This document shows, one piece after another, positions 1 through 64,000 of a DNA stretch of 64,000 nucleotides (positions are counted from its first letter, which is position 1; every line of letters starts with the position of its first letter). The position numbers and the translations under genes were made by a program. The DNA lies in the IMG/VR virus record IMGVR_UViG_3300045836_000088, positions 1 through 64,000 of that record; one strand, written 5' to 3'. The notes under the pieces are model-generated. The model worked only from the letters and a program-made list of their open reading frames with translations, had not been told where the DNA came from and made no database searches. The stretch comes from a virus.

Positions 1-10
1 AAAAGGTACT

Positions 11-241
11 ATGGACTTAGACCTTAGAGACGAACCAATTATAGTTCGGTATTTTTATTGGTTTAAAGCACTTATATGTGTGTTTTTAGGCAGAAATAAA
101 GCCAGTTATATAGGAGATACTATAACAGTTATTAGCTATGATGAATATCAAGCATACGAGTATATATCATGGCGTAGCGTATGGGTGAAAAGGGGACTAT
201 TTAAAGGATGGCAGGTTTGCTGCGCTTCTGATTCTAATTAA
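11..241 (+). CDS. Hypothetical protein (76 aa)
   Basis: Short protein starting at ATG with an AAAAGG purine stretch just upstream. A hydrophobic stretch around residues 15-28 (FYWFKALICVFLG) could be one membrane segment; the rest is mixed polar. It is the first of a tightly packed plus-strand series with 2-20 nt gaps. I do not recognise a family. Confidence 0.55.
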   Translation: MDLDLRDEPIIVRYFYWFKALICVFLGRNKASYIGDTITVISYDEYQAYEYISWRSVWVKRGLFKGWQVCCASDSN

Positions 242-252
242 AAAATACCATA

Positions 253-657
253 ATGAACTTTGATTTTTACATAGTAAAGGGTAGTATAGCTACTCCTGAA
301 AACCCATATTTTGGTAAATTCTCAGAAGATCCAGTAGTCAATATGGATATTATGATCTCGCGTGATGAGTTCGAGGAATTTGCCAAAGCTAACACCATAC
401 CCTGCATTAACGTACCTAATGGAAGATACCATAAGGATGAGTTAGATCCAATTATTGGATTTACAGAAAATGGTGTTGATTGGCGAGTTGTTGGCAATGA
501 CGAGGATTATGGCAACGGATATGAGAGAACGTGCTTAATCAGGAAATCTTCATCCCCCGAAAAGTTAATTAAGCTATCTGATGTTGTAAAGGTGCTAGAA
601 GATCACGCGGGCCTTGAAATTGATAGTATAATTATGAGTAAAATCAAATCTCTTTAA
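253..657 (+). CDS. Hypothetical protein (134 aa)
   Basis: Acidic soluble-looking protein without signal peptide or membrane segment. It lies 11 nt after the previous gene and 2 nt before the next, so it belongs to the same plus-strand transcript. An antisense frame over its first half has no leader or operon context. No recognisable domain. Confidence 0.65.
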   Translation: MNFDFYIVKGSIATPENPYFGKFSEDPVVNMDIMISRDEFEEFAKANTIPCINVPNGRYHKDELDPIIGFTENGVDWRVVGNDEDYGNGYERTCLIRKSSSPEKLIKLSDVVKVLEDHAGLEIDSIIMSKIKSL

Positions 658-659
658 CC

Positions 660-1175
660 ATGAAAGATAACTTACAACTAAAAGCAAGATACTTTGCAAA
701 TTATTTGGGGCAAAATATTCAATATAATTTCATAACACGTGAATTTCAGGATGAAACTAGATATGCTATTTTAAATGGTCTGGATATAACTGTAAATAAT
801 TTAATAACTATCCCAGTAGATAGGAATGGTGTATTAATGTATTATTTAAGGGATAGATCGATACATGTAGATAAATGCGAATTACTACTACGCCCTATAT
901 CGTCCTTAACCGATGAAGAAGCTATACGGGTAGCTAAAATATACGCTGATACTATTACAGAAAACTACTCAAAAGAACAGCTAATAAAAGAAGGTAAGCG
1001 GCTGGTTAAGATAATGTTTGGGTATAAGGATAGTAAGTGGAATATGCTTAACATATATGCCTGCTATGAATACCTTAAATCACTATCCGTTGCAGTTCCT
1101 TGCTTTGACCCCACAACCAACCAACTCATCCCCATAGGAACACTTATAGAATGGGGGTGGATAAAACTTATTTAA
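660..1175 (+). CDS. Hypothetical protein (171 aa)
   Basis: Protein of unknown function starting two bases after the previous stop. A lysine- and tyrosine-rich central part (residues about 100-130) is followed by a C-terminal half ending in a hydrophobic IEWGWIKLI. No motif recognised. Position and composition match the other small accessory genes of this operon. Confidence 0.65.
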   Translation: MKDNLQLKARYFANYLGQNIQYNFITREFQDETRYAILNGLDITVNNLITIPVDRNGVLMYYLRDRSIHVDKCELLLRPISSLTDEEAIRVAKIYADTITENYSKEQLIKEGKRLVKIMFGYKDSKWNMLNIYACYEYLKSLSVAVPCFDPTTNQLIPIGTLIEWGWIKLI

Positions 1176-1196
1176 CACACTTTAATGATTTAAAAG

Positions 1197-1580
1197 ATGA
1201 AAGCAGAAGAATATTCATTAACAGAACTCAAATTACAGTTTGAGCAAAAAAGAAAAGAGGCAAGGGATCTTGGTAATTTAATTTTAGAATTAGAGGAAAA
1301 GCAAGAGTTACCTTTATTAAAGGAGCAGTTCGAGGGCAAATATTTCAAATTTGAAAACTCTTATGGCAGCGAAGAAAAGTGGAATGGTTACTATTTTATA
1401 AAATCAATATCTGGTCGTAACGAGATTGACGCTATAAAATTCGAAACAGATATTAATGGTAAGACTTATATAAAAAACGGCGATTACTACTCTATAAATT
1501 TGATAAAAGATGACACTGAAATATCTGAAGAAGAGTTTATGGAACATTATCAAAAAGCCTTACAAGCACTATCTATTTAA
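1197..1580 (+). CDS. Hypothetical protein with N-terminal coiled coil (127 aa)
   Basis: Residues about 5-42 are rich in E, K, L and Q in a heptad-like pattern and should form a coiled coil. The remainder has alternating aromatic and charged residues (KWNGYYFIKSI) suggesting a small beta domain. Co-directional with its neighbours; ends 2 nt before the next start. Function unknown. Confidence 0.65.
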   Translation: MKAEEYSLTELKLQFEQKRKEARDLGNLILELEEKQELPLLKEQFEGKYFKFENSYGSEEKWNGYYFIKSISGRNEIDAIKFETDINGKTYIKNGDYYSINLIKDDTEISEEEFMEHYQKALQALSI

Positions 1581-1582
1581 CC

Positions 1583-2308
1583 ATGCTAAACCAAGAAACA
1601 CTTAATAATTATAGCTGGATAACCTCAAGTGATGGTAAGTCCATAAGACCGGAAAATCCGCATAAAGAAAAGTTGGGGTATTATCCAGTGCAAGAGCTTA
1701 ACCCTAAATGGCAAACTTTTGAAAGTGATACCAAAGACCTTACCTTTCCCTGCGAAGGATTAAAACCAGGTGTTGTTTATAGGCCTAATGAGTTGCGGAT
1801 AGTTTGGCAAGATAAAAATATCTTATGTTCAGAATGGCTTGATGCCAATAAAAGTCTTTATTCCAGTTTTGAAAATTTCCAATTAAAAATGAATATTCAG
1901 TGCAGGGATTACCGTATCTGTATCAAACTTGCAGAAGGAAAGCAATCAGATCATATTGCCGATGGCGGGAAAATGATAGAAGAAAAGCAACAACTGACCG
2001 ACACGAATGTCGGCCAGTCAACGGTTGAGGCGGCAGAGCAGGCAGCAAGGTTAGAAAGCCAAATTCTCGATGATAACCAAACAATGCTTTTGGCTGTAGA
2101 AGAGTATATAGGTAAAAATATTCTTTATAGCGATCTTGACATTTTCAAAGCAGGCGCAAAATGGCAACTCCAAAATATCAATTTGGATGAAATACTGGAA
2201 CTGATAGCAAGCCGGGCGAAAACAGATCCTAACTGGATGAATTGTATTGTTGATAAACAATCTATCCTAGACTGCAAAGAAGATATTATTAAACTTTTAG
2301 GTAAATAA
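1583..2308 (+). CDS. Hypothetical two-part phage protein (241 aa)
   Basis: The N-terminal part (about 1-130) has conserved-looking W, P and Y residues. The C-terminal part (about 160-241) carries an FKAGAKWQ-type helix often seen at the ends of small Bacteroidota phage proteins. The linker is Q/E/A-rich. A GC-rich hairpin (1994-2017) sits in the DNA encoding the linker, so the gene may be a fusion of two modules. No function assigned. Confidence 0.6.
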   Translation: MLNQETLNNYSWITSSDGKSIRPENPHKEKLGYYPVQELNPKWQTFESDTKDLTFPCEGLKPGVVYRPNELRIVWQDKNILCSEWLDANKSLYSSFENFQLKMNIQCRDYRICIKLAEGKQSDHIADGGKMIEEKQQLTDTNVGQSTVEAAEQAARLESQILDDNQTMLLAVEEYIGKNILYSDLDIFKAGAKWQLQNINLDEILELIASRAKTDPNWMNCIVDKQSILDCKEDIIKLLGK

Positions 2309-2360
2309 CCCCCTCAAAAGCCCACCCCTTATTGGCATATCTTTAAAATAAAAAAAGTTT

Positions 2361-2876
2361 ATGTCAACAGTAACCAATACGGCTATACAGCATGAAACAT
2401 TTATCCAAAAAGTAGAAGAACTTGCAGAACGTTTTGGAGAATGGGTAGCCCAAGAATTTCATAGTGCCAGTAACCTCTATAACGAATTAAGCGACCTTGA
2501 AAAGAAAGGTGCTACTTGGGCTTATGGCGTAATAGCAATCGTTAATAAGAACTTAGATAAAGACGCGGTAGTAATACTGCCCATTATTCAAAAAGCCTTT
2601 CCTGACCTCTCTATTGACGTATTACACGGCTTTGTAGATACTGTACTTAATGATCTTAATGCAGTACAATCAAATGTACCTGTAACTTTAGAAGACGCCT
2701 TAAATGCCTTAGTAAAATACTTAGGTACCTTTAAAGGTAATGCTTGGGCGCAGGTAAGCCAAAGTTTAGGAAACTTACTAGCTATTGCCTTTTCTCCTGA
2801 AACTCCTATTCAAAAGTTTATTCAGGTAGCAGAATTAGTATATCAGGTAGTAGTAAAGCCTTTATTAGACTTGTAA
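2361..2876 (+). CDS. Hypothetical all-helical protein (171 aa)
   Basis: Mostly alpha-helical, with regularly spaced hydrophobics and a hydrophobic C-terminal helix (residues about 145-171, ending VVVKPLLDL). No export signal. A clear inverted repeat follows the stop codon (2890-2918), so this is probably the last gene of a transcript. No family recognised. Confidence 0.65.
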   Translation: MSTVTNTAIQHETFIQKVEELAERFGEWVAQEFHSASNLYNELSDLEKKGATWAYGVIAIVNKNLDKDAVVILPIIQKAFPDLSIDVLHGFVDTVLNDLNAVQSNVPVTLEDALNALVKYLGTFKGNAWAQVSQSLGNLLAIAFSPETPIQKFIQVAELVYQVVVKPLLDL

Positions 2877-2889
2877 AAAGATTTTTAAG

Positions 2890-2918
2890 AGCATAGGCGG
2901 TATTTCCCTGCCTATGCT
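2890..2918 (+). terminator. Hairpin after the 171-aa gene
   Basis: Arms AGCATAGGC (2890-2898) and GCCTATGCT (2910-2918) pair perfectly around an 11-nt loop, 14 nt after the stop codon. The following tract TATTTAA is only moderately T-rich, so termination may be partial. Confidence 0.55.
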
Positions 2919-2954
2919 TATTTAACCCCTCAACCTAAAGCAAACTAAAAGATT

Positions 2955-3149
2955 ATGAAAAAGATATTTAAAGATTTTGAAGGGGATGAATTAAATATAT
3001 CCGTAACCTCTGTTGTTTTTATTGATGCCGCTAAAAGTAGCTTAGTATTTGATGCTAAATCGGCAAAGGCATTAGCTGAATGGCTTTTACAGGCCGTTAA
3101 CGAGAAAATTAATAACGGGAGCGCGGTTGGTTTAAAAACGAACGCTTAA
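2955..3149 (+). CDS. Hypothetical protein (64 aa)
   Basis: Small acidic protein with an A-rich leader (AACTAAAAGATT before ATG). A beta-like N-terminal half is followed by a helix with alternating Ala and Lys (residues about 34-50). Unknown family. It lies just after the hairpin at 2890-2918 and may belong to a read-through or new transcript. Confidence 0.6.
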   Translation: MKKIFKDFEGDELNISVTSVVFIDAAKSSLVFDAKSAKALAEWLLQAVNEKINNGSAVGLKTNA

Positions 3150-3174
3150 CTCTTTCTAACCAATACTAACAATT

Positions 3175-3390
3175 ATGAAAACACTTACTAAGAAGCAAAA
3201 ATTCGTACTGGAAGAAGTTAAGAAAGGTGGCTCTTTATTGGAAGAAGTACTATCTGGCAAGCTGTACTTTTCAGACAGTGAAGGCAATTGCCACATTATC
3301 CATCAAGCAACTCTTGAAAAGTTGTGTCGTTTAGATTTACTTCAAATAGGCCACCCTCCAGCATTGGATTTAATTCGATATATCGTCTAA
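3175..3390 (+). CDS. Hypothetical protein (71 aa)
   Basis: Small charged protein preceded by the leader CTAACCAATACTAACAATT, a pattern repeated after its own stop. Its start MKTLTKKQKFVLEEV suggests a short amphipathic helix, perhaps part of a small DNA- or RNA-binding fold, but no family is recognised. Confidence 0.6.
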   Translation: MKTLTKKQKFVLEEVKKGGSLLEEVLSGKLYFSDSEGNCHIIHQATLEKLCRLDLLQIGHPPALDLIRYIV

Positions 3391-3429
3391 CCAATACTAA
3401 TTACTTACCCCCTTTAAAAAAAAATAGAT

Positions 3430-3606
3430 ATGGAAATACATACTCAGCTCAAATGGATTGTAATATGTCTAGCCGGAATGATATTCTTTATGTTCAGAGC
3501 GTGCTATTGTTTTGATAATCGCATTTACGGACCGTTTGTGATTGATCTGTTTTTGGTATTTGCCTATCCGTCTGTAATTATTCTTGCCCAAATTTTTAGA
3601 AAATAA
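3430..3606 (+). CDS. Small two-helix membrane protein (58 aa)
   Basis: Short gene read directly from the sequence: ATG at 3430, TAA at 3604-3606. Two hydrophobic segments, about residues 9-24 (WIVICLAGMIFFMF) and 36-55 (FVIDLFLVFAYPSVIILAQI), predict a hairpin membrane protein with a Cys-rich loop. It follows an A-rich leader. Could be a superinfection or membrane-modifying factor; function unknown. Confidence 0.6.
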   Translation: MEIHTQLKWIVICLAGMIFFMFRACYCFDNRIYGPFVIDLFLVFAYPSVIILAQIFRK

Positions 3607-3647
3607 AGCCCCAGTAATTTATTTAATACAGCTAAATAGTAAATACA

Positions 3648-3884
3648 ATGACCGAGGAAGAATTTAAACGTCGTTCCTTCAAGCATAGTCAGCCATTAGA
3701 TTATGTGAACCCGCGTACTAATGATCGCTTAGAGTGCCTACTCACTGCTGTAAACTTTGATCATGGCACTTTTTGTTTATGGGTAATACCATTTGATAAC
3801 GAAACTGCCTATTGCGAAGGCTATGATTTTTGGGTGAGCTACGAGCATGTATTCCCGCCTAAACATAAATTAAAGAAGGCTTAA
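3648..3884 (+). CDS. Hypothetical protein (78 aa)
   Basis: Soluble small protein with a basic start and end and a W/Y/F-rich middle. It is the last gene of the left plus-strand block and converges on minus-strand genes beginning at 3918. No strong terminator is visible between them. Function unknown. Confidence 0.6.
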   Translation: MTEEEFKRRSFKHSQPLDYVNPRTNDRLECLLTAVNFDHGTFCLWVIPFDNETAYCEGYDFWVSYEHVFPPKHKLKKA

Positions 3885-3917
3885 CCCTACATGAAGCAGA
3901 GCGAAGCTAAAACCCTG

Positions 3918-4010
3918 CTATCCCCAAACAGTACAGATAAAGCATATAATAGCTCCTGCTATACATATAAGCCCACATAGCTTATCTCCATTGGTAAATA
4001 TGTTTTTCAT
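3918..4010 (-). CDS. Tiny single-pass membrane protein (30 aa)
   Basis: Very short minus-strand gene read from the sequence (ATG at 4010, TAG at 3918-3920). A short polar N-terminus (MKNIFTNGDK) precedes one hydrophobic segment, residues about 11-29, rich in Ile, Cys, Ala and Gly. It is the last minus-strand gene before the convergent plus-strand block. Small size keeps this tentative. Confidence 0.4.
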   Translation of the reverse strand: MKNIFTNGDKLCGLICIAGAIICFICTVWG

Positions 4011-4050
4011 AGGTAGATGTAATTACTGATAAATTATTTTCCTTATATTC

Positions 4051-4305
4051 TTACTGATCTCCTCCAGCTTGATTTCGTAAAGCTTCTTTAGTCTCATTAA
4101 CTTTTCTAACTCTTTCGATTTCTCGCTGGAGGGAGTGGATTGCTTTTTCAAGGTCTTCTATTTCTTTATTTGGGTCTTTAAATCCGGCTCTACAGATGTA
4201 CTTTATGGCATTACCTCTACTATAGTTTAAGTTCTTAGCGTGGATAAAGTCCATTACTTCTATGCCGCCTTGTGTATAATGTGATGGTGAAAAAACTGCG
4301 CTCAT
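4051..4305 (-). CDS. DUF3310 family protein (84 aa)
   Basis: Matches the DUF3310 (SaV-like) pattern: an HY-x-GGIEVMDF start, then GNAIKYICRAG and a KEIEDLEKAIHSL helix. Such proteins are common in phage genomes, often near nucleotide or DNA metabolism genes; their activity is not settled. Its start overlaps the stop of the upstream endonuclease VII-like gene by one base (TAATG), implying translational coupling. Confidence 0.8.
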   Translation of the reverse strand: MSAVFSPSHYTQGGIEVMDFIHAKNLNYSRGNAIKYICRAGFKDPNKEIEDLEKAIHSLQREIERVRKVNETKEALRNQAGGDQ

Positions 4306-4730
4306 TAGGCTACTTTTATTTTGGATTTTGTTAAATAATTAATTGCATTTCCGATAATTGAAATATCTTCTTTTAAAAGTCCTATTGCCCTGTTACATGG
4401 GTCACAAAGAAGCCCCCTTATCTGTCCTGTATCATGGCAATGGTCAACACAAAGATGTTTCTTCCTGCCTGCCATGCTCTCTGCCGCAGTCCTGTTACAT
4501 ATCGCGCATCTATTGTTTTGGCTCGCCAATATTTCATTATATGATGCTACGGTAAGTCCGTACATTTTAAATAAGTCATACTCGCGTTCATAACCCTCTC
4601 TGCGTTTAAGCTTCTTTGGGTATTTTTTATAACACTCTTTGCATTTTGATTTAACGCCACATGGTCTATTGTTTCTCTTGTGATATTCAGTTAGCGGTTT
4701 ATTTATTTTACAGGTGCTGCAAACTTTCAT
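4305..4730 (-). CDS. Endonuclease VII-like HNH nuclease (141 aa)
   Basis: The C-terminal half shows the recombination endonuclease VII signature: CAICNRTA (about 75-82), then CVDHCHDTG and GLLCDPCNRAIGLLKE, where paired cysteines bind zinc and the D-H-C-H segment forms the beta-beta-alpha-metal site. The N-terminus has extra Cys pairs (CSTC, CKEC). Phage T4 EndoVII resolves branched DNA before packaging; here it may resolve or trim late DNA. Sits between DUF3310 and the phosphoesterase. Confidence 0.8.
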   Translation of the reverse strand: MKVCSTCKINKPLTEYHKRNNRPCGVKSKCKECYKKYPKKLKRREGYEREYDLFKMYGLTVASYNEILASQNNRCAICNRTAAESMAGRKKHLCVDHCHDTGQIRGLLCDPCNRAIGLLKEDISIIGNAINYLTKSKIKVA

Positions 4731-4740
4731 ATTTGAGGAA

Positions 4741-5982
4741 TTAGAATAAATGTGTAGTTCTTGTTATTTGCCCGTATATAGGGCAGTGAATAAATGCTTC
4801 CATAGCCTTAGGAGCATGAACAAACCCTTTAGTAAAATGCCATCTATCCGTACCGCTAATGCTCCTTACATATTCTACGTTACAATAATCTTCAGCTACT
4901 AAGGATAAACCAGTATTAAGTACTGTTACGCCCCTATAATCTTTCTCTTGCGCTACGCTTTCAGTACCTTTCTTAGCGGTTTTCTTTTTGTGGTGGATAT
5001 GATGGCAATACCAATAAGCATATTTGCTTAACGACCATGCGGCTTTGGCTTCAGTTTTCATTAAGTCCGGCAACTCTGATTCTTTAGCACCGTCAGCATG
5101 TGTAAGGCCAATTAAGGATGTGCCATACTGTACGTACTTTCTATGAATAGGGTCACAATCGAAAGTGATATTATGATTATTATGGTAATGGGATCTGATT
5201 GCATCCGCTAAGAAAAAGCCACTCACAAAATCATGATTCGATGGACAGAAAACAAAGTGTACATCTGCAATAGTTAAGAGCCTGTCTATAGCCGCTATTG
5301 TAGCCCTTTTAGCAGATAAATAATGCTCATGCCACATTCTGTCAGTATCTTGTGGTGTACCTGATGTAGTGGTTCTAAAAGCGTTATCAGTATGCAGTAT
5401 ATCATTACCACCAACAAAGATTATCTTTTCAAAATCATAGCCTGAAACTTTGTTTATCAATCCTTCGATACCATCCGCAAATCTCTTTTCAGTTAGAGAT
5501 AAGTTTGATTCCTCGCCCGTTTCTGTAGCACTTGAGTATTTGCCAAAGTGAGCGTCAGCAGGGTCTACTACAAGTAAATAAGGATGTTGGTATTGAGGAC
5601 GTTTGATAACTGGATATACAGGTGCATGAGCTTTCATTTCAGCAACTATGCTATCCTTTATCTCATTGTATGTAGGTGCTTTTTCGCCTTTTACATGGAT
5701 AGATAAATGCTTGCCTTTCCACCAAAAGTTAGATACTTTTTCAGGGTTTATCCCTCTTTCAGCACATTCCACCTCCAGTTCAGATACGCTGTCCGGTAAT
5801 AAACCTTCGGTACGCTGTTTTGCTACCGCTCTACCTATTCTTTTACGTAAGGCATTTTCAGTAGTAACAGATTGTGCGCCATGCTGCTTAATAACATCCC
5901 TTGCGGCTTTCCGCAACGAGGCACCTTCCGTTACTACTTTATCAACCCCGTCCTGAATAAGTGCATTTAGGTCAACACTCAT
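4741..5982 (-). CDS. Calcineurin-like metallophosphoesterase (413 aa)
   Basis: Residues about 135-335 contain the metallophosphoesterase motifs in order: D-x-H (D143, H145), GGND (191-194), SNHD (248-251, variant of GNHD), THAD near 294-297 and HxH (H328, H330). These bind two metals and hydrolyse phosphoesters. The first ~60 residues are helical with a repeated R/K-rich pattern, possibly a DNA-binding part. Phages often carry such enzymes near lysis and tail genes; substrate unknown (DNA or nucleotide plausible). Confidence 0.75.
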   Translation of the reverse strand: MSVDLNALIQDGVDKVVTEGASLRKAARDVIKQHGAQSVTTENALRKRIGRAVAKQRTEGLLPDSVSELEVECAERGINPEKVSNFWWKGKHLSIHVKGEKAPTYNEIKDSIVAEMKAHAPVYPVIKRPQYQHPYLLVVDPADAHFGKYSSATETGEESNLSLTEKRFADGIEGLINKVSGYDFEKIIFVGGNDILHTDNAFRTTTSGTPQDTDRMWHEHYLSAKRATIAAIDRLLTIADVHFVFCPSNHDFVSGFFLADAIRSHYHNNHNITFDCDPIHRKYVQYGTSLIGLTHADGAKESELPDLMKTEAKAAWSLSKYAYWYCHHIHHKKKTAKKGTESVAQEKDYRGVTVLNTGLSLVAEDYCNVEYVRSISGTDRWHFTKGFVHAPKAMEAFIHCPIYGQITRTTHLF

Positions 5983-5985
5983 TAT

Positions 5986-6366
5986 TTATTGTTGAGGTTG
6001 AGAATTAGCAGATACTTGCTCTACTATATTTGTCAATTGCTGCATAGCTTGATCTTCTGTGCCTAAAACACCTTTTACAGCGGCATCTTTAACTACAGCT
6101 ACATCCTGAATTAAGGCAGGTATATCCTGAATAAGAGCAGCAGGGTTTTTAAGGTCATTAGAGAGCTTATCAACGTTCTTTTGGGTTAACTGAGCTATGA
6201 GTACCCCACCGAAGCAATGCTTTACTATATCTTCTGTAATAGCGTCAGATAAGAAGTGTGCTTTACAGGCTTCAAGTGCTATAACGGCAACAACGAGTAA
6301 GGCAATCTGTACACCGACAAAATAAGGGTGTGCCGGAGAAAATAGTCTCTGAAATAATGTCTTCAT
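5986..6366 (-). CDS. Membrane-anchored protein, possible lysis accessory (126 aa)
   Basis: One clear hydrophobic segment at residues about 16-32 (FVGVQIALLVVAVIALE), perhaps a weak second near 50-60, then a soluble helical tail rich in Asp, Val and Gln. It ends 3 nt before the metallophosphoesterase start and lies downstream of the lysozyme. A holin/spanin-type role is possible but rests only on position and topology. Confidence 0.55.
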   Translation of the reverse strand: MKTLFQRLFSPAHPYFVGVQIALLVVAVIALEACKAHFLSDAITEDIVKHCFGGVLIAQLTQKNVDKLSNDLKNPAALIQDIPALIQDVAVVKDAAVKGVLGTEDQAMQQLTNIVEQVSANSQPQQ

Positions 6367-6440
6367 GTTCTTTGTTTCTTTTGTTACCTCTAAGTTGGCT
6401 ATTAAAACAAAGCAGTTTTGATGGGGTATAAAAGCGAAAA

Positions 6441-6469
6441 AACCGTCTTAGCCTCGCGCCTTGACGGTT
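6441..6469 (-). terminator. Terminator after lysozyme
   Basis: Arms AACCGTC (6441-6447) and GACGGTT (6463-6469). Read on the minus strand the hairpin is followed by TTTTTTCGC, a standard intrinsic terminator, placed downstream of the lysozyme gene. Genes at 5986 and 4741 would then need read-through or their own promoter. Confidence 0.75.
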
Positions 6470-6509
6470 CCCAACCTAAACCTAAACACTATTATGAAAA
6501 ACTAATTAA

Positions 6510-7064
6510 CTATGCTACGCTCTTATAAGGAGTTATTCTTGAATACCAACTTGCTTTAAATTGTCCCTGAGTAGGGTCATGCTGAATAATGGCATCATAG
6601 TAATCTTTACGTAACTCATTAAACTTGCCTAATACTACTGCCGGACTTTGGCTATTTACAGCCTCTATAGTCTTATCGCCAATAATCCCATCTGATAATA
6701 CACCTACTGCCTTTTGTAAGAGCCTTGCACTTCTCCCTGTTCCTGCATTTACACCAAAGTCAACTACTGCATTTGCTATCTGTTGATCTTTGATTTTATC
6801 AAGGTTCAAGGGGTTCCAAAAGTTAGCTTTATAGAATGACTTTACTAAGCTCATTAAGGTGCTATTATCCATTAATAAGCTATCTAAGGATTCATTAGGC
6901 TTTTTATTAGCTTTAATGGTATCTATGGTAGGCCATCCGCTCCACTTAGGCCAGTAAACACGGGAAATTCCAAATGCAGTTTCTTGTCCGTGGTCATTCT
7001 TATTCCAAGAATAGCCTCCTTCATGCCGGAGAATTAAACCTATTGCATTCTGAAAATCTGCCAT
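6510..7064 (-). CDS. GH108-type phage lysozyme (184 aa)
   Basis: Starts MADFQNAIGLILRHEGGY. The EGGY motif with E15 is the catalytic region of glycoside hydrolase family 108 muramidases, followed by ETAFGIS. The C-terminal part (NAVVDFGVNAGTGRSA, then LLQKAVG and GDKTIEAVN) matches the associated peptidoglycan-binding domain. I chose the ATG at 7064, which has AAGGTAAATTTGGGT before it; the longer frame to 7160 adds an unrelated basic tail. No signal peptide, so release probably needs a holin. Confidence 0.88.
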   Translation of the reverse strand: MADFQNAIGLILRHEGGYSWNKNDHGQETAFGISRVYWPKWSGWPTIDTIKANKKPNESLDSLLMDNSTLMSLVKSFYKANFWNPLNLDKIKDQQIANAVVDFGVNAGTGRSARLLQKAVGVLSDGIIGDKTIEAVNSQSPAVVLGKFNELRKDYYDAIIQHDPTQGQFKASWYSRITPYKSVA

Positions 7065-7136
7065 ACCCAAATTTACCTTGAATACTAAGGCGTTTTTTAA
7101 GAGTCTTATTTGTCTAATATTTATATTTTTGATTAA

Positions 7137-7412
7137 ATGAAGCCTAAGCGGAAAAAACATAGAAGCGAGAGTGATAAGAGATCCAATCCTACCAGTATCA
7201 GAATTAAAATAATTAATGAAACTAAAGGGACATTCTCAGAGGGTAGATTAGGAAAAATATTTAAGATAGTTAAAGAGAAATCATGGCATCAACCCCGCTC
7301 ATATTATAAAATACATCAATTGGAAATATCAAAACTTAATTTAGGACGAGATGTACGAGTAAGCAAAGATGATGTTGAGATTTATGATGAAATCCCAAGA
7401 TGGGGAAAATAA
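7137..7412 (+). CDS. Small basic hypothetical protein (91 aa)
   Basis: Isolated plus-strand gene between minus-strand lysis genes. The N-terminus is very basic (MKPKRKKHRSESDKR), suggesting nucleic-acid binding. A TATTTTTG box (TAnnTTTG type) lies at 7124-7131, only 5 nt before the ATG, so its message would be almost leaderless if the box is used; no properly spaced -33 element was seen. Could be a moron-type gene. Confidence 0.5.
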   Translation: MKPKRKKHRSESDKRSNPTSIRIKIINETKGTFSEGRLGKIFKIVKEKSWHQPRSYYKIHQLEISKLNLGRDVRVSKDDVEIYDEIPRWGK

Positions 7413-7416
7413 AAAA

Positions 7417-7439
7417 GCCCCACTTCGAGTAAGTGAGGC
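7417..7439 (-). terminator. Intrinsic terminator, holin side
   Basis: GCCCCACTT (7417-7425) faces AAGTGAGGC (7431-7439). On the minus strand the stem has one G-U pair and is followed by TTTTTTATTTT. It would end transcription from the holin-like gene. It also lies 5 nt after the plus-strand 91-aa gene. Confidence 0.75.
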
Positions 7440-7473
7440 CAGCCATATATGTATAACAGTTCGAGAAAAAATC

Positions 7474-7719
7474 TTATTTACGTCTGCTTTTAAACCATTT
7501 TACCACTGCGCTAATCGCCGAAAATACCGCCATTAAAAACCCTACCAGTACCGTAGTCCCCTTTAAATAAGCCTGACAAACAGGATCTGTAAGCAACGCT
7601 GATACCCAACTCCCCCCAATACTTAATACCACTCCTCCACTCAATAACTTCAAGTCCTTATTTGAGCCAAGACTAATTAATACATGACTATATAAGTCCC
7701 TTAACTGTGCATAGCTCAT
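7474..7719 (-). CDS. Holin-like two-helix membrane protein (81 aa)
   Basis: Two hydrophobic segments, residues about 26-44 and 54-74, separated by a short loop and followed by a basic tail (KWFKSRRK). Size, topology and position one gene upstream of the lysozyme are typical of phage holins, which permeabilise the inner membrane at lysis. No family-specific motif was recognised, so the name is by architecture and context. Confidence 0.6.
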   Translation of the reverse strand: MSYAQLRDLYSHVLISLGSNKDLKLLSGGVVLSIGGSWVSALLTDPVCQAYLKGTTVLVGFLMAVFSAISAVVKWFKSRRK

Positions 7720-7812
7720 TCTTTCTTACTATTATATCGTGATTTAATACTACCCTTTTCATACCCTTAAAAATAAGGTATTAGGTATAGTGATTTTAAG
7801 GCATAAAAAAAG

Positions 7813-7840
7813 CCGGAAGTTACTTATTACCACTTTGCGG
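7813..7840 (-). terminator. Possible terminator overlapping the 91-aa exported gene
   Basis: On the minus strand CCGCAAAGT and ACTTCCGG form an imperfect stem (one bulge) followed by TTTTTTTATGCC. The hairpin overlaps the last codons of the gene ending at 7820. Confidence 0.35.
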
Positions 7841-8095
7841 TACGTACCGCTGATAGATCATCTTTTGCAGCCTGTCCAGAAATGAAGAAGCATCATAGGC
7901 TTCTTTAGCTGATACATGGTCAGCATCAGGAAGCATTTTTTTAAATGTTTCTATAGCCTGATATAGGGTGATGGCGCTTTGTTTGGTAATGGCAAATACA
8001 CCGGATGTATCTTGCTTTACAGTATCTTTTTTAGCTTGAGCAAAGCTTGCCAGAGCTACCCCAGCAAGCAATAATGTTAATATTAAGGTTTTCAT
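7820..8095 (-). CDS. Small exported protein (91 aa)
   Basis: Classical Sec signal peptide at residues 1 to about 21 (MKTLILTLLLAGVALASFAQA), with likely cleavage near FAQA, then a charged mature domain of about 70 residues that looks helical. It directly follows the large signal-peptide-bearing SGNH protein, so both would be exported. Function unknown; a periplasmic role in lysis or surface modification is possible. Confidence 0.65.
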   Translation of the reverse strand: MKTLILTLLLAGVALASFAQAKKDTVKQDTSGVFAITKQSAITLYQAIETFKKMLPDADHVSAKEAYDASSFLDRLQKMIYQRYVPQSGNK

Positions 8096-8107
8096 TTGTT
8101 CATTTGT

Positions 8108-11100
8108 TTAGTTAGCCGATATTTTACGCCAAAGAGAACCGTTACTTTCAAGGTAGTAAGTTGTACCGTTGGTAAGCGCGGTGATCGCATTGCCGGAAGC
8201 ATCATACACCGTGCTTGCCGGAAACGACCATTGGAACCCGCTTGCGGTGTTGGTTACGATAACCTTAATAGTCATGCCGGCATAGCTGGAGGCTGTAGGC
8301 AAAGAAGCTGTTCGCGCTGCTGTTATGGTTGGCAGTTCAACATATTGATTTGCCGTCGTAATGGTATAATTAGCATCTGTAGCGGTAGCAATTACATTTA
8401 CATTTTGCTGATCAATTTGTCTCTTAGCACCTCCTAATTGAATATACAAGTGAGTACCATCATACCCCCCGGCTCCATCGTTTAAACTTGATGGTAAAGA
8501 TCCAGATCTGAATCTAAATTGCGCGTAGGTAGATGTTCCTCCCTGGAAATCAACCAAATCAGTTGCAGACTGCGAACCAAATGCCCATTTACCGGTATTG
8601 TCCATTGCTGCTCTTTGGGTAGGGGTAAATGATCCCCCAACTGAAAGACCTGACTGCCCGTAGAATGTTAAGCCACCGTTGTATGAGGTTACAGCGCCCA
8701 TATAAGTATCTTTTGCTACATAGTTGGAGCCGTTATAGGCAGCACCACCTAACAGGAAAAAGTTATTTGAGCCAGCAGATCCAGCGTACAAGCCATTATC
8801 TGAGGCTCCAAATGCCGCGTGTATTTGTGCAGCACCTGTGCTGTTCGCAATATCTAAAGCATAACGTGGAGTTAATGATTTATAATTCTTATCACCCAAC
8901 ATCGCCCATCCATTAGGACTAAGTATTAAAGGGAAATAGTTACCAATCTTTTTGGCTTTACTTTTGGGGTTAAAGAATGCAATAAACTGATTCGACATTA
9001 CTTTATGGCCTTCATTGCTTGGGTGCAAACTATCGAAAGGCGCATACAATGGATTGCCACTACCATCTGCCATTGGGGTATAAAAATCAATACAATTCTG
9101 ATACCCGTAAGTACTTAATAGCCATGAATTAAAAGTTTGTACAGCTGTTTTATAGGTGGAATTATCGCTTCTTGGCGTTAATAAGCAAATAAATAGATTA
9201 GTGCCAACTGTATAGCCATTGGATGTAAGCGAATTGACAAGGTTTGCATATTTAGTCTCTGTAGTACTTGTACCGTCAGAGGCAATATTATTGGTACCTA
9301 TTGAAAGGACAATTGTTGATGCCTGTGTGGCTAATATCTCGCTGAGATTAACATCGTCAATAGATTGGCCTGCTGTAGCATTTAAAAGCGTGGTGACGTT
9401 AGCATAATTCGAAACTAGTTCAATCCACTTATCAAAAGCATTGTCGGTAAAGAGCCCTCTGGTTATTGAATCACCAATTACGAAATAAGTAGGCGACTTA
9501 TTTTCGTTTCTGTCTACTTTAAAAAGCGTCACATCAAATGTCCCCTGTATAACGCCGATACCAAAACGGAAAGCATTAGGGAACATTACACTTACCGGAT
9601 ACGTCTGAATAAACTCGTACTCTGACGTATTGGTCATGCCCGTATTCTGATCTATTACTGTTGTTAAAATTTTATTTCTAATGAACTTTATTTTAACATT
9701 TAGCACGTCACCAGTGGTTATAGTCATACCATTGGTTGAGCTTAAAAATGGCGTAATGGAGTTATTGTAGTAGTATTTTATATAGCCATCTACCCCAACG
9801 CCAATTTGAAAGCTTGCATTATTATGAACAGCGTTCGATTGAAGCGTATAAAATAAGGCGTCACCACTATTTGTTGATCCTACTGTAGCGGTGCTACTGA
9901 TCGTAAAAGCCTCACTGTTACTATTTCCGTAAGCAGAATAAGTAATATACTTGCTAAGCGAAGTACTACTGGCGGTGGTCAGGTGCAACTTATTACTTAC
10001 AATAGTTATAGTGCCGCCACTATTATCTGTCCAGTTGGAGCCTAAAGAAGCTCTGCTAAAGGTATCGTTTATAACTGTTCCAACTTCTGGTTGGGAGTAG
10101 GCGGTAGGGTCAATTCCGCTACTTGTCAAATACGCAGCATCATTATTGAAATAACTCACATTCGTTGGGAATGTATTTAGTGAGCCATCACCCCTAATAT
10201 ACTGTGCAGTTGTGCCCGTTGGATTATTAAACTTTCCGGTAATCGCACTGGCATTGGTAGCTATAGCATTATCGTGATTGGCTAATGCCTGTTCTAAATT
10301 ATCGCCTACAGAGTAAGATGATCCTGTCGAAGTCGGCTTTGTACTTATGGTATTTGTCTGGCCGTTAGTTATCCCATAGCCACTTAACATTGTTGGGGTA
10401 CTTGTAATTTTAGACCAAGGAAAAGAAGCAATCCAGCTTGGATTTGCATAACTGCCAGTGAGTAAAGGGTATTTAGTATCGGCTGTAGCCGCTGTTTGAT
10501 ACGGGCTAAGTGCTGCTGTTACTGCTGATGTGCTTGGGTAATCTGTCGCACTATTGGTAAGACTTGTTACTTTGTTGGCCTGATTTTCAGGGGTGAACCC
10601 TAAAGCGGCTTGTTTTCCATTAAAAGTAGTCCAATCGGCGGCACTTAAATATCCCGGCTGCAAAGTGCTTGCTTGTTGGATAGTTACATTGTTATTGCCG
10701 TCTACTGCTAAAGGTGAGCTATATGTGTAAGTACTTCCGCTTACTTTCTGAATCAGGTTTGCATCTGCCTGCCCGTCTTTAAACCAATACTCTAATACTG
10801 ACCCGCCAGTCATTACCCCTGTAGTGGCATTAATAGTACCTGTAGGGTTAATGTATATAGGGAAGTTACCCGTCCTGTTTTTAGCCGTAGACAGATAAGT
10901 TAATACCTCTGCTGTAGACTGATAAGGCCGGTAAACAAAGTGCGTAGCATCATAGTAGTAGCTACGCGCATCTGCCGGAATACCATTAACGCCGAGCGGC
11001 TTACTTACTACAGTATGGGCACTTGGTGAATAAGTCTGCGCATGTGTTTGCACAAAGGCTCCTAAAAATGTAAGGAGCAATAAAGAACTGATTGTTATTT

Positions 11101-11110
11101 TCTTAAACAT
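8108..11110 (-). CDS. SGNH/GDSL-hydrolase tail or surface protein with signal peptide (1000 aa)
   Basis: Residues 1-24 form a Sec signal peptide ending THA. A Thr/Ser/Ala-rich region with phage tail-type repeats (GYLSAADWTTFNGKQ) follows. The SGNH esterase domain spans about 540-715: VIGDSI (Ser near 548), GTNN near 607, and DSLHPSNEGH with Asp/His near 691-694. The C-terminus resembles Bacteroidota phage fibre ends. Likely a receptor-binding or polysaccharide-deacetylating protein; the export signal is unusual for a virion part. Followed at 13 nt by another exported protein. Confidence 0.75.
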   Translation of the reverse strand: MFKKITISSLLLLTFLGAFVQTHAQTYSPSAHTVVSKPLGVNGIPADARSYYYDATHFVYRPYQSTAEVLTYLSTAKNRTGNFPIYINPTGTINATTGVMTGGSVLEYWFKDGQADANLIQKVSGSTYTYSSPLAVDGNNNVTIQQASTLQPGYLSAADWTTFNGKQAALGFTPENQANKVTSLTNSATDYPSTSAVTAALSPYQTAATADTKYPLLTGSYANPSWIASFPWSKITSTPTMLSGYGITNGQTNTISTKPTSTGSSYSVGDNLEQALANHDNAIATNASAITGKFNNPTGTTAQYIRGDGSLNTFPTNVSYFNNDAAYLTSSGIDPTAYSQPEVGTVINDTFSRASLGSNWTDNSGGTITIVSNKLHLTTASSTSLSKYITYSAYGNSNSEAFTISSTATVGSTNSGDALFYTLQSNAVHNNASFQIGVGVDGYIKYYYNNSITPFLSSTNGMTITTGDVLNVKIKFIRNKILTTVIDQNTGMTNTSEYEFIQTYPVSVMFPNAFRFGIGVIQGTFDVTLFKVDRNENKSPTYFVIGDSITRGLFTDNAFDKWIELVSNYANVTTLLNATAGQSIDDVNLSEILATQASTIVLSIGTNNIASDGTSTTETKYANLVNSLTSNGYTVGTNLFICLLTPRSDNSTYKTAVQTFNSWLLSTYGYQNCIDFYTPMADGSGNPLYAPFDSLHPSNEGHKVMSNQFIAFFNPKSKAKKIGNYFPLILSPNGWAMLGDKNYKSLTPRYALDIANSTGAAQIHAAFGASDNGLYAGSAGSNNFFLLGGAAYNGSNYVAKDTYMGAVTSYNGGLTFYGQSGLSVGGSFTPTQRAAMDNTGKWAFGSQSATDLVDFQGGTSTYAQFRFRSGSLPSSLNDGAGGYDGTHLYIQLGGAKRQIDQQNVNVIATATDANYTITTANQYVELPTITAARTASLPTASSYAGMTIKVIVTNTASGFQWSFPASTVYDASGNAITALTNGTTYYLESNGSLWRKISAN

Positions 11111-11116
11111 TGCTTT

Positions 11117-12184
11117 TTATGCTGAATAAGTGAATACTGGATTAGTTGGATCGATAGTAGCTATCTGCCTTGTGAAGTAATAGGTATAGCCGCCTGTAGT
11201 TACAGGAGTATTGTATAACTGGTCAGGTATTTGGCCGTTGTTTAATACGCTGTTATACCATGTAATAAAGGCTATCTGTGTACTTGGCACCTTGAATACA
11301 ATAAACTTCTGATCGTAGCTAGTAGGCCATGTAATAGCCAATGAACTTGCGCCAAGTGTAAAGCCTGCTGTATTAGGTAGCGGAACTGCTGTGATATTCG
11401 CTGACGGGTCTGTATCTGAATAACCAAATGATACTGTTGCCTGAATAGTCTCGCTTTTCTGCGCTGAACCTGATGTATATGGAGACTGCGCGACTTGGCT
11501 TGCAGTGATAGTCACACTTCCCGGTGCTACTGCGTGTAGTTGATTTCCATTCACTATAGTTGCTATTGTTGTATCAGAAGATTGGAAGGTTATTGCAGCA
11601 GGGCTATTTGAGGTAGCTACAAGTGTTTGATCTGCGTCACCAACTTGCATTGGGTTGGGCTGCGTAAAGTTGATTACAGTGGTGATAATTGCTGTAACAG
11701 TTATTGATTGACTTGTTACGCTTGCTGATGTATAACCACTTATAGCCGCCTGACTTGCTGTTACTGTACAAGTACCACCACCTACAGCATGTAATTTGCC
11801 ATTAACTATAGTAGCAACATTAGGGTTAGAAGTAGTATAAGTAACAGTTGCGGAGCTATTAGAAGTAGTATATAACGTCTGGTCAGCATCCCCAACATTC
11901 ATATTGGTAGGCTGAGAGGTGAAGGTCAATACTGTTGTAGTTGCAGGACTATAGTTACCTAAATACTCAGCAAGAAGTGTATATAATTCTTCTGTTGTGC
12001 CATTATAAATGGCGTTATCAACTTGCTTTCTTAAAGCCCACGTTACGACATTCAGCTTAAATAGCTCCGTTTTATAAGGAAGCGGCAAACAAGCCGGATA
12101 GTTGCTTAATATTGTCGCTGATTCACTAGCCAACAAAGCTTCTCCGGCTAATAATGTTGCCTGTATGGTAGATGGGTCTGTCAT
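11117..12184 (-). CDS. Tail/surface protein with two BIG2-like Ig repeats (355 aa)
   Basis: The helical N-terminus (about 1-80) is followed by two homologous blocks of about 85 residues. Each has V-G-D-A-D-Q-T-L, a VATIVNG or IATIVNG segment and TVTASQ or TITASQ, typical of bacterial Ig-like (group 2) domains. The C-terminal domain is distinct and aromatic. Such domains mediate weak surface adhesion on phage particles. Overlaps the upstream gene by 4 nt (ATGA). Confidence 0.7.
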   Translation of the reverse strand: MTDPSTIQATLLAGEALLASESATILSNYPACLPLPYKTELFKLNVVTWALRKQVDNAIYNGTTEELYTLLAEYLGNYSPATTTVLTFTSQPTNMNVGDADQTLYTTSNSSATVTYTTSNPNVATIVNGKLHAVGGGTCTVTASQAAISGYTSASVTSQSITVTAIITTVINFTQPNPMQVGDADQTLVATSNSPAAITFQSSDTTIATIVNGNQLHAVAPGSVTITASQVAQSPYTSGSAQKSETIQATVSFGYSDTDPSANITAVPLPNTAGFTLGASSLAITWPTSYDQKFIVFKVPSTQIAFITWYNSVLNNGQIPDQLYNTPVTTGGYTYYFTRQIATIDPTNPVFTYSA

Positions 12185-12423
12185 TTTCTGATACGATTAA
12201 GGATAGTATAGGCACTATTGATAAAGTTGGAAAAGCTGACTAAATCCCCTTGATTAAGGACTATATCAGCACTTCTCAGAAACAGAAAAGACATTTCCAT
12301 ATATATCTTCTCCATTTTTCTCATAGGGCAACATCCATAGCTTTCAAGGTATTTAGGAACCAAGTCAGCAAAACGCTCCCACGCTGAATTATAAATCGTT
12401 TGATATTGGGTAGGGACTGCCAT
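12181..12423 (-). CDS. Hypothetical protein in tail operon (80 aa)
   Basis: Small helical protein with two adjacent cysteines (GCCPM) near residue 31. It is coupled to the Ig-repeat protein by a 4-nt overlap and starts 1 nt after the upstream gene stops. Probably a virion or assembly component by position; no family recognised. Confidence 0.6.
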   Translation of the reverse strand: MAVPTQYQTIYNSAWERFADLVPKYLESYGCCPMRKMEKIYMEMSFLFLRSADIVLNQGDLVSFSNFINSAYTILNRIRK

Positions 12424-12424
12424 T

Positions 12425-12748
12425 TTAAACCTTACTTGCTTGGTATTGAACTAAGGAATACATAGCATTTTCATAGTTCACAGTCAGGTAAACTACCAGT
12501 GTATCGGTATTGGCTATACCTACTGGAGGATTGCCAAACGTCCACGAATAAGAGGGCAACCCATTAGCATCAAAGCTCTGAGAAAAGGTTGTTGTTGCAT
12601 CAATACCAAATGTTTTGCCGAGTGTGTTATCCACTACGCGCAATAGGCTATTTTCCGATAAATCGAAGCCTGTTACATTTGAAATTGTTAATACGTTCCC
12701 CGCTAGTGTTGCGGTATATACGTTCTGTTTACCTATGATAAGCTGCAT
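12425..12748 (-). CDS. Hypothetical structural protein (107 aa)
   Basis: Beta-rich sequence with alternating Thr/Val/Asn segments, no signal peptide. First gene of the minus-strand tail operon running to 7820; no strong promoter box is evident upstream. A fibre or adaptor role is inferred only from position. Confidence 0.55.
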   Translation of the reverse strand: MQLIIGKQNVYTATLAGNVLTISNVTGFDLSENSLLRVVDNTLGKTFGIDATTTFSQSFDANGLPSYSWTFGNPPVGIANTDTLVVYLTVNYENAMYSLVQYQASKV

Positions 12749-12819
12749 ACTATTGTCTTATTGCTTATCAAAAGTACCCGTTAAAGAGGCTCAGTTTTGG
12801 GGGTGTAAACTGCACTAAA

Positions 12820-12848
12820 AAAGCCCGCACAATCAAAGTACGAGCTTT
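12820..12848 (-). terminator. Terminator after integrase
   Basis: On the minus strand AAAGCTCGTAC pairs fully with GTGCGGGCTTT using two G-U pairs, followed by TTTT. On the plus strand the same stem has two C-A mismatches, so it works best for minus-strand transcription leaving the integrase gene. Confidence 0.65.
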
Positions 12849-12872
12849 CTGGTTGGGTTGTTTTATGTATGT

Positions 12873-14177
12873 TTAGAAGGTTAGATCTTCTTCCTTGTAA
12901 ATTTTAACTAAAGTAATATCGTAATCTTTCTTATAATCTTCTGTAGTTTTTGTGTTGCTATGTCTCGCGGCGTGGCTTATTTCGTATGATGATTTACCCA
13001 ACATCATCATGTGTACAATGCGAGTATGTTTCCATCCATACATTGTGTAATCATTACTCAATTTGCATTTCTCTCTAACTTTATCCCACCTCCTTGAAAA
13101 CCAGTTTTTATCACATTGATATGGGCTTGGCAATCCTTGTTTGCCGAAAATATAGTAGTGTTTGGGAAGCTTTCTTAGCCCCATATCATTAATTGCCCGC
13201 GCTAATTCATCAGGGTAATCTCGGTTCTGATCACTGTCATTTTTTGTCCATTCTTTCCTGAACCTAATTTGGTGGAGGTCGAAATCAATGTCACCAACCT
13301 TAATATTCATAAGCTCCTTATTGGAACGAATCATTACCCAATAAATGAACTGGCAGGCTCGATATAGCGGTTCTACCTTCCTAATCTCCGGCTTAACCTG
13401 CTTTGCTATTATCCTATCAAACCACTTATGTAAGGTAGTTGTAGTCTTTATCTTCTCGATTTTACCCTCTAATGGGTTTTTGGCTACATAGTCTTCTGCA
13501 TAAAGCCATCTGAATAACGTATTAGCATATTCCCAATGATGGTTGACAGTCCCCGGCTTCCATTTCCTATCTTTTACTACTTTTCCCATAGCATCAGAGA
13601 TATGCCTATATCTTATATCCCCAACTTTAATATCTTCAGGGATGCCATCTAGAATCCATTCAATTGCGCTCTCGTATGCCTCTATCGTTTTGGCCTCTAC
13701 ATCCCTGCTTTTTCTGTTCTGGATAAATGCATTAAATGCTTCTTTAGCAACAATAGCCTTTCGACGGTCTTCCTCCTTTACGGTTTTGGAATGAGCAATT
13801 TCCTTTTTTACCTCACCGGTAATCTTAAATGACTTTAATTGATCTTCAAAAGGATTGATTAGTCCAAGCTTCAACGAATATTCAACAAGCTCTCTTATTT
13901 CCTCTGCACGTTCTTCACGCAGGAGCTCTTTTTGCAATCTCTGTTCTTCTGTTAAATTTTTTACGGTGAACCCCTCATTTAAGCCTTTGTATACTTTAAA
14001 TCGCTTAGTTGATCTTGGGTAAAGATCTGGATAGTTTTTCTGTAATTCGGCGGGGACGGCATAGTGAAACTCAATATACCATTTATTCGGATTAGTCTTA
14101 ACAATCCTTGGTTTAGTATAAGGTTTAATATCCCTTATCTTCTTACTTCTTTTATAGTCAGGATAAATTAATGCCAT
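12873..14177 (-). CDS. int: Tyrosine recombinase, phage integrase (434 aa)
   Basis: An N-terminal arm/SAM-like domain (residues about 130-250) precedes a C-terminal catalytic domain. Likely active-site positions are an Arg in VMIRSNKEL, a KHT motif (K383-H384-T385) where many relatives have RHT, an R405-H406 pair, and Y415 in TTEDY as nucleophile. The KHT form is common in Bacteroidota integrases. It catalyses site-specific integration; an attP-like site lies 230 nt upstream of its start and the repressor gene beyond that. Confidence 0.9.
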   Translation of the reverse strand: MALIYPDYKRSKKIRDIKPYTKPRIVKTNPNKWYIEFHYAVPAELQKNYPDLYPRSTKRFKVYKGLNEGFTVKNLTEEQRLQKELLREERAEEIRELVEYSLKLGLINPFEDQLKSFKITGEVKKEIAHSKTVKEEDRRKAIVAKEAFNAFIQNRKSRDVEAKTIEAYESAIEWILDGIPEDIKVGDIRYRHISDAMGKVVKDRKWKPGTVNHHWEYANTLFRWLYAEDYVAKNPLEGKIEKIKTTTTLHKWFDRIIAKQVKPEIRKVEPLYRACQFIYWVMIRSNKELMNIKVGDIDFDLHQIRFRKEWTKNDSDQNRDYPDELARAINDMGLRKLPKHYYIFGKQGLPSPYQCDKNWFSRRWDKVREKCKLSNDYTMYGWKHTRIVHMMMLGKSSYEISHAARHSNTKTTEDYKKDYDITLVKIYKEEDLTF

Positions 14178-14326
14178 AGTTGGTGAGGTTAAAGCATTTC
14201 AACTTTACCTATTAGTCAATCTGTAGTAAATCGAATAATCGGTACTAAATTAAATGTTTGATTAGAATGTAGAGTAATGTTTATGGTTTTTCGGCGGTTA
14301 TTTGCAGAGTAATAGGCTATTTTTAA

Positions 14327-14505
14327 GGGACATTTCGCGTGTCCCTGCTGTGTCCCCTAATTTTTCGACACCTCATTTTGTGCGTTTTTAATAGGTTTTG
14401 GTGGATTTAGTGCCCAGGGAGAGACTCGAAACATGAAATAAAAAACAGCATTTTTGACCTTTAAATGGCGTTTTTATGAATAGTATTGTGTCCCTTATGT
14501 GTCCC
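14327..14505 (-). other. Phage attachment site (attP-like): tRNA 3'-end core with flanking arm motifs
   Basis: Positions 14406-14432, read on the minus strand, look like the 3' end of a tRNA gene (T-loop TTTCGAGTC, stem, acceptor ending GGGCAC then TA); the 5' part of a tRNA is absent. TGTCCC motifs lie on both sides: 14327-14332 (inverted), 14340-14345 and 14351-14356 on one side, 14489-14494 and 14500-14505 on the other. Arms on both sides fit attP of an unintegrated phage whose integrase targets a host tRNA. Confidence 0.6.
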
Positions 14506-14670
14506 TAAACTTACCTTCTTTAAAAGCGTGTTGCAAAGGTAAAAAGGCTGAGCAGAATTCCAAATTATTTGTTAATTGAGTGCAGTACAATTGTGTATAT
14601 CAATTGTTTAAAATAATTTGAAAATTCCGGCTTTATTAATTTGAAGTTAAATATTGGCGGCGTTATTTGC

Positions 14671-15570
14671 CTAAGACTGTACTTGATCCATGTAGCCTTT
14701 TACGAGATATATCCTTCTTATGTCATGCTTGGCAACAGTAAAAGAATCGTATTGTCTTCTCCCGCTTGGCGCGGTAGCAGTGTTATCAGAGTCGGCAATG
14801 ATTGTATCTTCAGAATCGCCTTTTAATAACCGCTTGATTGTGCTGTACCCATCAAACTCAATCCAGTACACCTCCCCATAAGAAATATATTTTGCTGTAA
14901 CTTTTTTAAGAAATACCACACCTCCGGGTCTGTATATCGGCAACATCGATTCTCCTCTTACAACCCTCCCAAATTCGCAGTCTGAAAATTGAGGTGCAAA
15001 CACGTGGTACTTCGGTGAAACTTCTGGCTCATCATTATATACTTCCACTGCACTTCCCATAACTGGCAATTCATAAACAGGTGTCATTTTCTGCCCTGTT
15101 GATAAAGTGGGTGTCATGTTTACTACAATACCCATGCGCTCTGATTCATGAGTATCATGCGCCTTACTGGATGTTAATTCAATTCCCTTGATATCTATAC
15201 CAAAGTTTTCTTTGATTAGCGATAAAACGTCAGTCCCAATATCAGTCTTAGTGTACAGTGCTTGCAATGCTTCGACAGTTATATTTAATTCTTTTGCCGC
15301 CTGCTCATCAGATATACCTTTATCCTTTAATGCTTTTTTTAATTGACGGCCGGTTACTACAGTTTGTTTTGAAAACTGCTTGCTTTGAGCCGGTTTTACA
15401 TCTGTCAACGATATGTTGAGTTCAGTTTCTAGTCGCCTAACAAAATTAGGGTCAGGATGAGCACTTTTAATGTAATTATAAAAAGTAACTCGTGTTATCC
15501 CCAATCTCCCCGCAACTTCTGTAACTGTTTTCTTTTGTCTTTTAATCTCGCTTAAGACTGTTTGTTCCAT
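14671..15570 (-). CDS. CI/LexA-like repressor with S24 domain (299 aa)
   Basis: Two helix-turn-helix-like segments: residues about 15-35 (TEVAGRLGITRVTFYNYIKS) and about 76-105 (QLKKALKDKGISDEQAAKEL). The S24-type C-terminal region (about 165-295) contains GESM with candidate Ser208 and STIKRL with candidate Lys246. A usual Ala-Gly cleavage dipeptide is not obvious. Divergent from the cro-side operon; likely binds the repeated TATTGACAAAT sites at 15.6 and 54.8 kb to maintain lysogeny and respond to DNA damage. Confidence 0.85.
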   Translation of the reverse strand: MEQTVLSEIKRQKKTVTEVAGRLGITRVTFYNYIKSAHPDPNFVRRLETELNISLTDVKPAQSKQFSKQTVVTGRQLKKALKDKGISDEQAAKELNITVEALQALYTKTDIGTDVLSLIKENFGIDIKGIELTSSKAHDTHESERMGIVVNMTPTLSTGQKMTPVYELPVMGSAVEVYNDEPEVSPKYHVFAPQFSDCEFGRVVRGESMLPIYRPGGVVFLKKVTAKYISYGEVYWIEFDGYSTIKRLLKGDSEDTIIADSDNTATAPSGRRQYDSFTVAKHDIRRIYLVKGYMDQVQS

Positions 15571-15594
15571 TCAGGTTGAATAAAAATAAAAATA

Positions 15595-15664
15595 TTTACA
15601 AGTGTATTGACAAATGTAAAAACATGTGTATATTTGTGAAGTAATATTGACAAATATAAATAAC
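15595..15664 (+). promoter_or_regulatory. Cro-side early promoter with repressor-operator repeats
   Basis: Contains TTGAC (15608-15612), 17 nt, then TATATTTG (15630-15637), a Bacteroidota-type promoter. TATTGACAAATGTAAA (15605-15620) recurs with one change at 15645-15660 and may be paired operator sites. A 34-nt stretch (15604-15637) recurs exactly at 54767-54800. It sits between the divergent repressor and first plus-strand gene. Confidence 0.75.
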
Positions 15665-15682
15665 TATTAAACATTGCACAAC

Positions 15683-15883
15683 ATGGAAATGCCTAAATCC
15701 CGCAGAGAACTGCTTGAGGAAATACACCCCGGTGAGGGTTTACCTATAACTCAAACGGAAAGGCACTCGTGGCAAAGCACAGTGACCGCTATAAACAAGA
15801 AACTTGGAAAAAAGTTTACAATTCGCACCGATCCTTCCACAAAAGAAATACGTGTCTGGAAGTTAAAATTAAAAATTGAATAA
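15683..15883 (+). CDS. Hypothetical protein of the immunity operon (66 aa)
   Basis: First gene after the repressor-side promoter. I chose ATG at 15683 over a TTG nine bases earlier. Small basic protein with SRRELLEEIHPGEG near the start and a beta-like basic end (IRVWKLKLK). It may be a small regulator, but no family is recognised. Confidence 0.6.
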   Translation: MEMPKSRRELLEEIHPGEGLPITQTERHSWQSTVTAINKKLGKKFTIRTDPSTKEIRVWKLKLKIE

Positions 15884-15887
15884 AGCA

Positions 15888-16121
15888 ATGTACGTAGCCC
15901 ATTCTAAAATAAGGGTAGTATCTAAACCATATGCCCAGCCTAAAAAAACACGAGCCGAAGTTTTACACGAAAATGCCTTATTGTTTGCAGCGGACTTTAC
16001 ACTGACTATAAGTAGAAATGCAAAAAAAGAGTCAGAGTATATTTTAAGAAGTACGCTTAATGATGAGGAATATGAATATTACCTATTGACAAGAACTGGT
16101 AACAACCCGAAGGCTATTTAA
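15888..16121 (+). CDS. Small regulator-operon protein with EEYEYYL C-terminus (77 aa)
   Basis: ATG at 15888 is preferred over an upstream TTG. The C-terminus (DEEYEYYL, then a basic stretch, ending AI) closely resembles that of the protein at 49829-50101, so the two are distant paralogs. Located between two small genes of the cro-side operon, 1 nt before the HTH gene. Function unknown; a regulatory partner is possible. Confidence 0.6.
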   Translation: MYVAHSKIRVVSKPYAQPKKTRAEVLHENALLFAADFTLTISRNAKKESEYILRSTLNDEEYEYYLLTRTGNNPKAI

Positions 16122-16122
16122 C

Positions 16123-16326
16123 ATGAACTTAGATTATAAAGCAATTGCGACATTTTTAAGAGCCAAGGTCGAAAGTGAAGGTAAGTTACAGACAGAAATC
16201 GCAAAAGAGATAGGCATCAGCATGTCTTCTCTGCAAAGGGCATTAAAGGGTCAATTGAAAGACATTGATCCTTTAATGGCTATCTGTAACTTTATTGGCA
16301 AATCAATTTATTTGTTTGTTAAATAG
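16123..16326 (+). CDS. Cro-like HTH protein (67 aa)
   Basis: The sequence TEIAKEIGISMSSLQRALKG (residues about 24-43) is a helix-turn-helix of the XRE/Cro type, in a protein barely larger than the domain. Its position in the operon divergent from the S24 repressor is that of a Cro or CII-like regulator. It converges on the large minus-strand virion gene with only 5 nt between stops. Confidence 0.7.
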   Translation: MNLDYKAIATFLRAKVESEGKLQTEIAKEIGISMSSLQRALKGQLKDIDPLMAICNFIGKSIYLFVK

Positions 16327-16331
16327 CATTC

Positions 16332-19300
16332 CTACTCCTCGTCGTTATCTAAATTATAACCCATTAATTTAGCAGCATCTTTAGCTTTCTGAACACCGAC
16401 CCGTATTTTGAAATCCTTAATAAACTTATCTTCTCCCTGTGGGGTGGTTATTGCTTCTTTAACGTTTGATATTTGTTTTACTGTTGGTATTCCTTCAGCT
16501 ATAGCCCCACCTGTAGCGTATGTCCCTCTTAGTATGGCATCTGTTTGACTTTCGCCTTTATCATCCACGTAATGATCGTGAACAATACCCCATGTTGCGC
16601 CCATCTGCATAGCCTGAAACTGGTAGGTGTGTTGCACTTCTTTAGGGATTGATACACCGAATAAATTGAGGTAGTCAGCGTCCGGCACATCTACTGTTTT
16701 ATCCCTTTCTTTGTCTGAATAGAATTTAGTATAAAGGCCGCCTGCTGATTTACCGGCCAAGTAAAAACCTAATGTCCAGTAGGCCGCAGCAATCGCCCCT
16801 TTCTTGATATGAAGTAGTAAAGCCTCCTTTTCATCGGTAGTCAGGTTGTCTATACCTTTTTTTAGCTGACTATTTACATCTAAGGCTTTCCATAGATTAT
16901 AGGGTAATTTAAAGGCTAACATACTCCGGCCTATCATGTTAGTGGGAACTGTATTAATAGGGATAAAGAAGTTGTAAATAGCAGATGCGGCATATTGTAC
17001 ATCACCCTTTAGCTTGTTTAGCTTAGATGCTGACTGTACATTTTCAATTCCTTTCTTCTCCAATTCATTTAAGTACTGCTTGAATATATTGGCGCGTTTA
17101 GGGCTATTCTGGAATATCTCATATTCTGCTCTTTTCCATGCTGCCTGCCTTGCGCTTTCCAACATCAAAGGGTGGGTAGCATCAATGCCATTATCAGCGT
17201 ACCATTTCATCTGATTAGCAAATGCAGCTTCAAATGTTGCTCTCCTTACAGGGTCTTTGATGATGATATGACCATCTGCTGCGAATAAGTCAAGAAACGG
17301 AATATGGTTTTCATGCGGTCTTGTACTTAACTCCTTTGATAGCTCTGTATCGCCTGATTTAATGATACTCCAAGTGCTTTTAGCTGCTTTAACAGGGTTC
17401 ATAAACTCCTTGTACCATTTTGCTTCGGCTGATAAGTTAACATCACCCTCAATAGGTGCGCCTTTAGCTAATAAAGGAAATGCTTTAGAGGCAACTTTAC
17501 CAACTGCTTGTTCCGGTAATCTATGCAGGAATGACCCTAACACAGCAGATGAAGCAAGCTTGGTGTAAACCGCGTTGGATGCAAAGAAAATAACACGCCT
17601 GCCCCAACGGTTAGTCCAATCCATTGCCCTCATCATCTTACTTTTTTTGCTATTCATGGCCTCTTTCTCAAGGACGCGTAAACGCTGTTTTAAAGCAATT
17701 CTCTCCTTATTATTCTTAATCCATTCAGGGTTATTCTCCCATGTGCGTTTAATGTTTGGCAACTTAAAGAACTCACCTTTGTCGATCTTGGATTGCAGGG
17801 TTCTAACTTCCTTTTTAATATCCTCAATAGAAGCATCAGGATTTTCATTGCCTAATTTCTTCCTAAGTTCCCGCACCTGCTTCTGTAACGCTTTTACTTC
17901 AGGGCTTGCTTCGCCTTTAGCTTTTGTTTTGGCAACAATTCCTTTTTCAAGCTCTGCTATTTTAGCTAAGTTCCGCGCCTGCGCCCTTAAATCAGCGATT
18001 TGCTTTTCCAGTTCAGGGCGCGTTTTTTCAGACCGATATTTACCCGCTATAATGTCCCTTATATCATCTTTGGTGATACCGCTTACAACGTCTTTTAAAG
18101 CATCGTGGACATTAGTTAATACATCATCAAGCTTGTCTATCCCTTGTTCTGAAAAACTCCTTACAAGCCTTAAAACGTGGGGAGCAATAGCGTTTAACTG
18201 CGGAACACCGGGGAGTGTTAAGTTTGCCTGTCCGAAGGACTTTTTAAAGTCACGCTTTAAATCTTCGAGAATAGAAGCACGTTCCTTTGAATACTGTTCT
18301 GCGGTTTTTTTCTCCCGCTTGATACCTAATACGCTTTTCTTGCGCTTAAATACCTCTACATTGGCTTTAGCCTGTTCGTCTGCAATCTGCTTTTCAAGCT
18401 TTTCGTTCTTAGCTTGTATCTCGTCAAACTTCTGTTGCAGTTCTGCTAATTCCTTTTTGACATCATCGGGTATATCGCTCCCATAGATAGTTTTAATGCG
18501 GTCAATAGCATTCAGGATTTCACCCTGCTCGTTGGTAGCAAGCTGTCTTGACCTAAATGCGTTGGATTCGGCATTACCCATGATTTGTGAAGCGTCTAAT
18601 CTTCTAGCTTCGAGGTCGTGCCAGTTTAATAACTGTTGGGTAATAGTAGCCAAGTTGCCTTTTGCTTCTTGGTTATCGGGATTGTTCTTTAACTCATCCT
18701 CTAAATCAAGTTTGGCACTAATAAGATTGCGCTTAGTTTCGGCAAGTTGTCTTTCGTAGTAATTCATTGCCAACTCCTCATCCGCACTAAAGCCTACTTT
18801 CTTAGGGTCATCAATATGGGCAAGTGCTTTGCTAATAACATCTAAAGGGTTTATGTCGCCATTATCAACTAATTCCTTACCACGTACCAATCCCTCATCC
18901 ATTGTCAGCCTTTTAGGAAGATCCAATGGTTTTATTCCTAACTCACCACGCAAGGCATCATTAATAACTTTCTTTACCCCAATAGCCTTTTCTTCGGGCT
19001 GTGACACTTCTTTGGGAAGTTCATCTAAACCGCCTAATAGCTCGTTAAAATGACTTTCAACTTCCTGAGGATTAATACCACCGCTATTAGCCTTAATGTG
19101 GTCTACAGCGGCTTTAATTGCGTCAGCTAGTTTACCACCTTGCTCTATAACGGTGGCTGCTGTTTCTAAGGCTCCATCATATACTGCGGCACCTACACCT
19201 TGTAAACCGCCATAGACCTGTCCTTTTTGAGTTTTTAAGGAGCGGATTTTATCAGCGATAGCTTTGGCTTTTTCTGAATGTGTTACTTGCTCTTGCGTTT

Positions 19301-21446
19301 CTGGCTCAACGCTATTGCTACTGCCTGTTTGTTGGCTTTCTTCTTGCCGAATTTCGCCTCCGTTCTCTGGTATGTTTTCCCCTTGTGCAGTTCCTTGATG
19401 TTCGCTGACACTGTTTTGCTCGATGTTCCCTTCTTGAGCGGCATTGTTTGGTTCCTCCTTATTTATAATAGGTTCAATACCTTCATTAACTGGCGCAGCT
19501 TCGCTTTGCTCTTGGTTTGGTAATACTGGTGCCTCAGTTGGCGTATTACCAACTCCTTGTTCTTCTTGTAGTTTATCATTGGGTTGTTTTTCTACCTGTT
19601 CAAGGTCATATCTTGACTTACTGATGTTTTCTTTCTTACCGTCAGGATAAATCTTTTGGTATTTACCTGTTTCATCATCACCAACATACTGCACCTTCTT
19701 CCCATAAGCAATTGACTTTAACTTGTCATTAGCTTGGTCAATCTTGTCAATAAGTAATTGCTCCTCTTTTGAAGGAATATCTTTAACTGCCGGATCATGG
19801 CTTTCTTTAGCTTTTTGTAGCTCGTTTAAGCGATTAACTAGTTCATCCCTGCCATTGATGAGGTCTACTGCTTTAACTTGCTTAGATGGCTTAATATCGC
19901 GTGGTAAGGACTTGGCTATTCTTGCAATATTATCTACTTGCTTAAAAGTAGCGTCCATTTCTTCAGGCGACCATTTATCAGGCTTGTTTTGGTCAAAACC
20001 ATGATTATATAGGTCTTCTTTAACTTTATTAACATTCTCCTCGCTTGGGTCGCGCATTAAGCTTTCCACAACACTATTCTTGTAATTAGAATAAGGCGTA
20101 AGCTTGCCTAAATCGCCTATTGTTCCCAATGCGCCGAAGAAAGGGGCTTGTTTAGTAGCAGTATCATAAATACCACTGGCTAAGTCACCTAAATTCTCAT
20201 TAAAAACGGGCTTATCATTAAGCACATCAACGCCTTTTTTCAGCAGGAAGTTAGAGCCTTGTAATGCAGATAAATCAACTACAGCTTTATTATAGTGCTT
20301 TATAGCATTTATTCCAGTGGTTGCAAGTTTATCACTCCATTTCTTTGCGCCGTCTTCTAATAATTGGGTGAATGCGTCTCCTGTTAATTCTTTCCCTGCC
20401 GCTTTCTTTAAAGCATCTGCTGAGATAGTCCCAACAATATCAGCTTTTACACCTGCGGGTAGCTTACCAAACAAACCATTGCCTAAGTCCCCCATAAGGA
20501 GTTTATTTACGACACCTGAACCTAATATAAAGGCATCTTTTAGGTGTGGATTGATAACTGCACCGTTCTTTTCGGCCTGATCTAAAACCTCTTTACCTTG
20601 GCCTGCACCTTGCAGGAAAAACGTAGCTCCTCCTGTTGATTCTGCCCCTGCTATCGATGGCAGAATTTCTGCTATACCACCTACGTTAGATAGTAATTTA
20701 TTATGCTCAAGATTAGCTTGGTCGCCTTGCGTTAATCCAAAGTTTGATTTTTGGTCAGCTTTATCGAAAGCTACATCAGCGGCTATTTGTCCAGCCTGAT
20801 TAAAAACGTCATCTGGTTGTAGCTTGCTTGCTACCCACGCACCCCCTTTAGCCATTTGAATAGCACCTTTGGTAGCTTTTGACCCTAAATATGCAATAGG
20901 GGCTAATAGCTTACCTGTTGGGCTACGCATAAAATCCCAATGGTCTTTTTCTTCTTGTGTTAATGGTCTTATTTCTCCCTGATCGGTCGGAGCATTCGCC
21001 ATTATCTTACGGCTGCTTTCAGGAAGACTATTAATCAATTGTTTTAAGTGATTGGATAGCTCCTGTTGTTTTTTAGTCTCTTTATCGAAGTTTTGCTTAT
21101 CTGCTTTTTGCAGATGTTCTCTCAGTGATGGGCTAGCAAATGAATATTGTAAGCTAGGTGTGCTTAATACTTGTTCATTTAAACCATTCGAAGAAACGTT
21201 TGAAACAGGCTGAGAAGTTTCTTTTTTTTTTAAGCCAACGGAATTGTAAAAATCATCCTGCGACCTGTCAAATCCTGCTACATTTTCTTTTAAAGCAGCA
21301 TAAGCGCGACTGGCATACCCGCTATCCTGCATTGCCTGTTTAAACTGTTCAGGTGTTTTATCAAACCCTTGTAAGTTATCTTTTAAGGCAGCGTAAACCC
21401 TGTCAATATAGGGTTGCTGATTGATATTTTGCGTACCGTCTGGCAT
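16332..21446 (-). CDS. Large virion or ejected protein (1704 aa)
   Basis: The N-terminus carries two copies of a Y-x-ALK-x-N-x-x-GFD-x-x-x-x-x-F repeat (about residues 16-70). Hydrophobic patches near 250-340 and a Gln/Glu-rich linker (about 600-740) follow. A long charged coiled-coil region spans about 900-1300, and a membrane-active-looking part lies near the C-terminus (AAYWTLGFYLAGKSAGG, about 1560). Size and position at the end of the head/neck operon suggest an internal protein ejected with DNA, like podovirus internal core proteins. No enzymatic motif was identified with confidence. Confidence 0.65.
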   Translation of the reverse strand: MPDGTQNINQQPYIDRVYAALKDNLQGFDKTPEQFKQAMQDSGYASRAYAALKENVAGFDRSQDDFYNSVGLKKKETSQPVSNVSSNGLNEQVLSTPSLQYSFASPSLREHLQKADKQNFDKETKKQQELSNHLKQLINSLPESSRKIMANAPTDQGEIRPLTQEEKDHWDFMRSPTGKLLAPIAYLGSKATKGAIQMAKGGAWVASKLQPDDVFNQAGQIAADVAFDKADQKSNFGLTQGDQANLEHNKLLSNVGGIAEILPSIAGAESTGGATFFLQGAGQGKEVLDQAEKNGAVINPHLKDAFILGSGVVNKLLMGDLGNGLFGKLPAGVKADIVGTISADALKKAAGKELTGDAFTQLLEDGAKKWSDKLATTGINAIKHYNKAVVDLSALQGSNFLLKKGVDVLNDKPVFNENLGDLASGIYDTATKQAPFFGALGTIGDLGKLTPYSNYKNSVVESLMRDPSEENVNKVKEDLYNHGFDQNKPDKWSPEEMDATFKQVDNIARIAKSLPRDIKPSKQVKAVDLINGRDELVNRLNELQKAKESHDPAVKDIPSKEEQLLIDKIDQANDKLKSIAYGKKVQYVGDDETGKYQKIYPDGKKENISKSRYDLEQVEKQPNDKLQEEQGVGNTPTEAPVLPNQEQSEAAPVNEGIEPIINKEEPNNAAQEGNIEQNSVSEHQGTAQGENIPENGGEIRQEESQQTGSSNSVEPETQEQVTHSEKAKAIADKIRSLKTQKGQVYGGLQGVGAAVYDGALETAATVIEQGGKLADAIKAAVDHIKANSGGINPQEVESHFNELLGGLDELPKEVSQPEEKAIGVKKVINDALRGELGIKPLDLPKRLTMDEGLVRGKELVDNGDINPLDVISKALAHIDDPKKVGFSADEELAMNYYERQLAETKRNLISAKLDLEDELKNNPDNQEAKGNLATITQQLLNWHDLEARRLDASQIMGNAESNAFRSRQLATNEQGEILNAIDRIKTIYGSDIPDDVKKELAELQQKFDEIQAKNEKLEKQIADEQAKANVEVFKRKKSVLGIKREKKTAEQYSKERASILEDLKRDFKKSFGQANLTLPGVPQLNAIAPHVLRLVRSFSEQGIDKLDDVLTNVHDALKDVVSGITKDDIRDIIAGKYRSEKTRPELEKQIADLRAQARNLAKIAELEKGIVAKTKAKGEASPEVKALQKQVRELRKKLGNENPDASIEDIKKEVRTLQSKIDKGEFFKLPNIKRTWENNPEWIKNNKERIALKQRLRVLEKEAMNSKKSKMMRAMDWTNRWGRRVIFFASNAVYTKLASSAVLGSFLHRLPEQAVGKVASKAFPLLAKGAPIEGDVNLSAEAKWYKEFMNPVKAAKSTWSIIKSGDTELSKELSTRPHENHIPFLDLFAADGHIIIKDPVRRATFEAAFANQMKWYADNGIDATHPLMLESARQAAWKRAEYEIFQNSPKRANIFKQYLNELEKKGIENVQSASKLNKLKGDVQYAASAIYNFFIPINTVPTNMIGRSMLAFKLPYNLWKALDVNSQLKKGIDNLTTDEKEALLLHIKKGAIAAAYWTLGFYLAGKSAGGLYTKFYSDKERDKTVDVPDADYLNLFGVSIPKEVQHTYQFQAMQMGATWGIVHDHYVDDKGESQTDAILRGTYATGGAIAEGIPTVKQISNVKEAITTPQGEDKFIKDFKIRVGVQKAKDAAKLMGYNLDNDEE

Positions 21447-22852
21447 TATAATCCGTAATTAGCTGCTGACTTTTTACCTTTTACTCCGTGTTTAGCCTCT
21501 GGAATGACACCATGTCCGCCTTTAACTGATTCCATTTGATTGAGCTTACTCAAATTAATATTCTGCTCTGTAGCCATTGGAACCGCTGCGCTCAAATAGT
21601 TCGGATCATTAGGGTTAAGCCTGTATGTTTTAGCAGGAACCTTCACTGTTGTCTCTGGTAATAATTTACTTGCTTTACTGCTCTGCTCAAAAGGAATAGG
21701 CTCACCACCAAACCCTAATATTGCGCCTTGCTTATCAGGATTCTTAGCGTACTTATTCCTTAATAATGTATTAGCCTCAATATTCTTTTTATTCGGTTCT
21801 ACATGTGCCGGAAACTCAAATACATGCTCTCCTGTCTTTGGATCTATATAGATATTCGGTTGTTTATCTCCATACTGGCCTTTAGGAATAAGCGTCTTTA
21901 ATTTGGAGAAGTCTCCAGTCTGAGCCTGATTAATAAGCATAGTTTGAGCAGGTGTATATTGTGTTCCAGCTAATCCATGTTGCATTTCCCATGCCTTATG
22001 AGCATAGAAGTTATCAGGTTGTGGGTCTACTTTTTCTACCGGGGCGTGATATTCCGACACATCACCTGACGCATCTATATATTTTTGAATAGCTGCTTGT
22101 TTTGCTGCCTTTGGGTCTGCTCCAGTAAACAAATCAGGGTATATATCATTGAAGAACTTCTTAATATCAGGTCTGCTATCATACAATTGTGAATAATAAT
22201 CAGCCCTATCTTTTGGGTCAACAGTCCGACTATTTTGGGTGAATGTAGCCATCCTGTTACCAATTTTCTTTCTGATAATGGTTGGTGTTCCAAACGGTGT
22301 TTGCTTCAATAATGCCTGATCTCCCTTGTCTAGTTCATCCATAATCTTTTTATGGTCTACGGCTCTTTCTAATGAACTATAATCGCCAATAAAGTCCGGA
22401 TGGCTTAGTGGAGTATCAAAGTTTTTTAACGCTTTATTTACGGCATCATCTGTTAACTGGTGACGGGTAGCATCATTCATTAGGAATTGGTGCATCTGGT
22501 TATCTTTCACCAACTGTTGCTTTGATTCACCTACCAAACTAGATACCTGATTATAGGCTTTATCAGCGTCAGACTGTAATACAGCTTTCTTATATGGGTC
22601 TTTCTCATTCATGGCTGCGGTAGCTTTACTGCGCCAATCATTATAACCGTTTACATAATCCTTTAGGTCTGCATCACGCATACCGTCAGACTTTAACGAA
22701 GATTGTTTGTCAGCTAATTGCTTTAACTCAGCTTGCCTTTGGGCTTGCTGTCTCGCCATAGCCTGTGCATAATCAGCTAATAAAGGTTGTGTATTGATAA
22801 TTTGGGCACCACCTTTGCCTATTCCGTAAAACTGTGCGTTATCTACTGACAT
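21446..22852 (-). CDS. Putative internal virion protein (468 aa)
   Basis: Ala/Gln-rich helical N-terminal half (LADYAQAMARQQAQRQAELK) and a Lys/Pro-rich C-terminal half ending near KGKKSAANYGL. No catalytic motif. Its start/stop codons overlap those of the genes on both sides by 1 nt, so it is co-translated with the 239-aa and 1704-aa proteins and is probably a partner in the same ejected or internal complex. Confidence 0.6.
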   Translation of the reverse strand: MSVDNAQFYGIGKGGAQIINTQPLLADYAQAMARQQAQRQAELKQLADKQSSLKSDGMRDADLKDYVNGYNDWRSKATAAMNEKDPYKKAVLQSDADKAYNQVSSLVGESKQQLVKDNQMHQFLMNDATRHQLTDDAVNKALKNFDTPLSHPDFIGDYSSLERAVDHKKIMDELDKGDQALLKQTPFGTPTIIRKKIGNRMATFTQNSRTVDPKDRADYYSQLYDSRPDIKKFFNDIYPDLFTGADPKAAKQAAIQKYIDASGDVSEYHAPVEKVDPQPDNFYAHKAWEMQHGLAGTQYTPAQTMLINQAQTGDFSKLKTLIPKGQYGDKQPNIYIDPKTGEHVFEFPAHVEPNKKNIEANTLLRNKYAKNPDKQGAILGFGGEPIPFEQSSKASKLLPETTVKVPAKTYRLNPNDPNYLSAAVPMATEQNINLSKLNQMESVKGGHGVIPEAKHGVKGKKSAANYGL

Positions 22853-23571
22853 TATTCTGGCTGATAGTTATTATAATCTTCGTTATATCCCGATACGTCA
22901 CCGAATTGCACAGGCGTAAATTGAGGATTACCTATAGTTAAGTATTTTGTCAATCCCGGATTTTGAGAAGCACCAAAATCGCCTGTGGGTTGTGGAGTAG
23001 TCTTGCCACCTGTAGGATTCCCACTTTGAGCCATAGCATACATACTTCCAATTTGCCCCAAATCGGTTAACCCACCTGATATATTCTGTGTTCCTGCGCC
23101 TCTTAAAGCCTGTGATTTGGCTAAGTTCTCTGAATACTTATCCTTGTAGTTGTAGTTGAAAGCATTTTGCTTCTGCTGTGCTAATATCCCTCTCTGCTGA
23201 ATTAAAGCTAATGTATTCCTATTGCGTTGCATAGCATCTTCCGCGTTAAGGTTATTATTAGCATCATTTCCGGCTCTAACAATAGAAGCTAAGTTTGCAC
23301 CGGGATTGGCACTACGGCCTAAAGTCATTAAAGCACCTGCCTGATTGCGGTTGATCGCGTTAACCTGATTGTTATATGATTGCTGCGGAATACCTTGCTG
23401 CGCCATCTGCTCCGCTGTTCTTACATTCTGCTCATATTCCGGCTGCACTGTCTCCACAGGTCTGATATTGGCCTTATCTATCTTATTAGCCTGATGATTT
23501 TGAATAGCACCGTAGGCTATTTTACCTAATGCGCCTACACCTGCTATACCTCCTGCGATTATACCACTCAT
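22852..23571 (-). CDS. Putative internal/ejection virion protein (239 aa)
   Basis: Hydrophobic Gly/Ala-rich N-terminus (IIAGGIAGVGALGKIAYGAI) followed by a Gln/Asn-rich helical body. The pattern resembles small internal virion proteins of podoviruses (T7 gp14-like in style only). Overlaps the upstream cupin-like gene by 4 nt. May help form a membrane channel during DNA entry. Confidence 0.55.
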   Translation of the reverse strand: MSGIIAGGIAGVGALGKIAYGAIQNHQANKIDKANIRPVETVQPEYEQNVRTAEQMAQQGIPQQSYNNQVNAINRNQAGALMTLGRSANPGANLASIVRAGNDANNNLNAEDAMQRNRNTLALIQQRGILAQQKQNAFNYNYKDKYSENLAKSQALRGAGTQNISGGLTDLGQIGSMYAMAQSGNPTGGKTTPQPTGDFGASQNPGLTKYLTIGNPQFTPVQFGDVSGYNEDYNNYQPE

Positions 23572-24041
23572 GCTATTTCCTCCACTTTATTTAAATATGG
23601 ATTTTCATATTTCTCAAAAATCATATTGTGCAATTCTTTAGTATCTGTAAGATTATCTGGATTAGGATGATAGGTAACAAACACCACATAGTCCAATGTA
23701 AAGACAATGCGCTTTGTGCCAGCTTTAGTTACTCCCCGAAAAGGCGCATCCATTTTCTGCCATCCTGATTCCTTTGTCCAAATCAGCATAGAGCCTAATA
23801 CATGTTCAAAAAAATGGTCAGCCTTGTGGGTTTCAGATGTGAAGAAAATATTTGCGGGTACATGCCTTTCCCTACGATATAAGCCGGGAGTGACTTCCTC
23901 GTGTAATGGCATATCCGGCTGCGGCAACGCCAGCATAGCAGCTTCCATCTGCAAAATGCGATCATCAACGCTCTTTTCAGGCGTTAAATTCTCGACTAAT
24001 TGCAAGACATCTTCAAAATCAACTGCTTTTGCTATTTCCAT
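23568..24041 (-). CDS. Cupin-like phage protein (157 aa)
   Basis: The region about 50-140 has the small phage cupin pattern: LYRREVHVPA-like strand (here LYRRERHVPANIF), a TSETHKADHFF segment, a GSMLIWT strand, then APFRGVTKAGTKRIVF and VFVTYHPN. The His residues could bind metal. Such proteins occur among podovirus structural genes but their role is unclear. Lies between the 305-aa tail protein and the putative ejection proteins. Confidence 0.65.
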   Translation of the reverse strand: MEIAKAVDFEDVLQLVENLTPEKSVDDRILQMEAAMLALPQPDMPLHEEVTPGLYRRERHVPANIFFTSETHKADHFFEHVLGSMLIWTKESGWQKMDAPFRGVTKAGTKRIVFTLDYVVFVTYHPNPDNLTDTKELHNMIFEKYENPYLNKVEEIA

Positions 24042-24072
24042 CTAAACCAAAGATACCCCAAATAACAAAGCG

Positions 24073-24990
24073 TTATCGGGCACCTGATTTGGACAAACTT
24101 GCGTTTACAGCTACAGAAAACAGTTTTAAAGAGGTACTTCCGTTTGTTGTGATGAGTTCTATGGTAATGTAATTTCCTTTGAGCGGTGCCCCATTAATCA
24201 GGTCTTCATTTTTGTCTCTTAAAAACCCTGCTGAATAGATACCTTCTTTGGCATACACGTTTACGATAGTGGTTCCATCTGTTAGGACATCCTTTAAAAA
24301 GTCAGTATCGATCAATTCTGATACCTGCCCTAAAGAAGTAGAAATACCGTCTGTAGTGGTGATTAAAAGTTCGTTAGCCTGAAGTACAATACTATTGAAT
24401 GTTTTAACGCTTACAGGTTGTTTATTATATACAAACTTTAACTTAGACTGGTACTGGCTCCCAAAGAAGTTATTACGGCTGTTACCGCCGTTTAGCTGGC
24501 CGTATAAGGCACCATTACTAAACAAGTAGGTGTTAGTGAATAATGAGAATCCGTAATCAGGTACAAAGGTTCTAAAGTCTGACCATTTATTGCTTTTAGC
24601 GGAATAGACAATGGTATTTTGAGCGTCATTGTCCGGTGCGGGTATTTGCGCCTGAATATTGAATAAGGCTATCTTGCAGGCTGCATTGGAATAAAATGTC
24701 AACTGCCCACCGTCTGCGGTTATCGTATCTGACACAAGCCCTGCTGTGGTGATTGTTTGTCCATTGTTTGCGCCTATAGAGCAACGTACATTACCGCTGG
24801 AAATGCTAATTACATTATAGGTGATATTATACAATGTTCCGGCAACAGGAGTAAATGATGTCAGGTGAATAGTTCCGGCATTACAACTTTCATGGATAGC
24901 GTATGTACCGTCAACACTCCATCCTGTGTCTTTAGCTGCTTGCTTCAGATCAATAATAATCGGGCTGTTTTGTAATTCGGTATAAGACAT
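24073..24990 (-). CDS. Tail/neck-associated structural protein (305 aa)
   Basis: Beta-rich sequence with Asn/Thr/Ser runs; segments FSLFTNTYLFSNGALYGQLN and KEGIYSAGFLRD resemble proteins encoded beside the nozzle/stabilization protein in crAss-like and Cellulophaga podoviruses. It starts exactly at the stop of the 1486-aa nozzle-like gene (1-nt overlap). Likely a tail-nozzle accessory or fibre-attachment protein. Confidence 0.6.
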   Translation of the reverse strand: MSYTELQNSPIIIDLKQAAKDTGWSVDGTYAIHESCNAGTIHLTSFTPVAGTLYNITYNVISISSGNVRCSIGANNGQTITTAGLVSDTITADGGQLTFYSNAACKIALFNIQAQIPAPDNDAQNTIVYSAKSNKWSDFRTFVPDYGFSLFTNTYLFSNGALYGQLNGGNSRNNFFGSQYQSKLKFVYNKQPVSVKTFNSIVLQANELLITTTDGISTSLGQVSELIDTDFLKDVLTDGTTIVNVYAKEGIYSAGFLRDKNEDLINGAPLKGNYITIELITTNGSTSLKLFSVAVNASLSKSGAR

Positions 24991-27900
24991 TATTTTAATG
25001 TTAATGAAGCTGTATTTGTTGACTTATCATAACCCATTACGGCTATATCCTGTGAATTGGCTATCAGTGATGATGTGCTTTGTTTAGTAAGCGTTACCGG
25101 TAACGTAATATCATCTACCTGCGTACCGCCGCTGTTTACAAAATCAGTACCTACCAATGACATTGTACCGCCCTTGTAGGTTGTTACCTCTACTGAAATA
25201 CTTCCTGTTCCTAAAGACTGATACCAAACTGCGTTCATTCTAACTTGTACAGGGTTTGCCACTGCCGGGAAGTCTGTATTGAACTGTTTTATATCCACAA
25301 GTATTGCTTCAACTCCGTCTCCAGTAGTATTGTCTGTACCCCAATTCAGATAAGGCGTAGCTGATCCTTGTGGAATGATACGGTTATCAGGTGGCGTACC
25401 TGTTGTTGCAGGTGGCGTAGGGTTCTGATTATAACCTACCCAATTAGTACGGCTGTTTGGATCACCATCATAAGCTGTTCCGGTATTTTCAAAACCTGTA
25501 AAGGTATCTAAGTCAACACCTGACCCTGTATGCCATACATAGCGTAATACCATGTAGTCAAAGTCAGCGAGTGATATTTTAGTCCTCGCATTGAATGTTG
25601 CAGACTGGTTTGAAATAGTCAGTGTACAACTGGTTACAGTGTTATACGCTGAAGAAGTTAATACCCTTACAATGACATTATCACCTGCATTCACTGTACC
25701 TGCTGTGGATGTAAATACGCCGCCATTAATGCTGTACTCACCACCTGTTATTGATATTGGCGCAGGAGAAGTATTACCGCTTACGGTGATTTGATCTGAA
25801 GTAACTTCCGTGCTTAGTTCCTGATTGTTTTTGTCAGTAAAGCTAAACGGATTGACGTTTTGCGTTCCCATTGTGGTTACATGGAATGATGCACTTTGGT
25901 TGCTGATAGTGAGCGTACATCCAGTTTGCACCTCATAGATGCTACTGCTCAATACCTCTACTTGTACAACATCATTGGGATTTACGGTTCCTGCAATACT
26001 TGTGAATGTGCCACCATTTATTGAGTATTGACCGCCGACAATTGAAATAGGAACAGCTATATCATTTCCAGTTACGGAAATGGTTTTTGATTGTATTTCT
26101 GTATTCAATGGTTGGTTAACAGCATCTACAAAGGAGAATGGGTTAACATTGGTGTTGCCTGCTGTCCAATTCAAACATAAATTCTTAGTTACTACACCGC
26201 CTGTCGTATTAAAGCTGAAAGTTGCAACATTATTCCCTGTAAAGTTGGCACTTGGATTAAATGTTACTTCTCCTGTTGAACTATCATAAGTATGCGTAGT
26301 ATTGGCTCCGTCTGTGATATTTGTTACATCTGTTCCGGCTATACTATAATTGTCATAAATATTCCATCCAGATGTGTCAAAAGTTACAGTTAAGAAAGAA
26401 CCGCCTGCCTGCTCTATAGATAATACAAACTCGTTATAATAAGCATCGTAGTAGCCAATAATCTTTTTGCCTGATGCGTAAGCTGCTTGTAGTGTGGCTT
26501 TGAAAAACTTGCTCATTTTGCCACTAATAGGCAACACACCATCCAGCCCTACACGTATTGGCTCACTTCTATTTGGGTCAACGAAATACCCGTTGTTGTT
26601 GTAATAACAGAAGCTTTCTTTAGCCTTGCCGATACCTATATTGCCACTTTGATTATATCTTACGTTGTTAAATAGCTTTTCGGATATAGCCACTTGTTGC
26701 TGCTCGGTGTTATCCTCAATAATCGAGATATTAACTGGTATATAGCCTACTTTTAGTTCCTGAATAACGATTAAGTATTCATTGCGCTGCCAAAGTATTT
26801 GTATAGATTCAAAACTTGATGAAGTCTGACCGTCACCATCACCATATAAGTTAGCCTTATAGAACTTGGTTAATCCGTTATTCTTACTGCCAACTACGTA
26901 ACTTTCACTAGGTATAATACTGGCTTTTAATTGCGTTGTCTCTAATTCATCATAATAACTTCGTGGTCGGCCATAAGAATTAAATGCTGAAGGGTAGAAG
27001 TCCGAAAAATTAAAGTCAGTAGCCAATACTTCATAAGCTGAATTTGGGTCTACGGCACCTGAATACTGTCTTGTTTTGTAATAAACATCCCCGTCAGTAA
27101 TCATACCACTCATTACATCGTGCATCCCGTTAGTAATGGTAAATCTTTCACCGATCTCATACCATACTGTACTATTTTGGGATGTTGATGCCGTCTGAAC
27201 TTGTTGTTTTGGCGAGTATAACCGCAGGAATACGTCTTTCCCTGCTATAGTAGTCATATCAATCGAAGATGATTTTTCAACCTTCACTAAGTATGAACCT
27301 AAGTTATACCCTAATACTTCAATATCGATACAAGGGTTATTCAGGTATGTTGGTGTTGATCCTGTTAAATAATAATGGAATGTGCATCTATCGCCATCTG
27401 AGTAGCTATACGTAAGTACAGTATTTGCCCCGGCATTGGTGTACTTTTGGTTAAACAGGTAAAGCGGATTAATCTTAATAGCAATAATGTTTCCGCTTGG
27501 TGTTAAATCACCAAACTCTTTGGGTACTATATCCCATGATTTGCCATTGAATACAACATAATCACCTGTATTGTACTGCTGAACCCCATTACCTAAATTA
27601 ATAGTACTATTAGAAAGGCTTGGTGTTGTAATTTGATATGCGTCACCTACTGTTCCTGCATTGGGGGCTAAAGTCGGAGAATTGGTTCCTGCGTTCCAAC
27701 TTCCGATATAATTAACCACATTACCCAATACATCTAGTATCTTATCAGTTGTCTTATTTTCCGTAATTAGCCATTGATAATCTACTGCACCTTCAGGGGC
27801 TGCTGCTGATGCTAACTGCCATGACAATTTAAGTGCCTGACCATTTAACTGCGCGTATGACGGTGTATTAATGATAAAGCTATTATCAGTGCATAACGGG

Positions 27901-29450
27901 AAGAACCTGCCGTATTGGTCACGATACGATAAAGCTGCTTGATAACTAGAATTATCTAAAAACGAATGAATAGAACGACTTACTGTCGCACCTGCGTTAT
28001 ACAATGTAACTGGCGCGGATTGGAGACCAAAATAAGGCTGTCCTACAATCTTTATACCTACAGAACCGGGGGCAGTATAAACAGATGATCCGGGAATTGT
28101 TTCACCGAAAGATAATACCGCATTATACAAGTCGCCATTCTGTGATGATGGGACGGTGTAAGTATATGTTAACGTATTCTGTGCGTTCCTAATGTCGGCT
28201 AACACTATAGTCAATACATCACCAGTCTGAGGACTGCCACCATATTGTACAATGATTAACCTTTTATGATTACCTAATCCGCTTCCGCTAGAACCGGCAA
28301 AGCTGTAGTCAACATAAACAGGGTTACCATTAGGATTTAGCGGAACTGTAATATTAGGGTCGTAACCTATTGGCTTTATCGTTGCTTGCGTAGTTGGCCT
28401 GTCGAAACCAACGCCTAAACCACCCAATGCAATAATATTGTTATTAATACGCTCTATTGCATTCGCATACAATGGCACATAGTCATAAGGTTGATCTGTT
28501 TCTGTAGCCGCTACGGGTATATTAATACTTTCGTTGTAAAAAAGGAAAGTATAGATATTGGTTGTAGGGTCATAAGCCTCATAAATCTCTTGCGATATAT
28601 CAATTAATGTATTAGTAAGTCCAGTTACATAAGACCTGTCAACGCTCTTGATAATATTAAAGTCAAAGGTGCCGTACCTCGCAGCTATATTAATAGTTTG
28701 CACTCTTTCGCTGCCAATATTTACAGATACTTTTATGCAATTATTTTGCGTCACATCCGTACCTACCGTTGGCGTACTCTCTTGATCTGGAACTATACGC
28801 TTTGACCATGTACCCCATGCAGAATAGGTGTAATCCATGCCAACATACTGAGAAGTAAACTGGAATAGCTTACCCTTAACAAAGTTGGATGCTTTGCCTG
28901 TATCACTTAAATAGCCTGCTGATATTGGTGTAAGGTTCTGAGGTTTAATCAAAGAGAAGTCCTCTGCTGTAACAGTTCCATATACCCCATTTTTAAGGCT
29001 TATTAGGTTAGTAAACCCAACTGGCGATGTTCCGCTTACCCACGCAATAAAAGTGTCGTTTATCAGCCTTATTTGAACGTACTCCTGTGGGTCTAAAGTA
29101 AGCAGTGATATACCGCCACTATTGGTTTTATCAGTATAGATTGGTGTTACGATATTAGTGTCGTAATCATACAATAGTATTTGATGAAATCCTGCTGAAT
29201 TATAGATAAAGGCAACAGCCTGACGAATAGATTCAAAGGCATTACAGCCAACACATTTATTTAATCCCTGCCGTTGGGTGTATGGTATAAGCGTTGTTCC
29301 TTCTATGTTGGTATTATATCCTTCTTCACCCTCAGATGTTCCGGTATTACGTAGGTTAACTGCTTTTAAATAGTCGTTCAGCGCAACCAATTCAGGTGCG
29401 CTGTTCATATCCATTCCCCCGGTAAATTGTTTTAAATCGTCTGCCTGCAT
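24990..29450 (-). CDS. Nozzle/stabilization-like tail protein with Ig-like repeats (1486 aa)
   Basis: The N-terminus (FTGGMDMNSAPELVALNDYLKA) matches the start pattern of P22 gp10/T7 tail-tubular-B and crAss-like muzzle proteins. The long beta-rich body fits a hexameric nozzle. At about 1103-1195 and 1200-1290 lie two tandem Ig-like repeats, each with NPFSF, a GGxYSINGG strand and CTLTISNQSA. Immediately downstream of three ring/adaptor genes, as in crAss-like neck modules. Ig repeats probably decorate the tail. Confidence 0.65.
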   Translation of the reverse strand: MQADDLKQFTGGMDMNSAPELVALNDYLKAVNLRNTGTSEGEEGYNTNIEGTTLIPYTQRQGLNKCVGCNAFESIRQAVAFIYNSAGFHQILLYDYDTNIVTPIYTDKTNSGGISLLTLDPQEYVQIRLINDTFIAWVSGTSPVGFTNLISLKNGVYGTVTAEDFSLIKPQNLTPISAGYLSDTGKASNFVKGKLFQFTSQYVGMDYTYSAWGTWSKRIVPDQESTPTVGTDVTQNNCIKVSVNIGSERVQTINIAARYGTFDFNIIKSVDRSYVTGLTNTLIDISQEIYEAYDPTTNIYTFLFYNESINIPVAATETDQPYDYVPLYANAIERINNNIIALGGLGVGFDRPTTQATIKPIGYDPNITVPLNPNGNPVYVDYSFAGSSGSGLGNHKRLIIVQYGGSPQTGDVLTIVLADIRNAQNTLTYTYTVPSSQNGDLYNAVLSFGETIPGSSVYTAPGSVGIKIVGQPYFGLQSAPVTLYNAGATVSRSIHSFLDNSSYQAALSYRDQYGRFFPLCTDNSFIINTPSYAQLNGQALKLSWQLASAAAPEGAVDYQWLITENKTTDKILDVLGNVVNYIGSWNAGTNSPTLAPNAGTVGDAYQITTPSLSNSTINLGNGVQQYNTGDYVVFNGKSWDIVPKEFGDLTPSGNIIAIKINPLYLFNQKYTNAGANTVLTYSYSDGDRCTFHYYLTGSTPTYLNNPCIDIEVLGYNLGSYLVKVEKSSSIDMTTIAGKDVFLRLYSPKQQVQTASTSQNSTVWYEIGERFTITNGMHDVMSGMITDGDVYYKTRQYSGAVDPNSAYEVLATDFNFSDFYPSAFNSYGRPRSYYDELETTQLKASIIPSESYVVGSKNNGLTKFYKANLYGDGDGQTSSSFESIQILWQRNEYLIVIQELKVGYIPVNISIIEDNTEQQQVAISEKLFNNVRYNQSGNIGIGKAKESFCYYNNNGYFVDPNRSEPIRVGLDGVLPISGKMSKFFKATLQAAYASGKKIIGYYDAYYNEFVLSIEQAGGSFLTVTFDTSGWNIYDNYSIAGTDVTNITDGANTTHTYDSSTGEVTFNPSANFTGNNVATFSFNTTGGVVTKNLCLNWTAGNTNVNPFSFVDAVNQPLNTEIQSKTISVTGNDIAVPISIVGGQYSINGGTFTSIAGTVNPNDVVQVEVLSSSIYEVQTGCTLTISNQSASFHVTTMGTQNVNPFSFTDKNNQELSTEVTSDQITVSGNTSPAPISITGGEYSINGGVFTSTAGTVNAGDNVIVRVLTSSAYNTVTSCTLTISNQSATFNARTKISLADFDYMVLRYVWHTGSGVDLDTFTGFENTGTAYDGDPNSRTNWVGYNQNPTPPATTGTPPDNRIIPQGSATPYLNWGTDNTTGDGVEAILVDIKQFNTDFPAVANPVQVRMNAVWYQSLGTGSISVEVTTYKGGTMSLVGTDFVNSGGTQVDDITLPVTLTKQSTSSLIANSQDIAVMGYDKSTNTASLTLK

Positions 29451-30235
29451 TATGCTTTAGGGGTTAGGTTAGTTGCACTTCTAATCGCTTCGTTAAAGTC
29501 TGACAGGTTAAATGGATTGATTCGGCTTTTAGCTTTGCGCTTTTCATTATAGTATCGACGCTCATATTCAGCTACTACACCTGCCGGATATTTCTTGATC
29601 TGGTCAATAGAGTTTTGCCACCTGATCCATGCTAACATTGCTTCGGCAGCTCTGCTATCTATGGTATAATCTTCTGCATCCTCATCAAATCCGCTTGAAA
29701 GGTATTCTAATAATATTTGTGAGTACTGGAAGTCTGGATTTAATACAATAGTCTCTGTCTTTACATCTATTGTGTATTCTCCAATTGAAGCTGTTCCGCT
29801 TGGCAGGCCATATAGATTATAACTGGTGCCTGAATAGAAATAGTTAAAGTAATATGACAGGTTATAACCTCCGTAATATCCGTTCTGACCATCAAGACCA
29901 ATACTATTAATAGTGGGGATACTTACATTTGCATTAGCCTCATCATAAAAAACAGCATGTCTTTTAGCTAATTGGTTATTGCGCTTTAAAGTCACAAACT
30001 CGCCTGCGTTATTGATAATTCCTATTTTACTGTAGTTGATGTAATCATCTGGCAGGAACACAGTTTTATTATCTTCAACATTCAGTAGTTCGGTCTTAAA
30101 TGTCCCGCATATATCAAGGTTAAATTCATTCTCTACGCCTCTAACAGCAAGATTATAAAGCCTTACAAACTGATTTTGGGACAAATCACTTGAAGAAATA
30201 AACTGTGCCACTATTTTCTTTATCGTTGTCTGCAT
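29450..30235 (-). CDS. Neck ring/tail-tubular protein (261 aa)
   Basis: Pattern of crAss-like ring proteins: FLPDDYINYSKIGI near 75, EYTID and IVLNPDF strands, LLEYLSSGFDEDAEDY around 195, then DSRAAEAMLAWIRWQN. No enzymatic motif. One-nt overlaps link it to the nozzle gene and the next ring gene. Role: part of the dodecameric connector between portal and nozzle, by similarity of plan. Confidence 0.65.
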   Translation of the reverse strand: MQTTIKKIVAQFISSSDLSQNQFVRLYNLAVRGVENEFNLDICGTFKTELLNVEDNKTVFLPDDYINYSKIGIINNAGEFVTLKRNNQLAKRHAVFYDEANANVSIPTINSIGLDGQNGYYGGYNLSYYFNYFYSGTSYNLYGLPSGTASIGEYTIDVKTETIVLNPDFQYSQILLEYLSSGFDEDAEDYTIDSRAAEAMLAWIRWQNSIDQIKKYPAGVVAEYERRYYNEKRKAKSRINPFNLSDFNEAIRSATNLTPKA

Positions 30236-30879
30236 TATGATGGTATGCTTACTTCGTCATTTAATGTATCTCTCTGTCTGTTAGCTGTTGACATCAATCT
30301 CGCAATTACCTTTTCTGATAATAAAGCCTCGTAGTTTTTCGGCAACTGCAAGACGGTATCTAACAAAGCTCCGTCAGGCATTGCGCCAATAAGATTGATG
30401 TTTACTGCTGAAAAGTTATATTCAATGGTATTGTCAAATACTATTTTAGTATCTTCTATATAAGCAGTTACAAATCCCCTTACAGGCGGCAACATATCCT
30501 GCGCGAACTTTGCCCTGTTTGGCATAAGTACGATTTGCTTCTTTGGAATAACCTTACCATTGAGTATAGGAATTATCTTTTGTACTTCCTGATTTGATGG
30601 TAAAGCGGTTGGAATAGCCGGAAGTTGGATATATGTATCACCCGTCAGATCATCGGTTTGTACGGCGATATTTTTAAAAGTAGCAATGAATGTATCGTTA
30701 GCGTACGTAGTTTCACCCGCATTGCTATTCTCAAAGGCATTTTGTCGCGCAATAGCCGCCCATTCCTCAGATATAAGTTGCGCTACATGCTTTAATGAAA
30801 AGTTGCTATCATCTGACCTCTGCCCCCTATAGAAAGTGGTCAATATTTTCTCGGCCTGTACTCTGTAGGTAGTTGTCAT
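30235..30879 (-). CDS. Neck ring/adaptor protein (214 aa)
   Basis: Helical N-terminus (LISEEWAAIARQNAFEN) and a beta-rich middle with repeated Pro-Leu-Pro segments (IQLPAIPTALP). Size and order between two other ring-like proteins match the small neck proteins of crAss-like podoviruses. The 1-nt and 4-nt overlaps indicate a coupled operon. Confidence 0.6.
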   Translation of the reverse strand: MTTTYRVQAEKILTTFYRGQRSDDSNFSLKHVAQLISEEWAAIARQNAFENSNAGETTYANDTFIATFKNIAVQTDDLTGDTYIQLPAIPTALPSNQEVQKIIPILNGKVIPKKQIVLMPNRAKFAQDMLPPVRGFVTAYIEDTKIVFDNTIEYNFSAVNINLIGAMPDGALLDTVLQLPKNYEALLSEKVIARLMSTANRQRDTLNDEVSIPS

Positions 30880-31517
30880 GCGTTAAGTTTTTCTTGAGTA
30901 ATAGCAAAGTTTTCCAGTTCCGAATCGCGGAAGTTCACACCCAAATCAGTCAGCATTAAATAGCAGATTTGATCTATATCTGTATCACTCCATACTGGCT
31001 GCACAGAATTTCCGGCATCATATACCGGCCTGTTACCTACCAGTGTGTATGCCCATTTTGAGGGTGTAGGTTTTTTTAGATAAACTAAAATTGCATCCCC
31101 CAAAGTGACAGGATAAAACTTTAGCGTAGTCGAATACCTGATATAAATTGGAAATTCAGCGTCAGGGGCATCATAGGCACTTGATAAATGATTAGCTTTT
31201 CTGTCATCTTCCACTTCTGTTACTTCCACCTCTATTCCATCATGCACGTGTGTAATGGAATCAACGTGAAGGAGGTCTGCCGGAAAAGCGTAAAGACCAT
31301 TAGTGTCAATGGTTATTGGCGTAGGGTCTGACTTTACTTTAGCAACGGTATCATTAATCTTTTCAGTGCTTCCGTATAGCTTATACTGGCTGTTGAAATA
31401 CCTCATTTCAGCACGAGGCCAAAGCAAATTAAAGTCATCTGGGCTGATTGTACCCAAATAACCGCCTTTAGTTGCCCTGTATTTGACCAGTTTAAAGCAT
31501 TCGTCTATCGTTGCCAT
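30876..31517 (-). CDS. Head-tail adaptor/ring protein (213 aa)
   Basis: Starts MATIDECFKLVKYRATKGG; central YAFPADLLHVDSI and IYIRYSTTLKFYP resemble gp4/ring-type adaptor proteins. The C-terminus (DIDQICYLMLTDLGVNF) is helical. It is the first gene of the neck block after the terminator at 31564-31592, suggesting a separate promoter or read-through from the capsid transcript. Confidence 0.6.
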   Translation of the reverse strand: MATIDECFKLVKYRATKGGYLGTISPDDFNLLWPRAEMRYFNSQYKLYGSTEKINDTVAKVKSDPTPITIDTNGLYAFPADLLHVDSITHVHDGIEVEVTEVEDDRKANHLSSAYDAPDAEFPIYIRYSTTLKFYPVTLGDAILVYLKKPTPSKWAYTLVGNRPVYDAGNSVQPVWSDTDIDQICYLMLTDLGVNFRDSELENFAITQEKLNA

Positions 31518-31563
31518 ACATCAAATATCCCCAATAAACAGCCTGTATTTTAGGGCATAAAAA

Positions 31564-31592
31564 AGGGGGCCAGCGTCACGCTGAAACCCCCT
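31564..31592 (-). terminator. Terminator between capsid block and neck genes
   Basis: AGGGGG (31564-31569) pairs with CCCCCT (31587-31592), and an inner AGCGT/ACGCT stem extends the hairpin. On the minus strand it is followed by TTTTTTATGCCC. It ends or attenuates transcription after the 303-aa protein. Confidence 0.8.
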
Positions 31593-31614
31593 CACATTAT
31601 GGACAGAGAAAAAC

Positions 31615-32526
31615 TTATTCCGCCAGAGCTAATTTTTCTAACTGCTCATATAAACTTACTACCGCTCTGTCGCCTTGGATTACCATAGAGGCTAACTGTT
31701 CGGCTGCGTCACCTTCCTTTACATCGCATATTACTTTGTTAGTATCTGTAAGCACAATTTTGCCGGGATAAACCGAAGCGGAAATGGTATTATCGCGTAA
31801 AGCCATCGCGAAGTTGAACTTGTACTTATTTAATGGGTTCACAAACTGCTTTAAGAAAGCGTCAGGGAATTGTTTAGCCTTAAAGATAAACTCGGTACGT
31901 ATTCTGTCCTCATCTTCTTCAGGGTTTTGAACATCAATACCGAAGAACATAGCTACAGGCAACATGTCTGCCAAATCGCATTCACGTGCTGCCTTTTCTG
32001 CCTCAAATGCCTTATCTGCATCGGTACGCATTTTTTGTCTTTGCTCATCCTCATTAACGAGGTAAAATATAGCCGGAGTTTCGTTAATAGGCTCTTTTAC
32101 GCCTTTGAACACATCCTGAACGGTCAACGCATCAAGCAAAGCGGTATTATTTCCATTTACCCTTAATGAACCGTTTCTGAAAATAATATGGTTTTGTGGA
32201 TTTTCAAGCTGTTGTTTAGTAGGCTCAGGGCTTACCTGATCTTTAACCCATATTGAGCTATAGCCGTACACATAACGCCAATTTTCAACCTCTCCGCGTT
32301 CTTCATTGTAACCCACGCCCTCATTAAGTGCGATATAAACAGGAGGAAAAGGGTTGTCAAGCATTTGGCCTGTCTTTAAATCTCTCGGTTTTGCACTTTC
32401 ATAGGTATTAATTAACTGGAAATGGTATCTTTTTTTATGATCCCATTTACTTGCAGCTTTCTTTCCCAACTTATTACCAAAGTTTGGATTGCCGCGTTTT
32501 GTTGTTTTTTCTTCTGCTTCTGCCAT
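31615..32526 (-). CDS. Head-associated hypothetical protein (303 aa)
   Basis: Basic N-terminus (KRGNPNFGNKLGKKAASKWD) and a mixed alpha/beta body with no known motif. Its place between major capsid protein and neck genes, with terminators on both sides, suggests a head component made at its own level. Not identified. Confidence 0.55.
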   Translation of the reverse strand: MAEAEEKTTKRGNPNFGNKLGKKAASKWDHKKRYHFQLINTYESAKPRDLKTGQMLDNPFPPVYIALNEGVGYNEERGEVENWRYVYGYSSIWVKDQVSPEPTKQQLENPQNHIIFRNGSLRVNGNNTALLDALTVQDVFKGVKEPINETPAIFYLVNEDEQRQKMRTDADKAFEAEKAARECDLADMLPVAMFFGIDVQNPEEDEDRIRTEFIFKAKQFPDAFLKQFVNPLNKYKFNFAMALRDNTISASVYPGKIVLTDTNKVICDVKEGDAAEQLASMVIQGDRAVVSLYEQLEKLALAE

Positions 32527-32553
32527 AAAATTTTAATTGATATAAGATAAAAT

Positions 32554-32579
32554 AAGCCCGACAACTAAGTATCGGGCTT
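32554..32579 (-). terminator. Terminator after major capsid gene
   Basis: AAGCCCGA (32554-32561) and TCGGGCTT (32572-32579) pair perfectly. On the minus strand ATTTTATC follows, on the plus strand TTAAA, so it may act in both directions. Located 13 nt after the capsid stop codon. Confidence 0.75.
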
Positions 32580-32592
32580 TTAAATTTAATTA

Positions 32593-33951
32593 TTACACAC
32601 CTTGCATGATTGCGTACTGTTGTGCGCCTGCAACTCTTACACCCCAATAGCCGATAGTAGTCATTACTTTCTCAGCTTTGGTTGAAGTAGGTCTATCAGC
32701 GAACAAACCGTTTTCAGCCATGTGCCATTTGTTACCGCCAAATGGAGTTTGATACATGATAGTGAAACGCGGAACGGTCACGGTAGTACCGCTTTCATTT
32801 ACTCCTGAAGTTTTACCTTGAGGAATGAATAAAGAGAAACGGTAGCGTTTACCCAAACCTGATGAACTGTACATCGCTTGCTCATCAAACAACTGGTAGT
32901 TGGTGAAGTTGTACTTACGTTTGTAGATTTTCAACGAATCGAAGTCCCTTGAAATATCTATACCACCTCTTTTACCTGCATTGTCAGCATAAACAATTGC
33001 CCCGTTGTTAATTTCGGTAAAAATTGAGTTCTGCATCTCAATGTAAGATTGGTTGTCAGACAGTACGTCATACTCTTTAGGCGCACCAATAGAGCTTAAA
33101 GCACGCTCTAATTGAGCAAAAGTGGTAGTTACGCCCCAAGTATTATAAGTACCATTCACACCGTTAGCCTGAACTTGCTTAATTACACCGTTAGTGCCTT
33201 CCTCAGCGTAAGGCAGGTTATTTGCCTGAGTACCTTCCATAATCAGGTATTCGCGCTCTAAAAGCAATGCTAAGTCATCGTCCTGCTTTTGTTTGTAGGT
33301 ATATGAGTACTGGCCGTTAACCTGAAAATCGATCTTTTCAGCAGCAGACAAATCACCAATGGTAGTATCTTTACGGATTTCGGTACAGTAGTTGGTGTAT
33401 TTGTCAATATCGCGGATAACAGTTTGTGTTTTGTCTGACTGCTCACCTAAGTAAAGGAAGCCACGACCTAACAACTCATCACCTGCAAGTGTTGATACAT
33501 TTTCTCCTGTGTTAAGCGGAGTTAACACGAAGGTATGCGCATTTGGTGTAGATGTATTAGGAACAGCACTTACACGACCGTCAACGCCTGTACGGGAGTT
33601 GCGGAAGATCATTCCTAATGCAGGCAATGATTTAGTACCACTCTGAGAATAACCACCTGCACCTACGGTAATAGTAGCAGATGCGCCGTTGGCTACTGAT
33701 ACCGCACTTGATGAAGTCACAAAGCCCAAGAATGAGCCCCTGTTCTGATACCACAAAAATGCTTTGTTTGGTGACTTCTCAATATTACCTGCAAGCTCAT
33801 TAACCATCACGTATGGCACGAAATTGCGGGTTTCGATAAACTTATCATAAGGGTGAACGGTTACAATGTTCAACCCTGAGATCAAACCGTAACGGGTTAC
33901 GGAAGAATCGGTATAATTCGCCGGTGTGGCGTTTGGTGTTGTGATTGACAT
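32593..33951 (-). CDS. Major capsid protein, HK97-fold candidate (452 aa)
   Basis: The protein directly follows the scaffold-like gene. Segments such as YDKFIETRNFVPYVMVNE (about residue 35), DDDLALLLEREYLI with an adjacent EGT segment (about 225) and a C-terminal GYWGVRVAGAQQYAIMQ fit crAss-like HK97-type capsid proteins. No cleavage signal at the N-terminus. A terminator just downstream favours a discrete, abundant message. Assignment is from position, length and pattern. Confidence 0.75.
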   Translation of the reverse strand: MSITTPNATPANYTDSSVTRYGLISGLNIVTVHPYDKFIETRNFVPYVMVNELAGNIEKSPNKAFLWYQNRGSFLGFVTSSSAVSVANGASATITVGAGGYSQSGTKSLPALGMIFRNSRTGVDGRVSAVPNTSTPNAHTFVLTPLNTGENVSTLAGDELLGRGFLYLGEQSDKTQTVIRDIDKYTNYCTEIRKDTTIGDLSAAEKIDFQVNGQYSYTYKQKQDDDLALLLEREYLIMEGTQANNLPYAEEGTNGVIKQVQANGVNGTYNTWGVTTTFAQLERALSSIGAPKEYDVLSDNQSYIEMQNSIFTEINNGAIVYADNAGKRGGIDISRDFDSLKIYKRKYNFTNYQLFDEQAMYSSSGLGKRYRFSLFIPQGKTSGVNESGTTVTVPRFTIMYQTPFGGNKWHMAENGLFADRPTSTKAEKVMTTIGYWGVRVAGAQQYAIMQGV

Positions 33952-33980
33952 TTTCTAAAATTTTAATTGTTTGGATTAGT

Positions 33981-35024
33981 TTAACCCCATAATAATGCCC
34001 CAACATCGGCAGGTGTACCTTGTGTACCTTGCGATCTTTCACCTTCAAAATCAATGTTCTTGATCTCTTTGGCAATTACGCCTTTGGTAGCGGCAACCGC
34101 AGCTTGACTATAGACGGATTTAACGATTTTACTAAGGTTCTCCAAAGTATGCACATCCTCGGCAATCTTCAAGACATTCAAAGTTCCATCTTCATTTTTC
34201 CATCCTCTTTGCGTCATAAATTGATCTCCAGTCCATCCCTTCATTGCTTCAACACGCGCCTTTCTATCATCATCGGTCATTTTAAAAACCACTTCCTCGG
34301 GGTTCTTATCATCACCAACATTGAACTTTAGATCGGCTAACTTTACGACTTCGGTATCAATTGCTGCTTCCCACTTCTTTTTCGCTTCCTCAACCTGTTC
34401 CGGAGTGGGTTGATTGGCTTGTACAGGAGCGGGTTCTTCCTGCTTTATTTTGGGTAATTTTATGGTTTTCTGCAATTCTGATAGCTTAATACGGGCATCC
34501 CTCGCATCCCTATTCAACGCCATTTCATTGCGTTCAACTTCGGCGTTATGCCTTACCGCATCTTCAAACTCTTTTGGCTGTAAATCCTTATCAATAGTTG
34601 ATAAATCTACTTTTTCAAGGTTATTGCCATATTTAAAGCGTACTTCAAGCTCGATCTCATCTTTACTCCAAGAAGGGTTATCCTTCCGCAACGCTTCTCT
34701 AACTACATCCAATGCAGCCATTGTCTTATAGTCCTTTTTACGCTCGCTGAGATAGCTATAAATATCATCCTCTTTGTCGTTCTGAATAGCCTCCAATAGC
34801 CATTTCTGATCATCGTTAAGCTCCGGGTACTTCTCTACAATCTTTTCGACCACCTTTTCAATAACCTGTGGCTCTTGTGCTGCTGCTGGCGGCTCAACAA
34901 CAGGTGTTTCCACTGTAGCTGCCGGAGTTTCAACTACTGGCGTTTCTACAACAGGTGTTTCGACTACTGGTGCTTCGGTTTGCTGCTCGACCGGTGCTTC
35001 GGGCATTCCCATATATCCTGACAT
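33981..35024 (-). CDS. Scaffolding-like head protein (347 aa)
   Basis: Low-complexity N-terminus with VETPVVETPVV repeats (about 18-45), then a long charged helical region rich in Glu and Lys (50-260). Encoded directly upstream of the capsid gene, where scaffolding proteins usually lie. Acidic coiled coils and absence of enzymatic motifs support this. A protease domain was not seen. Confidence 0.65.
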   Translation of the reverse strand: MSGYMGMPEAPVEQQTEAPVVETPVVETPVVETPAATVETPVVEPPAAAQEPQVIEKVVEKIVEKYPELNDDQKWLLEAIQNDKEDDIYSYLSERKKDYKTMAALDVVREALRKDNPSWSKDEIELEVRFKYGNNLEKVDLSTIDKDLQPKEFEDAVRHNAEVERNEMALNRDARDARIKLSELQKTIKLPKIKQEEPAPVQANQPTPEQVEEAKKKWEAAIDTEVVKLADLKFNVGDDKNPEEVVFKMTDDDRKARVEAMKGWTGDQFMTQRGWKNEDGTLNVLKIAEDVHTLENLSKIVKSVYSQAAVAATKGVIAKEIKNIDFEGERSQGTQGTPADVGALLWG

Positions 35025-35061
35025 AATTTTCTCTTTAAATTGTCCTTTATGTTAATTTTCT

Positions 35062-35514
35062 CTATTTACTATTACGATTATCAAACGCCTGTATATCTGT
35101 CCCATAATCCTTTACTACAGCATTGGTTTTAGGGTCTACCACAACCGCTACAGGGAACTTGTGACTTAATGTTTTACTTCCCGGCCACCCATCAACAGGA
35201 GACAGCCCCGGCATAATATCAGCCTCACTTTTTACACCGTCTACCTGCGCTTTACCTGCTTTCCAGTTCGCCACCAATTGGTCACGGTAGTCGTGCAAAT
35301 CCTGCTGAACGTGTGGTATAAAATCAGGACTAACCTGATACTGAGGATAGGCCATGTTGTACTTATTAAGTAACATCATACCTACTCGTTTATCGCGTCT
35401 ATCCAACATTGGATTGTTAGCCATTTTTTGCGCAGCAACAAAATCTACAAACTTATTCCAGTTTGTTTTCTGTTCCGGCGTTAATGCTCCTGATGATTTA
35501 TTTCCGTCTGGCAT
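35062..35514 (-). CDS. Small head-module protein (150 aa)
   Basis: Begins MPDGNKSSGALTPEQK; basic helical middle and a C-terminal beta segment (KFPVAVVVDPKTNAVVKDYG). The MPDG start recurs at the 1704-aa virion protein. Between the terminator after the portal and the scaffold gene. No family recognised; perhaps a minor head protein. Confidence 0.6.
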   Translation of the reverse strand: MPDGNKSSGALTPEQKTNWNKFVDFVAAQKMANNPMLDRRDKRVGMMLLNKYNMAYPQYQVSPDFIPHVQQDLHDYRDQLVANWKAGKAQVDGVKSEADIMPGLSPVDGWPGSKTLSHKFPVAVVVDPKTNAVVKDYGTDIQAFDNRNSK

Positions 35515-35570
35515 ATGTCAAAAATATGTATTGGATTGATTTGATTTTGAGCCACTATTTTCCATAAAAA

Positions 35571-35599
35571 AGCCCCCTTACACTCGCTGTTTGGGGGCT
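35571..35599 (-). terminator. Terminator after portal gene
   Basis: AGCCCCC (35571-35577) pairs with GGGGGCT (35593-35599). On the minus strand TTTTTTATGG follows. It would end the terminase-portal transcript; capsid genes would be expressed from a separate start or by read-through. Confidence 0.8.
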
Positions 35600-35632
35600 A
35601 AAAACGCAAACTAAAACTATATGAAACTACTA

Positions 35633-38071
35633 TTAAGCTGCTTGTTGTTCTTGTGGTGGCGGCTGTTGCTGTTGTTGTTCAGCCTGTAATTGTGCTTGTT
35701 GCTGTGCTTGTGCCTCTGCTGCTTCTTGGTCTTGCATTTCATGAATGGCATTGACCATTATTTGTTTTTGGGTTTGGTCTACTATTCCTAACCCGTCCCA
35801 AACAAATTGCGGTATGTCTTTCCATGTTTTAGTAGGGTCATTCAATATGCCCTCAATGATCTTAGCTTTGGCAATACCTACAAATTTCAGAATTTCAATT
35901 TCCTTACTATTTTCAAGCTGTGCGGCCATTTCTTTAGCCTTATTATCAGCCTTTAACTGCTCCAGTTGCATTTCACCATCTGATTTGGCTTTGGCTGCTG
36001 CAATAGCTGACTGAGTATTGTCTATTGAATTTTGTCTTGCTTGTTGCTCTAATTCCTTTTTGCGCCTGTTAATACGTGCTGCAAGCATGTACGAAGCATA
36101 CACCACATCTATTTCAGCTAATCGCCTTACATCAATAGCATCGTTTAGCTGGATTTCGTTTTGAGATAATGCTTGTGCGATATTCTGCTCTAAAAACTGT
36201 TGCTCGCTATCATCATTAACTACCTTTATCAGCACATCGAAGTTTGTCTTTTCAAAGTCGTCAGTAGCATTGATTTTAATATATTCAATATTGTTTGCTC
36301 CTAACGCTCTACGGTAGCCATCGTAAGAGTTTGTTTTACCAAATACCAGTATATCCCAACCTCTTAGTTGAACTAATTTAGCGGCTCTCTGCTTAATATT
36401 GATGTAAGAGTTGTAAATGTAATTTGACGCACTTTCGCCCATTTTTTGTGCATCATGTAGCACTTGTGCGCCCGTTCCTTGATTCCTGATTTCTCCTGCG
36501 TCAAGGCTATTGCTGCCGATAATACGATAGAGTGTGTCCCATCCCTGATTCCATTTCGCCATCAACTGTTCCAGCTTACCGGAAAATGGTACATTGTTAG
36601 CGGTAATAGGTTCCCTGCGCTGACCTTTTCCGTCATCCTCTAAACGCTTATAAAAGCCGATACCTGTTTGCTTTTTAATCTTATACAGGTCATAAGGGGA
36701 TAATGTACCTTCTCCTAAACCTATATCTACATCCGACATAGTAGAAATATCCACATCATAACCATCCGGCATAGCAGCTGCAATTATTTTCTGCTGTTGC
36801 AGGTCAATAAGCTGCATCATCTTAATGGTAGGTATCATAGTTTCAATCAATGGCGTATTTACCATTTGATTGTTACCATACATATAGACAGCGTATGATG
36901 AATAGATTTCCTGCAAGTTCTGTGAGGGCTTAATCATATTTTTAGATAAGCCCCATTCTAAAACATATTCAGTCTCAGCGATCATAACGCCCGTGTACTG
37001 AACGTAATATGGATTGCTTTGCAGGGTCTTTTCAGGGTCAGTAACGCGGGATATACGGTCTAACGTTTCCTTACCGAACCTATCTTGCCCTACTTTGTAT
37101 TTCAGGTTATAAAGCGTTTTAAAGTCCAATTCAATAACTTCAACGCGCCAGCTATCGTATGGCCTTGCTAATGCTGTAGTATAGGCGGCATCCCATCCAT
37201 AACTAAAGTCAGCAGGATTACCAAACTTACCTTTAGCATTTTGCGCCAATTCAAATAGCTTTTCTTCGCTTACTTTTCCCGGATATTTGAGGCGTATATC
37301 GGCAATAGACATATAGAATGCTTCGCCTATCCATTGCCAGTCCCTAAAGTCATTCCATTCTGTATAAGAAGTAATTAGATTTTCAGGCTTGATAAAGCGA
37401 ATTTTAATACGCCCTGTAGCGTCGATAAATACTTTTACACCTGCATATCCACAATTAATAAGATCGTCCATTAGGCGGTCTTTAATTACACCGTCAAAGT
37501 CATTTTCATACATGACAAGCGTAATTAACTCCTGCATCATTATTTCTTCTTCTTCCTTGTAGTTATAGCCAAACTCTACGTTAACTTCTTCCTCACTTTG
37601 CGGGTCGTTATCACTAAAATTCTCAATAGGAACACCAGATTGTTGCTGCAATTGCATAATTCGCAATTTCTCGCGCAATTTGAACAAGGCATTATCTTTA
37701 GCCTTTTTCTTTTTATCTGTGACGTATGGGTCTATTGAGTTACAGGATATTTTCTCTATCCGTTGGTTATACCGATCTTTTAGCCTGTTTAAAAAAGGAA
37801 TAGCTATAGGAAGTGGTGAGTAGTCAAGATTCACTACAGATAATTCCCCGTCAAGGTCAAGGCGGTCTTTATATTCATCCATAGGCTGTTTACCCATAGC
37901 GAAAGCCCTGTTATAGTCAAATCTCGCCTTACGTCCTGAACGTGTTTCGCCATTATACCCTGTATTCCACTTGTTGTATGCCCCGGTCATAAGTTTAAGA
38001 CCAAATGAAGGCAAGTCCTTTTGATCGTCCGGCAATAGAGGGTTTGGCATTGTTGATGTACCTGTGAGCAT
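35633..38071 (-). CDS. Portal protein (812 aa)
   Basis: Directly downstream of terminase, with the length and pattern of podovirus/crAss-like portals. A charged N-terminal wing region contains FDYNRAFAMGKQPMDEYKD. Further segments are DGVIKDRLMDDLINCGYAGVKVFID and GTGAQVLHDAQKMGESASNYIYNSY near 540-560. The C-terminal barrel-like coiled coil ends in a poly-Gln/Ala tail. It forms the dodecameric DNA channel. An internal ATG at 38050 (MPNPLLPDD) is an alternative start. Confidence 0.8.
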   Translation of the reverse strand: MLTGTSTMPNPLLPDDQKDLPSFGLKLMTGAYNKWNTGYNGETRSGRKARFDYNRAFAMGKQPMDEYKDRLDLDGELSVVNLDYSPLPIAIPFLNRLKDRYNQRIEKISCNSIDPYVTDKKKKAKDNALFKLREKLRIMQLQQQSGVPIENFSDNDPQSEEEVNVEFGYNYKEEEEIMMQELITLVMYENDFDGVIKDRLMDDLINCGYAGVKVFIDATGRIKIRFIKPENLITSYTEWNDFRDWQWIGEAFYMSIADIRLKYPGKVSEEKLFELAQNAKGKFGNPADFSYGWDAAYTTALARPYDSWRVEVIELDFKTLYNLKYKVGQDRFGKETLDRISRVTDPEKTLQSNPYYVQYTGVMIAETEYVLEWGLSKNMIKPSQNLQEIYSSYAVYMYGNNQMVNTPLIETMIPTIKMMQLIDLQQQKIIAAAMPDGYDVDISTMSDVDIGLGEGTLSPYDLYKIKKQTGIGFYKRLEDDGKGQRREPITANNVPFSGKLEQLMAKWNQGWDTLYRIIGSNSLDAGEIRNQGTGAQVLHDAQKMGESASNYIYNSYINIKQRAAKLVQLRGWDILVFGKTNSYDGYRRALGANNIEYIKINATDDFEKTNFDVLIKVVNDDSEQQFLEQNIAQALSQNEIQLNDAIDVRRLAEIDVVYASYMLAARINRRKKELEQQARQNSIDNTQSAIAAAKAKSDGEMQLEQLKADNKAKEMAAQLENSKEIEILKFVGIAKAKIIEGILNDPTKTWKDIPQFVWDGLGIVDQTQKQIMVNAIHEMQDQEAAEAQAQQQAQLQAEQQQQQPPPQEQQAA

Positions 38072-38090
38072 ACTTACTTTTTTAACAAAC

Positions 38091-40196
38091 TTATCTATTA
38101 TAAGCGTTGCTTTTTTTGAGCTTTAAAAACGTCAAAACTTTGGTTTCTACCTTTTCTGACTGCTTCCATTCCTTTAATCCCATTAGTGAATAACCCCATG
38201 CCATGCAAGCGTCATAGTCGGTACGCTCATCTATATCAAACTTTACCATTTCTTTCAGCAGGCGCAGGAATTTTATCTTGTGCATATTGATTAAAGCATA
38301 TTCCTTCATTTCAGTAAGGTGCTGCTCTCTTGCTTCTTTATCCTGTGGTGCTATGCCGTACACTTCGGAACCATTCGCACGTTTACTGGTAATCAGGTAG
38401 CCAACTTTCTTAGGGGCATCCAATTCAGAAGCAAGCCTGTTTTCTACTGCGTAATCCTCCCAATCAGTAGGTGAGCGTTCTGCTAATAATTTAATTCCAT
38501 AGTATTCAAGTCCCCAAAATACCTGATCGTGGAAGTCGCGCTTTTTATCCGGCCTTCCCAAGAACATAGCCACTGGCATGTTGGAGTTTTCAGGGTCTAA
38601 CGCATCATATCGTTGGTGGATAATACAGCAAGCATCAGAACCGGGATCTACTGTGGCCTTAGCATTAGCATACGTATCTAAACCTGCCGCGCCAAACACC
38701 CCATTTGTAGGATATTTAATACTGCCATGATACTTATTTTGATTTGGCTGATCGATTAGCTTGAGGATGTACCACATGCCGTTCGGATCATCAACTGGAA
38801 CCTTCTCACCGCTGTCTTTTTTCTTAAAAGACATTCTACGGCCATTTTCCTTTTGACCTAATTTCCGGCATTCTTCCTCAATAATTGCAATTTGAGCGTT
38901 AAGCTCATCTAATTTGAAGTTACACCTGTTATTAGCTCCTTTGAATACCTCTTGCCATGTGAAAGGATTTTTTAAAATCTCCTCCAATAGCATTTCGGCA
39001 TCATTCTCTAACATCTTTCGGTTTTCTTCCAGATAAGTTTTCGCACCGATATATGGGTCAGGACAAGGTAAACCAGTAGATGGGTCTATAAATGTTTTAA
39101 GATATTCTGTCTGCTCTTTAGTTGGATTTTCAATGATTGATTCACCGTATTTACCGACGTAGCCCAAAAAGCCTTTATAAGCCGGTATAAAGAACCTTTT
39201 CAATTTACTTACTGTTCTCCCAAAGCGATCTTTTTTGCCGTTTATATGGTCTGAATTGTCCCATATTGCCCTGAAGTTATCACCACCTTCATCACCTTTG
39301 TTGACTGTGGTAAACAACGAAACGTGACCACCGATCATAGCACCAACAACCAATGTGTCGCTGATGCGGGTTAAACACTTTTGAACGTTATATTTCTTCC
39401 ATTTTCCAGCCTCATCAATAGTTACGTGCCTTACCCGTCTTCCGTCATAAGCATTCTCGGAAGTATCAAGCCAGTTTACACGGTTATTCTTACCCTTATC
39501 GCCACTGGCCTTTGTATTATTCTTAGTGATCTTTTGGGATGGTTTTGCAATATGTATTTCAGATTCCGTAACCTTGTTTAAGTCCGGCATCAAAAATTCA
39601 GGCAGATTTTCAAGGGAGTGCTTCACGAAGAAATACATCTCCTGCGCATCCGTACCTGTTTTTGAAACAATACCCTGTAATGTATTGGATTCCAGTATAG
39701 CGATCAATAATTTATTGGATGCAGACATAGAGGACAAGCCCAAACGTCTACCTTTAATACCACAATCGCCTAAACAGAATTGGTCTTTCTCGCATATCTC
39801 AAAAAACCGCATGTACTCAAGGGAAGTTTCCTTATAAATTGGTTGTATGCCTTCTTGTAGGGTATGCCATTGATGGAAGAAGTAACAATAGTTATTGAAG
39901 TAGGTAGGAACTCCATTAATCATTATCCAATCTCCGGTGTGCAATCTTTCAATTTCTTCCTCAAACCATTGGCGTTGGTTATTATCAGCAATATCCCACC
40001 AACAATCACCTTTCTTAGGGTCAGTATTCCAATCCCACTGCTCATGTTCTGTTCGCCTTGACCATACCTGATCTTTAACCGGTAAATCATACCCCCGAAT
40101 TGTATTTAAAGCAGGAATAGGGGGACATACATACGTAAGTCCCTGAACTTCTATCGTGAGGATTTGTCCTTCTTTATATTTAGGCTTTGGCGGCAT
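38091..40196 (-). CDS. terL: Terminase large subunit (701 aa)
   Basis: I chose ATG at 40196 (MPPKPKYKEG) over a TTG at 40229. The ATPase domain has a Walker-A-like GIKGRRLGLSS (about 147-157) and Walker B VRHVTIDEAGKW with D261/E262. The nuclease domain includes GLDTYANAK with an acidic residue near 510. It translocates and cuts DNA during head filling. A preceding small gene overlaps its start by 17 nt; the portal follows after 20 nt. Confidence 0.85.
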   Translation of the reverse strand: MPPKPKYKEGQILTIEVQGLTYVCPPIPALNTIRGYDLPVKDQVWSRRTEHEQWDWNTDPKKGDCWWDIADNNQRQWFEEEIERLHTGDWIMINGVPTYFNNYCYFFHQWHTLQEGIQPIYKETSLEYMRFFEICEKDQFCLGDCGIKGRRLGLSSMSASNKLLIAILESNTLQGIVSKTGTDAQEMYFFVKHSLENLPEFLMPDLNKVTESEIHIAKPSQKITKNNTKASGDKGKNNRVNWLDTSENAYDGRRVRHVTIDEAGKWKKYNVQKCLTRISDTLVVGAMIGGHVSLFTTVNKGDEGGDNFRAIWDNSDHINGKKDRFGRTVSKLKRFFIPAYKGFLGYVGKYGESIIENPTKEQTEYLKTFIDPSTGLPCPDPYIGAKTYLEENRKMLENDAEMLLEEILKNPFTWQEVFKGANNRCNFKLDELNAQIAIIEEECRKLGQKENGRRMSFKKKDSGEKVPVDDPNGMWYILKLIDQPNQNKYHGSIKYPTNGVFGAAGLDTYANAKATVDPGSDACCIIHQRYDALDPENSNMPVAMFLGRPDKKRDFHDQVFWGLEYYGIKLLAERSPTDWEDYAVENRLASELDAPKKVGYLITSKRANGSEVYGIAPQDKEAREQHLTEMKEYALINMHKIKFLRLLKEMVKFDIDERTDYDACMAWGYSLMGLKEWKQSEKVETKVLTFLKLKKSNAYNR

Positions 40197-40587
40197 TTTT
40201 CTTCTTGAAATTTTCGCTTGCCTCCTCAAATGGGTTGCGGTGCTCTTTGATTTCAGTCTTGGTGGTTACAGTAGTTTCTTTAACTGTAGTTTCGGTATTT
40301 GATATGCCTTTGGTAGTTCTTTCAATATTTAACAGCTTGTCACTCTTATCAAAAAGCACCATTACGCGGGTGAATATAGTATCGTTTTTGTCTGACTTGA
40401 TATAGTTAAGGTTTTTACCGTTCTCCCCGGCTTTACCAGTCCTGATCTTGATTAAATCTTGAGCATAGCCATCGCTAATTAGATTAAGCTCTACAAGTAG
40501 ACTACTGGCACCATTCAAAGCACCATGTGCCCACTCAATGTATTCCTGCACTTCTTTTGGCAGATTATCTAAGTTTGGTTTCTCCAT
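40180..40587 (-). CDS. Small packaging-associated protein, possible terminase small subunit (135 aa)
   Basis: Helical N-terminus (NLPKEVQEYIEWAHGAL) and a Thr/Lys/Glu-rich C-terminus with TTVKETTVTTKTE, giving an extended charged tail. Overlaps the terminase start by 17 nt and the upstream wHTH gene by 23 nt. Small-terminase role is inferred from position only. Confidence 0.5.
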   Translation of the reverse strand: MEKPNLDNLPKEVQEYIEWAHGALNGASSLLVELNLISDGYAQDLIKIRTGKAGENGKNLNYIKSDKNDTIFTRVMVLFDKSDKLLNIERTTKGISNTETTVKETTVTTKTEIKEHRNPFEEASENFKKKNAAKA

Positions 40588-41323
40588 ACTTTAACTTTTC
40601 TTTAATCACTCCTTTAGCCTTAAACTCTTTTTTGTAAGCGTCATATAATTGCTGGCCTTTTACACTCATCGTATAGTAGACGTAAACACCTTTTTTAAAC
40701 CGCTCCACATATCCATCTTTAAGCAATAGTTTCAGCCCTCTATCTGCTCTGAACCTTGTTATCCCCCAATCAGCGCCATTATCAGCCCTAAACATTTGAT
40801 AATGGCGCATAATCAACAAGACCTCTACACATATCTGCTCCAATCCGTACTTTTCAGTTATACTCTGTAAAACATAGAAAGAGCTTATACCTGCCGCTAT
40901 AGATACATCTGCCGACCTTACACTCCTTACCTGTTTCTTGTATATCTGTTCCGCTATAACTTTAGCCTGAGAATAGATAGTGCTTTTATACTTCCGCTTT
41001 TCGATAGTTAGCTTTTTCTTTTCCTCGACTAACTTTTTGGCATAATTGCGCCGTATTTCTCGTACAAGCGCATTTGCCTGCGGTTCAAGCTTATGGATTC
41101 GGCGTTTGAAAAACCTCACATAAGCCTGTTGATTTTCTATTTTACGCCACAGTTCCGGGATAATTACCGCTTTGATATACTTTACTGACTTACCTTGTGT
41201 AATCAGACGTTTTTCACGCGGCTTTCTGATTTTATTGAAGTCTGCCTTTTCTTTCGGTGATTCAGAAATATCTACAGCAATAAAACCGCTTTTTTTTATC
41301 CAAAAACCTTTTTTGCGTGGCAT
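40565..41323 (-). CDS. Winged-helix DNA-binding protein in packaging operon (252 aa)
   Basis: Very basic protein with a long coiled-coil-like stretch (residues about 60-125) and a C-terminal winged-helix-like segment: ITRFRADRGLKLLLKDGYVERF followed by YTMSVKGQQLYDAY, a MarR-type recognition and wing. Could be a terminase small subunit or late regulator. Starts 2 nt after the upstream gene stops. Confidence 0.55.
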   Translation of the reverse strand: MPRKKGFWIKKSGFIAVDISESPKEKADFNKIRKPREKRLITQGKSVKYIKAVIIPELWRKIENQQAYVRFFKRRIHKLEPQANALVREIRRNYAKKLVEEKKKLTIEKRKYKSTIYSQAKVIAEQIYKKQVRSVRSADVSIAAGISSFYVLQSITEKYGLEQICVEVLLIMRHYQMFRADNGADWGITRFRADRGLKLLLKDGYVERFKKGVYVYYTMSVKGQQLYDAYKKEFKAKGVIKEKLKYGETKLR

Positions 41324-41325
41324 AA

Positions 41326-41925
41326 TCAGGAAGCTTTGTCTAAAATTTTACCTACAATCTCATGTTCCATGATCTTCACATATTCCTTATCCTGATATTT
41401 GATTGTATAGTTATTCTTATCAATGCTTAAAACAGTATCACCAACATCAAACACGTTATTTTCAGGCACAACAACTATTTTAAGACGTAGATTATCTTTC
41501 TTGCCGCCTTGAATGATGATACCACCATCAGTTACTTTCTCCTGTTCAAATACAGGTTCGGCTAGATATAAGTCTTTTACTGGCTTAATTTTCCCGTCTT
41601 GCTCAATGGTAAAGAATACGAAATAGGCATCTATCCAATAGCCATCGTCATGCTTTTCTGCTGTCTCATAGGCCATGTAATGCACAAATAATCTATCACC
41701 AACCTTGTATGGGTATTTACTATTGGCATGGATTACAGTACATATTTGGGGGTCTGTTTCAAGCTTATTATGGTTCTCGTCAAACTTTGTGTGAGTTTCA
41801 GCGTCACCATGCGAGTATAGCCACATATCAGGTCTGATAATGTCTATTCCATTAAATCCTTTGCCAACTACTTTATTATGTGATGTATCAAACTGTACTA
41901 CTAATTGTCCGTTAATGCAATTCAT
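41326..41925 (-). CDS. GroES-like or related beta-barrel protein (199 aa)
   Basis: The C-terminal part resembles co-chaperonin 10: VTDGGIIIQGG, a VVVPEN strand, FDVGDTVLSIDKNNYTIK and QDKEYVKIMEHEIVGKI. Phage GroES-like proteins assist capsid folding. The N-terminal ~110 residues are extra. A TAATTTTG box (41947-41954 on the plus strand, minus-strand sense) precedes it. The match is partial, so another beta-barrel role is possible. Confidence 0.5.
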   Translation of the reverse strand: MNCINGQLVVQFDTSHNKVVGKGFNGIDIIRPDMWLYSHGDAETHTKFDENHNKLETDPQICTVIHANSKYPYKVGDRLFVHYMAYETAEKHDDGYWIDAYFVFFTIEQDGKIKPVKDLYLAEPVFEQEKVTDGGIIIQGGKKDNLRLKIVVVPENNVFDVGDTVLSIDKNNYTIKYQDKEYVKIMEHEIVGKILDKAS

Positions 41926-41946
41926 ATAATTTCGCTCTGTCTATAC

Positions 41947-41990
41947 CAAAATTACCCCTTAAAAACACGTGATTTTGAGCACTACATTTG
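41947..41990. promoter_or_regulatory. Divergent promoter region
   Basis: Minus-strand -7 box TAATTTTG (41954-41947) for the packaging operon and plus-strand -7 box TACATTTG (41983-41990) for the 76-aa gene. No convincing -33 element with correct spacing was seen for either. Confidence 0.5.
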
Positions 41991-42023
41991 GTGTAGATTA
42001 ATCACTTTAAAAAGTAAAAAGTC

Positions 42024-42254
42024 ATGGCGAATTTTATTCAGGTTACAGTTTATCAGGATTTAGACGGAAATGCAGTAGCGGGTGTTGCCCGTCAGCTTGC
42101 AGTTAAAAATTGCTTTCAGTTTATTCCTGACACCAGTGTTGCAAATGCTAACACGCGTATTGAGGTTCTTTACAACAAAGACAATGCGTTAAAGTCAGGA
42201 AGGTTGTATGTATCAGAAGCGGCAACTGCATTGACTACTGCCGCAAACACCTAA
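42024..42254 (+). CDS. Single plus-strand gene in late region (76 aa)
   Basis: MANFIQVTVYQDLDGNAV start, beta-rich, no signal or membrane segment. It has its own TACATTTG box 34 nt upstream and a strong terminator 44 nt after the stop, so it is an independent unit opposed to the late operons. It may be a moron expressed in the lysogen or a small virion/decoration protein. No family recognised. Confidence 0.65.
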   Translation: MANFIQVTVYQDLDGNAVAGVARQLAVKNCFQFIPDTSVANANTRIEVLYNKDNALKSGRLYVSEAATALTTAANT

Positions 42255-42297
42255 ATTGGTTTTTTAATAGGTTGATTTATGTTTAATTAGGGGAAAG

Positions 42298-42315
42298 GCC
42301 GCTGTAAAAAGCGGC
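42298..42315 (+). terminator. Terminator of the 76-aa gene
   Basis: GCCGCT (42298-42303) and AGCGGC (42310-42315) form a short GC-rich stem followed by TTTTTT on the plus strand. Confidence 0.85.
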
Positions 42316-42333
42316 TTTTTTGTTGTAATAAAA

Positions 42334-42360
42334 AAGCACGTGCCAATCGGTTACGTGCTT
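42334..42360 (-). terminator. Bidirectional terminator
   Basis: AAGCACGT (42334-42341) pairs with ACGTGCTT (42353-42360). It has an A-tract before and TTTAAT after, so it can terminate in both directions; it lies downstream of the minus-strand 97-aa gene. Confidence 0.7.
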
Positions 42361-42389
42361 TTAATATATAATGGAGAGTTTGAGTGCTA

Positions 42390-42683
42390 TTAAATAGTTG
42401 GGAATCCAGCTTTGCCGATATAAACCCAAAGACTTTGCGGCGCAACTACGCTTCCTGCTTCAACGCCTTGATCTTTAAGTTCAGGGTGGTTTTCAATATC
42501 GCTTTCAGTGATAACATACACTTCTGCTGTAGCTGCTTTTTCTTTTGATACCGAAGCTTCGTTATGAACTACTGGTTCGTTTAATGGTGCTTGTTCTGGT
42601 TGTTGTGTCTCGATTGCTGCCTGAGTTTCAACAACTGGGGGTGTGCTTTCTGGAGCTTGTGTTCCTTGTTCTGTATTTTCCAT
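42390..42683 (-). CDS. Hypothetical protein with acidic Pro/Gln linker (97 aa)
   Basis: Residues 1-50 are a Pro/Glu/Gln-rich linker (PPVVETQAAIETQQPE) of the same style as the scaffold-protein N-terminus. Residues 50-97 form a small folded part (VYVITESDIENHPELKDQG then SLWVYIGKAGFP). Last gene of a minus-strand block, next to the two terminators. Unknown function. Confidence 0.6.
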   Translation of the reverse strand: MENTEQGTQAPESTPPVVETQAAIETQQPEQAPLNEPVVHNEASVSKEKAATAEVYVITESDIENHPELKDQGVEAGSVVAPQSLWVYIGKAGFPTI

Positions 42684-42724
42684 AATTACTACTTGATTTT
42701 TTTATAAAAGTAGATAATAAAAAA

Positions 42725-42741
42725 CCCCGCTTTTGGCAGGG
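42725..42741 (-). terminator. Terminator after the 56-aa gene
   Basis: On the minus strand CCCTGC (42741-42736) pairs with GCGGGG (42730-42725) through one G-U pair, followed by TTTTTTATTA. It lies between the small gene at 42778 and the 97-aa gene. Confidence 0.7.
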
Positions 42742-42777
42742 CTTCATTGTTAGAAATATATGATAGAGATGAATAAT

Positions 42778-42948
42778 TTAAGTGTTTTTGGGTGCTGAAT
42801 TGATGCCATGTTCAAGTTTTTCAATCTCTTGATTCTTATACATTATCATAAGCATAATCACATCTTCATTTCGAAACACACCATCATTATATTGCCATTC
42901 TTTGGCTTTTTGATCTAAATACCAATTTATCATTTCTTGTGGTTTCAT
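42778..42948 (-). CDS. Hypothetical small protein (56 aa)
   Basis: Gene read directly: ATG at 42948, TAA at 42778-42780. Sequence MKPQEMINWYLDQKAKEW with a Met-rich helix (VIMLMIMYKNQEIEKLEH) suggests an all-helical protein. It carries the recurrent AACCGCTAAAAA leader (42959-42970), supporting expression. No family recognised. Confidence 0.6.
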   Translation of the reverse strand: MKPQEMINWYLDQKAKEWQYNDGVFRNEDVIMLMIMYKNQEIEKLEHGINSAPKNT

Positions 42949-42958
42949 GTTTTTTTGG

Positions 42959-42970
42959 TTTTTAGCGGTT
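42959..42970 (-). promoter_or_regulatory. Leader motif copy AACCGCTAAAAA
   Basis: Recurrent intergenic motif (AACCGYYAAAAA), minus-strand sense, 11 nt before the 56-aa gene's start and just after the stop of the 268-aa gene. Confidence 0.6.
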
Positions 42971-42975
42971 ATAAT

Positions 42976-43782
42976 TTAATTAAGAGCATTATTTACTACC
43001 ATTTCATCACTCGCCTCATCACCCCATGCAGTAACGATCAAATATCCACTTACACCGTTATCATGGACTATTGGGTATAATACTACAGGGTCAGGAATCT
43101 CTTTTATTAACTTATGCCCCTCTTGCTTATAGCCTTTCATATCCATATCTTTAATTGGGGCGCATATGAACAATTTTGGAGTTCCTTCTATACAATAATA
43201 AGAATTACCTATACCATTACCTCTCAGATCGTTTTTAAGTTGAATATAACTTTCATAATGTTCTTTCGTAATTAACTTTCGGTCACCAAATCCGAAACTC
43301 ACATAATAACAACTTTTAAGATCAGGATGAGAATTATAAAACTGCTCTATTTGAGTTAAGTTTTTAGCTGGAACAAAGCCCTTATATTGGCTTACTTCAC
43401 CAAGCACTAGGTTGTATTTTTCACAAATCTTTTTTGCTATTTCTTCAGAAACGAACTTATAATTTGGATATAGTATTTTATAATCACTTACTACTTGACT
43501 TATATTTTTTTGTTCTTCAGTGGCTTTTTTAAATTCATTTAGGCTTACCACTTCTTTCGTCGATGTAAACCCAAATTCATTCAGCTTATTTGCCTTTTCT
43601 TGATTTGATAAGGTTATACTAGATAGTATATTATTAGCTGATGCAAGTAATTTATCACCAGCAGTCATAAATTCGTTATGAATTTCCTGAACTTCTTTAG
43701 GGTATGTATTTGATACAACTTCCATTGCATCAGTTTCTAACTCTGATTTGGCTTCTGATTTTAAAAAATTAAAAATTTTCAT
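42976..43782 (-). CDS. Hypothetical protein (268 aa)
   Basis: N-terminal helical half (LNEFKKATEEQKNISQVV) and a C-terminal alpha/beta half with PNYKFVSEEIAKKICEKYNL and VVLYPIVHDNGVSGYLIVTAWG. No signal peptide. It has the AACCGTCAAAAA leader upstream (43793-43804). It lies next to the PAS-like gene and could be part of a regulatory or sensory set; function unknown. Confidence 0.65.
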   Translation of the reverse strand: MKIFNFLKSEAKSELETDAMEVVSNTYPKEVQEIHNEFMTAGDKLLASANNILSSITLSNQEKANKLNEFGFTSTKEVVSLNEFKKATEEQKNISQVVSDYKILYPNYKFVSEEIAKKICEKYNLVLGEVSQYKGFVPAKNLTQIEQFYNSHPDLKSCYYVSFGFGDRKLITKEHYESYIQLKNDLRGNGIGNSYYCIEGTPKLFICAPIKDMDMKGYKQEGHKLIKEIPDPVVLYPIVHDNGVSGYLIVTAWGDEASDEMVVNNALN

Positions 43783-43792
43783 GTGTTTAGTT

Positions 43793-43804
43793 TTTTTGAC
43801 GGTT
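43793..43804 (-). promoter_or_regulatory. Leader motif copy AACCGTCAAAAA
   Basis: Minus-strand sense motif in the gap between the PAS-like and 268-aa genes, 11 nt before the latter's start codon. Confidence 0.6.
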
Positions 43805-43810
43805 ATTTAA

Positions 43811-44509
43811 TTATTGCGCTACTGCTACTGGCTCTCCCCATAAAGATAGTTGGCTATCATCATTCTTTGCTGACTTCTTGCGCCTAATATGAACTACTTT
43901 GCATTCTTCCTGTTCTTCAATAGCTTTTACTAAGCTTAAAGTATCATCTGAGAAATAAATATTGGCACTGATTACATTTCCTTGCTCATCTGTATTCTTG
44001 GATGATGTTATTTTAAATTGTCGCTCAGTATCGTACTTGTCTGTTGTATTTACTTCCAGTTCGCCAAACTTATCATTGCTGAAAACAATCTCGTCTAAAT
44101 TTTCGTGATCTATCAGCATCGCAATGTTCATCTTATTGATAAGCTCGTTTGGATGATAGCCAAAACGAGTTGCGGCTTCGTAATTGCAATCTTTGATTAA
44201 TCCTAACGGAGATATTGTAATGGTAGGCTTTTGTTGTTTACCCAACTTATAAGTGATGTTATTTGGTAAATCAAAGTTGACAATCATCTTTTTGATGTCA
44301 GACATGTTAGCTTTACGTTTAATGGCTTTTGCTGCCTCATTACCTACATTACGTAGTGTAACTTCAAGCATGTGAGCATACATCGAATAGAGGATGATTG
44401 TTAAATCTTTTGCTTCCTCTTTGTTGTCTACTGACATATATTCTATCACCGCTGCTTTGAACTCAGGGTGAATTAGCGCATCTAAAATGGTTCTCCTAAT
44501 AGTTCTCAT
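43811..44509 (-). CDS. PAS-domain-like protein (232 aa)
   Basis: Residues about 95-195 read as a PAS fold: ITISPLGLIKDCNYEAATRFGY, then NELINKMNIAMLI, and a C-terminal DEQGNVISANIYFSDDT strand pair. PAS modules sense ligands or mediate partner binding. The N-terminal ~90 residues are helical and basic (EAAKAIKRKANMSDIKK), perhaps DNA- or protein-binding. The C-terminus is basic too (HIRRKKSAK). PAS proteins are uncommon in phages; a sensory regulator is inferred. Confidence 0.55.
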   Translation of the reverse strand: MRTIRRTILDALIHPEFKAAVIEYMSVDNKEEAKDLTIILYSMYAHMLEVTLRNVGNEAAKAIKRKANMSDIKKMIVNFDLPNNITYKLGKQQKPTITISPLGLIKDCNYEAATRFGYHPNELINKMNIAMLIDHENLDEIVFSNDKFGELEVNTTDKYDTERQFKITSSKNTDEQGNVISANIYFSDDTLSLVKAIEEQEECKVVHIRRKKSAKNDDSQLSLWGEPVAVAQ

Positions 44510-44602
44510 CGTTTTTGGGTGTTAAGTTGTTTTTGTTAGTATAAATTTAGGGATAAGTATTTGGTATTTAGGCTATTGTTCAAAAATAGGAGATTTCAAC
44601 AG

Positions 44603-44959
44603 TTAGCTATGAATACCATGTGCAAGCCTGCCTTCGCTAACATTCCTTTCCAATAACCACTTCTCAATCTTATCAGCATTCTGCAAGAGTTCTTGGCATG
44701 TTTGGTTAGGAAGTTTACCGGCCTGATCTAACGCTATCAGTCGGTAATCAACTTTTAGTTTATTAATAGGTGGCAAAAAAGCTAACTCATCTAATAGTAT
44801 ATGTTTATCTTTCCTACCATCATAGCTTTTCTCAGATTGTTGAGATAAAGAATCTATTGAGCTTCTTTGGTAATTATTTGCTTGTAAATTATCTTCTGCT
44901 TTCATTTTTTTTAAAATTTTATCTTGTTTAAATATTAACCATAAAGTGCCCAATGCCAT
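44603..44959 (-). CDS. Hypothetical protein (118 aa)
   Basis: Charged helical protein starting 2 nt after the DnaA-domain-IV gene; an internal ATG at 44905 (MKAEDNLQAN) would remove the hydrophobic first residues. Contains HILLDELAFLPPINKLKVDY, hinting at an amphipathic region. Function unknown; probably part of the replication/regulation operon. Confidence 0.55.
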   Translation of the reverse strand: MALGTLWLIFKQDKILKKMKAEDNLQANNYQRSSIDSLSQQSEKSYDGRKDKHILLDELAFLPPINKLKVDYRLIALDQAGKLPNQTCQELLQNADKIEKWLLERNVSEGRLAHGIHS

Positions 44960-44961
44960 AA

Positions 44962-45336
44962 TCAGATAATTTTTAAGTCGTTTTCAATTTCTGCTATTTG
45001 TTGTTTAAAATCCTTGTCGGAGTAAATTAGGTCTTCAACTGTTTGAATACCGTAGATCACTGTTGAATGGTTCTTTCCTCCTAATTTCTCACCTATTGCT
45101 GCCAAGCTCATTTTAGTATACTTATCAAGAAAGTACATTGCTATTTGCCTTGCTTTTACTATCTCACGCTTGTTTGTTTTTTCTGATATTTTAAGCGGAC
45201 TTATCTTGTAATAGTTGCATACTACGTATACTATCCAATTGGCATTTTGCAATTTAAAGTCGTGTTGAATGGTATCATGTAACCCTACAAAAATTTCAGG
45301 GCTTATCATTTCTTTTACTGGTGCTTGTGCTATCAT
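44962..45336 (-). CDS. Standalone DnaA domain IV protein (124 aa)
   Basis: Residues about 40-110 match the C-terminal DNA-binding domain of DnaA: helices with REIVKARQIAMYFLDKYTKMSLAAIG and the signature GGKNHSTV (86-93). No AAA+ ATPase or domain I-III, so it can bind DnaA-box-like DNA but not assemble as normal DnaA. Could mark the phage origin, recruit or compete with host DnaA, or regulate genes. Overlaps the upstream gene by 4 nt. Confidence 0.75.
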   Translation of the reverse strand: MIAQAPVKEMISPEIFVGLHDTIQHDFKLQNANWIVYVVCNYYKISPLKISEKTNKREIVKARQIAMYFLDKYTKMSLAAIGEKLGGKNHSTVIYGIQTVEDLIYSDKDFKQQIAEIENDLKII

Positions 45337-45662
45337 TTTGAATTTCTTATGGCAATCAACTTGCCGTTAACATATAGTTCCTGATATTTCTCTGATCTGT
45401 AGCCTACCGTACTTAGGTTTTTAATTTGTCCTTTCTTTGTTTCTTCTGCCCAAGCAAAGAAGCAGGGAGCTATAAAACCTAATTTTTTAACGTAACGGTA
45501 GTCATTGGTAAATTCATAGTCGTAGTTTCCTTCATCTATAAACTCCTTTACTGTTTTTATAAATCGTTCTCTTAATTCTTCTTTTTCGATTAAGTGCGTA
45601 TCTAAAAGCTGGCCGGGAGTTAGTTTATGAAGTTGGGCATAGACCTTTTCTTTAAAGGTCAT
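45333..45662 (-). CDS. Hypothetical protein (109 aa)
   Basis: Mixed alpha/beta protein (MTFKEKVYAQLHKLTPGQLL) encoded between the C5 methyltransferase and the DnaA-IV protein with 4-nt overlaps on both sides, so it is translationally coupled. Contains TNDYRYVKKLGFIAPCFFAW. No family recognised. Confidence 0.6.
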   Translation of the reverse strand: MTFKEKVYAQLHKLTPGQLLDTHLIEKEELRERFIKTVKEFIDEGNYDYEFTNDYRYVKKLGFIAPCFFAWAEETKKGQIKNLSTVGYRSEKYQELYVNGKLIAIRNSK

Positions 45663-46522
45663 GTGGTAAGTGATTTTAGCAATTCTTTAGCTATTGCTCG
45701 TACGACTGGTTCACTAACGCCATTGCCACATAGTTTATAACGCCGGCCATCGCTTAACTCCTTTACTAGTCCATTGAATTTTCCATACTTTGTCCAGTTG
45801 TCCGGCAATCCCTGTAAGCGTTCGCATTCTATAGGGGTGCACTCTCTTATTCTTCCATCTGTGGTTACTATGAATGTCCCGTTCCAATTCGAGTACTGTC
45901 TTGCCCTTTGTGTAAGTGCAACATTGTAAGTTTCTTTCTCAATCTCTCCGAATCCGATACAAACTCCGACTTCTTCTCCGAAAGGAAATACTTGTCTGCT
46001 ACCTGATCCTCTAAGATGTCCGACAAAGTATAACCGCTCTCTATTTTGGGGTAGAAACCAGCGTGTATTAAAAAGCTGCATTTCAATGTCGTATTGTGGA
46101 CAACTTTCATTAAGGTAGGCGAGTACTTCAAGGCTTTCAATGATGTCAATTCCTTCATTGACAGAGAGCAGCCCGTGTACGTTTTCAGCAACGAAATTCC
46201 GAGGTTTAAATTTGTTGATGATTTTAACTGCCTCGTACAATAAGCCGCTTCGTGTACCTTCTCGTTGTCCTTTGCGCTTTCCAGCAATGCTGTTATCCTG
46301 GCAAGGCCATCCGAAAGTAAAGAGGTCAAGTTCTTTGATAATTCCGGTAGAGCAAATAGTGTCGATTGATCCTGCATAAATTGAGTTTGGGAAATTGTAA
46401 CTGTAGTTAGCTATTGCATACTTATCTATTTCTGAGAAATAACAGGTATCAAACTTCCATCCTGCGTTCTCAAAGCCTAAATGGAATCCTCCGTAACCTG
46501 AAAATCCGTCTAAGTAATTCAT
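45659..46522 (-). CDS. C5-cytosine DNA methyltransferase (287 aa)
   Basis: All main motifs of bacterial C5-MTases are present: FSGYGG (residues 7-12, SAM binding), GWPC with catalytic Cys74 and QDNS (71-78), ENV (113-115) and QNRERLYFVG (159-168). A GN near 268 precedes VSEPVVRAIAKELL. Target-recognition region about 175-240. It transfers methyl from SAM to cytosine in a specific site, probably protecting phage DNA from restriction; specificity unknown. No partner nuclease gene is adjacent. Confidence 0.9.
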   Translation of the reverse strand: MNYLDGFSGYGGFHLGFENAGWKFDTCYFSEIDKYAIANYSYNFPNSIYAGSIDTICSTGIIKELDLFTFGWPCQDNSIAGKRKGQREGTRSGLLYEAVKIINKFKPRNFVAENVHGLLSVNEGIDIIESLEVLAYLNESCPQYDIEMQLFNTRWFLPQNRERLYFVGHLRGSGSRQVFPFGEEVGVCIGFGEIEKETYNVALTQRARQYSNWNGTFIVTTDGRIRECTPIECERLQGLPDNWTKYGKFNGLVKELSDGRRYKLCGNGVSEPVVRAIAKELLKSLTT

Positions 46523-46545
46523 ATCTCTGTTAGTATTTAAGTGGT

Positions 46546-46557
46546 TTTTTGACGGTT
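46546..46557 (-). promoter_or_regulatory. Leader motif copy AACCGTCAAAAA
   Basis: Minus-strand sense motif between the primase-helicase stop and the methyltransferase start, followed by a CTTAAATACTA stretch typical of several leaders here. Confidence 0.6.
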
Positions 46558-46560
46558 TAA

Positions 46561-48480
46561 TTAAAATGGTGGTTCTTGGTCATCTACTTCTCCTAAGTCT
46601 GGAGCAATAATTTTTGAGTTATCATATCCGTAATTGGGTGTTATTTTAAATTCTGTTTGTACTACTCTGCTCGGATCGAATACATTAAATTTAGGCTTAT
46701 AGAACTCACTATTTTCGATAGCTTTTTGCATGTAATCAGTTCCGCTAAAAATGAAACGCCTTGTTCTCCTGTTGAAGTTGAACGTGACTGTTCCCTTTCT
46801 GCCTACTATCTTTTGCCTCCTGATTTTCTTGGAATGAAGCTCACACAAATCACTTGACGGATCTACTTGGTGGTTTGGCCTGTTGTAGATTAAAATATTA
46901 TCCATCTTGTTATTCCACATCGCACCATCAGCTATATCAAACACATCAGGGCAAGGGTAATTCCCATGTGCGTCTTTTTTAGCACCTCCTTTTGGATGCG
47001 CCACAATTGAGAAGAATAGGTTATTTTGCTTTGAAAATCTTGCGCAGTCACTAAGAAATGTCTCAAGGTATTTATCAGTTCTGCCACCTGCGCTGCCATA
47101 ATCGTTAGCCAATTGGTTGAATGGGTCTATCACTACCCCTTTTACTTTTTCTTTGATTATAAGCTCTAAAAATCGCTCTTTAATATACTGAGGTGTTGGG
47201 CTTAAGTCTTTTGGGTAGACATAGAATAAATACTTACTGATAAAGTCGTATGCGTTCTCGTAAGCGTCCTGTGAAGGTTGATTTGGATTATCAGGAGTAC
47301 AATCACATCCCAATAGCGTTTCCGTTAAATTGTGGTAAAAATCAACATCCATTTCCTCAGGGGTGAAAAAAGCGTACTTCTCCCCATACATCAAAATGCG
47401 CATAAGAAGTTTCCAACTCCAGAATGAACTTTTACCATAGTTTCCGTAACCAGATAATAGCGTTATTTCACCTGAATTAAACTTGAAAATTGCATCAAGG
47501 TCAGTAACTCCTACCCCCTTGACTGCCTTATATCCATTCCTGTAAATATCTAATGCACCTTCCTTTACGTCCTCGCCAAAGATTACGTCTTTAGGTTTGA
47601 CGTTTAAGTCAACCATTTCCTGAGTGATCTCAATTTCTTTTCGTAAGGTTTTGTCTACCAGTACATCCTTATCGAATTGAGCCGAACCAAATAGGTTTTT
47701 ATTGGATTTGTAGGCACTTTTAATCGTGGTGGCACATTCATGCTCTGAAAACTTATTTGCGCCTATATCGAAGTTATTTTGGATAAATCCGTAGGTAACT
47801 TCTTCTTCAAGACCAAACCTACAACAAGCGGAAGCTAACTTGAAAATGAAAATATTGCGTTCCCCTGTTACAAAGGCATCACCCTTATTGGTTAGCCATG
47901 TTACAATTTTGTCGAATATTTGAGCCTCGTTAGCTAACGTTTGCTTTACCTCAACCTTTTCAACAACTTTTACTTTGGTGAATACTTTTGCTGACTTGTT
48001 GATGTAAATTTCAGGGTCGTAGCTCTCGTAGCATACACGGCTTTCATTGGAACCGCTTTTATCAGCATCGGTGAACATTTCACATAATGCTTCAAAGTGT
48101 TGCCTGTGTTGTTTACCGTCCGCTATTTTGACAAGCATTTTTACGCCGTTGTTGCGTGGAGAAATCCAGCAAGCGTAAGCGTATTCTGATTCGCACAACT
48201 GTTTTTTCCGGCTTTCAGCGTCAAATATGTTATCGAAGTCAAGTATGATAAATCCGCTGTGCTTGATAAGGAGTTCATCTTTTCGCTCATTGAACTCACC
48301 GGAGAAACATACGCTTGGCAATCCACGCTTCAGGCTGTCTTGCCTTTCCTTGTCCAAGTAGGAACGAATTTCAGTTATGGTGGCTTTACTTGCCCCTTTC
48401 TTGATACGCTCTAAAGCCTTGTCAATTGGGATATGAAAAGCTTGCTTATCGTAAATATTTTTGAATATCGTGCATTTCAT
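46561..48480 (-). CDS. BT4734/VirE-N primase and DnaB-like helicase fusion (639 aa)
   Basis: ATG at 48480 chosen (GTG three codons earlier also possible). The N-terminal primase-like part has LDFDNIF with D81/D83, SPRNNGVKMLV and DKSGSNESRVC (about 140-152). The C-terminal RecA-fold helicase has Walker A SGYGNYGKSS (about 346-355, K353), FFTPEEM and Walker B VVIDPFNQL (near D455), with AHPKG downstream. Likely primes and unwinds at the fork. Starts 2 nt after the upstream initiator gene stop. Confidence 0.8.
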   Translation of the reverse strand: MKCTIFKNIYDKQAFHIPIDKALERIKKGASKATITEIRSYLDKERQDSLKRGLPSVCFSGEFNERKDELLIKHSGFIILDFDNIFDAESRKKQLCESEYAYACWISPRNNGVKMLVKIADGKQHRQHFEALCEMFTDADKSGSNESRVCYESYDPEIYINKSAKVFTKVKVVEKVEVKQTLANEAQIFDKIVTWLTNKGDAFVTGERNIFIFKLASACCRFGLEEEVTYGFIQNNFDIGANKFSEHECATTIKSAYKSNKNLFGSAQFDKDVLVDKTLRKEIEITQEMVDLNVKPKDVIFGEDVKEGALDIYRNGYKAVKGVGVTDLDAIFKFNSGEITLLSGYGNYGKSSFWSWKLLMRILMYGEKYAFFTPEEMDVDFYHNLTETLLGCDCTPDNPNQPSQDAYENAYDFISKYLFYVYPKDLSPTPQYIKERFLELIIKEKVKGVVIDPFNQLANDYGSAGGRTDKYLETFLSDCARFSKQNNLFFSIVAHPKGGAKKDAHGNYPCPDVFDIADGAMWNNKMDNILIYNRPNHQVDPSSDLCELHSKKIRRQKIVGRKGTVTFNFNRRTRRFIFSGTDYMQKAIENSEFYKPKFNVFDPSRVVQTEFKITPNYGYDNSKIIAPDLGEVDDQEPPF

Positions 48481-48482
48481 AG

Positions 48483-49214
48483 CTACCACTCGTTGTTTGC
48501 TAAAGGTTGATGTTGGCTTTGTTTATTTTCGAAAAGAGGAACCACCACAACTTCATCATTCCAGCATTCACCGTTAAGCCAAGTCAAAGGATTTTTTCGA
48601 AATTTCAATTCAGGAGTTTTTGCAATGTAGGCGGGCAGCACAGTAAGTATTTTTTCATGCAACTTCTCGTCAATACTTACCCACTTTTTTTCGCACTTGC
48701 GCCTGTCTTCTTTCTTCCCATACATTTCCCAAAAAGTGTCGAAAGACGCAAGTATATGTTTCTTTGTTTCTTTGTTTATTTGTTTATAAGAGTGTCCGCT
48801 TACAAGGGTATCTACCGATCCGCTTACTGATCCATCTACAAGGCCGTCTACCGTTTCTTTACCAGTCCAATTATCGGATAAGTAAGTTAGGCTCTTATCA
48901 AGGCATCCATTAGATAAAATTCTATTATTGATAATGGAAATTACAGTTGGTTTATGTCTGTTATCGGATTTGAATATTATAGATACAAATCCGAACTCAA
49001 CTAATTCGTTTAGTGCCTTCCATACTGTTTTTCTGTTGTTACATCCGCAGGCTGCACAAGCATCATCAGTATTAAAATTGAACTTTTCAGAAAAGCCTTT
49101 ACGGTTATTAATTTCTATCAACCACATATACAAGCATCCCTGCATGGGGGTTACTTTTTCAGGGTTTTCAAAAGCAAAGTCAAACCACTGTCTTGATAAT
49201 AGATATCCATTCAT
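48483..49214 (-). CDS. Replication-initiator-like winged-helix protein (243 aa)
   Basis: ATG at 49214 (MNGYLLSRQWFDFA) preferred over a TTG ten codons upstream. The N-terminal domain (about 1-100) looks like a winged helix: GCLYMWLIEINNRKGF, NNRKTVWKALNELVEFGFVSI, typical of RepA/DnaD-like initiators. A linker and C-terminal segment (WVSIDEKLHEKILTVLPAYI, then KNPLTWLNGECWND) resembles helicase-loader tails. Adjacent to primase-helicase, so probably recruits it to the origin. Confidence 0.65.
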   Translation of the reverse strand: MNGYLLSRQWFDFAFENPEKVTPMQGCLYMWLIEINNRKGFSEKFNFNTDDACAACGCNNRKTVWKALNELVEFGFVSIIFKSDNRHKPTVISIINNRILSNGCLDKSLTYLSDNWTGKETVDGLVDGSVSGSVDTLVSGHSYKQINKETKKHILASFDTFWEMYGKKEDRRKCEKKWVSIDEKLHEKILTVLPAYIAKTPELKFRKNPLTWLNGECWNDEVVVVPLFENKQSQHQPLANNEW

Positions 49215-49249
49215 ACTTACGTTTTGTAAAAGCGTTAAAGACAAAAAAA

Positions 49250-49414
49250 TTAAGCTGATAACTTTATGAATTGCTTGCCGGAAATTACAACTACTTTCAA
49301 TTGCTTTTCTTTGTCTGCTATCCAGTTGTAAACTGTTTGTCTTGTTACGCCTTGCTTTTTGGCATAGTCAGTAATGGAGTAGAGTTTTGTGATGTCTTGT
49401 TTAACCTGTTCCAT
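49250..49414 (-). CDS. Small MerR-type HTH protein (54 aa)
   Basis: Read directly: ATG at 49414, TAA at 49250-49252. YSITDYAKKQGVTRQTVYNW (residues 12-31) is a MerR/excisionase-type helix-turn-helix and VVVISGKQFIKLS a beta wing. Such proteins act as excisionases or transcription factors. It starts the operon leading into the initiator-like gene and faces the divergent plus-strand gene at 49829. Xis-like or regulatory roles are both plausible. Confidence 0.65.
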   Translation of the reverse strand: MEQVKQDITKLYSITDYAKKQGVTRQTVYNWIADKEKQLKVVVISGKQFIKLSA

Positions 49415-49586
49415 AAAAATGTCTTCTGTATCTGTTTGTTAAATCAAAGTTAGTAACAAAATCAAGGGACACAATACTATATTCTCAAATCATGGCACGA
49501 AAGTTATCAACATTGAGCCAAAAGCCTATTTGTATATAATTATAAGCACTTTTGTATACTAAATAAAACAAAAAAATTCTAGAAAC

Positions 49587-49730
49587 ATGGATATTATACA
49601 AGAGAAAGTAGACACAGATAGTGTATATACCGAACAGTTATTGCACGAAAAAAACCCCACGACAACCAAATCGTGGGGGCAAATACTTTATGGGAACCAC
49701 CCCATGAAGTTAACCGCCAAAAACCCTTAA
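49587..49730 (+). CDS. Possible small protein (47 aa)
   Basis: ATG at 49587 with an A-rich leader; sequence MDIIQEKVDTDSVYTEQLLH then TTTKSWGQILYG. A perfect terminator hairpin (49655-49678), oriented for the minus strand, lies inside the frame, and an AACCGCCAAAAA motif overlaps its 3' end. This may not be a real gene; the region may instead hold an antisense RNA. Confidence 0.25.
   Translation: MDIIQEKVDTDSVYTEQLLHEKNPTTTKSWGQILYGNHPMKLTAKNP
49655..49678 (-). terminator. Strong minus-strand terminator
   Basis: Perfect 8-bp GC-rich stem (CCCCACGA and TCGTGGGG, 8-nt loop), followed on the minus strand by TTTTTTTCG. No annotated minus-strand gene ends here. Confidence 0.8.
49712..49723 (+). 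promoter_or_regulatory. Leader motif copy AACCGCCAAAAA
   Basis: Plus-strand sense motif followed by CCCTTAAATACTATGTGA, so the nearby ATG is at once followed by a stop. It resembles a leader whose gene is lost or whose role is not translation. Confidence 0.5.
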
Positions 49731-49828
49731 ATACTATGTGAAGTAATCAGATGGGAATTGGTACAACAAATATATACTTTGTACAAATATTTTAATACAC
49801 AAGGTAAATTCTTTTGTTAAATTCGATT

Positions 49829-50101
49829 ATGGAACTAAAGGAACAAATAAGAAATACAATAAATGTTCTTACCAAGTTATTAGAGCGTCTTGAGAACGAT
49901 GGAGTACCTCATAATCTCCAGAAACGAAAAACAAAAAAGCAGCAACAATATGATACTGAAAATGAATTTACTAATGTTTTAAATAGCAAAAGAATAAAAA
50001 AAGTCGAAGACGAATGTGAACTTCTGAGGAGAAGAATTTTAAACCAAGAGGAGTATGAGTACTATTTAGAAAGAAAGAACAAACCACAGCAAGCTATCTA
50101 A
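49829..50101 (+). CDS. Coiled-coil protein with EEYEYYL C-terminus (90 aa)
   Basis: ATG at 49829 (MELKEQIRNTINVLTKLLERLE) preferred over a TTG at 49814. Highly charged helical protein, likely a coiled coil. Its end (NQEEYEYYLERKNKPQQAI) parallels that of the immunity-operon protein at 15888. It lies alone between the divergent HTH operon and a convergent terminator. Unknown function. Confidence 0.6.
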   Translation: MELKEQIRNTINVLTKLLERLENDGVPHNLQKRKTKKQQQYDTENEFTNVLNSKRIKKVEDECELLRRRILNQEEYEYYLERKNKPQQAI

Positions 50102-50145
50102 AACCGCCAAACCAACCAAATACTATTTACTTATAGAAAATATTA

Positions 50146-50170
50146 AAGCCTCCAGTAAAAAAGGAGGCTT
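50146..50170. terminator. Convergent bidirectional terminator
   Basis: AAGCCTCC (50146-50153) pairs with GGAGGCTT (50163-50170), followed by TTTC on the plus strand and TTAATA on the minus strand. It separates the plus-strand 90-aa gene from the minus-strand 191-aa gene. Confidence 0.75.
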
Positions 50171-50196
50171 TTTCAGTTAATGTATGTGAGTGATTA

Positions 50197-50772
50197 TTAT
50201 TCGCCAGCTAACGGATCATCGTCGTCATCTTCAAACTCATTGTTCTTTCCGTAATGCTCTCCTAAGTTATCTTTAGGAACAGGCTTTAAAGTAAATCCCG
50301 CTTTTTTAACTTTATTGTCAATAATATCACCGAGTGGGTCTGCCATTTCACCAATATGATTATTGAACGCTATTTGCTCATCAGTTTCTTCATCTGTGCC
50401 GGTAAAGTCCATGCGTTTCTGATAATCGCTTGGATGAAAGGGCTCACGTTTTAATTGTTCACCATTCTGCTTATCAAGATACACGCGCTCGTTAGTAGTA
50501 AAGTCAAGGTAAAGTTCCGCTGTCTTGTCTATAAACGCATAGCCATTTGTAATGTAGCCTGAGTTTAATTTAATCTCAGCTTGCAGCTTATCGATACGGT
50601 TTTTGTATTCAGAAGCGATAGCCTTTTTCTCAGCTTCGATTTCTGACTTATCGTTTACTGTTTGTGCAAGGATAGCTGACTTCTGTAAAAGTTCTTCTGG
50701 ACTGAAAATGTGCTTTACGTTAACGGTTACAACGTCAGCTAATAGCTCTAATGTTTGTTCTTGAATTTCCAT
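50197..50772 (-). CDS. Hypothetical protein with acidic tail (191 aa)
   Basis: N-terminal coiled coil (ILAQTVNDKSEIEAEKKAIA, about 33-70), a beta middle and an acidic C-terminal tail (EFEDDDDDPLAGE). Acidic tails can bind DNA-processing proteins, as in SSB, but no OB fold is evident. Has the CACCGTCAAAAA leader upstream. Part of the replication operon; function unknown. Confidence 0.6.
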   Translation of the reverse strand: MEIQEQTLELLADVVTVNVKHIFSPEELLQKSAILAQTVNDKSEIEAEKKAIASEYKNRIDKLQAEIKLNSGYITNGYAFIDKTAELYLDFTTNERVYLDKQNGEQLKREPFHPSDYQKRMDFTGTDEETDEQIAFNNHIGEMADPLGDIIDNKVKKAGFTLKPVPKDNLGEHYGKNNEFEDDDDDPLAGE

Positions 50773-50782
50773 AATATTTTAG

Positions 50783-50794
50783 TTTTTGACGGTG
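50783..50794 (-). promoter_or_regulatory. Leader motif copy CACCGTCAAAAA
   Basis: Minus-strand sense copy of the recurrent motif (one change from AACCGTCAAAAA), 10 nt before the 191-aa gene's start. Confidence 0.5.
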
Positions 50795-50833
50795 ATGTAA
50801 ATTTAAGCGTTAGTTGATGTACTTTTTACCGCT

Positions 50834-51202
50834 TTAAATGTGCTTCTCAAGAAATTCTATTTGCTTTACTAGGTCTCTGTAATAATAGTTATTGAACTTA
50901 TCAATAAGTGATCCAGTTTCCCTAAAAACCTTTTCAATATTGAATATTAACCCATCTCCAGCATGAGTATCAACTGTTTTTTGCTGTACCTCAGTATTTG
51001 CAATTACACATTCCTGTGCGTTATCTGGATGCTCACTCCTGTTTAGCTTTAGGCCGATTTCTCGTAATCTATCTGTTGCTTTTACAATATCAACTAAACA
51101 TTGCTCTAGGCACCAGTTTTGACCATTTAGGCTATTTATTTGCCTTTCTAAAACTGTTGGTTCCCTTTGTTCAATTACCCCTTGTACTTTTTGTGTTTCC
51201 AT
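50834..51202 (-). CDS. Hypothetical protein (122 aa)
   Basis: Helical protein (LERQINSLNGQNWCLEQCLV, DRLREIGLKLNRSEHPD) without recognised motif. 5 nt after the NinB-like gene stop and part of the minus-strand operon of DNA-processing genes. A partner protein role is possible, nothing more. Confidence 0.55.
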   Translation of the reverse strand: METQKVQGVIEQREPTVLERQINSLNGQNWCLEQCLVDIVKATDRLREIGLKLNRSEHPDNAQECVIANTEVQQKTVDTHAGDGLIFNIEKVFRETGSLIDKFNNYYYRDLVKQIEFLEKHI

Positions 51203-51207
51203 GTTTT

Positions 51208-51672
51208 TTAGTTATTAAATTTAATATTTGCTTGTTGGTCAGGTAAAGGCAGATTAAGGTTTAGAAAATCCAATGCCCATAACCTGATTTGTTCTGTGAA
51301 CTCCATAAATTCTATTGTTGATAGTTCAGTAGTGCTTCTAACGCGTTTCAATACTTCGCCAGAGCTTGTATCAGCCATTATTTCACCGTTAGCGTCTCTT
51401 ATATCCACTGAAAGGAACTTATGCTTTAAAACGTCTTTAATTACGTCTTTATCCATTCCTGTTTCGTCTGCTATCTCCTGAATATACCAGTGTAATACTG
51501 CATTCTGTGGTAAAGACCTTTTCTTTTTCCTGCTGGCGATAGTAACTGTTACTCGATCACCGTCTTTAAAAGCATTTTTAAGCTCATTGTACACCCATCT
51601 TTCATTAGGGAAGTGCAGTGAAGCATCTTTTCCAGTATGGATGATCTGAGCGTCTAATGTTCTGGTTGGCAT
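51208..51672 (-). CDS. NinB/Orf-like recombination protein (154 aa)
   Basis: Pattern of the NinB (lambda Orf) family: RKKKRSLPQNAVLHWYIQEI (about 47-66), GMDKDVIKDVLKHKFLS (72-88), then STTELSTIEFMEF and a C-terminal LWALDFLNLNLPLP. Orf proteins help load recombination proteins by replacing RecFOR functions. Its gene starts 1 nt before the next one's stop, in the replication operon. Confidence 0.7.
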   Translation of the reverse strand: MPTRTLDAQIIHTGKDASLHFPNERWVYNELKNAFKDGDRVTVTIASRKKKRSLPQNAVLHWYIQEIADETGMDKDVIKDVLKHKFLSVDIRDANGEIMADTSSGEVLKRVRSTTELSTIEFMEFTEQIRLWALDFLNLNLPLPDQQANIKFNN

Positions 51673-51673
51673 C

Positions 51674-52057
51674 TTAACGCAATGCTAAATAGGTTATTAA
51701 GACTATCACTGCTTGATGCATGAACTGATCCACACCAAATACATACCAGTGGAAGACATTTGCTGGACTTTGAAGTGAAGGGAACCAATAATTCAATTTT
51801 CCTTTTAGCACGTCTATACCACAATGTGTAAACAGCTCTATCTGGCATATTAAAACCCAATAAATAGGGTTTGAGCAAAAGAATATCAATACAAAAGCCA
51901 TTAAGAAGTAATGAACACAAGCGTGTTCAAATATTGGCAGGAATGGTGTGCCTAACTTTTTTGCTTGTAACATATATGGCCTTGATAAATGCGTGTAGTC
52001 TGCTGCCCAATGAGCAATGTTTAATAATATTAGCAGCAATAGTGATTTTTCGTTCAT
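51674..52057 (-). CDS. DUF3307-like integral membrane protein (127 aa)
   Basis: Strongly hydrophobic with 3-4 segments and conserved polar residues in the pattern of DUF3307: HWAADYTHL (H16, D20), an EHACVHYF segment, HCGIDVLKGK, and VDQFMHQ near the end. These histidines and aspartates may bind metal in the membrane. Family function is not established. Follows the 70-aa gene with a 4-nt overlap. Confidence 0.65.
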   Translation of the reverse strand: MNEKSLLLLILLNIAHWAADYTHLSRPYMLQAKKLGTPFLPIFEHACVHYFLMAFVLIFFCSNPIYWVLICQIELFTHCGIDVLKGKLNYWFPSLQSPANVFHWYVFGVDQFMHQAVIVLITYLALR

Positions 52058-52266
52058 ATAATTTTATTAATTACTTCTTTAGCTTCTGTTCTTAGTCTGT
52101 TTATTAAATCAGGTGTATTTATACTTTTTGGAATGGTTCCCACATCTATAGATAATCCTAGCGTGTAATTAATTGGAATAACAGTTACACCATGTTCTTT
52201 TAGCTTCTCAATTATGTATTCATTTTCGAATGATAATTGCTGTGCTTGTTCAATAAATACTTGCAT
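52054..52266 (-). CDS. Hypothetical protein (70 aa)
   Basis: ATG at 52266 (MQVFIEQAQQLSFENEYI) chosen over a TTG further upstream. Helix-loop pattern with a basic C-terminus. It overlaps the membrane-protein gene by 4 nt. No domain recognised. Confidence 0.55.
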   Translation of the reverse strand: MQVFIEQAQQLSFENEYIIEKLKEHGVTVIPINYTLGLSIDVGTIPKSINTPDLINRLRTEAKEVINKII

Positions 52267-52296
52267 AAAAACGCTGTTTAAATAGGCGCTAGCCAA

Positions 52297-52491
52297 TTAT
52301 TTCTGAAATATATTTTTTGGAGTTGGGTATTCTTCTAAATCAATACAATCACTTAACAGGTCTAAAAAATATTCCTCCCATTGTTCATAAACATGCTTTA
52401 CAGCATCTCTCTCAGTTTGATTGTTACATCTATTCATTAGAACATTACAAACCGTTCCTGCTGCGTGCTCTGCTCTTTCTGATATTGTCAT
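52297..52491 (-). CDS. Hypothetical acidic protein (64 aa)
   Basis: Small helical protein (MTISERAEHAAGTVCNVLM) with an acidic middle (EEYFLDLLSDCIDLEEY). 3 nt after the initiator-like gene. No known family. Confidence 0.55.
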   Translation of the reverse strand: MTISERAEHAAGTVCNVLMNRCNNQTERDAVKHVYEQWEEYFLDLLSDCIDLEEYPTPKNIFQK

Positions 52492-52494
52492 AAA

Positions 52495-52971
52495 TTATTT
52501 AATTACGTTCTTAGGAAATATTGTTGGCCTATTGCCATTGAATAGGAAATGTGGATTAATCCAGTAGTAACCTTGCTTATACATTGGCGAGAGGTAATTA
52601 GCTCCTAATAGCTCATCTAATGCTGATTTATAGGTATTGTAAGAGCTTACCTTACTTTCTTCCATATACCTTACCCTGTTAAGCCAAAACCAGTCTTTAT
52701 TTACATCTACCTCATATATCACCCATAGTAACAGATCCTTTGCTCTCGGACTTAACTTCACCATTTCAAGCCTTCTCTTACTATCAGAAAATACCTTACA
52801 GAATGGCGCTCTCTCTAACTCCAGTTCCATAGGCAGCATAATTCCTTCTTTATCCCTTTTCCATGCACCATTAACGGGTATCTTATTGACATCTATCTTC
52901 AGGTTAAACAGGAATGGGTTTGTCCCAATCTTCTTTAAGTCTATATCTGGCTTATTATACTTGTTCCCCAT
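52495..52971 (-). CDS. RepL-like winged-helix replication protein (158 aa)
   Basis: ATG at 52971 (MGNKYNKPDIDLKKIG) preferred over TTG at 52992. A winged-helix body: LSPRAKDLLLWVIYEVD, YNTYKSALDELLGANYL as recognition helix, then YYWINPHFLFNGNR, a motif seen in plasmid RepL-type initiators. First gene of the minus-strand replication operon next to a noncoding repeat-bearing region, which favours an initiator role. Alternative: transcription factor. Confidence 0.55.
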   Translation of the reverse strand: MGNKYNKPDIDLKKIGTNPFLFNLKIDVNKIPVNGAWKRDKEGIMLPMELELERAPFCKVFSDSKRRLEMVKLSPRAKDLLLWVIYEVDVNKDWFWLNRVRYMEESKVSSYNTYKSALDELLGANYLSPMYKQGYYWINPHFLFNGNRPTIFPKNVIK

Positions 52972-52992
52972 TGCGTTAACTAAAATCGTCAA

Positions 52993-53780
52993 TATATTGA
53001 TGCTATTTCAGGTAGTTGATATGCGCATATTTCCAAATAATTGAAACAATTGCATCTCTTACTATCATCTCATTTTATTGATAGTTCTATTCAAAATATT
53101 GATACCTGATTTTCTGCATTTATGAGCTATTAAGCCACTTTTTAAGCCTCTTACGCGCTTACCATCGATTCGGTATCTATATATACTTTATCCATACCCA
53201 CTTAATGCTAGTTGTTTAATTTTTTTAGAAGGTCTATGACTAGGGACTATCCCCCATAACAAACCACCCTACCCATGCAGAACGAAACGCGAATCCACAG
53301 ACCGGGGTGGGCTGAAAAAAGATTTTGCTTTGAGCTATGAAAGATTAATCCGCCTGGCTGAGAAATGAGAACTAAAGCCGGTGTTGAAAGATTTTACTTT
53401 GAGTGATAGTCCTTGCAGGTTAAGTAAGATCGCTCCTTATATCTCCTTAAAACAAGTGTGCTAAAAGAATAGGTTGGTTATAGGAAGGGTTGAGAGAATG
53501 TTTGGTAGGTGGGATAATCCCCCTCGCACCCTTCGGGCGAAAGTAAAACTTTCAATCCTGACAGAGCTATAATAGTCTATTGATTAGTCATGGTTATCAT
53601 AACATAAAGTTATTAAAGGATAGATTCATTAATGCTTAGAAGTTATAAATGTGTGATAGATAAGGTATTGTTTTGATTAGTATTTCCGCTACGCTTCAAT
53701 ATAGCCTCCGGCGGTATGGTATTTTGTTTTAATGTTGTTATTGTTTATGTTGGTGGGAAATTTTAAATTTTAGACGAGTT
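52993..53780. other. Noncoding region, candidate replication origin
   Basis: About 790 bases without a convincing gene. It holds a repeat AAAGATTTTRCTTTGAG at 53318-53334 and 53387-53403 (one mismatch), plus a partial copy near 53337. There is a 6-bp hairpin GAAAGT/ACTTTC at 53539-53553, preceded by a CCC/GGG stem, and a DnaA-box-like TTATCCATA near 53188. It lies just upstream of the initiator-like gene. Origin or structured RNA roles are inferred. Confidence 0.4.
53318..53403 (+). repeat. Iteron-like pair
   Basis: Two 17-nt copies, AAAGATTTTGCTTTGAG (53318-53334) and AAAGATTTTACTTTGAG (53387-53403), starting 69 nt apart. Direct repeats beside an initiator gene may be protein-binding sites. 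Confidence 0.5.
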
Positions 53781-54170
53781 ATGAAAATTAAAAGCCTTGT
53801 ACCTGTAATTGTTTTGTTGCCATTTATTGGATGTAAGAAAGATAGCGGTAATATATCTGCGCCCATCGATATTACTGTAAGTGGGTTGACTGCGAAGACA
53901 TCAATATCTATTACCGCTGTTGATGAGACGGAGAGTAATAAGCAAGTATTACAGGTTACTAATCAGTATGGTAATACTACATACCACACAGCCATTGTTA
54001 GCGCGGGTGATAAAATTAAAATTACTGTAACTGCAAATATGGATGATAATTTACAAGGTGACGGGGATGGCTCGTTTCAGTTTATGTTTAAAGGGCGTTC
54101 TGTTGGTGGTCATAGCGGACAAATAAACAGGGTTGGATTTACGCAAGATGTGACAGCAATTGCCAATTAA
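53781..54170 (+). CDS. Lipoprotein (129 aa)
   Basis: Signal peptide MKIKSLVPVIVLLPFIG with lipobox Cys18, then a mature beta-rich domain with Thr/Val-rich strands (ITVSGLTAKTSISITAV) and a Gly/Asp loop (LQGDGDGSFQFMFKGRSV). It would be lipid-anchored in the periplasm or outer membrane. Forms a two-gene plus-strand cassette with a membrane protein and ends at a strong terminator. A lysogen-expressed surface or superinfection-exclusion factor is plausible. Confidence 0.65.
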   Translation: MKIKSLVPVIVLLPFIGCKKDSGNISAPIDITVSGLTAKTSISITAVDETESNKQVLQVTNQYGNTTYHTAIVSAGDKIKITVTANMDDNLQGDGDGSFQFMFKGRSVGGHSGQINRVGFTQDVTAIAN

Positions 54171-54175
54171 TCATA

Positions 54176-54559
54176 ATGAAAGGGGATTTAAATCTTACAA
54201 TAGCAGGGGTTTTCTTAAAGCTTGTATTACCTGTATGTTTTATACTGAATAATAGTAATTACTATAACATATCATTATACCACTTTATATCTTTATTAGG
54301 GACTTTTTGTTTTTGTATTTCATTTTGGAATGAGATCAAGAGAGAAAATAAATTTTTAATTATTTTATCAATAGTTGGTGTATTGGTTTATCAACCCTTT
54401 TACTCTGTCTTAAAAACAGACACCCTTGCTGGAGATATTATAATAGATAAAATTATCCCTCTCTTTACTATAGCATGGTGTCTGTTGTCGATAATAATAG
54501 ATGCAGCAAGAATAATTAAAGATTACAAAAACCGCGGAAGCCGCACCCGCACCTTGTAA
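54176..54559 (+). CDS. Four-helix membrane protein (127 aa)
   Basis: Hydrophobic segments at about residues 9-25, 32-50, 58-77 and 87-108 predict four membrane helices and a basic cytoplasmic tail (KDYKNRGSRTRTL). Starts 5 nt after the lipoprotein stop and ends 23 nt before a terminator. No family recognised; likely acts with the lipoprotein in the host envelope. Confidence 0.65.
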   Translation: MKGDLNLTIAGVFLKLVLPVCFILNNSNYYNISLYHFISLLGTFCFCISFWNEIKRENKFLIILSIVGVLVYQPFYSVLKTDTLAGDIIIDKIIPLFTIAWCLLSIIIDAARIIKDYKNRGSRTRTL

Positions 54560-54582
54560 GCATTTTCGCTTGTTTTTCTACA

Positions 54583-54605
54583 AAGCCACTATTCGGTAGT
54601 GGCTT
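54583..54605 (+). terminator. Terminator of the envelope cassette
   Basis: AAGCCACTA (54583-54591) and TAGTGGCTT (54597-54605) form a 9-bp stem with a TTCGG loop followed by TTTTT. It isolates the cassette from the early promoter downstream. Confidence 0.9.
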
Positions 54606-54757
54606 TTTTTATTGCCTAAATTTTAGACAAGTCTATTTTATAGAAAATCACCTATTCTATTTAGTTATATACCCAGACTAAATAAGTCTATTCCTATTAG
54701 ATAATCAGCATCCCATATTACTTATAGTTATACCTAACTACATCCCGCCAATCTCAT

Positions 54758-54827
54758 TTTACAAACGTATTGACAAATGTAAAAACATGTGTATATTTGT
54801 TGTGTTGTCTTTACAACTGTAAATAAC
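54758..54827 (+). promoter_or_regulatory. Early operon promoter/operator, copy of the 15.6 kb site
   Basis: Contains TTGAC (54771-54775 side) and TATATTTG (54793-54800). 34 nt (54767-54800) are identical to 15604-15637, and the flanks are partly conserved for about 70 nt. The early operon should therefore respond to the same repressor as the cro-side operon. Confidence 0.7.
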
Positions 54828-55111
54828 AACACCGCTCATTGCTGGTATTGAGCCATAGACCAGAGGCGAGAGATTGAACGCCAAATTTCAATCCGGTTAC
54901 TGTGTCCGATAAACACCTTAAAAAACGAGTGCAGTCTCGGAGGATAACTAAAAGCTGCCGTGAACCTTAAATAGAGTAGTAACGAAACAATCCGGTAAAG
55001 CCTGAAACAAAGCAACGGTAAAAATTAATAGCTAATGTGGCCTATTAATATAATAGACTGTTGCCAGCCAGTAAAGAAACACAGAGCAGCTATTTTAATT
55101 AACTGTCAATA
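54828..55111 (+). ncRNA. Structured 5' leader RNA of early operon
   Basis: About 285 nt between promoter and first gene, without an open frame of note. Predicted stems: GCTCA/TGAGC (54834-54853), GTGT/ACAC (54902-54916), CGAG/CTCG (54926-54939), TTAATAG/CTATTAA (55025-55048). There is also a pseudoknot candidate at 54865-54893. CAATCCGGT occurs twice (54889, 54988). At the 15.6 kb copy the promoter is followed after only a few bases by the same ACTATTAAACA leader end, so this looks like an inserted regulatory element. Confidence 0.55.
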
Positions 55112-55126
55112 AAACTATTAAACACT

Positions 55127-55342
55127 ATGAACTCACCCATATTAACAGTTAGCCAAATAGAAGAAAGAGCGATAACAACCGATATTAAGGCAGATGAATT
55201 TAAAGAAAACCTTTGGTTTTACCTCTGCTATAATAAGAAAGCAGTTAAAAGCCTTGCCAAAGAATTAAACGTATACCCAACATTAGGTAATGTCAATCAA
55301 GGTCTTTTAGATTATTTCTTCGCTCATGTTGGCATGAATTGA
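55127..55342 (+). CDS. Early operon protein (71 aa)
   Basis: First gene after the structured leader, so likely made very early. Small helical protein (MNSPILTVSQIEERAITTDI) with an LCYNKKAVKSLAKELNVY segment that could resemble an HTH helix pair but is not conclusive. Unknown function. Confidence 0.6.
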   Translation: MNSPILTVSQIEERAITTDIKADEFKENLWFYLCYNKKAVKSLAKELNVYPTLGNVNQGLLDYFFAHVGMN

Positions 55343-55385
55343 AATTAACTATTTATATTTATCACCCCAAAAAATAAAACACAAA

Positions 55386-55652
55386 ATGAAAACTACAATT
55401 GCTATTACCGGCCAAATCAATGGAAACTTTGCGCTTAAAAACGCAATTGAAACCTATAATTCAGAAACTAAAAAGGGAATGTTTAATAGTTTCAACATTA
55501 CATTTCCTTCCAAAAAAGAAGCTAAAAAAGCACTTTGGGAAGCGTTTAAGTATTTAAGGAGTGATAAACAAGATGCTGAAGCCTCTATGCTATCATATAG
55601 CAAATATGGCTCACTGAGCTACGACGCCTCAAAAGCCGTTATTTTAGATTAA
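55386..55652 (+). CDS. Hypothetical early protein (88 aa)
   Basis: Small alpha/beta protein (MKTTIAITGQINGNFALKNA) with KKEAKKALWEAFKYLR helix. Similar small proteins are common in Bacteroidota mobile elements. No function assigned; 7 nt before the SANT-repeat gene. Confidence 0.65.
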   Translation: MKTTIAITGQINGNFALKNAIETYNSETKKGMFNSFNITFPSKKEAKKALWEAFKYLRSDKQDAEASMLSYSKYGSLSYDASKAVILD

Positions 55653-55659
55653 TTGTTAT

Positions 55660-56622
55660 ATGGCAACAAGAACACGCTGGACAGACGATCATCGGCAATA
55701 TGTTATTGATAACTATTTTAAACTTCCAGTGGCAGATATAGCTAAGCATTTAGGGAGAACTGAATATAGTATTAGAATATTTGCAAGTCATAATAATTTA
55801 ACTGCTGACAAGCGAGGTAGACCCAGCGGTAAACCTTGGACTGATGAAGAAATTGAAATAGTTAAAAACGTTCAGTTATCAATAAAAGAGGTAGCTAAAG
55901 AAATTAGCCGTACCTATTCCGCAGTTAAAGCTAAAAGGCTATCATTAGGCATAGTTACAGAAAAAAAAGATGTTGACTACTGGAAGCAGGGAGAAGTAGA
56001 TATTTTAAAAAACAATCCTGAACTAACAAATAAAGAGATTGCCGAAATACTAAGACGCACTGAGCAATCAGTACAATTAAAAAGGGCAAGGTTAGGGCTA
56101 AAGGGGCCGTCCGAATTATGGAGTGCAGACGAAATAAAGTATCTTAAAAAATATTATTTCAAGCAATCAAAAAAAGAAATAGCCGATGCTTTAAACAGAT
56201 CAGCAACCGCCGTAATGTCAAAGGCTTATGAATTAGGCATTACTAAAAAAACAGATTATTGGAGCAAGGTAGAAATTCAGATATTAACTGAAAATATACA
56301 GCTGCCAAATATCGAAATATCACGGCTAATAAATAAAACAGCAGATCAAATTGCTTACAAAAAAGCATATCTAAATAGCCGCAAAGGTAATAGGAATAGA
56401 AATGTAACTTTTGAAGAGCTCGAAGATAATGTTCCTCTTGAATACAAGTCAAAAAGCAATAGGTATGCTGATTTACTGGAAGCCATGAATGTAAATCAAT
56501 CATTTGAGTTCCCAACATCTGAAATTCAACATATTCAGGCTGCAAAAAATCTATTCCCTGACAAAATATTTAAGATAAAACCAATAGACGAAACCACAAG
56601 CCGCTTATGGAGACTATATTAA
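55660..56622 (+). CDS. Five-repeat SANT/Myb-like DNA-binding protein (320 aa)
   Basis: Five tandem units of about 45 residues, each with an initial W, an IA or VA turn, a conserved R/K-T/S segment and an L-G or L-x end: about 3-48, 58-99, 106-147, 152-194 and 199-239 (examples KPWTDEEIEIVK, ELWSADEIKYLK). This is a SANT/GcrA-like helix-turn-helix pattern. A distinct C-terminal part (about 245-320) lacks repeats. Probably a DNA-binding regulator of early genes or host DNA. Confidence 0.65.
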   Translation: MATRTRWTDDHRQYVIDNYFKLPVADIAKHLGRTEYSIRIFASHNNLTADKRGRPSGKPWTDEEIEIVKNVQLSIKEVAKEISRTYSAVKAKRLSLGIVTEKKDVDYWKQGEVDILKNNPELTNKEIAEILRRTEQSVQLKRARLGLKGPSELWSADEIKYLKKYYFKQSKKEIADALNRSATAVMSKAYELGITKKTDYWSKVEIQILTENIQLPNIEISRLINKTADQIAYKKAYLNSRKGNRNRNVTFEELEDNVPLEYKSKSNRYADLLEAMNVNQSFEFPTSEIQHIQAAKNLFPDKIFKIKPIDETTSRLWRLY

Positions 56623-56655
56623 ATAAAAAGTAAATCACAACTCAATAACCAATGC

Positions 56656-56683
56656 AGCCCGATTGATTGAAATCTTTCGGGCT
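56656..56683 (+). terminator. Terminator between SANT-repeat gene and ardA
   Basis: AGCCCGA (56656-56662) pairs with TCGGGCT (56677-56683), then TTTTTAT. It may attenuate the early transcript or need antitermination. Confidence 0.75.
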
Positions 56684-56694
56684 TTTTTATTTCT

Positions 56695-56706
56695 AACCGT
56701 CAATAA
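56695..56706 (+). promoter_or_regulatory. Leader motif copy AACCGTCAATAA
   Basis: Plus-strand sense copy in the leader of the ArdA gene (ATG at 56732), immediately after the terminator. Confidence 0.5.
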
Positions 56707-56731
56707 CCAACCACTTAAACAAAACACAATA

Positions 56732-57268
56732 ATGAAAACCTTAACTATTATGGAAACCGCAAAAGTTTATGTAGGAACCTACGCAAAGTATACAAACGGC
56801 TCAATTGCCGGAGAATGGTTAGACCTTTCTGACTATTCAAGCAAAGAAGAATTTCTTGAAGCTTGCGCGGAATTGCACAGCGATGAAGAAGACCCTGAAT
56901 TTATGTTTCAGGACTTTGAAAATATACCTGATGGTTTAATCTGTGAAAGCTGGATAAGTGAGGGCTTTTTTACCTATCAGGAAGTATTAAACGAAATAGA
57001 TAACCCTGAAGCGTTTAAAGTGTTTATTAATCACATGGGTTATGATTTAGCAAAAGAAGACGCTGAAGACCTTAAAGATAGCTTTGAAGATGCTTATTGT
57101 GGCGAATACAATAGCGAATTGGATTATGCCTATGAAATAGCGGACGAAATGATGCCAAGTGACGCGCCTGACTTCTTAACCAGATACTTTGATTACGAAG
57201 CGTTTTGCAGGGACTTGTTTATTAGTGACAATTGGTATGAAGGCGGTTTTGTCTTCCGTAATATTTAA
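56732..57268 (+). CDS. ardA: Antirestriction protein ArdA (178 aa)
   Basis: Starts at ATG 56732. The N-terminal VYVGTYAKYTNGSIAGEWLDL (20 or fewer here shown in parts: VYVGTYAKYTNGS, GEWLDLSDY) and DEEDPEFMFQDFE match ArdA, which mimics B-form DNA with surface acidic residues and blocks type I restriction-modification enzymes. The protein is strongly acidic throughout and of normal length. In the early operon, consistent with protecting incoming DNA. Confidence 0.88.
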   Translation: MKTLTIMETAKVYVGTYAKYTNGSIAGEWLDLSDYSSKEEFLEACAELHSDEEDPEFMFQDFENIPDGLICESWISEGFFTYQEVLNEIDNPEAFKVFINHMGYDLAKEDAEDLKDSFEDAYCGEYNSELDYAYEIADEMMPSDAPDFLTRYFDYEAFCRDLFISDNWYEGGFVFRNI

Positions 57269-57287
57269 TCCACCTCTCCCCCTCTTT

Positions 57288-57318
57288 AAGCCCTTGCAAA
57301 TAAATAAAGTAAGGGCTT
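57288..57318 (+). terminator. Terminator after ardA
   Basis: AAGCCCTT (57288-57295) and AAGGGCTT (57311-57318) pair fully, followed by TTATTATTT on the plus strand. Partial terminator likely, because genes continue downstream. Confidence 0.7.
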
Positions 57319-57342
57319 TTATTATTTAAAACCTTAAACGTT

Positions 57343-57468
57343 ATGATCGCCACCTTTTCAGACGGTACAACCCTAACCCTTATAGGGTATAGTTATCTTA
57401 ATGCTTTAGACTTAGTTAAGTCTGTAGCTAATACTTTTAATTTGCAATTCACATACAAGATAAAGTAG
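57343..57468 (+). CDS. Tiny hypothetical protein (41 aa)
   Basis: ATG at 57343, TAG at 57466-57468; sequence begins MIATFSDGTTLTLIGYSYL. It is beta-strand rich and ends 1 nt before the next start, a coupling that supports reality. Function unknown. Confidence 0.5.
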   Translation: MIATFSDGTTLTLIGYSYLNALDLVKSVANTFNLQFTYKIK

Positions 57469-57469
57469 C

Positions 57470-57733
57470 ATGGAACAACTTGATAAAGGAACATGGGTGA
57501 AGTATCAGTCAAGATACTATTGTATACAATCTAACGGAAAGTCATCAAAAGGTAACTTGGTTTACAATTGTATTGGTTTGGATGAGATTGTAAAAGGCGC
57601 AAACAACTATGCAATACCTCATAGAATAGCGGCAGAACAAGTTATTATTTTGTCCGATACCGAAAAAGCCAAAATCAAAGAATCTTTATTAAATAAAATC
57701 TCATTTATAAACTCATTTATCGGATCATTATGA
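57470..57733 (+). CDS. Hypothetical early protein (87 aa)
   Basis: Mixed alpha/beta protein (MEQLDKGTWVKYQSRYYCIQ) with a helical end (EKAKIKESLLNKISF). Overlaps the next gene by 4 nt. No motif recognised. Confidence 0.6.
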   Translation: MEQLDKGTWVKYQSRYYCIQSNGKSSKGNLVYNCIGLDEIVKGANNYAIPHRIAAEQVIILSDTEKAKIKESLLNKISFINSFIGSL

Positions 57734-58005
57734 AAACCAAAGCAACATCCAATTTAAATTTCGTTCAGGACATGGAAGTAGAATTAACGCTTTCAGAAAA
57801 CAAAGCTAATCTAAAATTCAGCACTGGATTTGAGGCCGAATGTATCTTGTTTAATAGTGTTAATGGAATTGATATCTATACTTATCCTTCAAGGAATGGT
57901 GAAACACACTTCCTGCATGTTAGAAAAGTAGATAATGAGTTGTTCTGCCAAACAGTTCAGACCGGGACAAGTCCAGGCGGTAGCACTTTTAGATTTACTC
58001 TTTAA
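57730..58005 (+). CDS. Hypothetical early protein (91 aa)
   Basis: Beta-rich small protein with ending TGTSPGGSTFRFTL. Translationally coupled to the 87-aa gene. Unknown family. Confidence 0.6.
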   Translation: MKTKATSNLNFVQDMEVELTLSENKANLKFSTGFEAECILFNSVNGIDIYTYPSRNGETHFLHVRKVDNELFCQTVQTGTSPGGSTFRFTL

Positions 58006-58049
58006 TTACAATAACTGTAAATAGTCAGCAAACACAATAAAAATAAGCA

Positions 58050-58247
58050 ATGACAAAGCAAGAAGCTATCGAGGCTATGAGAGCCGGTAAAAAAGTAACT
58101 CATGAATGGTTTACACCCGATGAATGGATGACCATGCAAGGCGGCTTAATTCACTTAGAAGATGGTGTTAAATGTCCTCCTTCTGAATTTTGGAGATGGC
58201 GCACTGACAGTAGCTGGAATGATGGTTATTCACTATATAATAGTTAA
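58050..58247 (+). CDS. Small protein resembling Tad2-like anti-Thoeris family (65 aa)
   Basis: The start MTKQEAIEAMRAGKKVTHEWF follows the pattern of DUF2829/Tad2-type proteins (E-A-x-x-A-x-x-x-GKKV plus aromatic). The central EDGVKCPPSEFWRWRTD is specific to a Bacteroidota form. Tad2 sequesters a signal of the Thoeris defence. Only the N-terminal pattern supports the match, so treat as tentative. Confidence 0.4.
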   Translation: MTKQEAIEAMRAGKKVTHEWFTPDEWMTMQGGLIHLEDGVKCPPSEFWRWRTDSSWNDGYSLYNS

Positions 58248-58271
58248 ACACAATTAAAATAAATAGAAAAA

Positions 58272-58481
58272 ATGGGAACAAATATACTTCGCATAAATCC
58301 TGCTTATCAGGTTAAGCGTACTGTAATGTTTAACGGGACTTCACCAATAGGTAAACCCGTTCAATTAATCAGGGAATCATCAGAAAGGGGTATTTTTTAT
58401 GAAATTATGGTAGATGGCAAATTAAAGGCCGGAGCCACTAATATTAATGATGCTTCTGATTTACTTAAAAAGAGGATTTAA
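58272..58481 (+). CDS. Hypothetical protein (69 aa)
   Basis: Small basic beta protein (MGTNILRINPAYQVKRTVMF) in the early operon with an AAATAGAAAA leader. Ends 3 nt before the next start. No domain recognised. Confidence 0.6.
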   Translation: MGTNILRINPAYQVKRTVMFNGTSPIGKPVQLIRESSERGIFYEIMVDGKLKAGATNINDASDLLKKRI

Positions 58482-58484
58482 AGT

Positions 58485-58697
58485 ATGGCAATAGAGAACA
58501 AGTGGCACGATTCGCCGGAGCTATTAGATAAAATGGACATCGATAGAACTATTGTTTTGTTTGATAATGGTGAAATCAGGCGTTATAACGAAGAATTCCC
58601 ATTTTCTCAGGCAATAGCATTCTTTGAGTTGCCAGAATATAAGCCTGATGATATTAACCCTAATTCATTCGAGGCTCAAGGTTATCCACCTTATTAA
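58485..58697 (+). CDS. Hypothetical acidic protein (70 aa)
   Basis: Acidic small protein (MAIENKWHDSPELLDKMDID) with Pro-rich end (EAQGYPPY). Could interact with nucleic-acid-binding or host proteins; no family recognised. Followed by AACCGTAAATAG leader-like sequence. Confidence 0.6.
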   Translation: MAIENKWHDSPELLDKMDIDRTIVLFDNGEIRRYNEEFPFSQAIAFFELPEYKPDDINPNSFEAQGYPPY

Positions 58698-58752
58698 TCC
58701 CCCTAACCGTAAATAGTTTAGTTTGTTTTAACCCCCAATAAACTAAAACAAT

Positions 58753-58875
58753 ATGGCAAGCATTTACAATTCGTGGATTTCAACAATTCACTACCGAATA
58801 ACAAGTGGTTATACATCACTCTATTATTTATCTTATTATAAGTGTTGGAAGGCAGAAACAGTAACCAGTCTTTAA
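58753..58875 (+). CDS. Tiny hypothetical protein (40 aa)
   Basis: ATG at 58753, TAA at 58873-58875, with an AACTAAAACAAT leader. Sequence MASIYNSWISTIHYRI with a Tyr/Ser-rich middle, perhaps surface-membrane associated. Short; real translation is not certain. Confidence 0.4.
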   Translation: MASIYNSWISTIHYRITSGYTSLYYLSYYKCWKAETVTSL

Positions 58876-58916
58876 CTAAAAATAATTAACCCTATTAACC
58901 AATAAATAGTAAAATA

Positions 58917-59492
58917 ATGAAAATAGAAAACGAGGTTTTTGATAATGTATCGTTTAATGATAGTCAGCTAGTAAAACCAGCTATTTTGGACTGGATATGT
59001 AACAAATTTAATCTTCCTAAATATAACCACTCATTCCGCGATCAATGGATTTATATAGGCATATGGGATAATATACTGTCAGTAAGTCTTGATAAAAGAG
59101 ACGAAAGTCAGGCGCAGCTACTTGAATTAGTACCAAGGGAATATATTGGATGCGATCAGGTTAACACCGGTAAGCGAGTAAACTTGGACAGTCTGTATTT
59201 TCATATCGATAAAGAGTTTGAAATCGAATACCCAGAAATTATAAAAATCACGCTATATCAAAAACATAAGAAAAGGGATGATGACGGCGATATTTTTTAT
59301 ACATATACCCACTTAATTCATTTGAGCGACGGAAGTAAATTACAGCACTATGGATATGAGGGAACGCCAGACCTTAAACTCAATGAAAGTTGGTCTTTAT
59401 TGAAAAATAAGATACAATTTAGACATATATATAAATTACTTCATTTATTCAACAATTTAACCCCCAATAGCCAAATACTTCATTTAAATTAA
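58917..59492 (+). CDS. Hypothetical protein (191 aa)
   Basis: Mixed alpha/beta protein with WIYIGIWDNILSVSLDKRDE and several charged strands. No signal, membrane segment or motif. A-rich leader (AATAAATAGTAAAAT) before its ATG. Unknown. Confidence 0.65.
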   Translation: MKIENEVFDNVSFNDSQLVKPAILDWICNKFNLPKYNHSFRDQWIYIGIWDNILSVSLDKRDESQAQLLELVPREYIGCDQVNTGKRVNLDSLYFHIDKEFEIEYPEIIKITLYQKHKKRDDDGDIFYTYTHLIHLSDGSKLQHYGYEGTPDLKLNESWSLLKNKIQFRHIYKLLHLFNNLTPNSQILHLN

Positions 59493-59553
59493 ATATATAA
59501 CACTTAAACCAAAAATGGATAATAAATCATTAACGCCTGTAATCTAACAACCC

Positions 59554-59826
59554 ATGAAAATAAAAGACCTACCCGAACCAATAAAAAAACGCGCCCTTGA
59601 ATGCCAAAAAGAACAAGGTAATGAGCCTAATGAGGAATTGGAGTTAGCTAATGGCAGAAACCATGGTAATTTTTGGTGGGATGAAACAAAGGAGTGTAGT
59701 ATTTGGGATAAGGTAGATAATGGTAACTTTCACCCATTTTATAATTTTCACAATATGCCAATACTCACCCGTTCCCAAATTGCAGAAAAGTTTGGCATTA
59801 CAGGAGACTTTGAAATTATAGATTAA
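59554..59826 (+). CDS. Hypothetical protein (90 aa)
   Basis: Begins MKIKDLPEPIKKRALECQ, a start seen in several Bacteroidota phage proteins. Contains GNFWWDETKECSIWD and a C-terminal LTRSQIAEKFGITGDF that resembles part of a helix-turn-helix. Function unknown. Confidence 0.6.
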   Translation: MKIKDLPEPIKKRALECQKEQGNEPNEELELANGRNHGNFWWDETKECSIWDKVDNGNFHPFYNFHNMPILTRSQIAEKFGITGDFEIID

Positions 59827-59917
59827 AAGACATTAGGGGCAAAGTTTAACTTAAAATATCTTAAAAAGATCTCCGGTTGAAAAGCCCCGCCGGAATTGTG
59901 ATTAAGGTTTAGGTTGG

Positions 59918-59948
59918 AAGCCGCAGCGTAGCGAGTACAAAGCGGCTT
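59918..59948 (+). terminator. Terminator before RHH-like gene
   Basis: AAGCCGC (59918-59924) pairs with GCGGCTT (59942-59948), followed by TTTTTT. Ends or attenuates the upstream transcript just before a new promoter-like box. Confidence 0.75.
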
Positions 59949-59953
59949 TTTTT

Positions 59954-59961
59954 TACATTTG
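59954..59961 (+). promoter_or_regulatory. Promoter -7 box TACATTTG
   Basis: TACATTTG, identical to the box of the isolated 76-aa gene (41983), 28 nt before the ATG at 59990 and directly after a terminator. No clear -33 element. Confidence 0.45.
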
Positions 59962-59989
59962 CCTTATCCATTCGTTAAACTTACCAAAC

Positions 59990-60325
59990 ATGAAAGAACA
60001 TAAACGAAAAATAGGCAGACCTGAAGCACCGGACGAACTAAAAGCGAAGCCACGATCAAGCCCGCGCTTAACAGACGATGAAATGCTTATTCTTGAGCGC
60101 GAGTTTGGCAAAAATGCAACCATAAGCAAGGCTATTAAGTTCCTTATTAAACACCTTATCGATAAAAACCTTAAAATGACAGGTATAGTAGAAGCAAGTA
60201 AAGACGAGAAAACAGAATTAGCTATCACAGAAGCTGCCAGTCATTTAAAAGAGTTTATAAGGCTAAATAAGGAGTTTGGAGACATTGACGTTAAAGAGAT
60301 AGCCCAACAAGCCTTTAAGAAATAA
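59990..60325 (+). CDS. Basic DNA-binding-like protein (111 aa)
   Basis: Basic N-terminus (MKEHKRKIGRPEAPDELKAK) and RLTDDEMLILEREFGKN/ISKAIKFLIKHL pattern suggesting a ribbon-helix-helix or small HTH fold, then a charged helix. Possibly a regulator with its own promoter. Not identified by family. Confidence 0.55.
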   Translation: MKEHKRKIGRPEAPDELKAKPRSSPRLTDDEMLILEREFGKNATISKAIKFLIKHLIDKNLKMTGIVEASKDEKTELAITEAASHLKEFIRLNKEFGDIDVKEIAQQAFKK

Positions 60326-60401
60326 TAATGGTTTATATCACCTTAAAATAGCTAGTACAACAATTCAGTATAAATAATATACTTCAATATATACTACTTA
60401 G

Positions 60402-60424
60402 GCCGTTAATAACAATTTAACGGC
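60402..60424 (+). terminator. Terminator after RHH-like gene
   Basis: GCCGTT (60402-60407) and AACGGC (60419-60424), followed by TTTTTT. The next gene starts 18 nt later. Confidence 0.8.
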
Positions 60425-60442
60425 TTTTTTATTTTTATAACT

Positions 60443-60730
60443 ATGGCACAGACATACACAGAGCGACTCTTTAACATAGGATTAGAGGCCGGACAAAGCA
60501 TTATCCTTTTTATGAAAGGTAAAGATTACCACCGTTTAAATGAGTTCTTAGGAGAGCGTTATTTTAACGCCTTAGTAAGAATAAACGGGCAGGTAAAAGT
60601 ATTAATACCAACAGGCAAAGTGATTGAATTAGGCGATCTTAAAAGCCATTCACTTGCCGCTATTGCAGACTATTTAAATAACCCTCAAGATGGAAAATTT
60701 AAAGCAATCGGTCTTAATAGCTCACATTAA
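60443..60730 (+). CDS. Hypothetical protein (95 aa)
   Basis: Mixed small protein (MAQTYTERLFNIGLEAGQSI) with a helix and basic strands (KVLIPTGKVIEL). The 3' end overlaps the start of the next gene by 41 nt in another frame. No family recognised. Confidence 0.6.
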   Translation: MAQTYTERLFNIGLEAGQSIILFMKGKDYHRLNEFLGERYFNALVRINGQVKVLIPTGKVIELGDLKSHSLAAIADYLNNPQDGKFKAIGLNSSH

Positions 60731-60866
60731 AGAATATGAGCTAAACTTAATAGAATATCCTTCACCCGACCAATCCGACATTATACAGCAGTATTTAAAC
60801 CCTTATACTTTCCTGTCGGATAATTACAACCAAATTCTTGAACATTATGAAAAGCACCGGAATTAA
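60690..60866 (+). CDS. Small overlapping protein (58 aa)
   Basis: ATG at 60690, TAA at 60864-60866; MENLKQSVLIAHIKEYELNL start, helical and Tyr-rich. Overlaps both neighbours (41 nt and 20 nt). Length and spacing support a coupled small gene, though short. Confidence 0.5.
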   Translation: MENLKQSVLIAHIKEYELNLIEYPSPDQSDIIQQYLNPYTFLSDNYNQILEHYEKHRN

Positions 60867-61008
60867 AAGCCGCATTCGGATTTATTGGAACCTCGATTGC
60901 GTAATTTTTACTGACGTTTCAGATTTAACCATTGAAGCCCCTTATCATGTGGCTGTAACTTCTGAAAGAGTAAGGCGCATAACTAAACGTAATTCATACA
61001 ACCCTTAA
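60847..61008 (+). CDS. Small basic overlapping protein (53 aa)
   Basis: ATG at 60847, TAA at 61006-61008; MKSTGIKSRIRIYWNLDCVI start, beta-like with a basic end (RVRRITKRNSY). Overlaps the previous gene by 20 nt and stops 7 nt before the next. Unknown. Confidence 0.5.
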   Translation: MKSTGIKSRIRIYWNLDCVIFTDVSDLTIEAPYHVAVTSERVRRITKRNSYNP

Positions 61009-61015
61009 TTATAAC

Positions 61016-61240
61016 ATGAAAACCCAAATACAGGAAACAGACCTACAGAAGTTTGTAAGGCTCTACGATTCAGACCGTATAAAAGAGTTTGGCACCTTTA
61101 TAGAGTGCAGACCACAAAAGCTTGAAACAGGGCTGTCACAAGCTAAAAACATTATCCAGCAATTTAATTTAAACCTTACTGCCACCTGTAAAGGAGATAT
61201 GGCAAGACGAAAAGCTTTTGAAGTAACCGTAAAAGAATAA
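61016..61240 (+). CDS. Hypothetical protein (74 aa)
   Basis: Helix-rich small protein (MKTQIQETDLQKFVRLYDSD) with a basic part near the end (DMARRKAFEVTVKE). Part of the tightly packed early block before ERF. No motif recognised. Confidence 0.6.
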   Translation: MKTQIQETDLQKFVRLYDSDRIKEFGTFIECRPQKLETGLSQAKNIIQQFNLNLTATCKGDMARRKAFEVTVKE

Positions 61241-61249
61241 ATAAACATT

Positions 61250-61261
61250 AACCGCTAAAAA
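61250..61261 (+). promoter_or_regulatory. Leader motif copy AACCGCTAAAAA
   Basis: Plus-strand sense motif 12 nt before the ATG at 61273, followed by CCAAAACCACC. Confidence 0.55.
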
Positions 61262-61272
61262 CCAAAACCACC

Positions 61273-61368
61273 ATGAAACAAGCATTTATTAAAGCATCAA
61301 CCTTTATCAAGGTTTGCATTATTGCCGAATTTGCTACTATAGTCTACATGTTAGCAAACGCTATTTAA
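61273..61368 (+). CDS. Tiny single-pass membrane protein (31 aa)
   Basis: ATG at 61273, TAA at 61366-61368; MKQAFIKASTFIKV followed by a hydrophobic stretch (CIIAEFATIVYMLANAI). Carries the recurrent leader motif. A one-helix phage membrane peptide is likely. Confidence 0.5.
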   Translation: MKQAFIKASTFIKVCIIAEFATIVYMLANAI

Positions 61369-61426
61369 TAGCTTCTCATCGCTTAAAACCACCTCTTTAT
61401 TAACCTTAATTTTAAATCAATCCGCT

Positions 61427-61615
61427 ATGGATATGGATATGCTATTTCTATTTGCCAGCCTCAAGGAGCAAGCAAATTTAGTACATCAAGGAGTAGACAG
61501 CGAACAAGCAACAAACATGCTATTCCTGAGTAATGAAGAAACATACATGAATGAAGTTCAACTACCTCAACTAGCCGAAGAACTGGAAGAAAGGAGACGT
61601 TATGAGGGTGTATAA
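61427..61615 (+). CDS. Hypothetical protein (62 aa)
   Basis: Met-rich start (MDMDMLFLFASLKEQANLVH) and a helical acidic end (QLAEELEERRRYEGV). Overlaps the next gene by 14 nt. Unknown. Confidence 0.55.
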   Translation: MDMDMLFLFASLKEQANLVHQGVDSEQATNMLFLSNEETYMNEVQLPQLAEELEERRRYEGV

Positions 61616-61832
61616 CAAGGTAGAAAAGCAAGCCTTTCAGCAAAGGCACTTGACTATTAATAATGAAAAGCCATTATCAAATGGGGTTTGGGTACTTAAA
61701 TACTGTGGCCGCCCCGTTTATGAACATAGTTACTTTCACTTCTGCAAAAGTGAAAAGAATAGGCTAATCAAATCAGGATATAAAGAAAGTGCCTTTACTT
61801 ATAGTAAAAGACAAATCAATAAAACTAATTAA
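61602..61832 (+). CDS. Hypothetical basic protein (76 aa)
   Basis: Basic small protein (MRVYNKVEKQAFQQRHLTIN) with a Tyr/His-rich middle and C-terminal KRQINKTN. Overlaps the previous gene by 14 nt and sits just upstream of ERF. No family recognised. Confidence 0.55.
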   Translation: MRVYNKVEKQAFQQRHLTINNEKPLSNGVWVLKYCGRPVYEHSYFHFCKSEKNRLIKSGYKESAFTYSKRQINKTN

Positions 61833-61853
61833 CCATCAAATAACCAATCCACA

Positions 61854-62441
61854 ATGGAAAAGTCAGAAAGCATAAAAAATATAGGCATAGCCTTAATCAA
61901 GTTTAAAAAGCTTGTTGGGAAAATACCAAAGTCAAGTAAGAACCCTTTTTATAAATCAGAATATGCCGAACTACCGGACATTCTTGATGCAGTTGACCCT
62001 CATTTAATAGAATGCGGATTAGCATTAACACAGTGGCCGGCCGGAGAACATGAGCTTACAACCCTCCTTATTCATGAGAGCGGTGAATATATCATGGAAA
62101 CGTATAAAATGACACCTGCAAAGAATGATCCACAGGGAATAGGTTCATGTATCACTTATCAAAGAAGATACGCCGTAGGGGCTGTATTAAGCTTAAACAT
62201 TGATAAAGATGATGATGGCAACAGCGCAAGCGGTAAAAACGAACCAAACGAAGGTAAAACTACTCCACCGCAAAACGTAAAAAAGTTGCCTGACTTATTA
62301 CCGAACACTCCGCAATGGACTAACGCAGTTAAATATCTAAATAATGGAAGCGCAACAATAGAGCAGATTAAAGCCAGTTGCACACTTTCACCTGAAAACG
62401 AACAAGAACTTATTAAACAATCAAATTTACAAGCAGCATGA
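61854..62441 (+). CDS. erf: ERF-family single-strand annealing recombinase (195 aa)
   Basis: Typical ERF segments: KNPFYKSEYAELPDILDAV (about 30-48), a LALTQWPAGEH segment, and the signature NDPQGIGSCITYQRRYAVGA (about 94-113), followed by DKDDDGN. ERF proteins anneal single strands and drive phage recombination. The linker and C-terminal helix (TIEQIKASCTLSPENEQEL) are variable. It overlaps the next gene by 4 nt. Confidence 0.88.
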   Translation: MEKSESIKNIGIALIKFKKLVGKIPKSSKNPFYKSEYAELPDILDAVDPHLIECGLALTQWPAGEHELTTLLIHESGEYIMETYKMTPAKNDPQGIGSCITYQRRYAVGAVLSLNIDKDDDGNSASGKNEPNEGKTTPPQNVKKLPDLLPNTPQWTNAVKYLNNGSATIEQIKASCTLSPENEQELIKQSNLQAA

Positions 62442-62701
62442 TAATCGCAGATTTATGTTTATCGGATATACCCGAAAGCGCAAGAACAGTAGGTAAAAAT
62501 GGCAAGGTTTACGCAAAGGTCGTAATAGACACACGTAAAGAAGCTGACCAGTTTGGCAATACTCATACCGTGTATATGAACCAAACCAAAGAAGAAAGAG
62601 AAGCTAAAACACCAAAGGCTTACATTGGCAGTGCTAAAGAGATTGTATTTAACAATAACAATCAAAGTCAGCCAAAAGGAAGCGTTAATTTGGGGTTTTA
62701 G
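62438..62701 (+). CDS. Small protein coupled to ERF (87 aa)
   Basis: Beta-rich basic protein (MIIADLCLSDIPESARTVG, then AKVVIDTRKEADQFGN and TPKAYIGSAKEIVF) in a 4-nt overlap with ERF. Coupling suggests a recombination partner, perhaps a DNA-binding fold. No family name can be given from sequence alone. Confidence 0.6.
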   Translation: MIIADLCLSDIPESARTVGKNGKVYAKVVIDTRKEADQFGNTHTVYMNQTKEEREAKTPKAYIGSAKEIVFNNNNQSQPKGSVNLGF

Positions 62702-62760
62702 TCTCCTTTACCCAATACGAGGGAGAACCCGAATACAAATACTTACTAAAGTACAATACT

Positions 62761-62916
62761 ATGCCCCAATTAGGAGATTATGTATATCAGCCTGATTGGG
62801 GCTTTTTTACAGCAGTACAAAGGGTATTACATGTTAATCAATTACATACTAAATACCCCTTAATTACTGCTACTAATAACCCTTATTATCAATCAATCTT
62901 TAAAGAAGATTTATGA
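62761..62916 (+). CDS. Tiny hypothetical protein (51 aa)
   Basis: ATG at 62761, TGA at 62914-62916 overlapping the next start by 4 nt (ATGA). MPQLGDYVYQPDWGFFTAVQ start. The first codons lie in a terminator-like hairpin (62763-62802), so expression may be regulated or the frame may not be used. Confidence 0.4.
   Translation: MPQLGDYVYQPDWGFFTAVQRVLHVNQLHTKYPLITATNNPYYQSIFKEDL
62763..62802 (+). promoter_or_regulatory. Hairpin with T-run at a start codon, possible attenuator
   Basis: GCCCCAAT (62763-62770) pairs fully with ATTGGGGC (62795-62802), followed by TTTTTT. It overlaps the ATG of the 51-aa frame. It can act as terminator or sequester that start. Confidence 0.5.
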
Positions 62917-63386
62917 CACAGGAACTACAACAAGAAAAAGGATTGGTCATTACAGAGCAGTCCTTTTTAGCTTTAAATAAAGGCTCTATAAACGACTTAG
63001 GTATGTCTTTAGTAGACAAGTGCCGGAATGGTGAAGCAAGCCCTACAGAAGCCTTAATAATGGCTAAAAAGCTAACAGAATTAAGCGAGCTTATTAAAAA
63101 TAATGTTGCTGATATGGCAACTAATGAATTAAAGCTTGCTAACAAAGAAACAAGGCACATGTTAGGTTGCGAGATCCGCGAACAAACAGTAGGAACCCGT
63201 TACGACTTTTCAACCTGCCAAGACCTAATATGGAACAGGCTTAGTAAAGAGCTTAAAGAGCGTGAAGCAATCTTAAAAGCCCTTAGTAAGCCAATGGAAA
63301 TGGTTGATACAGATACAGCCGAAACATGGACAGCTTACCCCCCCGTTAAATCAGGCAAGCTAAGTTTAGTTATCACAGTTAAATAA
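62913..63386 (+). CDS. Hypothetical recombination-operon protein (157 aa)
   Basis: Helical protein (MTQELQQEKGLVITEQSFLA) with a long central helix (ALIMAKKLTELSELIKNNV) and REQTVGTRYDFSTCQDLIWN. Conserved-looking gene after ERF. Likely accessory to recombination or replication; not assigned to a family. Confidence 0.6.
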   Translation: MTQELQQEKGLVITEQSFLALNKGSINDLGMSLVDKCRNGEASPTEALIMAKKLTELSELIKNNVADMATNELKLANKETRHMLGCEIREQTVGTRYDFSTCQDLIWNRLSKELKEREAILKALSKPMEMVDTDTAETWTAYPPVKSGKLSLVITVK

Positions 63387-63423
63387 TTCTAATTAATACT
63401 CATTAAACACTTAAAAAAAAATC

Positions 63424-63720
63424 ATGAAACAAAAATTCTCAATTATTCGCACACACTCAGCAGGGGTTTGGTTTGGCAACATTAAAAAATTAGATGGCTC
63501 TATAGCTATTGTTACCAATGCTCGCCGCTTATGGTATTGGTCGGGTGCAGCTTCTTTAAGTCAATTAGCTGTTGAAGGTACTAAAAGGCCAAACGATTGT
63601 AAGTTTACCGTTACCATTACAGACGAAGATGGCGTTTACTTGCCACAGGTAATTGAAGTATTGCCATGCACCGAAGAAGCAGTTAATAACATTAAAGCCG
63701 TAAAAGAATGGAAGATCTGA
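63424..63720 (+). CDS. DUF6948-like protein (98 aa)
   Basis: Contains ITNARRLWYWSGAASL-type segment (here VTNARRLWYWSGAASLS) and LAVEGTKRPNDCKFTVTI, ending INN-KAVKEWKI style. This pattern occurs in small Bacteroidota phage proteins of unknown function. Overlaps the next gene by 13 nt. Confidence 0.6.
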   Translation: MKQKFSIIRTHSAGVWFGNIKKLDGSIAIVTNARRLWYWSGAASLSQLAVEGTKRPNDCKFTVTITDEDGVYLPQVIEVLPCTEEAVNNIKAVKEWKI

Positions 63721-64000
63721 TAAAAAGTTTCCTCGAAATACAGCCGGATGGCTATGGCTCTGGCTCTGGCTATGGCTCTGGCTATGGCTCTGGCTCTGGC
63801 TATGGCTCTGGCTCTGGCTCTGGCTATGGCTCTGGCGATGGCGATGGCGATGGCTCTGGCGATGGCTCTGGCGATGGCTATGGCTATGGCGATGGCTCTG
63901 GCGATGGCTATGGCTCTGGCGATGGCTATGGCTATGGCGATGGCTCTGGCGATGGCTATGGCTCTGGCGATGGCTATGGCTATGGCTCTGGCTATGGCTA
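63708..64000 (+). CDS. Gly-X repeat protein, cut by window end (at least 97 aa)
   Basis: ATG at 63708 (MEDLIKSFLEIQPD), then uninterrupted Gly-X dipeptides in which X is Tyr, Ser or Asp to the window end. The codons are GGC followed by TAT, TCT or GAT, with a larger repeat in the last part. No stop is reached, so the gene is partial at the 3' end. Low-complexity Gly-rich proteins of this type occur in Bacteroidota phages beside DUF6948-like genes; function unknown. Confidence 0.65.
   Translation, partial: MEDLIKSFLEIQPDGYGSGSGYGSGYGSGSGYGSGSGSGYGSGDGDGDGSGDGSGDGYGYGDGSGDGYGSGDGYGYGDGSGDGYGSGDGYGYGSGYG
63752..64000 (+). repeat. Tandem GGC-NNN dipeptide-coding repeat
   Basis: Direct repeats of 6-nt units GGCTAT, GGCTCT and GGCGAT from about 63752 to the end. 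Later units form a higher-order 48-nt repeat coding alternately Gly-Tyr, Gly-Asp, Gly-Ser. Slipped-strand change of length is possible. Confidence 0.85.

Follow-up and report, generated by a model that had tools for sequence, protein, structure and literature searches.

Why one of two nearly identical promoters of a phage genome should carry, ahead of its first gene, a long noncoding segment missing from the other copy is the question raised by this locus. The DNA analyzed (hereafter the window) is a stretch of 64,000 nt, part of the 72,594-bp virus record IMGVR_UViG_3300045836_000088. It encodes an integrase, an S24-type CI-like repressor (14671-15570, minus strand) and a portal-and-terminase module showing distant likeness to those of Flavobacterium and Cellulophaga phages (about 26% for the terminase), and contains TANNTTTG promoters. 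From this set of features, the virus is most likely a tailed, temperate phage infecting a member of the Bacteroidota.

The two promoter copies and the inserted leader

The 33-bp promoter TATTGACAAATGTAAAAACATGTGTATATTTGT is found in exactly two copies (chance 0.00), the one listed in Table 1 and another at 15605-15637. The copies align without gaps as far as TAAATAAC (54820-54827), with 84% identity over 70 nt. The sequence ACTATTAAACA occurs only at 15663 and 55114, in each case directly ahead of the first gene. At the 54.8-kb copy only, promoter flank and ACTATTAAACA are separated by a noncoding insert of about 285 nt (54828-55112), in which no plus-strand ORF of at least 40 aa is found. A sequence-only reading of the locus had described the shared flank, the match resuming at ACTATTAAACA, and the extra 285 nt, devoid of open frames, at one copy alone, and was right on all these points. 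The 15.6-kb copy is divergent from the repressor gene and heads three short genes, without the RNA. A second TTGACAAATATAAATAAC half-site lies 3' of this promoter (15595-15670) and is degenerate at the 54.8-kb copy; at the 15.6-kb promoter, the half-sites likely serve the S24-type repressor as tandem operators.

Table 1. Features of the 54.8-kb promoter, its leader and the operon downstream
Feature	Position	Strand	Description	Basis
Promoter, Bacteroidota-type	54768-54800	+	TTGAC ... TATATTTG, with likely repressor operator	exact 33-bp duplicate
5' hairpin of transcript	54802-54832	+	GTGTTGT-C-TTTAC-AACT-GTAAA-TA-ACAACAC, 7+5 bp	leader MFE; no comparative support
H-type pseudoknot 1	54834-54863	+	GCTCA/TGAGC with CTGGT/ACCAG	shuffle test
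H-type pseudoknot 2	54865-54893	+	GGCG/CGCC with GATTGAA/TTCAATC	shuffle test
Core hairpin A	54926-54939	+	CGAG-TGCAGT-CTCG	one pair altered on both sides vs. BS-TP3
Conserved core	54929-54961	+	GTGCAGTCTCGGAGG(A)TAACTAAAAGCTGCCGT	91% identity, 33 columns, to BS-TP3
Stem B	54956-55020	+	TGCCGT (54956-54961) with ACGGTA (55015-55020), closing a 53-nt loop	6/6 pairs kept in BS-TP3
Alternative 8-bp helix (putative)	55012-55064	+	GCAACGGU (55012-55019) / ACUGUUGC (55057-55064)	pair probability 0.97-0.998
Type-P1 twister ribozyme (predicted)	55023-55100	+		Rfam RF03160, MFE of isolated domain, descriptor scan
Twister P0/P1	55023-55032 with 55089-55100	+	2-nt bulge; P1 = UAGC/GCUA
Twister P2	55036-55039/55080-55083	+	UGUG/CACA
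Twister P3	55042-55046/55052-55056	+	CUAUU/AAUAG
Twister P4	55057-55059/55070-55072	+	ACU/AGU
Twister T1 pseudoknot	55062-55064/55086-55088	+	UGC/GCA, three Watson-Crick pairs, L4 with L1
Twister T2 pseudoknot	55040-55041/55067-55068	+	GC/GC kept, L2 with L4
Predicted scissile bond	U55033^A55034	+	UAA at site
First operon gene	55127-55342	+	71 aa, no known family
Strong intrinsic-terminator-like hairpin	60400-60426	+	between two same-strand operon genes	pattern match

The operon starting at the 54.8-kb promoter extends on one strand for 17.8 kb, to where the record stops at 72.6 kb, and its products include a D5-like regulator, an anti-restriction protein and an ERF annealing protein. The promoter itself is the single match to TTG-N17-24-TANNTTTG on the plus strand between 54.5 and 72.6 kb. 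Besides the hairpin listed in Table 1, strong terminator-like hairpins, all called by pattern matching, lie between same-strand operon genes at genome positions 64528-64547 and 67088-67113 (L091 1528-1547 and 4088-4113), and no consensus Bacteroidota promoter follows these internal hairpins. No N-like protein was recognized among the early proteins scanned. The anti-restriction gene (PHROG 2059, 56732-57268) resides early in this RNA-headed operon.

The insert as a whole does not stand out in folding energy (z -0.54), a measure that is by itself uninformative for this leader. The 9-mer CAATCCGGT, flagged earlier as a repeat, does occur twice (54889 and 54988), but about 0.15 such repeats are expected by arithmetic for 285 nt; being close to chance, the repeat was dropped as a functional pair. 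Since neither energy nor repeat is informative, the case for structure rests on the match to a twister ribozyme, the tandem pseudoknots and a core conserved in another phage. The several stems postulated in the sequence-only reading find their evidence in these three observations and not in folding energy, and the notion of a structured leader RNA heading an early operon holds. Matches to tRNA, tmRNA, introns, RNase P, 6S RNA or riboswitches were not found with ARAGORN and Rfam, and Rfam riboswitch models gave none up to E 10 in the 54700-55200 interval.

A predicted twister ribozyme at the 3' end of the insert

The insert is made up of two parts, as judged from its sequence, the 3' one being almost certainly a diverged type-P1 twister ribozyme, a known class. 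A permissive scan of 501 nt matched the Rfam twister-P1 family (RF03160, clan CL00120) at 55029-55092, with 38.7 bits and E 5.1e-7, the alignment taking in all 68 model positions. The score is under the curated gathering threshold (38.7 vs. 67.2 bits), which is a database cut-off and not a structural feature, and there is no gathering-level match. The claim that no named RNA family fits this leader thus stands for most of its length, but overlooked the 3' domain.

Stems, T1 and T2 contacts and conserved nucleotides of twisters were defined according to PMC5408937 and PMC6154101. The essential stems P1, P2 and P4 are all present, in type-P1 order, along with the optional P0 and P3, and the isolated domain has as its MFE fold exactly P1-P2-P3-P4. 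L4 reads G-U-UGC-C-A-GC-C, and GAGCA is found on the other side of L1. Twisters conserve the A 3' of the scissile bond and about ten nucleotides of L1 and L4; of these, UAA, GAG, and in L4 G-U, A, GC and C are seen here, while the A following the T1 strand is changed to C. The domain further departs from known members of the class in T1, where two pairs of the consensus CCC/GGG are altered on both sides, and in being fused, in a phage early leader, to an upstream RNA of no Rfam family. As the nested covariance model is blind to the pseudoknot and cannot score T1, its compensated pairs are evidence for a twister independent of the Rfam match. A descriptor combining P1, P2, P4, T1, UAA and L4 found this site alone in the window and in 1.2 Mb of related loci, and 0 sites in 30 shuffled windows; its T1 rule is general, yet the descriptor was written after the site had been seen. 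With a twister in this position, cleavage would probably separate the leader from the mRNA. A limited literature search returned no publications on a twister in the early leader of a phage.

The upstream RNA and its counterpart in phage BS-TP3

The part upstream of the twister matches no Rfam family, and is best described, from its sequence features, as a folded leader RNA. Pseudoknots 1 and 2 are in tandem, separated by a single A. Two non-overlapping pseudoknots of at least 10 bp were found in none of 2000 dinucleotide shuffles, one such pseudoknot in 83.

The 33-nt core, in the form GTGCAGTCYCGGAGG(A)TAACTRAAAGCTGCCGT, is also present in Bacteroides phage BS-TP3 (blastn, E 9e-3 over 2.3 Gb), which is unrelated to the window phage, and, according to an exact-pattern scan, in the near relative L004. 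Outside the core, sequence similarity between BS-TP3 and the window is not significant. The core was ruled out as a coding sequence, a one-base insertion shifting the frame between the two phages. In BS-TP3, hairpin A reads CGGG-TGCAGT-CCCG, and thus features a compensated pair relative to the window, and stem B retains 6/6 pairs, with two one-sided changes and a loop of 51 nt (53 in the window). In the three sequences aligned, which represent two lineages, hairpin A and stem B lose none of their 10 pairs; every cell is paired, and pairing falls to 29-48% when the partners are slid. With so few sequences, a shuffle control for this conservation is uninformative.

The likeness extends to the order of the upstream elements, BS-TP3 featuring a 9-bp pseudoknot, then an A, then a GGAG/CTCC hairpin, which sits at the place of pseudoknot 2 without a second stem. 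Core, hairpin A, stem B spacing and a pseudoknot followed by a GGNG hairpin are common to the RNAs of the window, of BS-TP3 and of IMGVR_UViG_3300010275_000470, and all are located close to where a rightward operon under repressor control begins. The BS-TP3 RNA differs in having an extra 5' stem and no twister 3' domain, and in being preceded by one small gene rather than by the promoter. It occupies the second position in a long rightward operon, within 380 nt of noncoding sequence, and a CI-like repressor is encoded divergently next to this operon. The BS-TP3 3' domain has no match among Rfam ribozymes, which means that a leader RNA of this kind is not in every case joined to a ribozyme. At the place of the twister, this domain (L003 4111-4210, of no Rfam family) has an 8-bp closing stem, TGCCCCGA/TCGGGGCA, and could be another ribozyme.

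Core patterns were searched in IMG/VR, where nothing was found beyond the window, BS-TP3 and L004, and in 84,980 species genomes, where only one coding coincidence was found; these exact patterns are strict, and more divergent copies could escape them. A covariance model of the core retrieved the same three sequences only, the other matches (E 0.03-0.9) looking like chance, and plasmids yielded nothing. Phages with relatives of the window helicase (about 57% identical) are without the RNA. Conservation of the stems in relatives, suggested earlier as a check, is therefore not seen in helicase-related phages, but is seen, with a compensated hairpin, in the unrelated BS-TP3. The RNA appears rare and patchy, as would be expected of a transferred module. 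Several candidates were rejected upon inspection: a match to the core in genome contig L005, inside a peptidase-like gene; occurrences of GGAGGTAAC-TAAAAG among the helicase relatives (L028-L042), which lie inside a coding gene and are not homologues; and a weak second BS-TP3 site at 37476, which has no core. The 94-aa neighbour gene of the RNA in BS-TP3 was also followed, and its relatives in L086, L088 and L089 are all without the RNA. In L028, L030-L032, L034, L041 and L042, a conserved short gene near 1.5-1.8 kb contains the chance GGAGGTAAC-TAAAAG that mimics the core.

Possible roles of the leader

The most likely reading of the insert is a cis-acting antitermination leader RNA trimmed by a twister, a mechanism to which, taken whole, we would give not quite an even chance. 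The first part, running for about 225 nt from the transcription start to U55033, with its tandem pseudoknots and BS-TP3-like core, would act in cis on RNA polymerase during transcription, causing processive antitermination and enabling the enzyme to pass the terminators of the 17.8-kb operon. The second part, from A55034 to 55100, comprises most of the twister, and would cut co-transcriptionally at the predicted bond, freeing the leader RNA, so that on the mRNA the first gene would be preceded by a short leader with a 5'-OH end. A single recognizable promoter, internal terminator-like hairpins and a short twin operon lacking the RNA are what antitermination by RNA would predict. Weighing against this reading are the Rfam score below the gathering threshold, the C in L4, a similarity to BS-TP3 that loses significance outside the core, a BS-TP3 3' domain unlike any Rfam ribozyme, and the failure to recognize an N-like protein or boxA/boxB. 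Antitermination, riboswitch-like control and a decoy RNA had all been proposed on first inspection; the first fits the context best, because one recognizable promoter heads 17.8 kb interspersed with terminator-like hairpins, and riboswitch-like control is retained as a rival on account of the 8-bp helix in Table 1, which might gate the twister. For a decoy, the evidence points neither way.

In phage lambda, an RNase III site lies between nutL and N. The order promoter, regulatory RNA, cleavage site and first gene is the same in the lambda PL leader and in the window, where the ribozyme would play the part of the RNase III site; unlike in lambda, boxA/boxB and N were not found, and hairpin A could be boxB-like. 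In HK022, the nascent put RNA, located just downstream of PL, is alone sufficient to make polymerase pass terminators (PMC9378689). As put, the window leader is a structured RNA placed just downstream of an early promoter heading a long operon in a temperate phage. Put is about 70 nt long, has two stem-loops, and is found at both early promoters (PMC9378689); the window leader is about 225 nt long, has another fold, is absent at the 15.6-kb promoter and belongs to a phage of a Bacteroidota host. Like the glmS ribozyme, the predicted twister would be a self-cleaving ribozyme in a bacterial 5' leader, and possibly a regulated one; the glmS fold is unrelated, and control of the window twister is conjecture only.

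Such control is what a natural aptazyme would imply. The core would sense a ligand, a protein or a host state, with stem B, once formed, letting the twister fold and cut; in the off state, ACGGTA and its neighbours would pair with twister P4/L4, so setting processing or stability of the early mRNA. This scheme appears rather unlikely. In its favour, the 8-bp helix is incompatible with stem B as well as with twister P4/L4/T1, and once both of its strands have been transcribed it prevails in the nested ensemble (P about 0.99); until then, before the twister is made, stem B is fully formed. The conserved core also looks like an aptamer. However, a comparable helix between these segments forms in 4.4% of shuffles, and pseudoknot energies, which would favour the twister, are uncounted in the model; for both reasons the predicted switch is a lead, not a finding. 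The helix moreover has no counterpart seen in BS-TP3, and neither a ligand candidate nor an Rfam riboswitch match is at hand. That the insert exemplifies a new class of phage regulatory RNA, in which an upstream sensor gates a twister through mutually exclusive stem B and P4-L4 pairing, seems a little less likely still. Were it so, a sensed cell state would decide cutting, and hence reading and translation of the long early operon.

About as improbable as the aptazyme is a trans-acting RNA, the twister forming the 3' end of a stable sRNA of ~225 nt, or of a decoy for host RNA-binding or defence proteins. A twister lying exactly after a folded domain would free a discrete RNA, and an anti-restriction gene is part of the same operon. 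Theta ribozymes of gut phages, HDV-like in fold, are similarly placed to process adjacent noncoding RNAs, their partners being tRNAs (PMC10879173). Yet both phages have the RNA close to the early promoter, where an element acting in cis would have to be, and no target site or partner was found. The twister match and the ordinary folding energy of the whole leader would also suit a ribozyme acting by itself, trimming the 5' UTR and altering mRNA stability or translation, with the upstream part as a spacer; the conservation in BS-TP3 of a core with a compensated hairpin, and tandem pseudoknots unmatched in shuffled sequences, make this more doubtful than either sensing or action in trans. A short DNA sequence conserved between unrelated phages could finally be a protein-binding site, and the core an operator, origin or att site, but the compensated change in hairpin A and the kept stem B speak for RNA, and the ribozyme resides in the same transcript, so that a DNA element is very improbable.

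Although sequence searches have turned up twister ribozymes by the thousands, little is settled about their biological roles. The place of the window twister, between a structured early leader RNA and the first gene of the longest operon of the phage, suggests one. If the twister indeed cuts as predicted, Bacteroidota phages would have a protein-free counterpart of the nutL/RNase III arrangement of lambda. The upstream RNA, which shares its core with that of an unrelated phage, is a candidate for an element of Bacteroidota in which antitermination is based on RNA.

Further along the sequence, from 63708 onward (L091 708-1523), short tandem repeats (GYGSGDG...) take up a long stretch of a gene; more than one frame is open there, and the gene is possibly phase-variable or repeat-driven.
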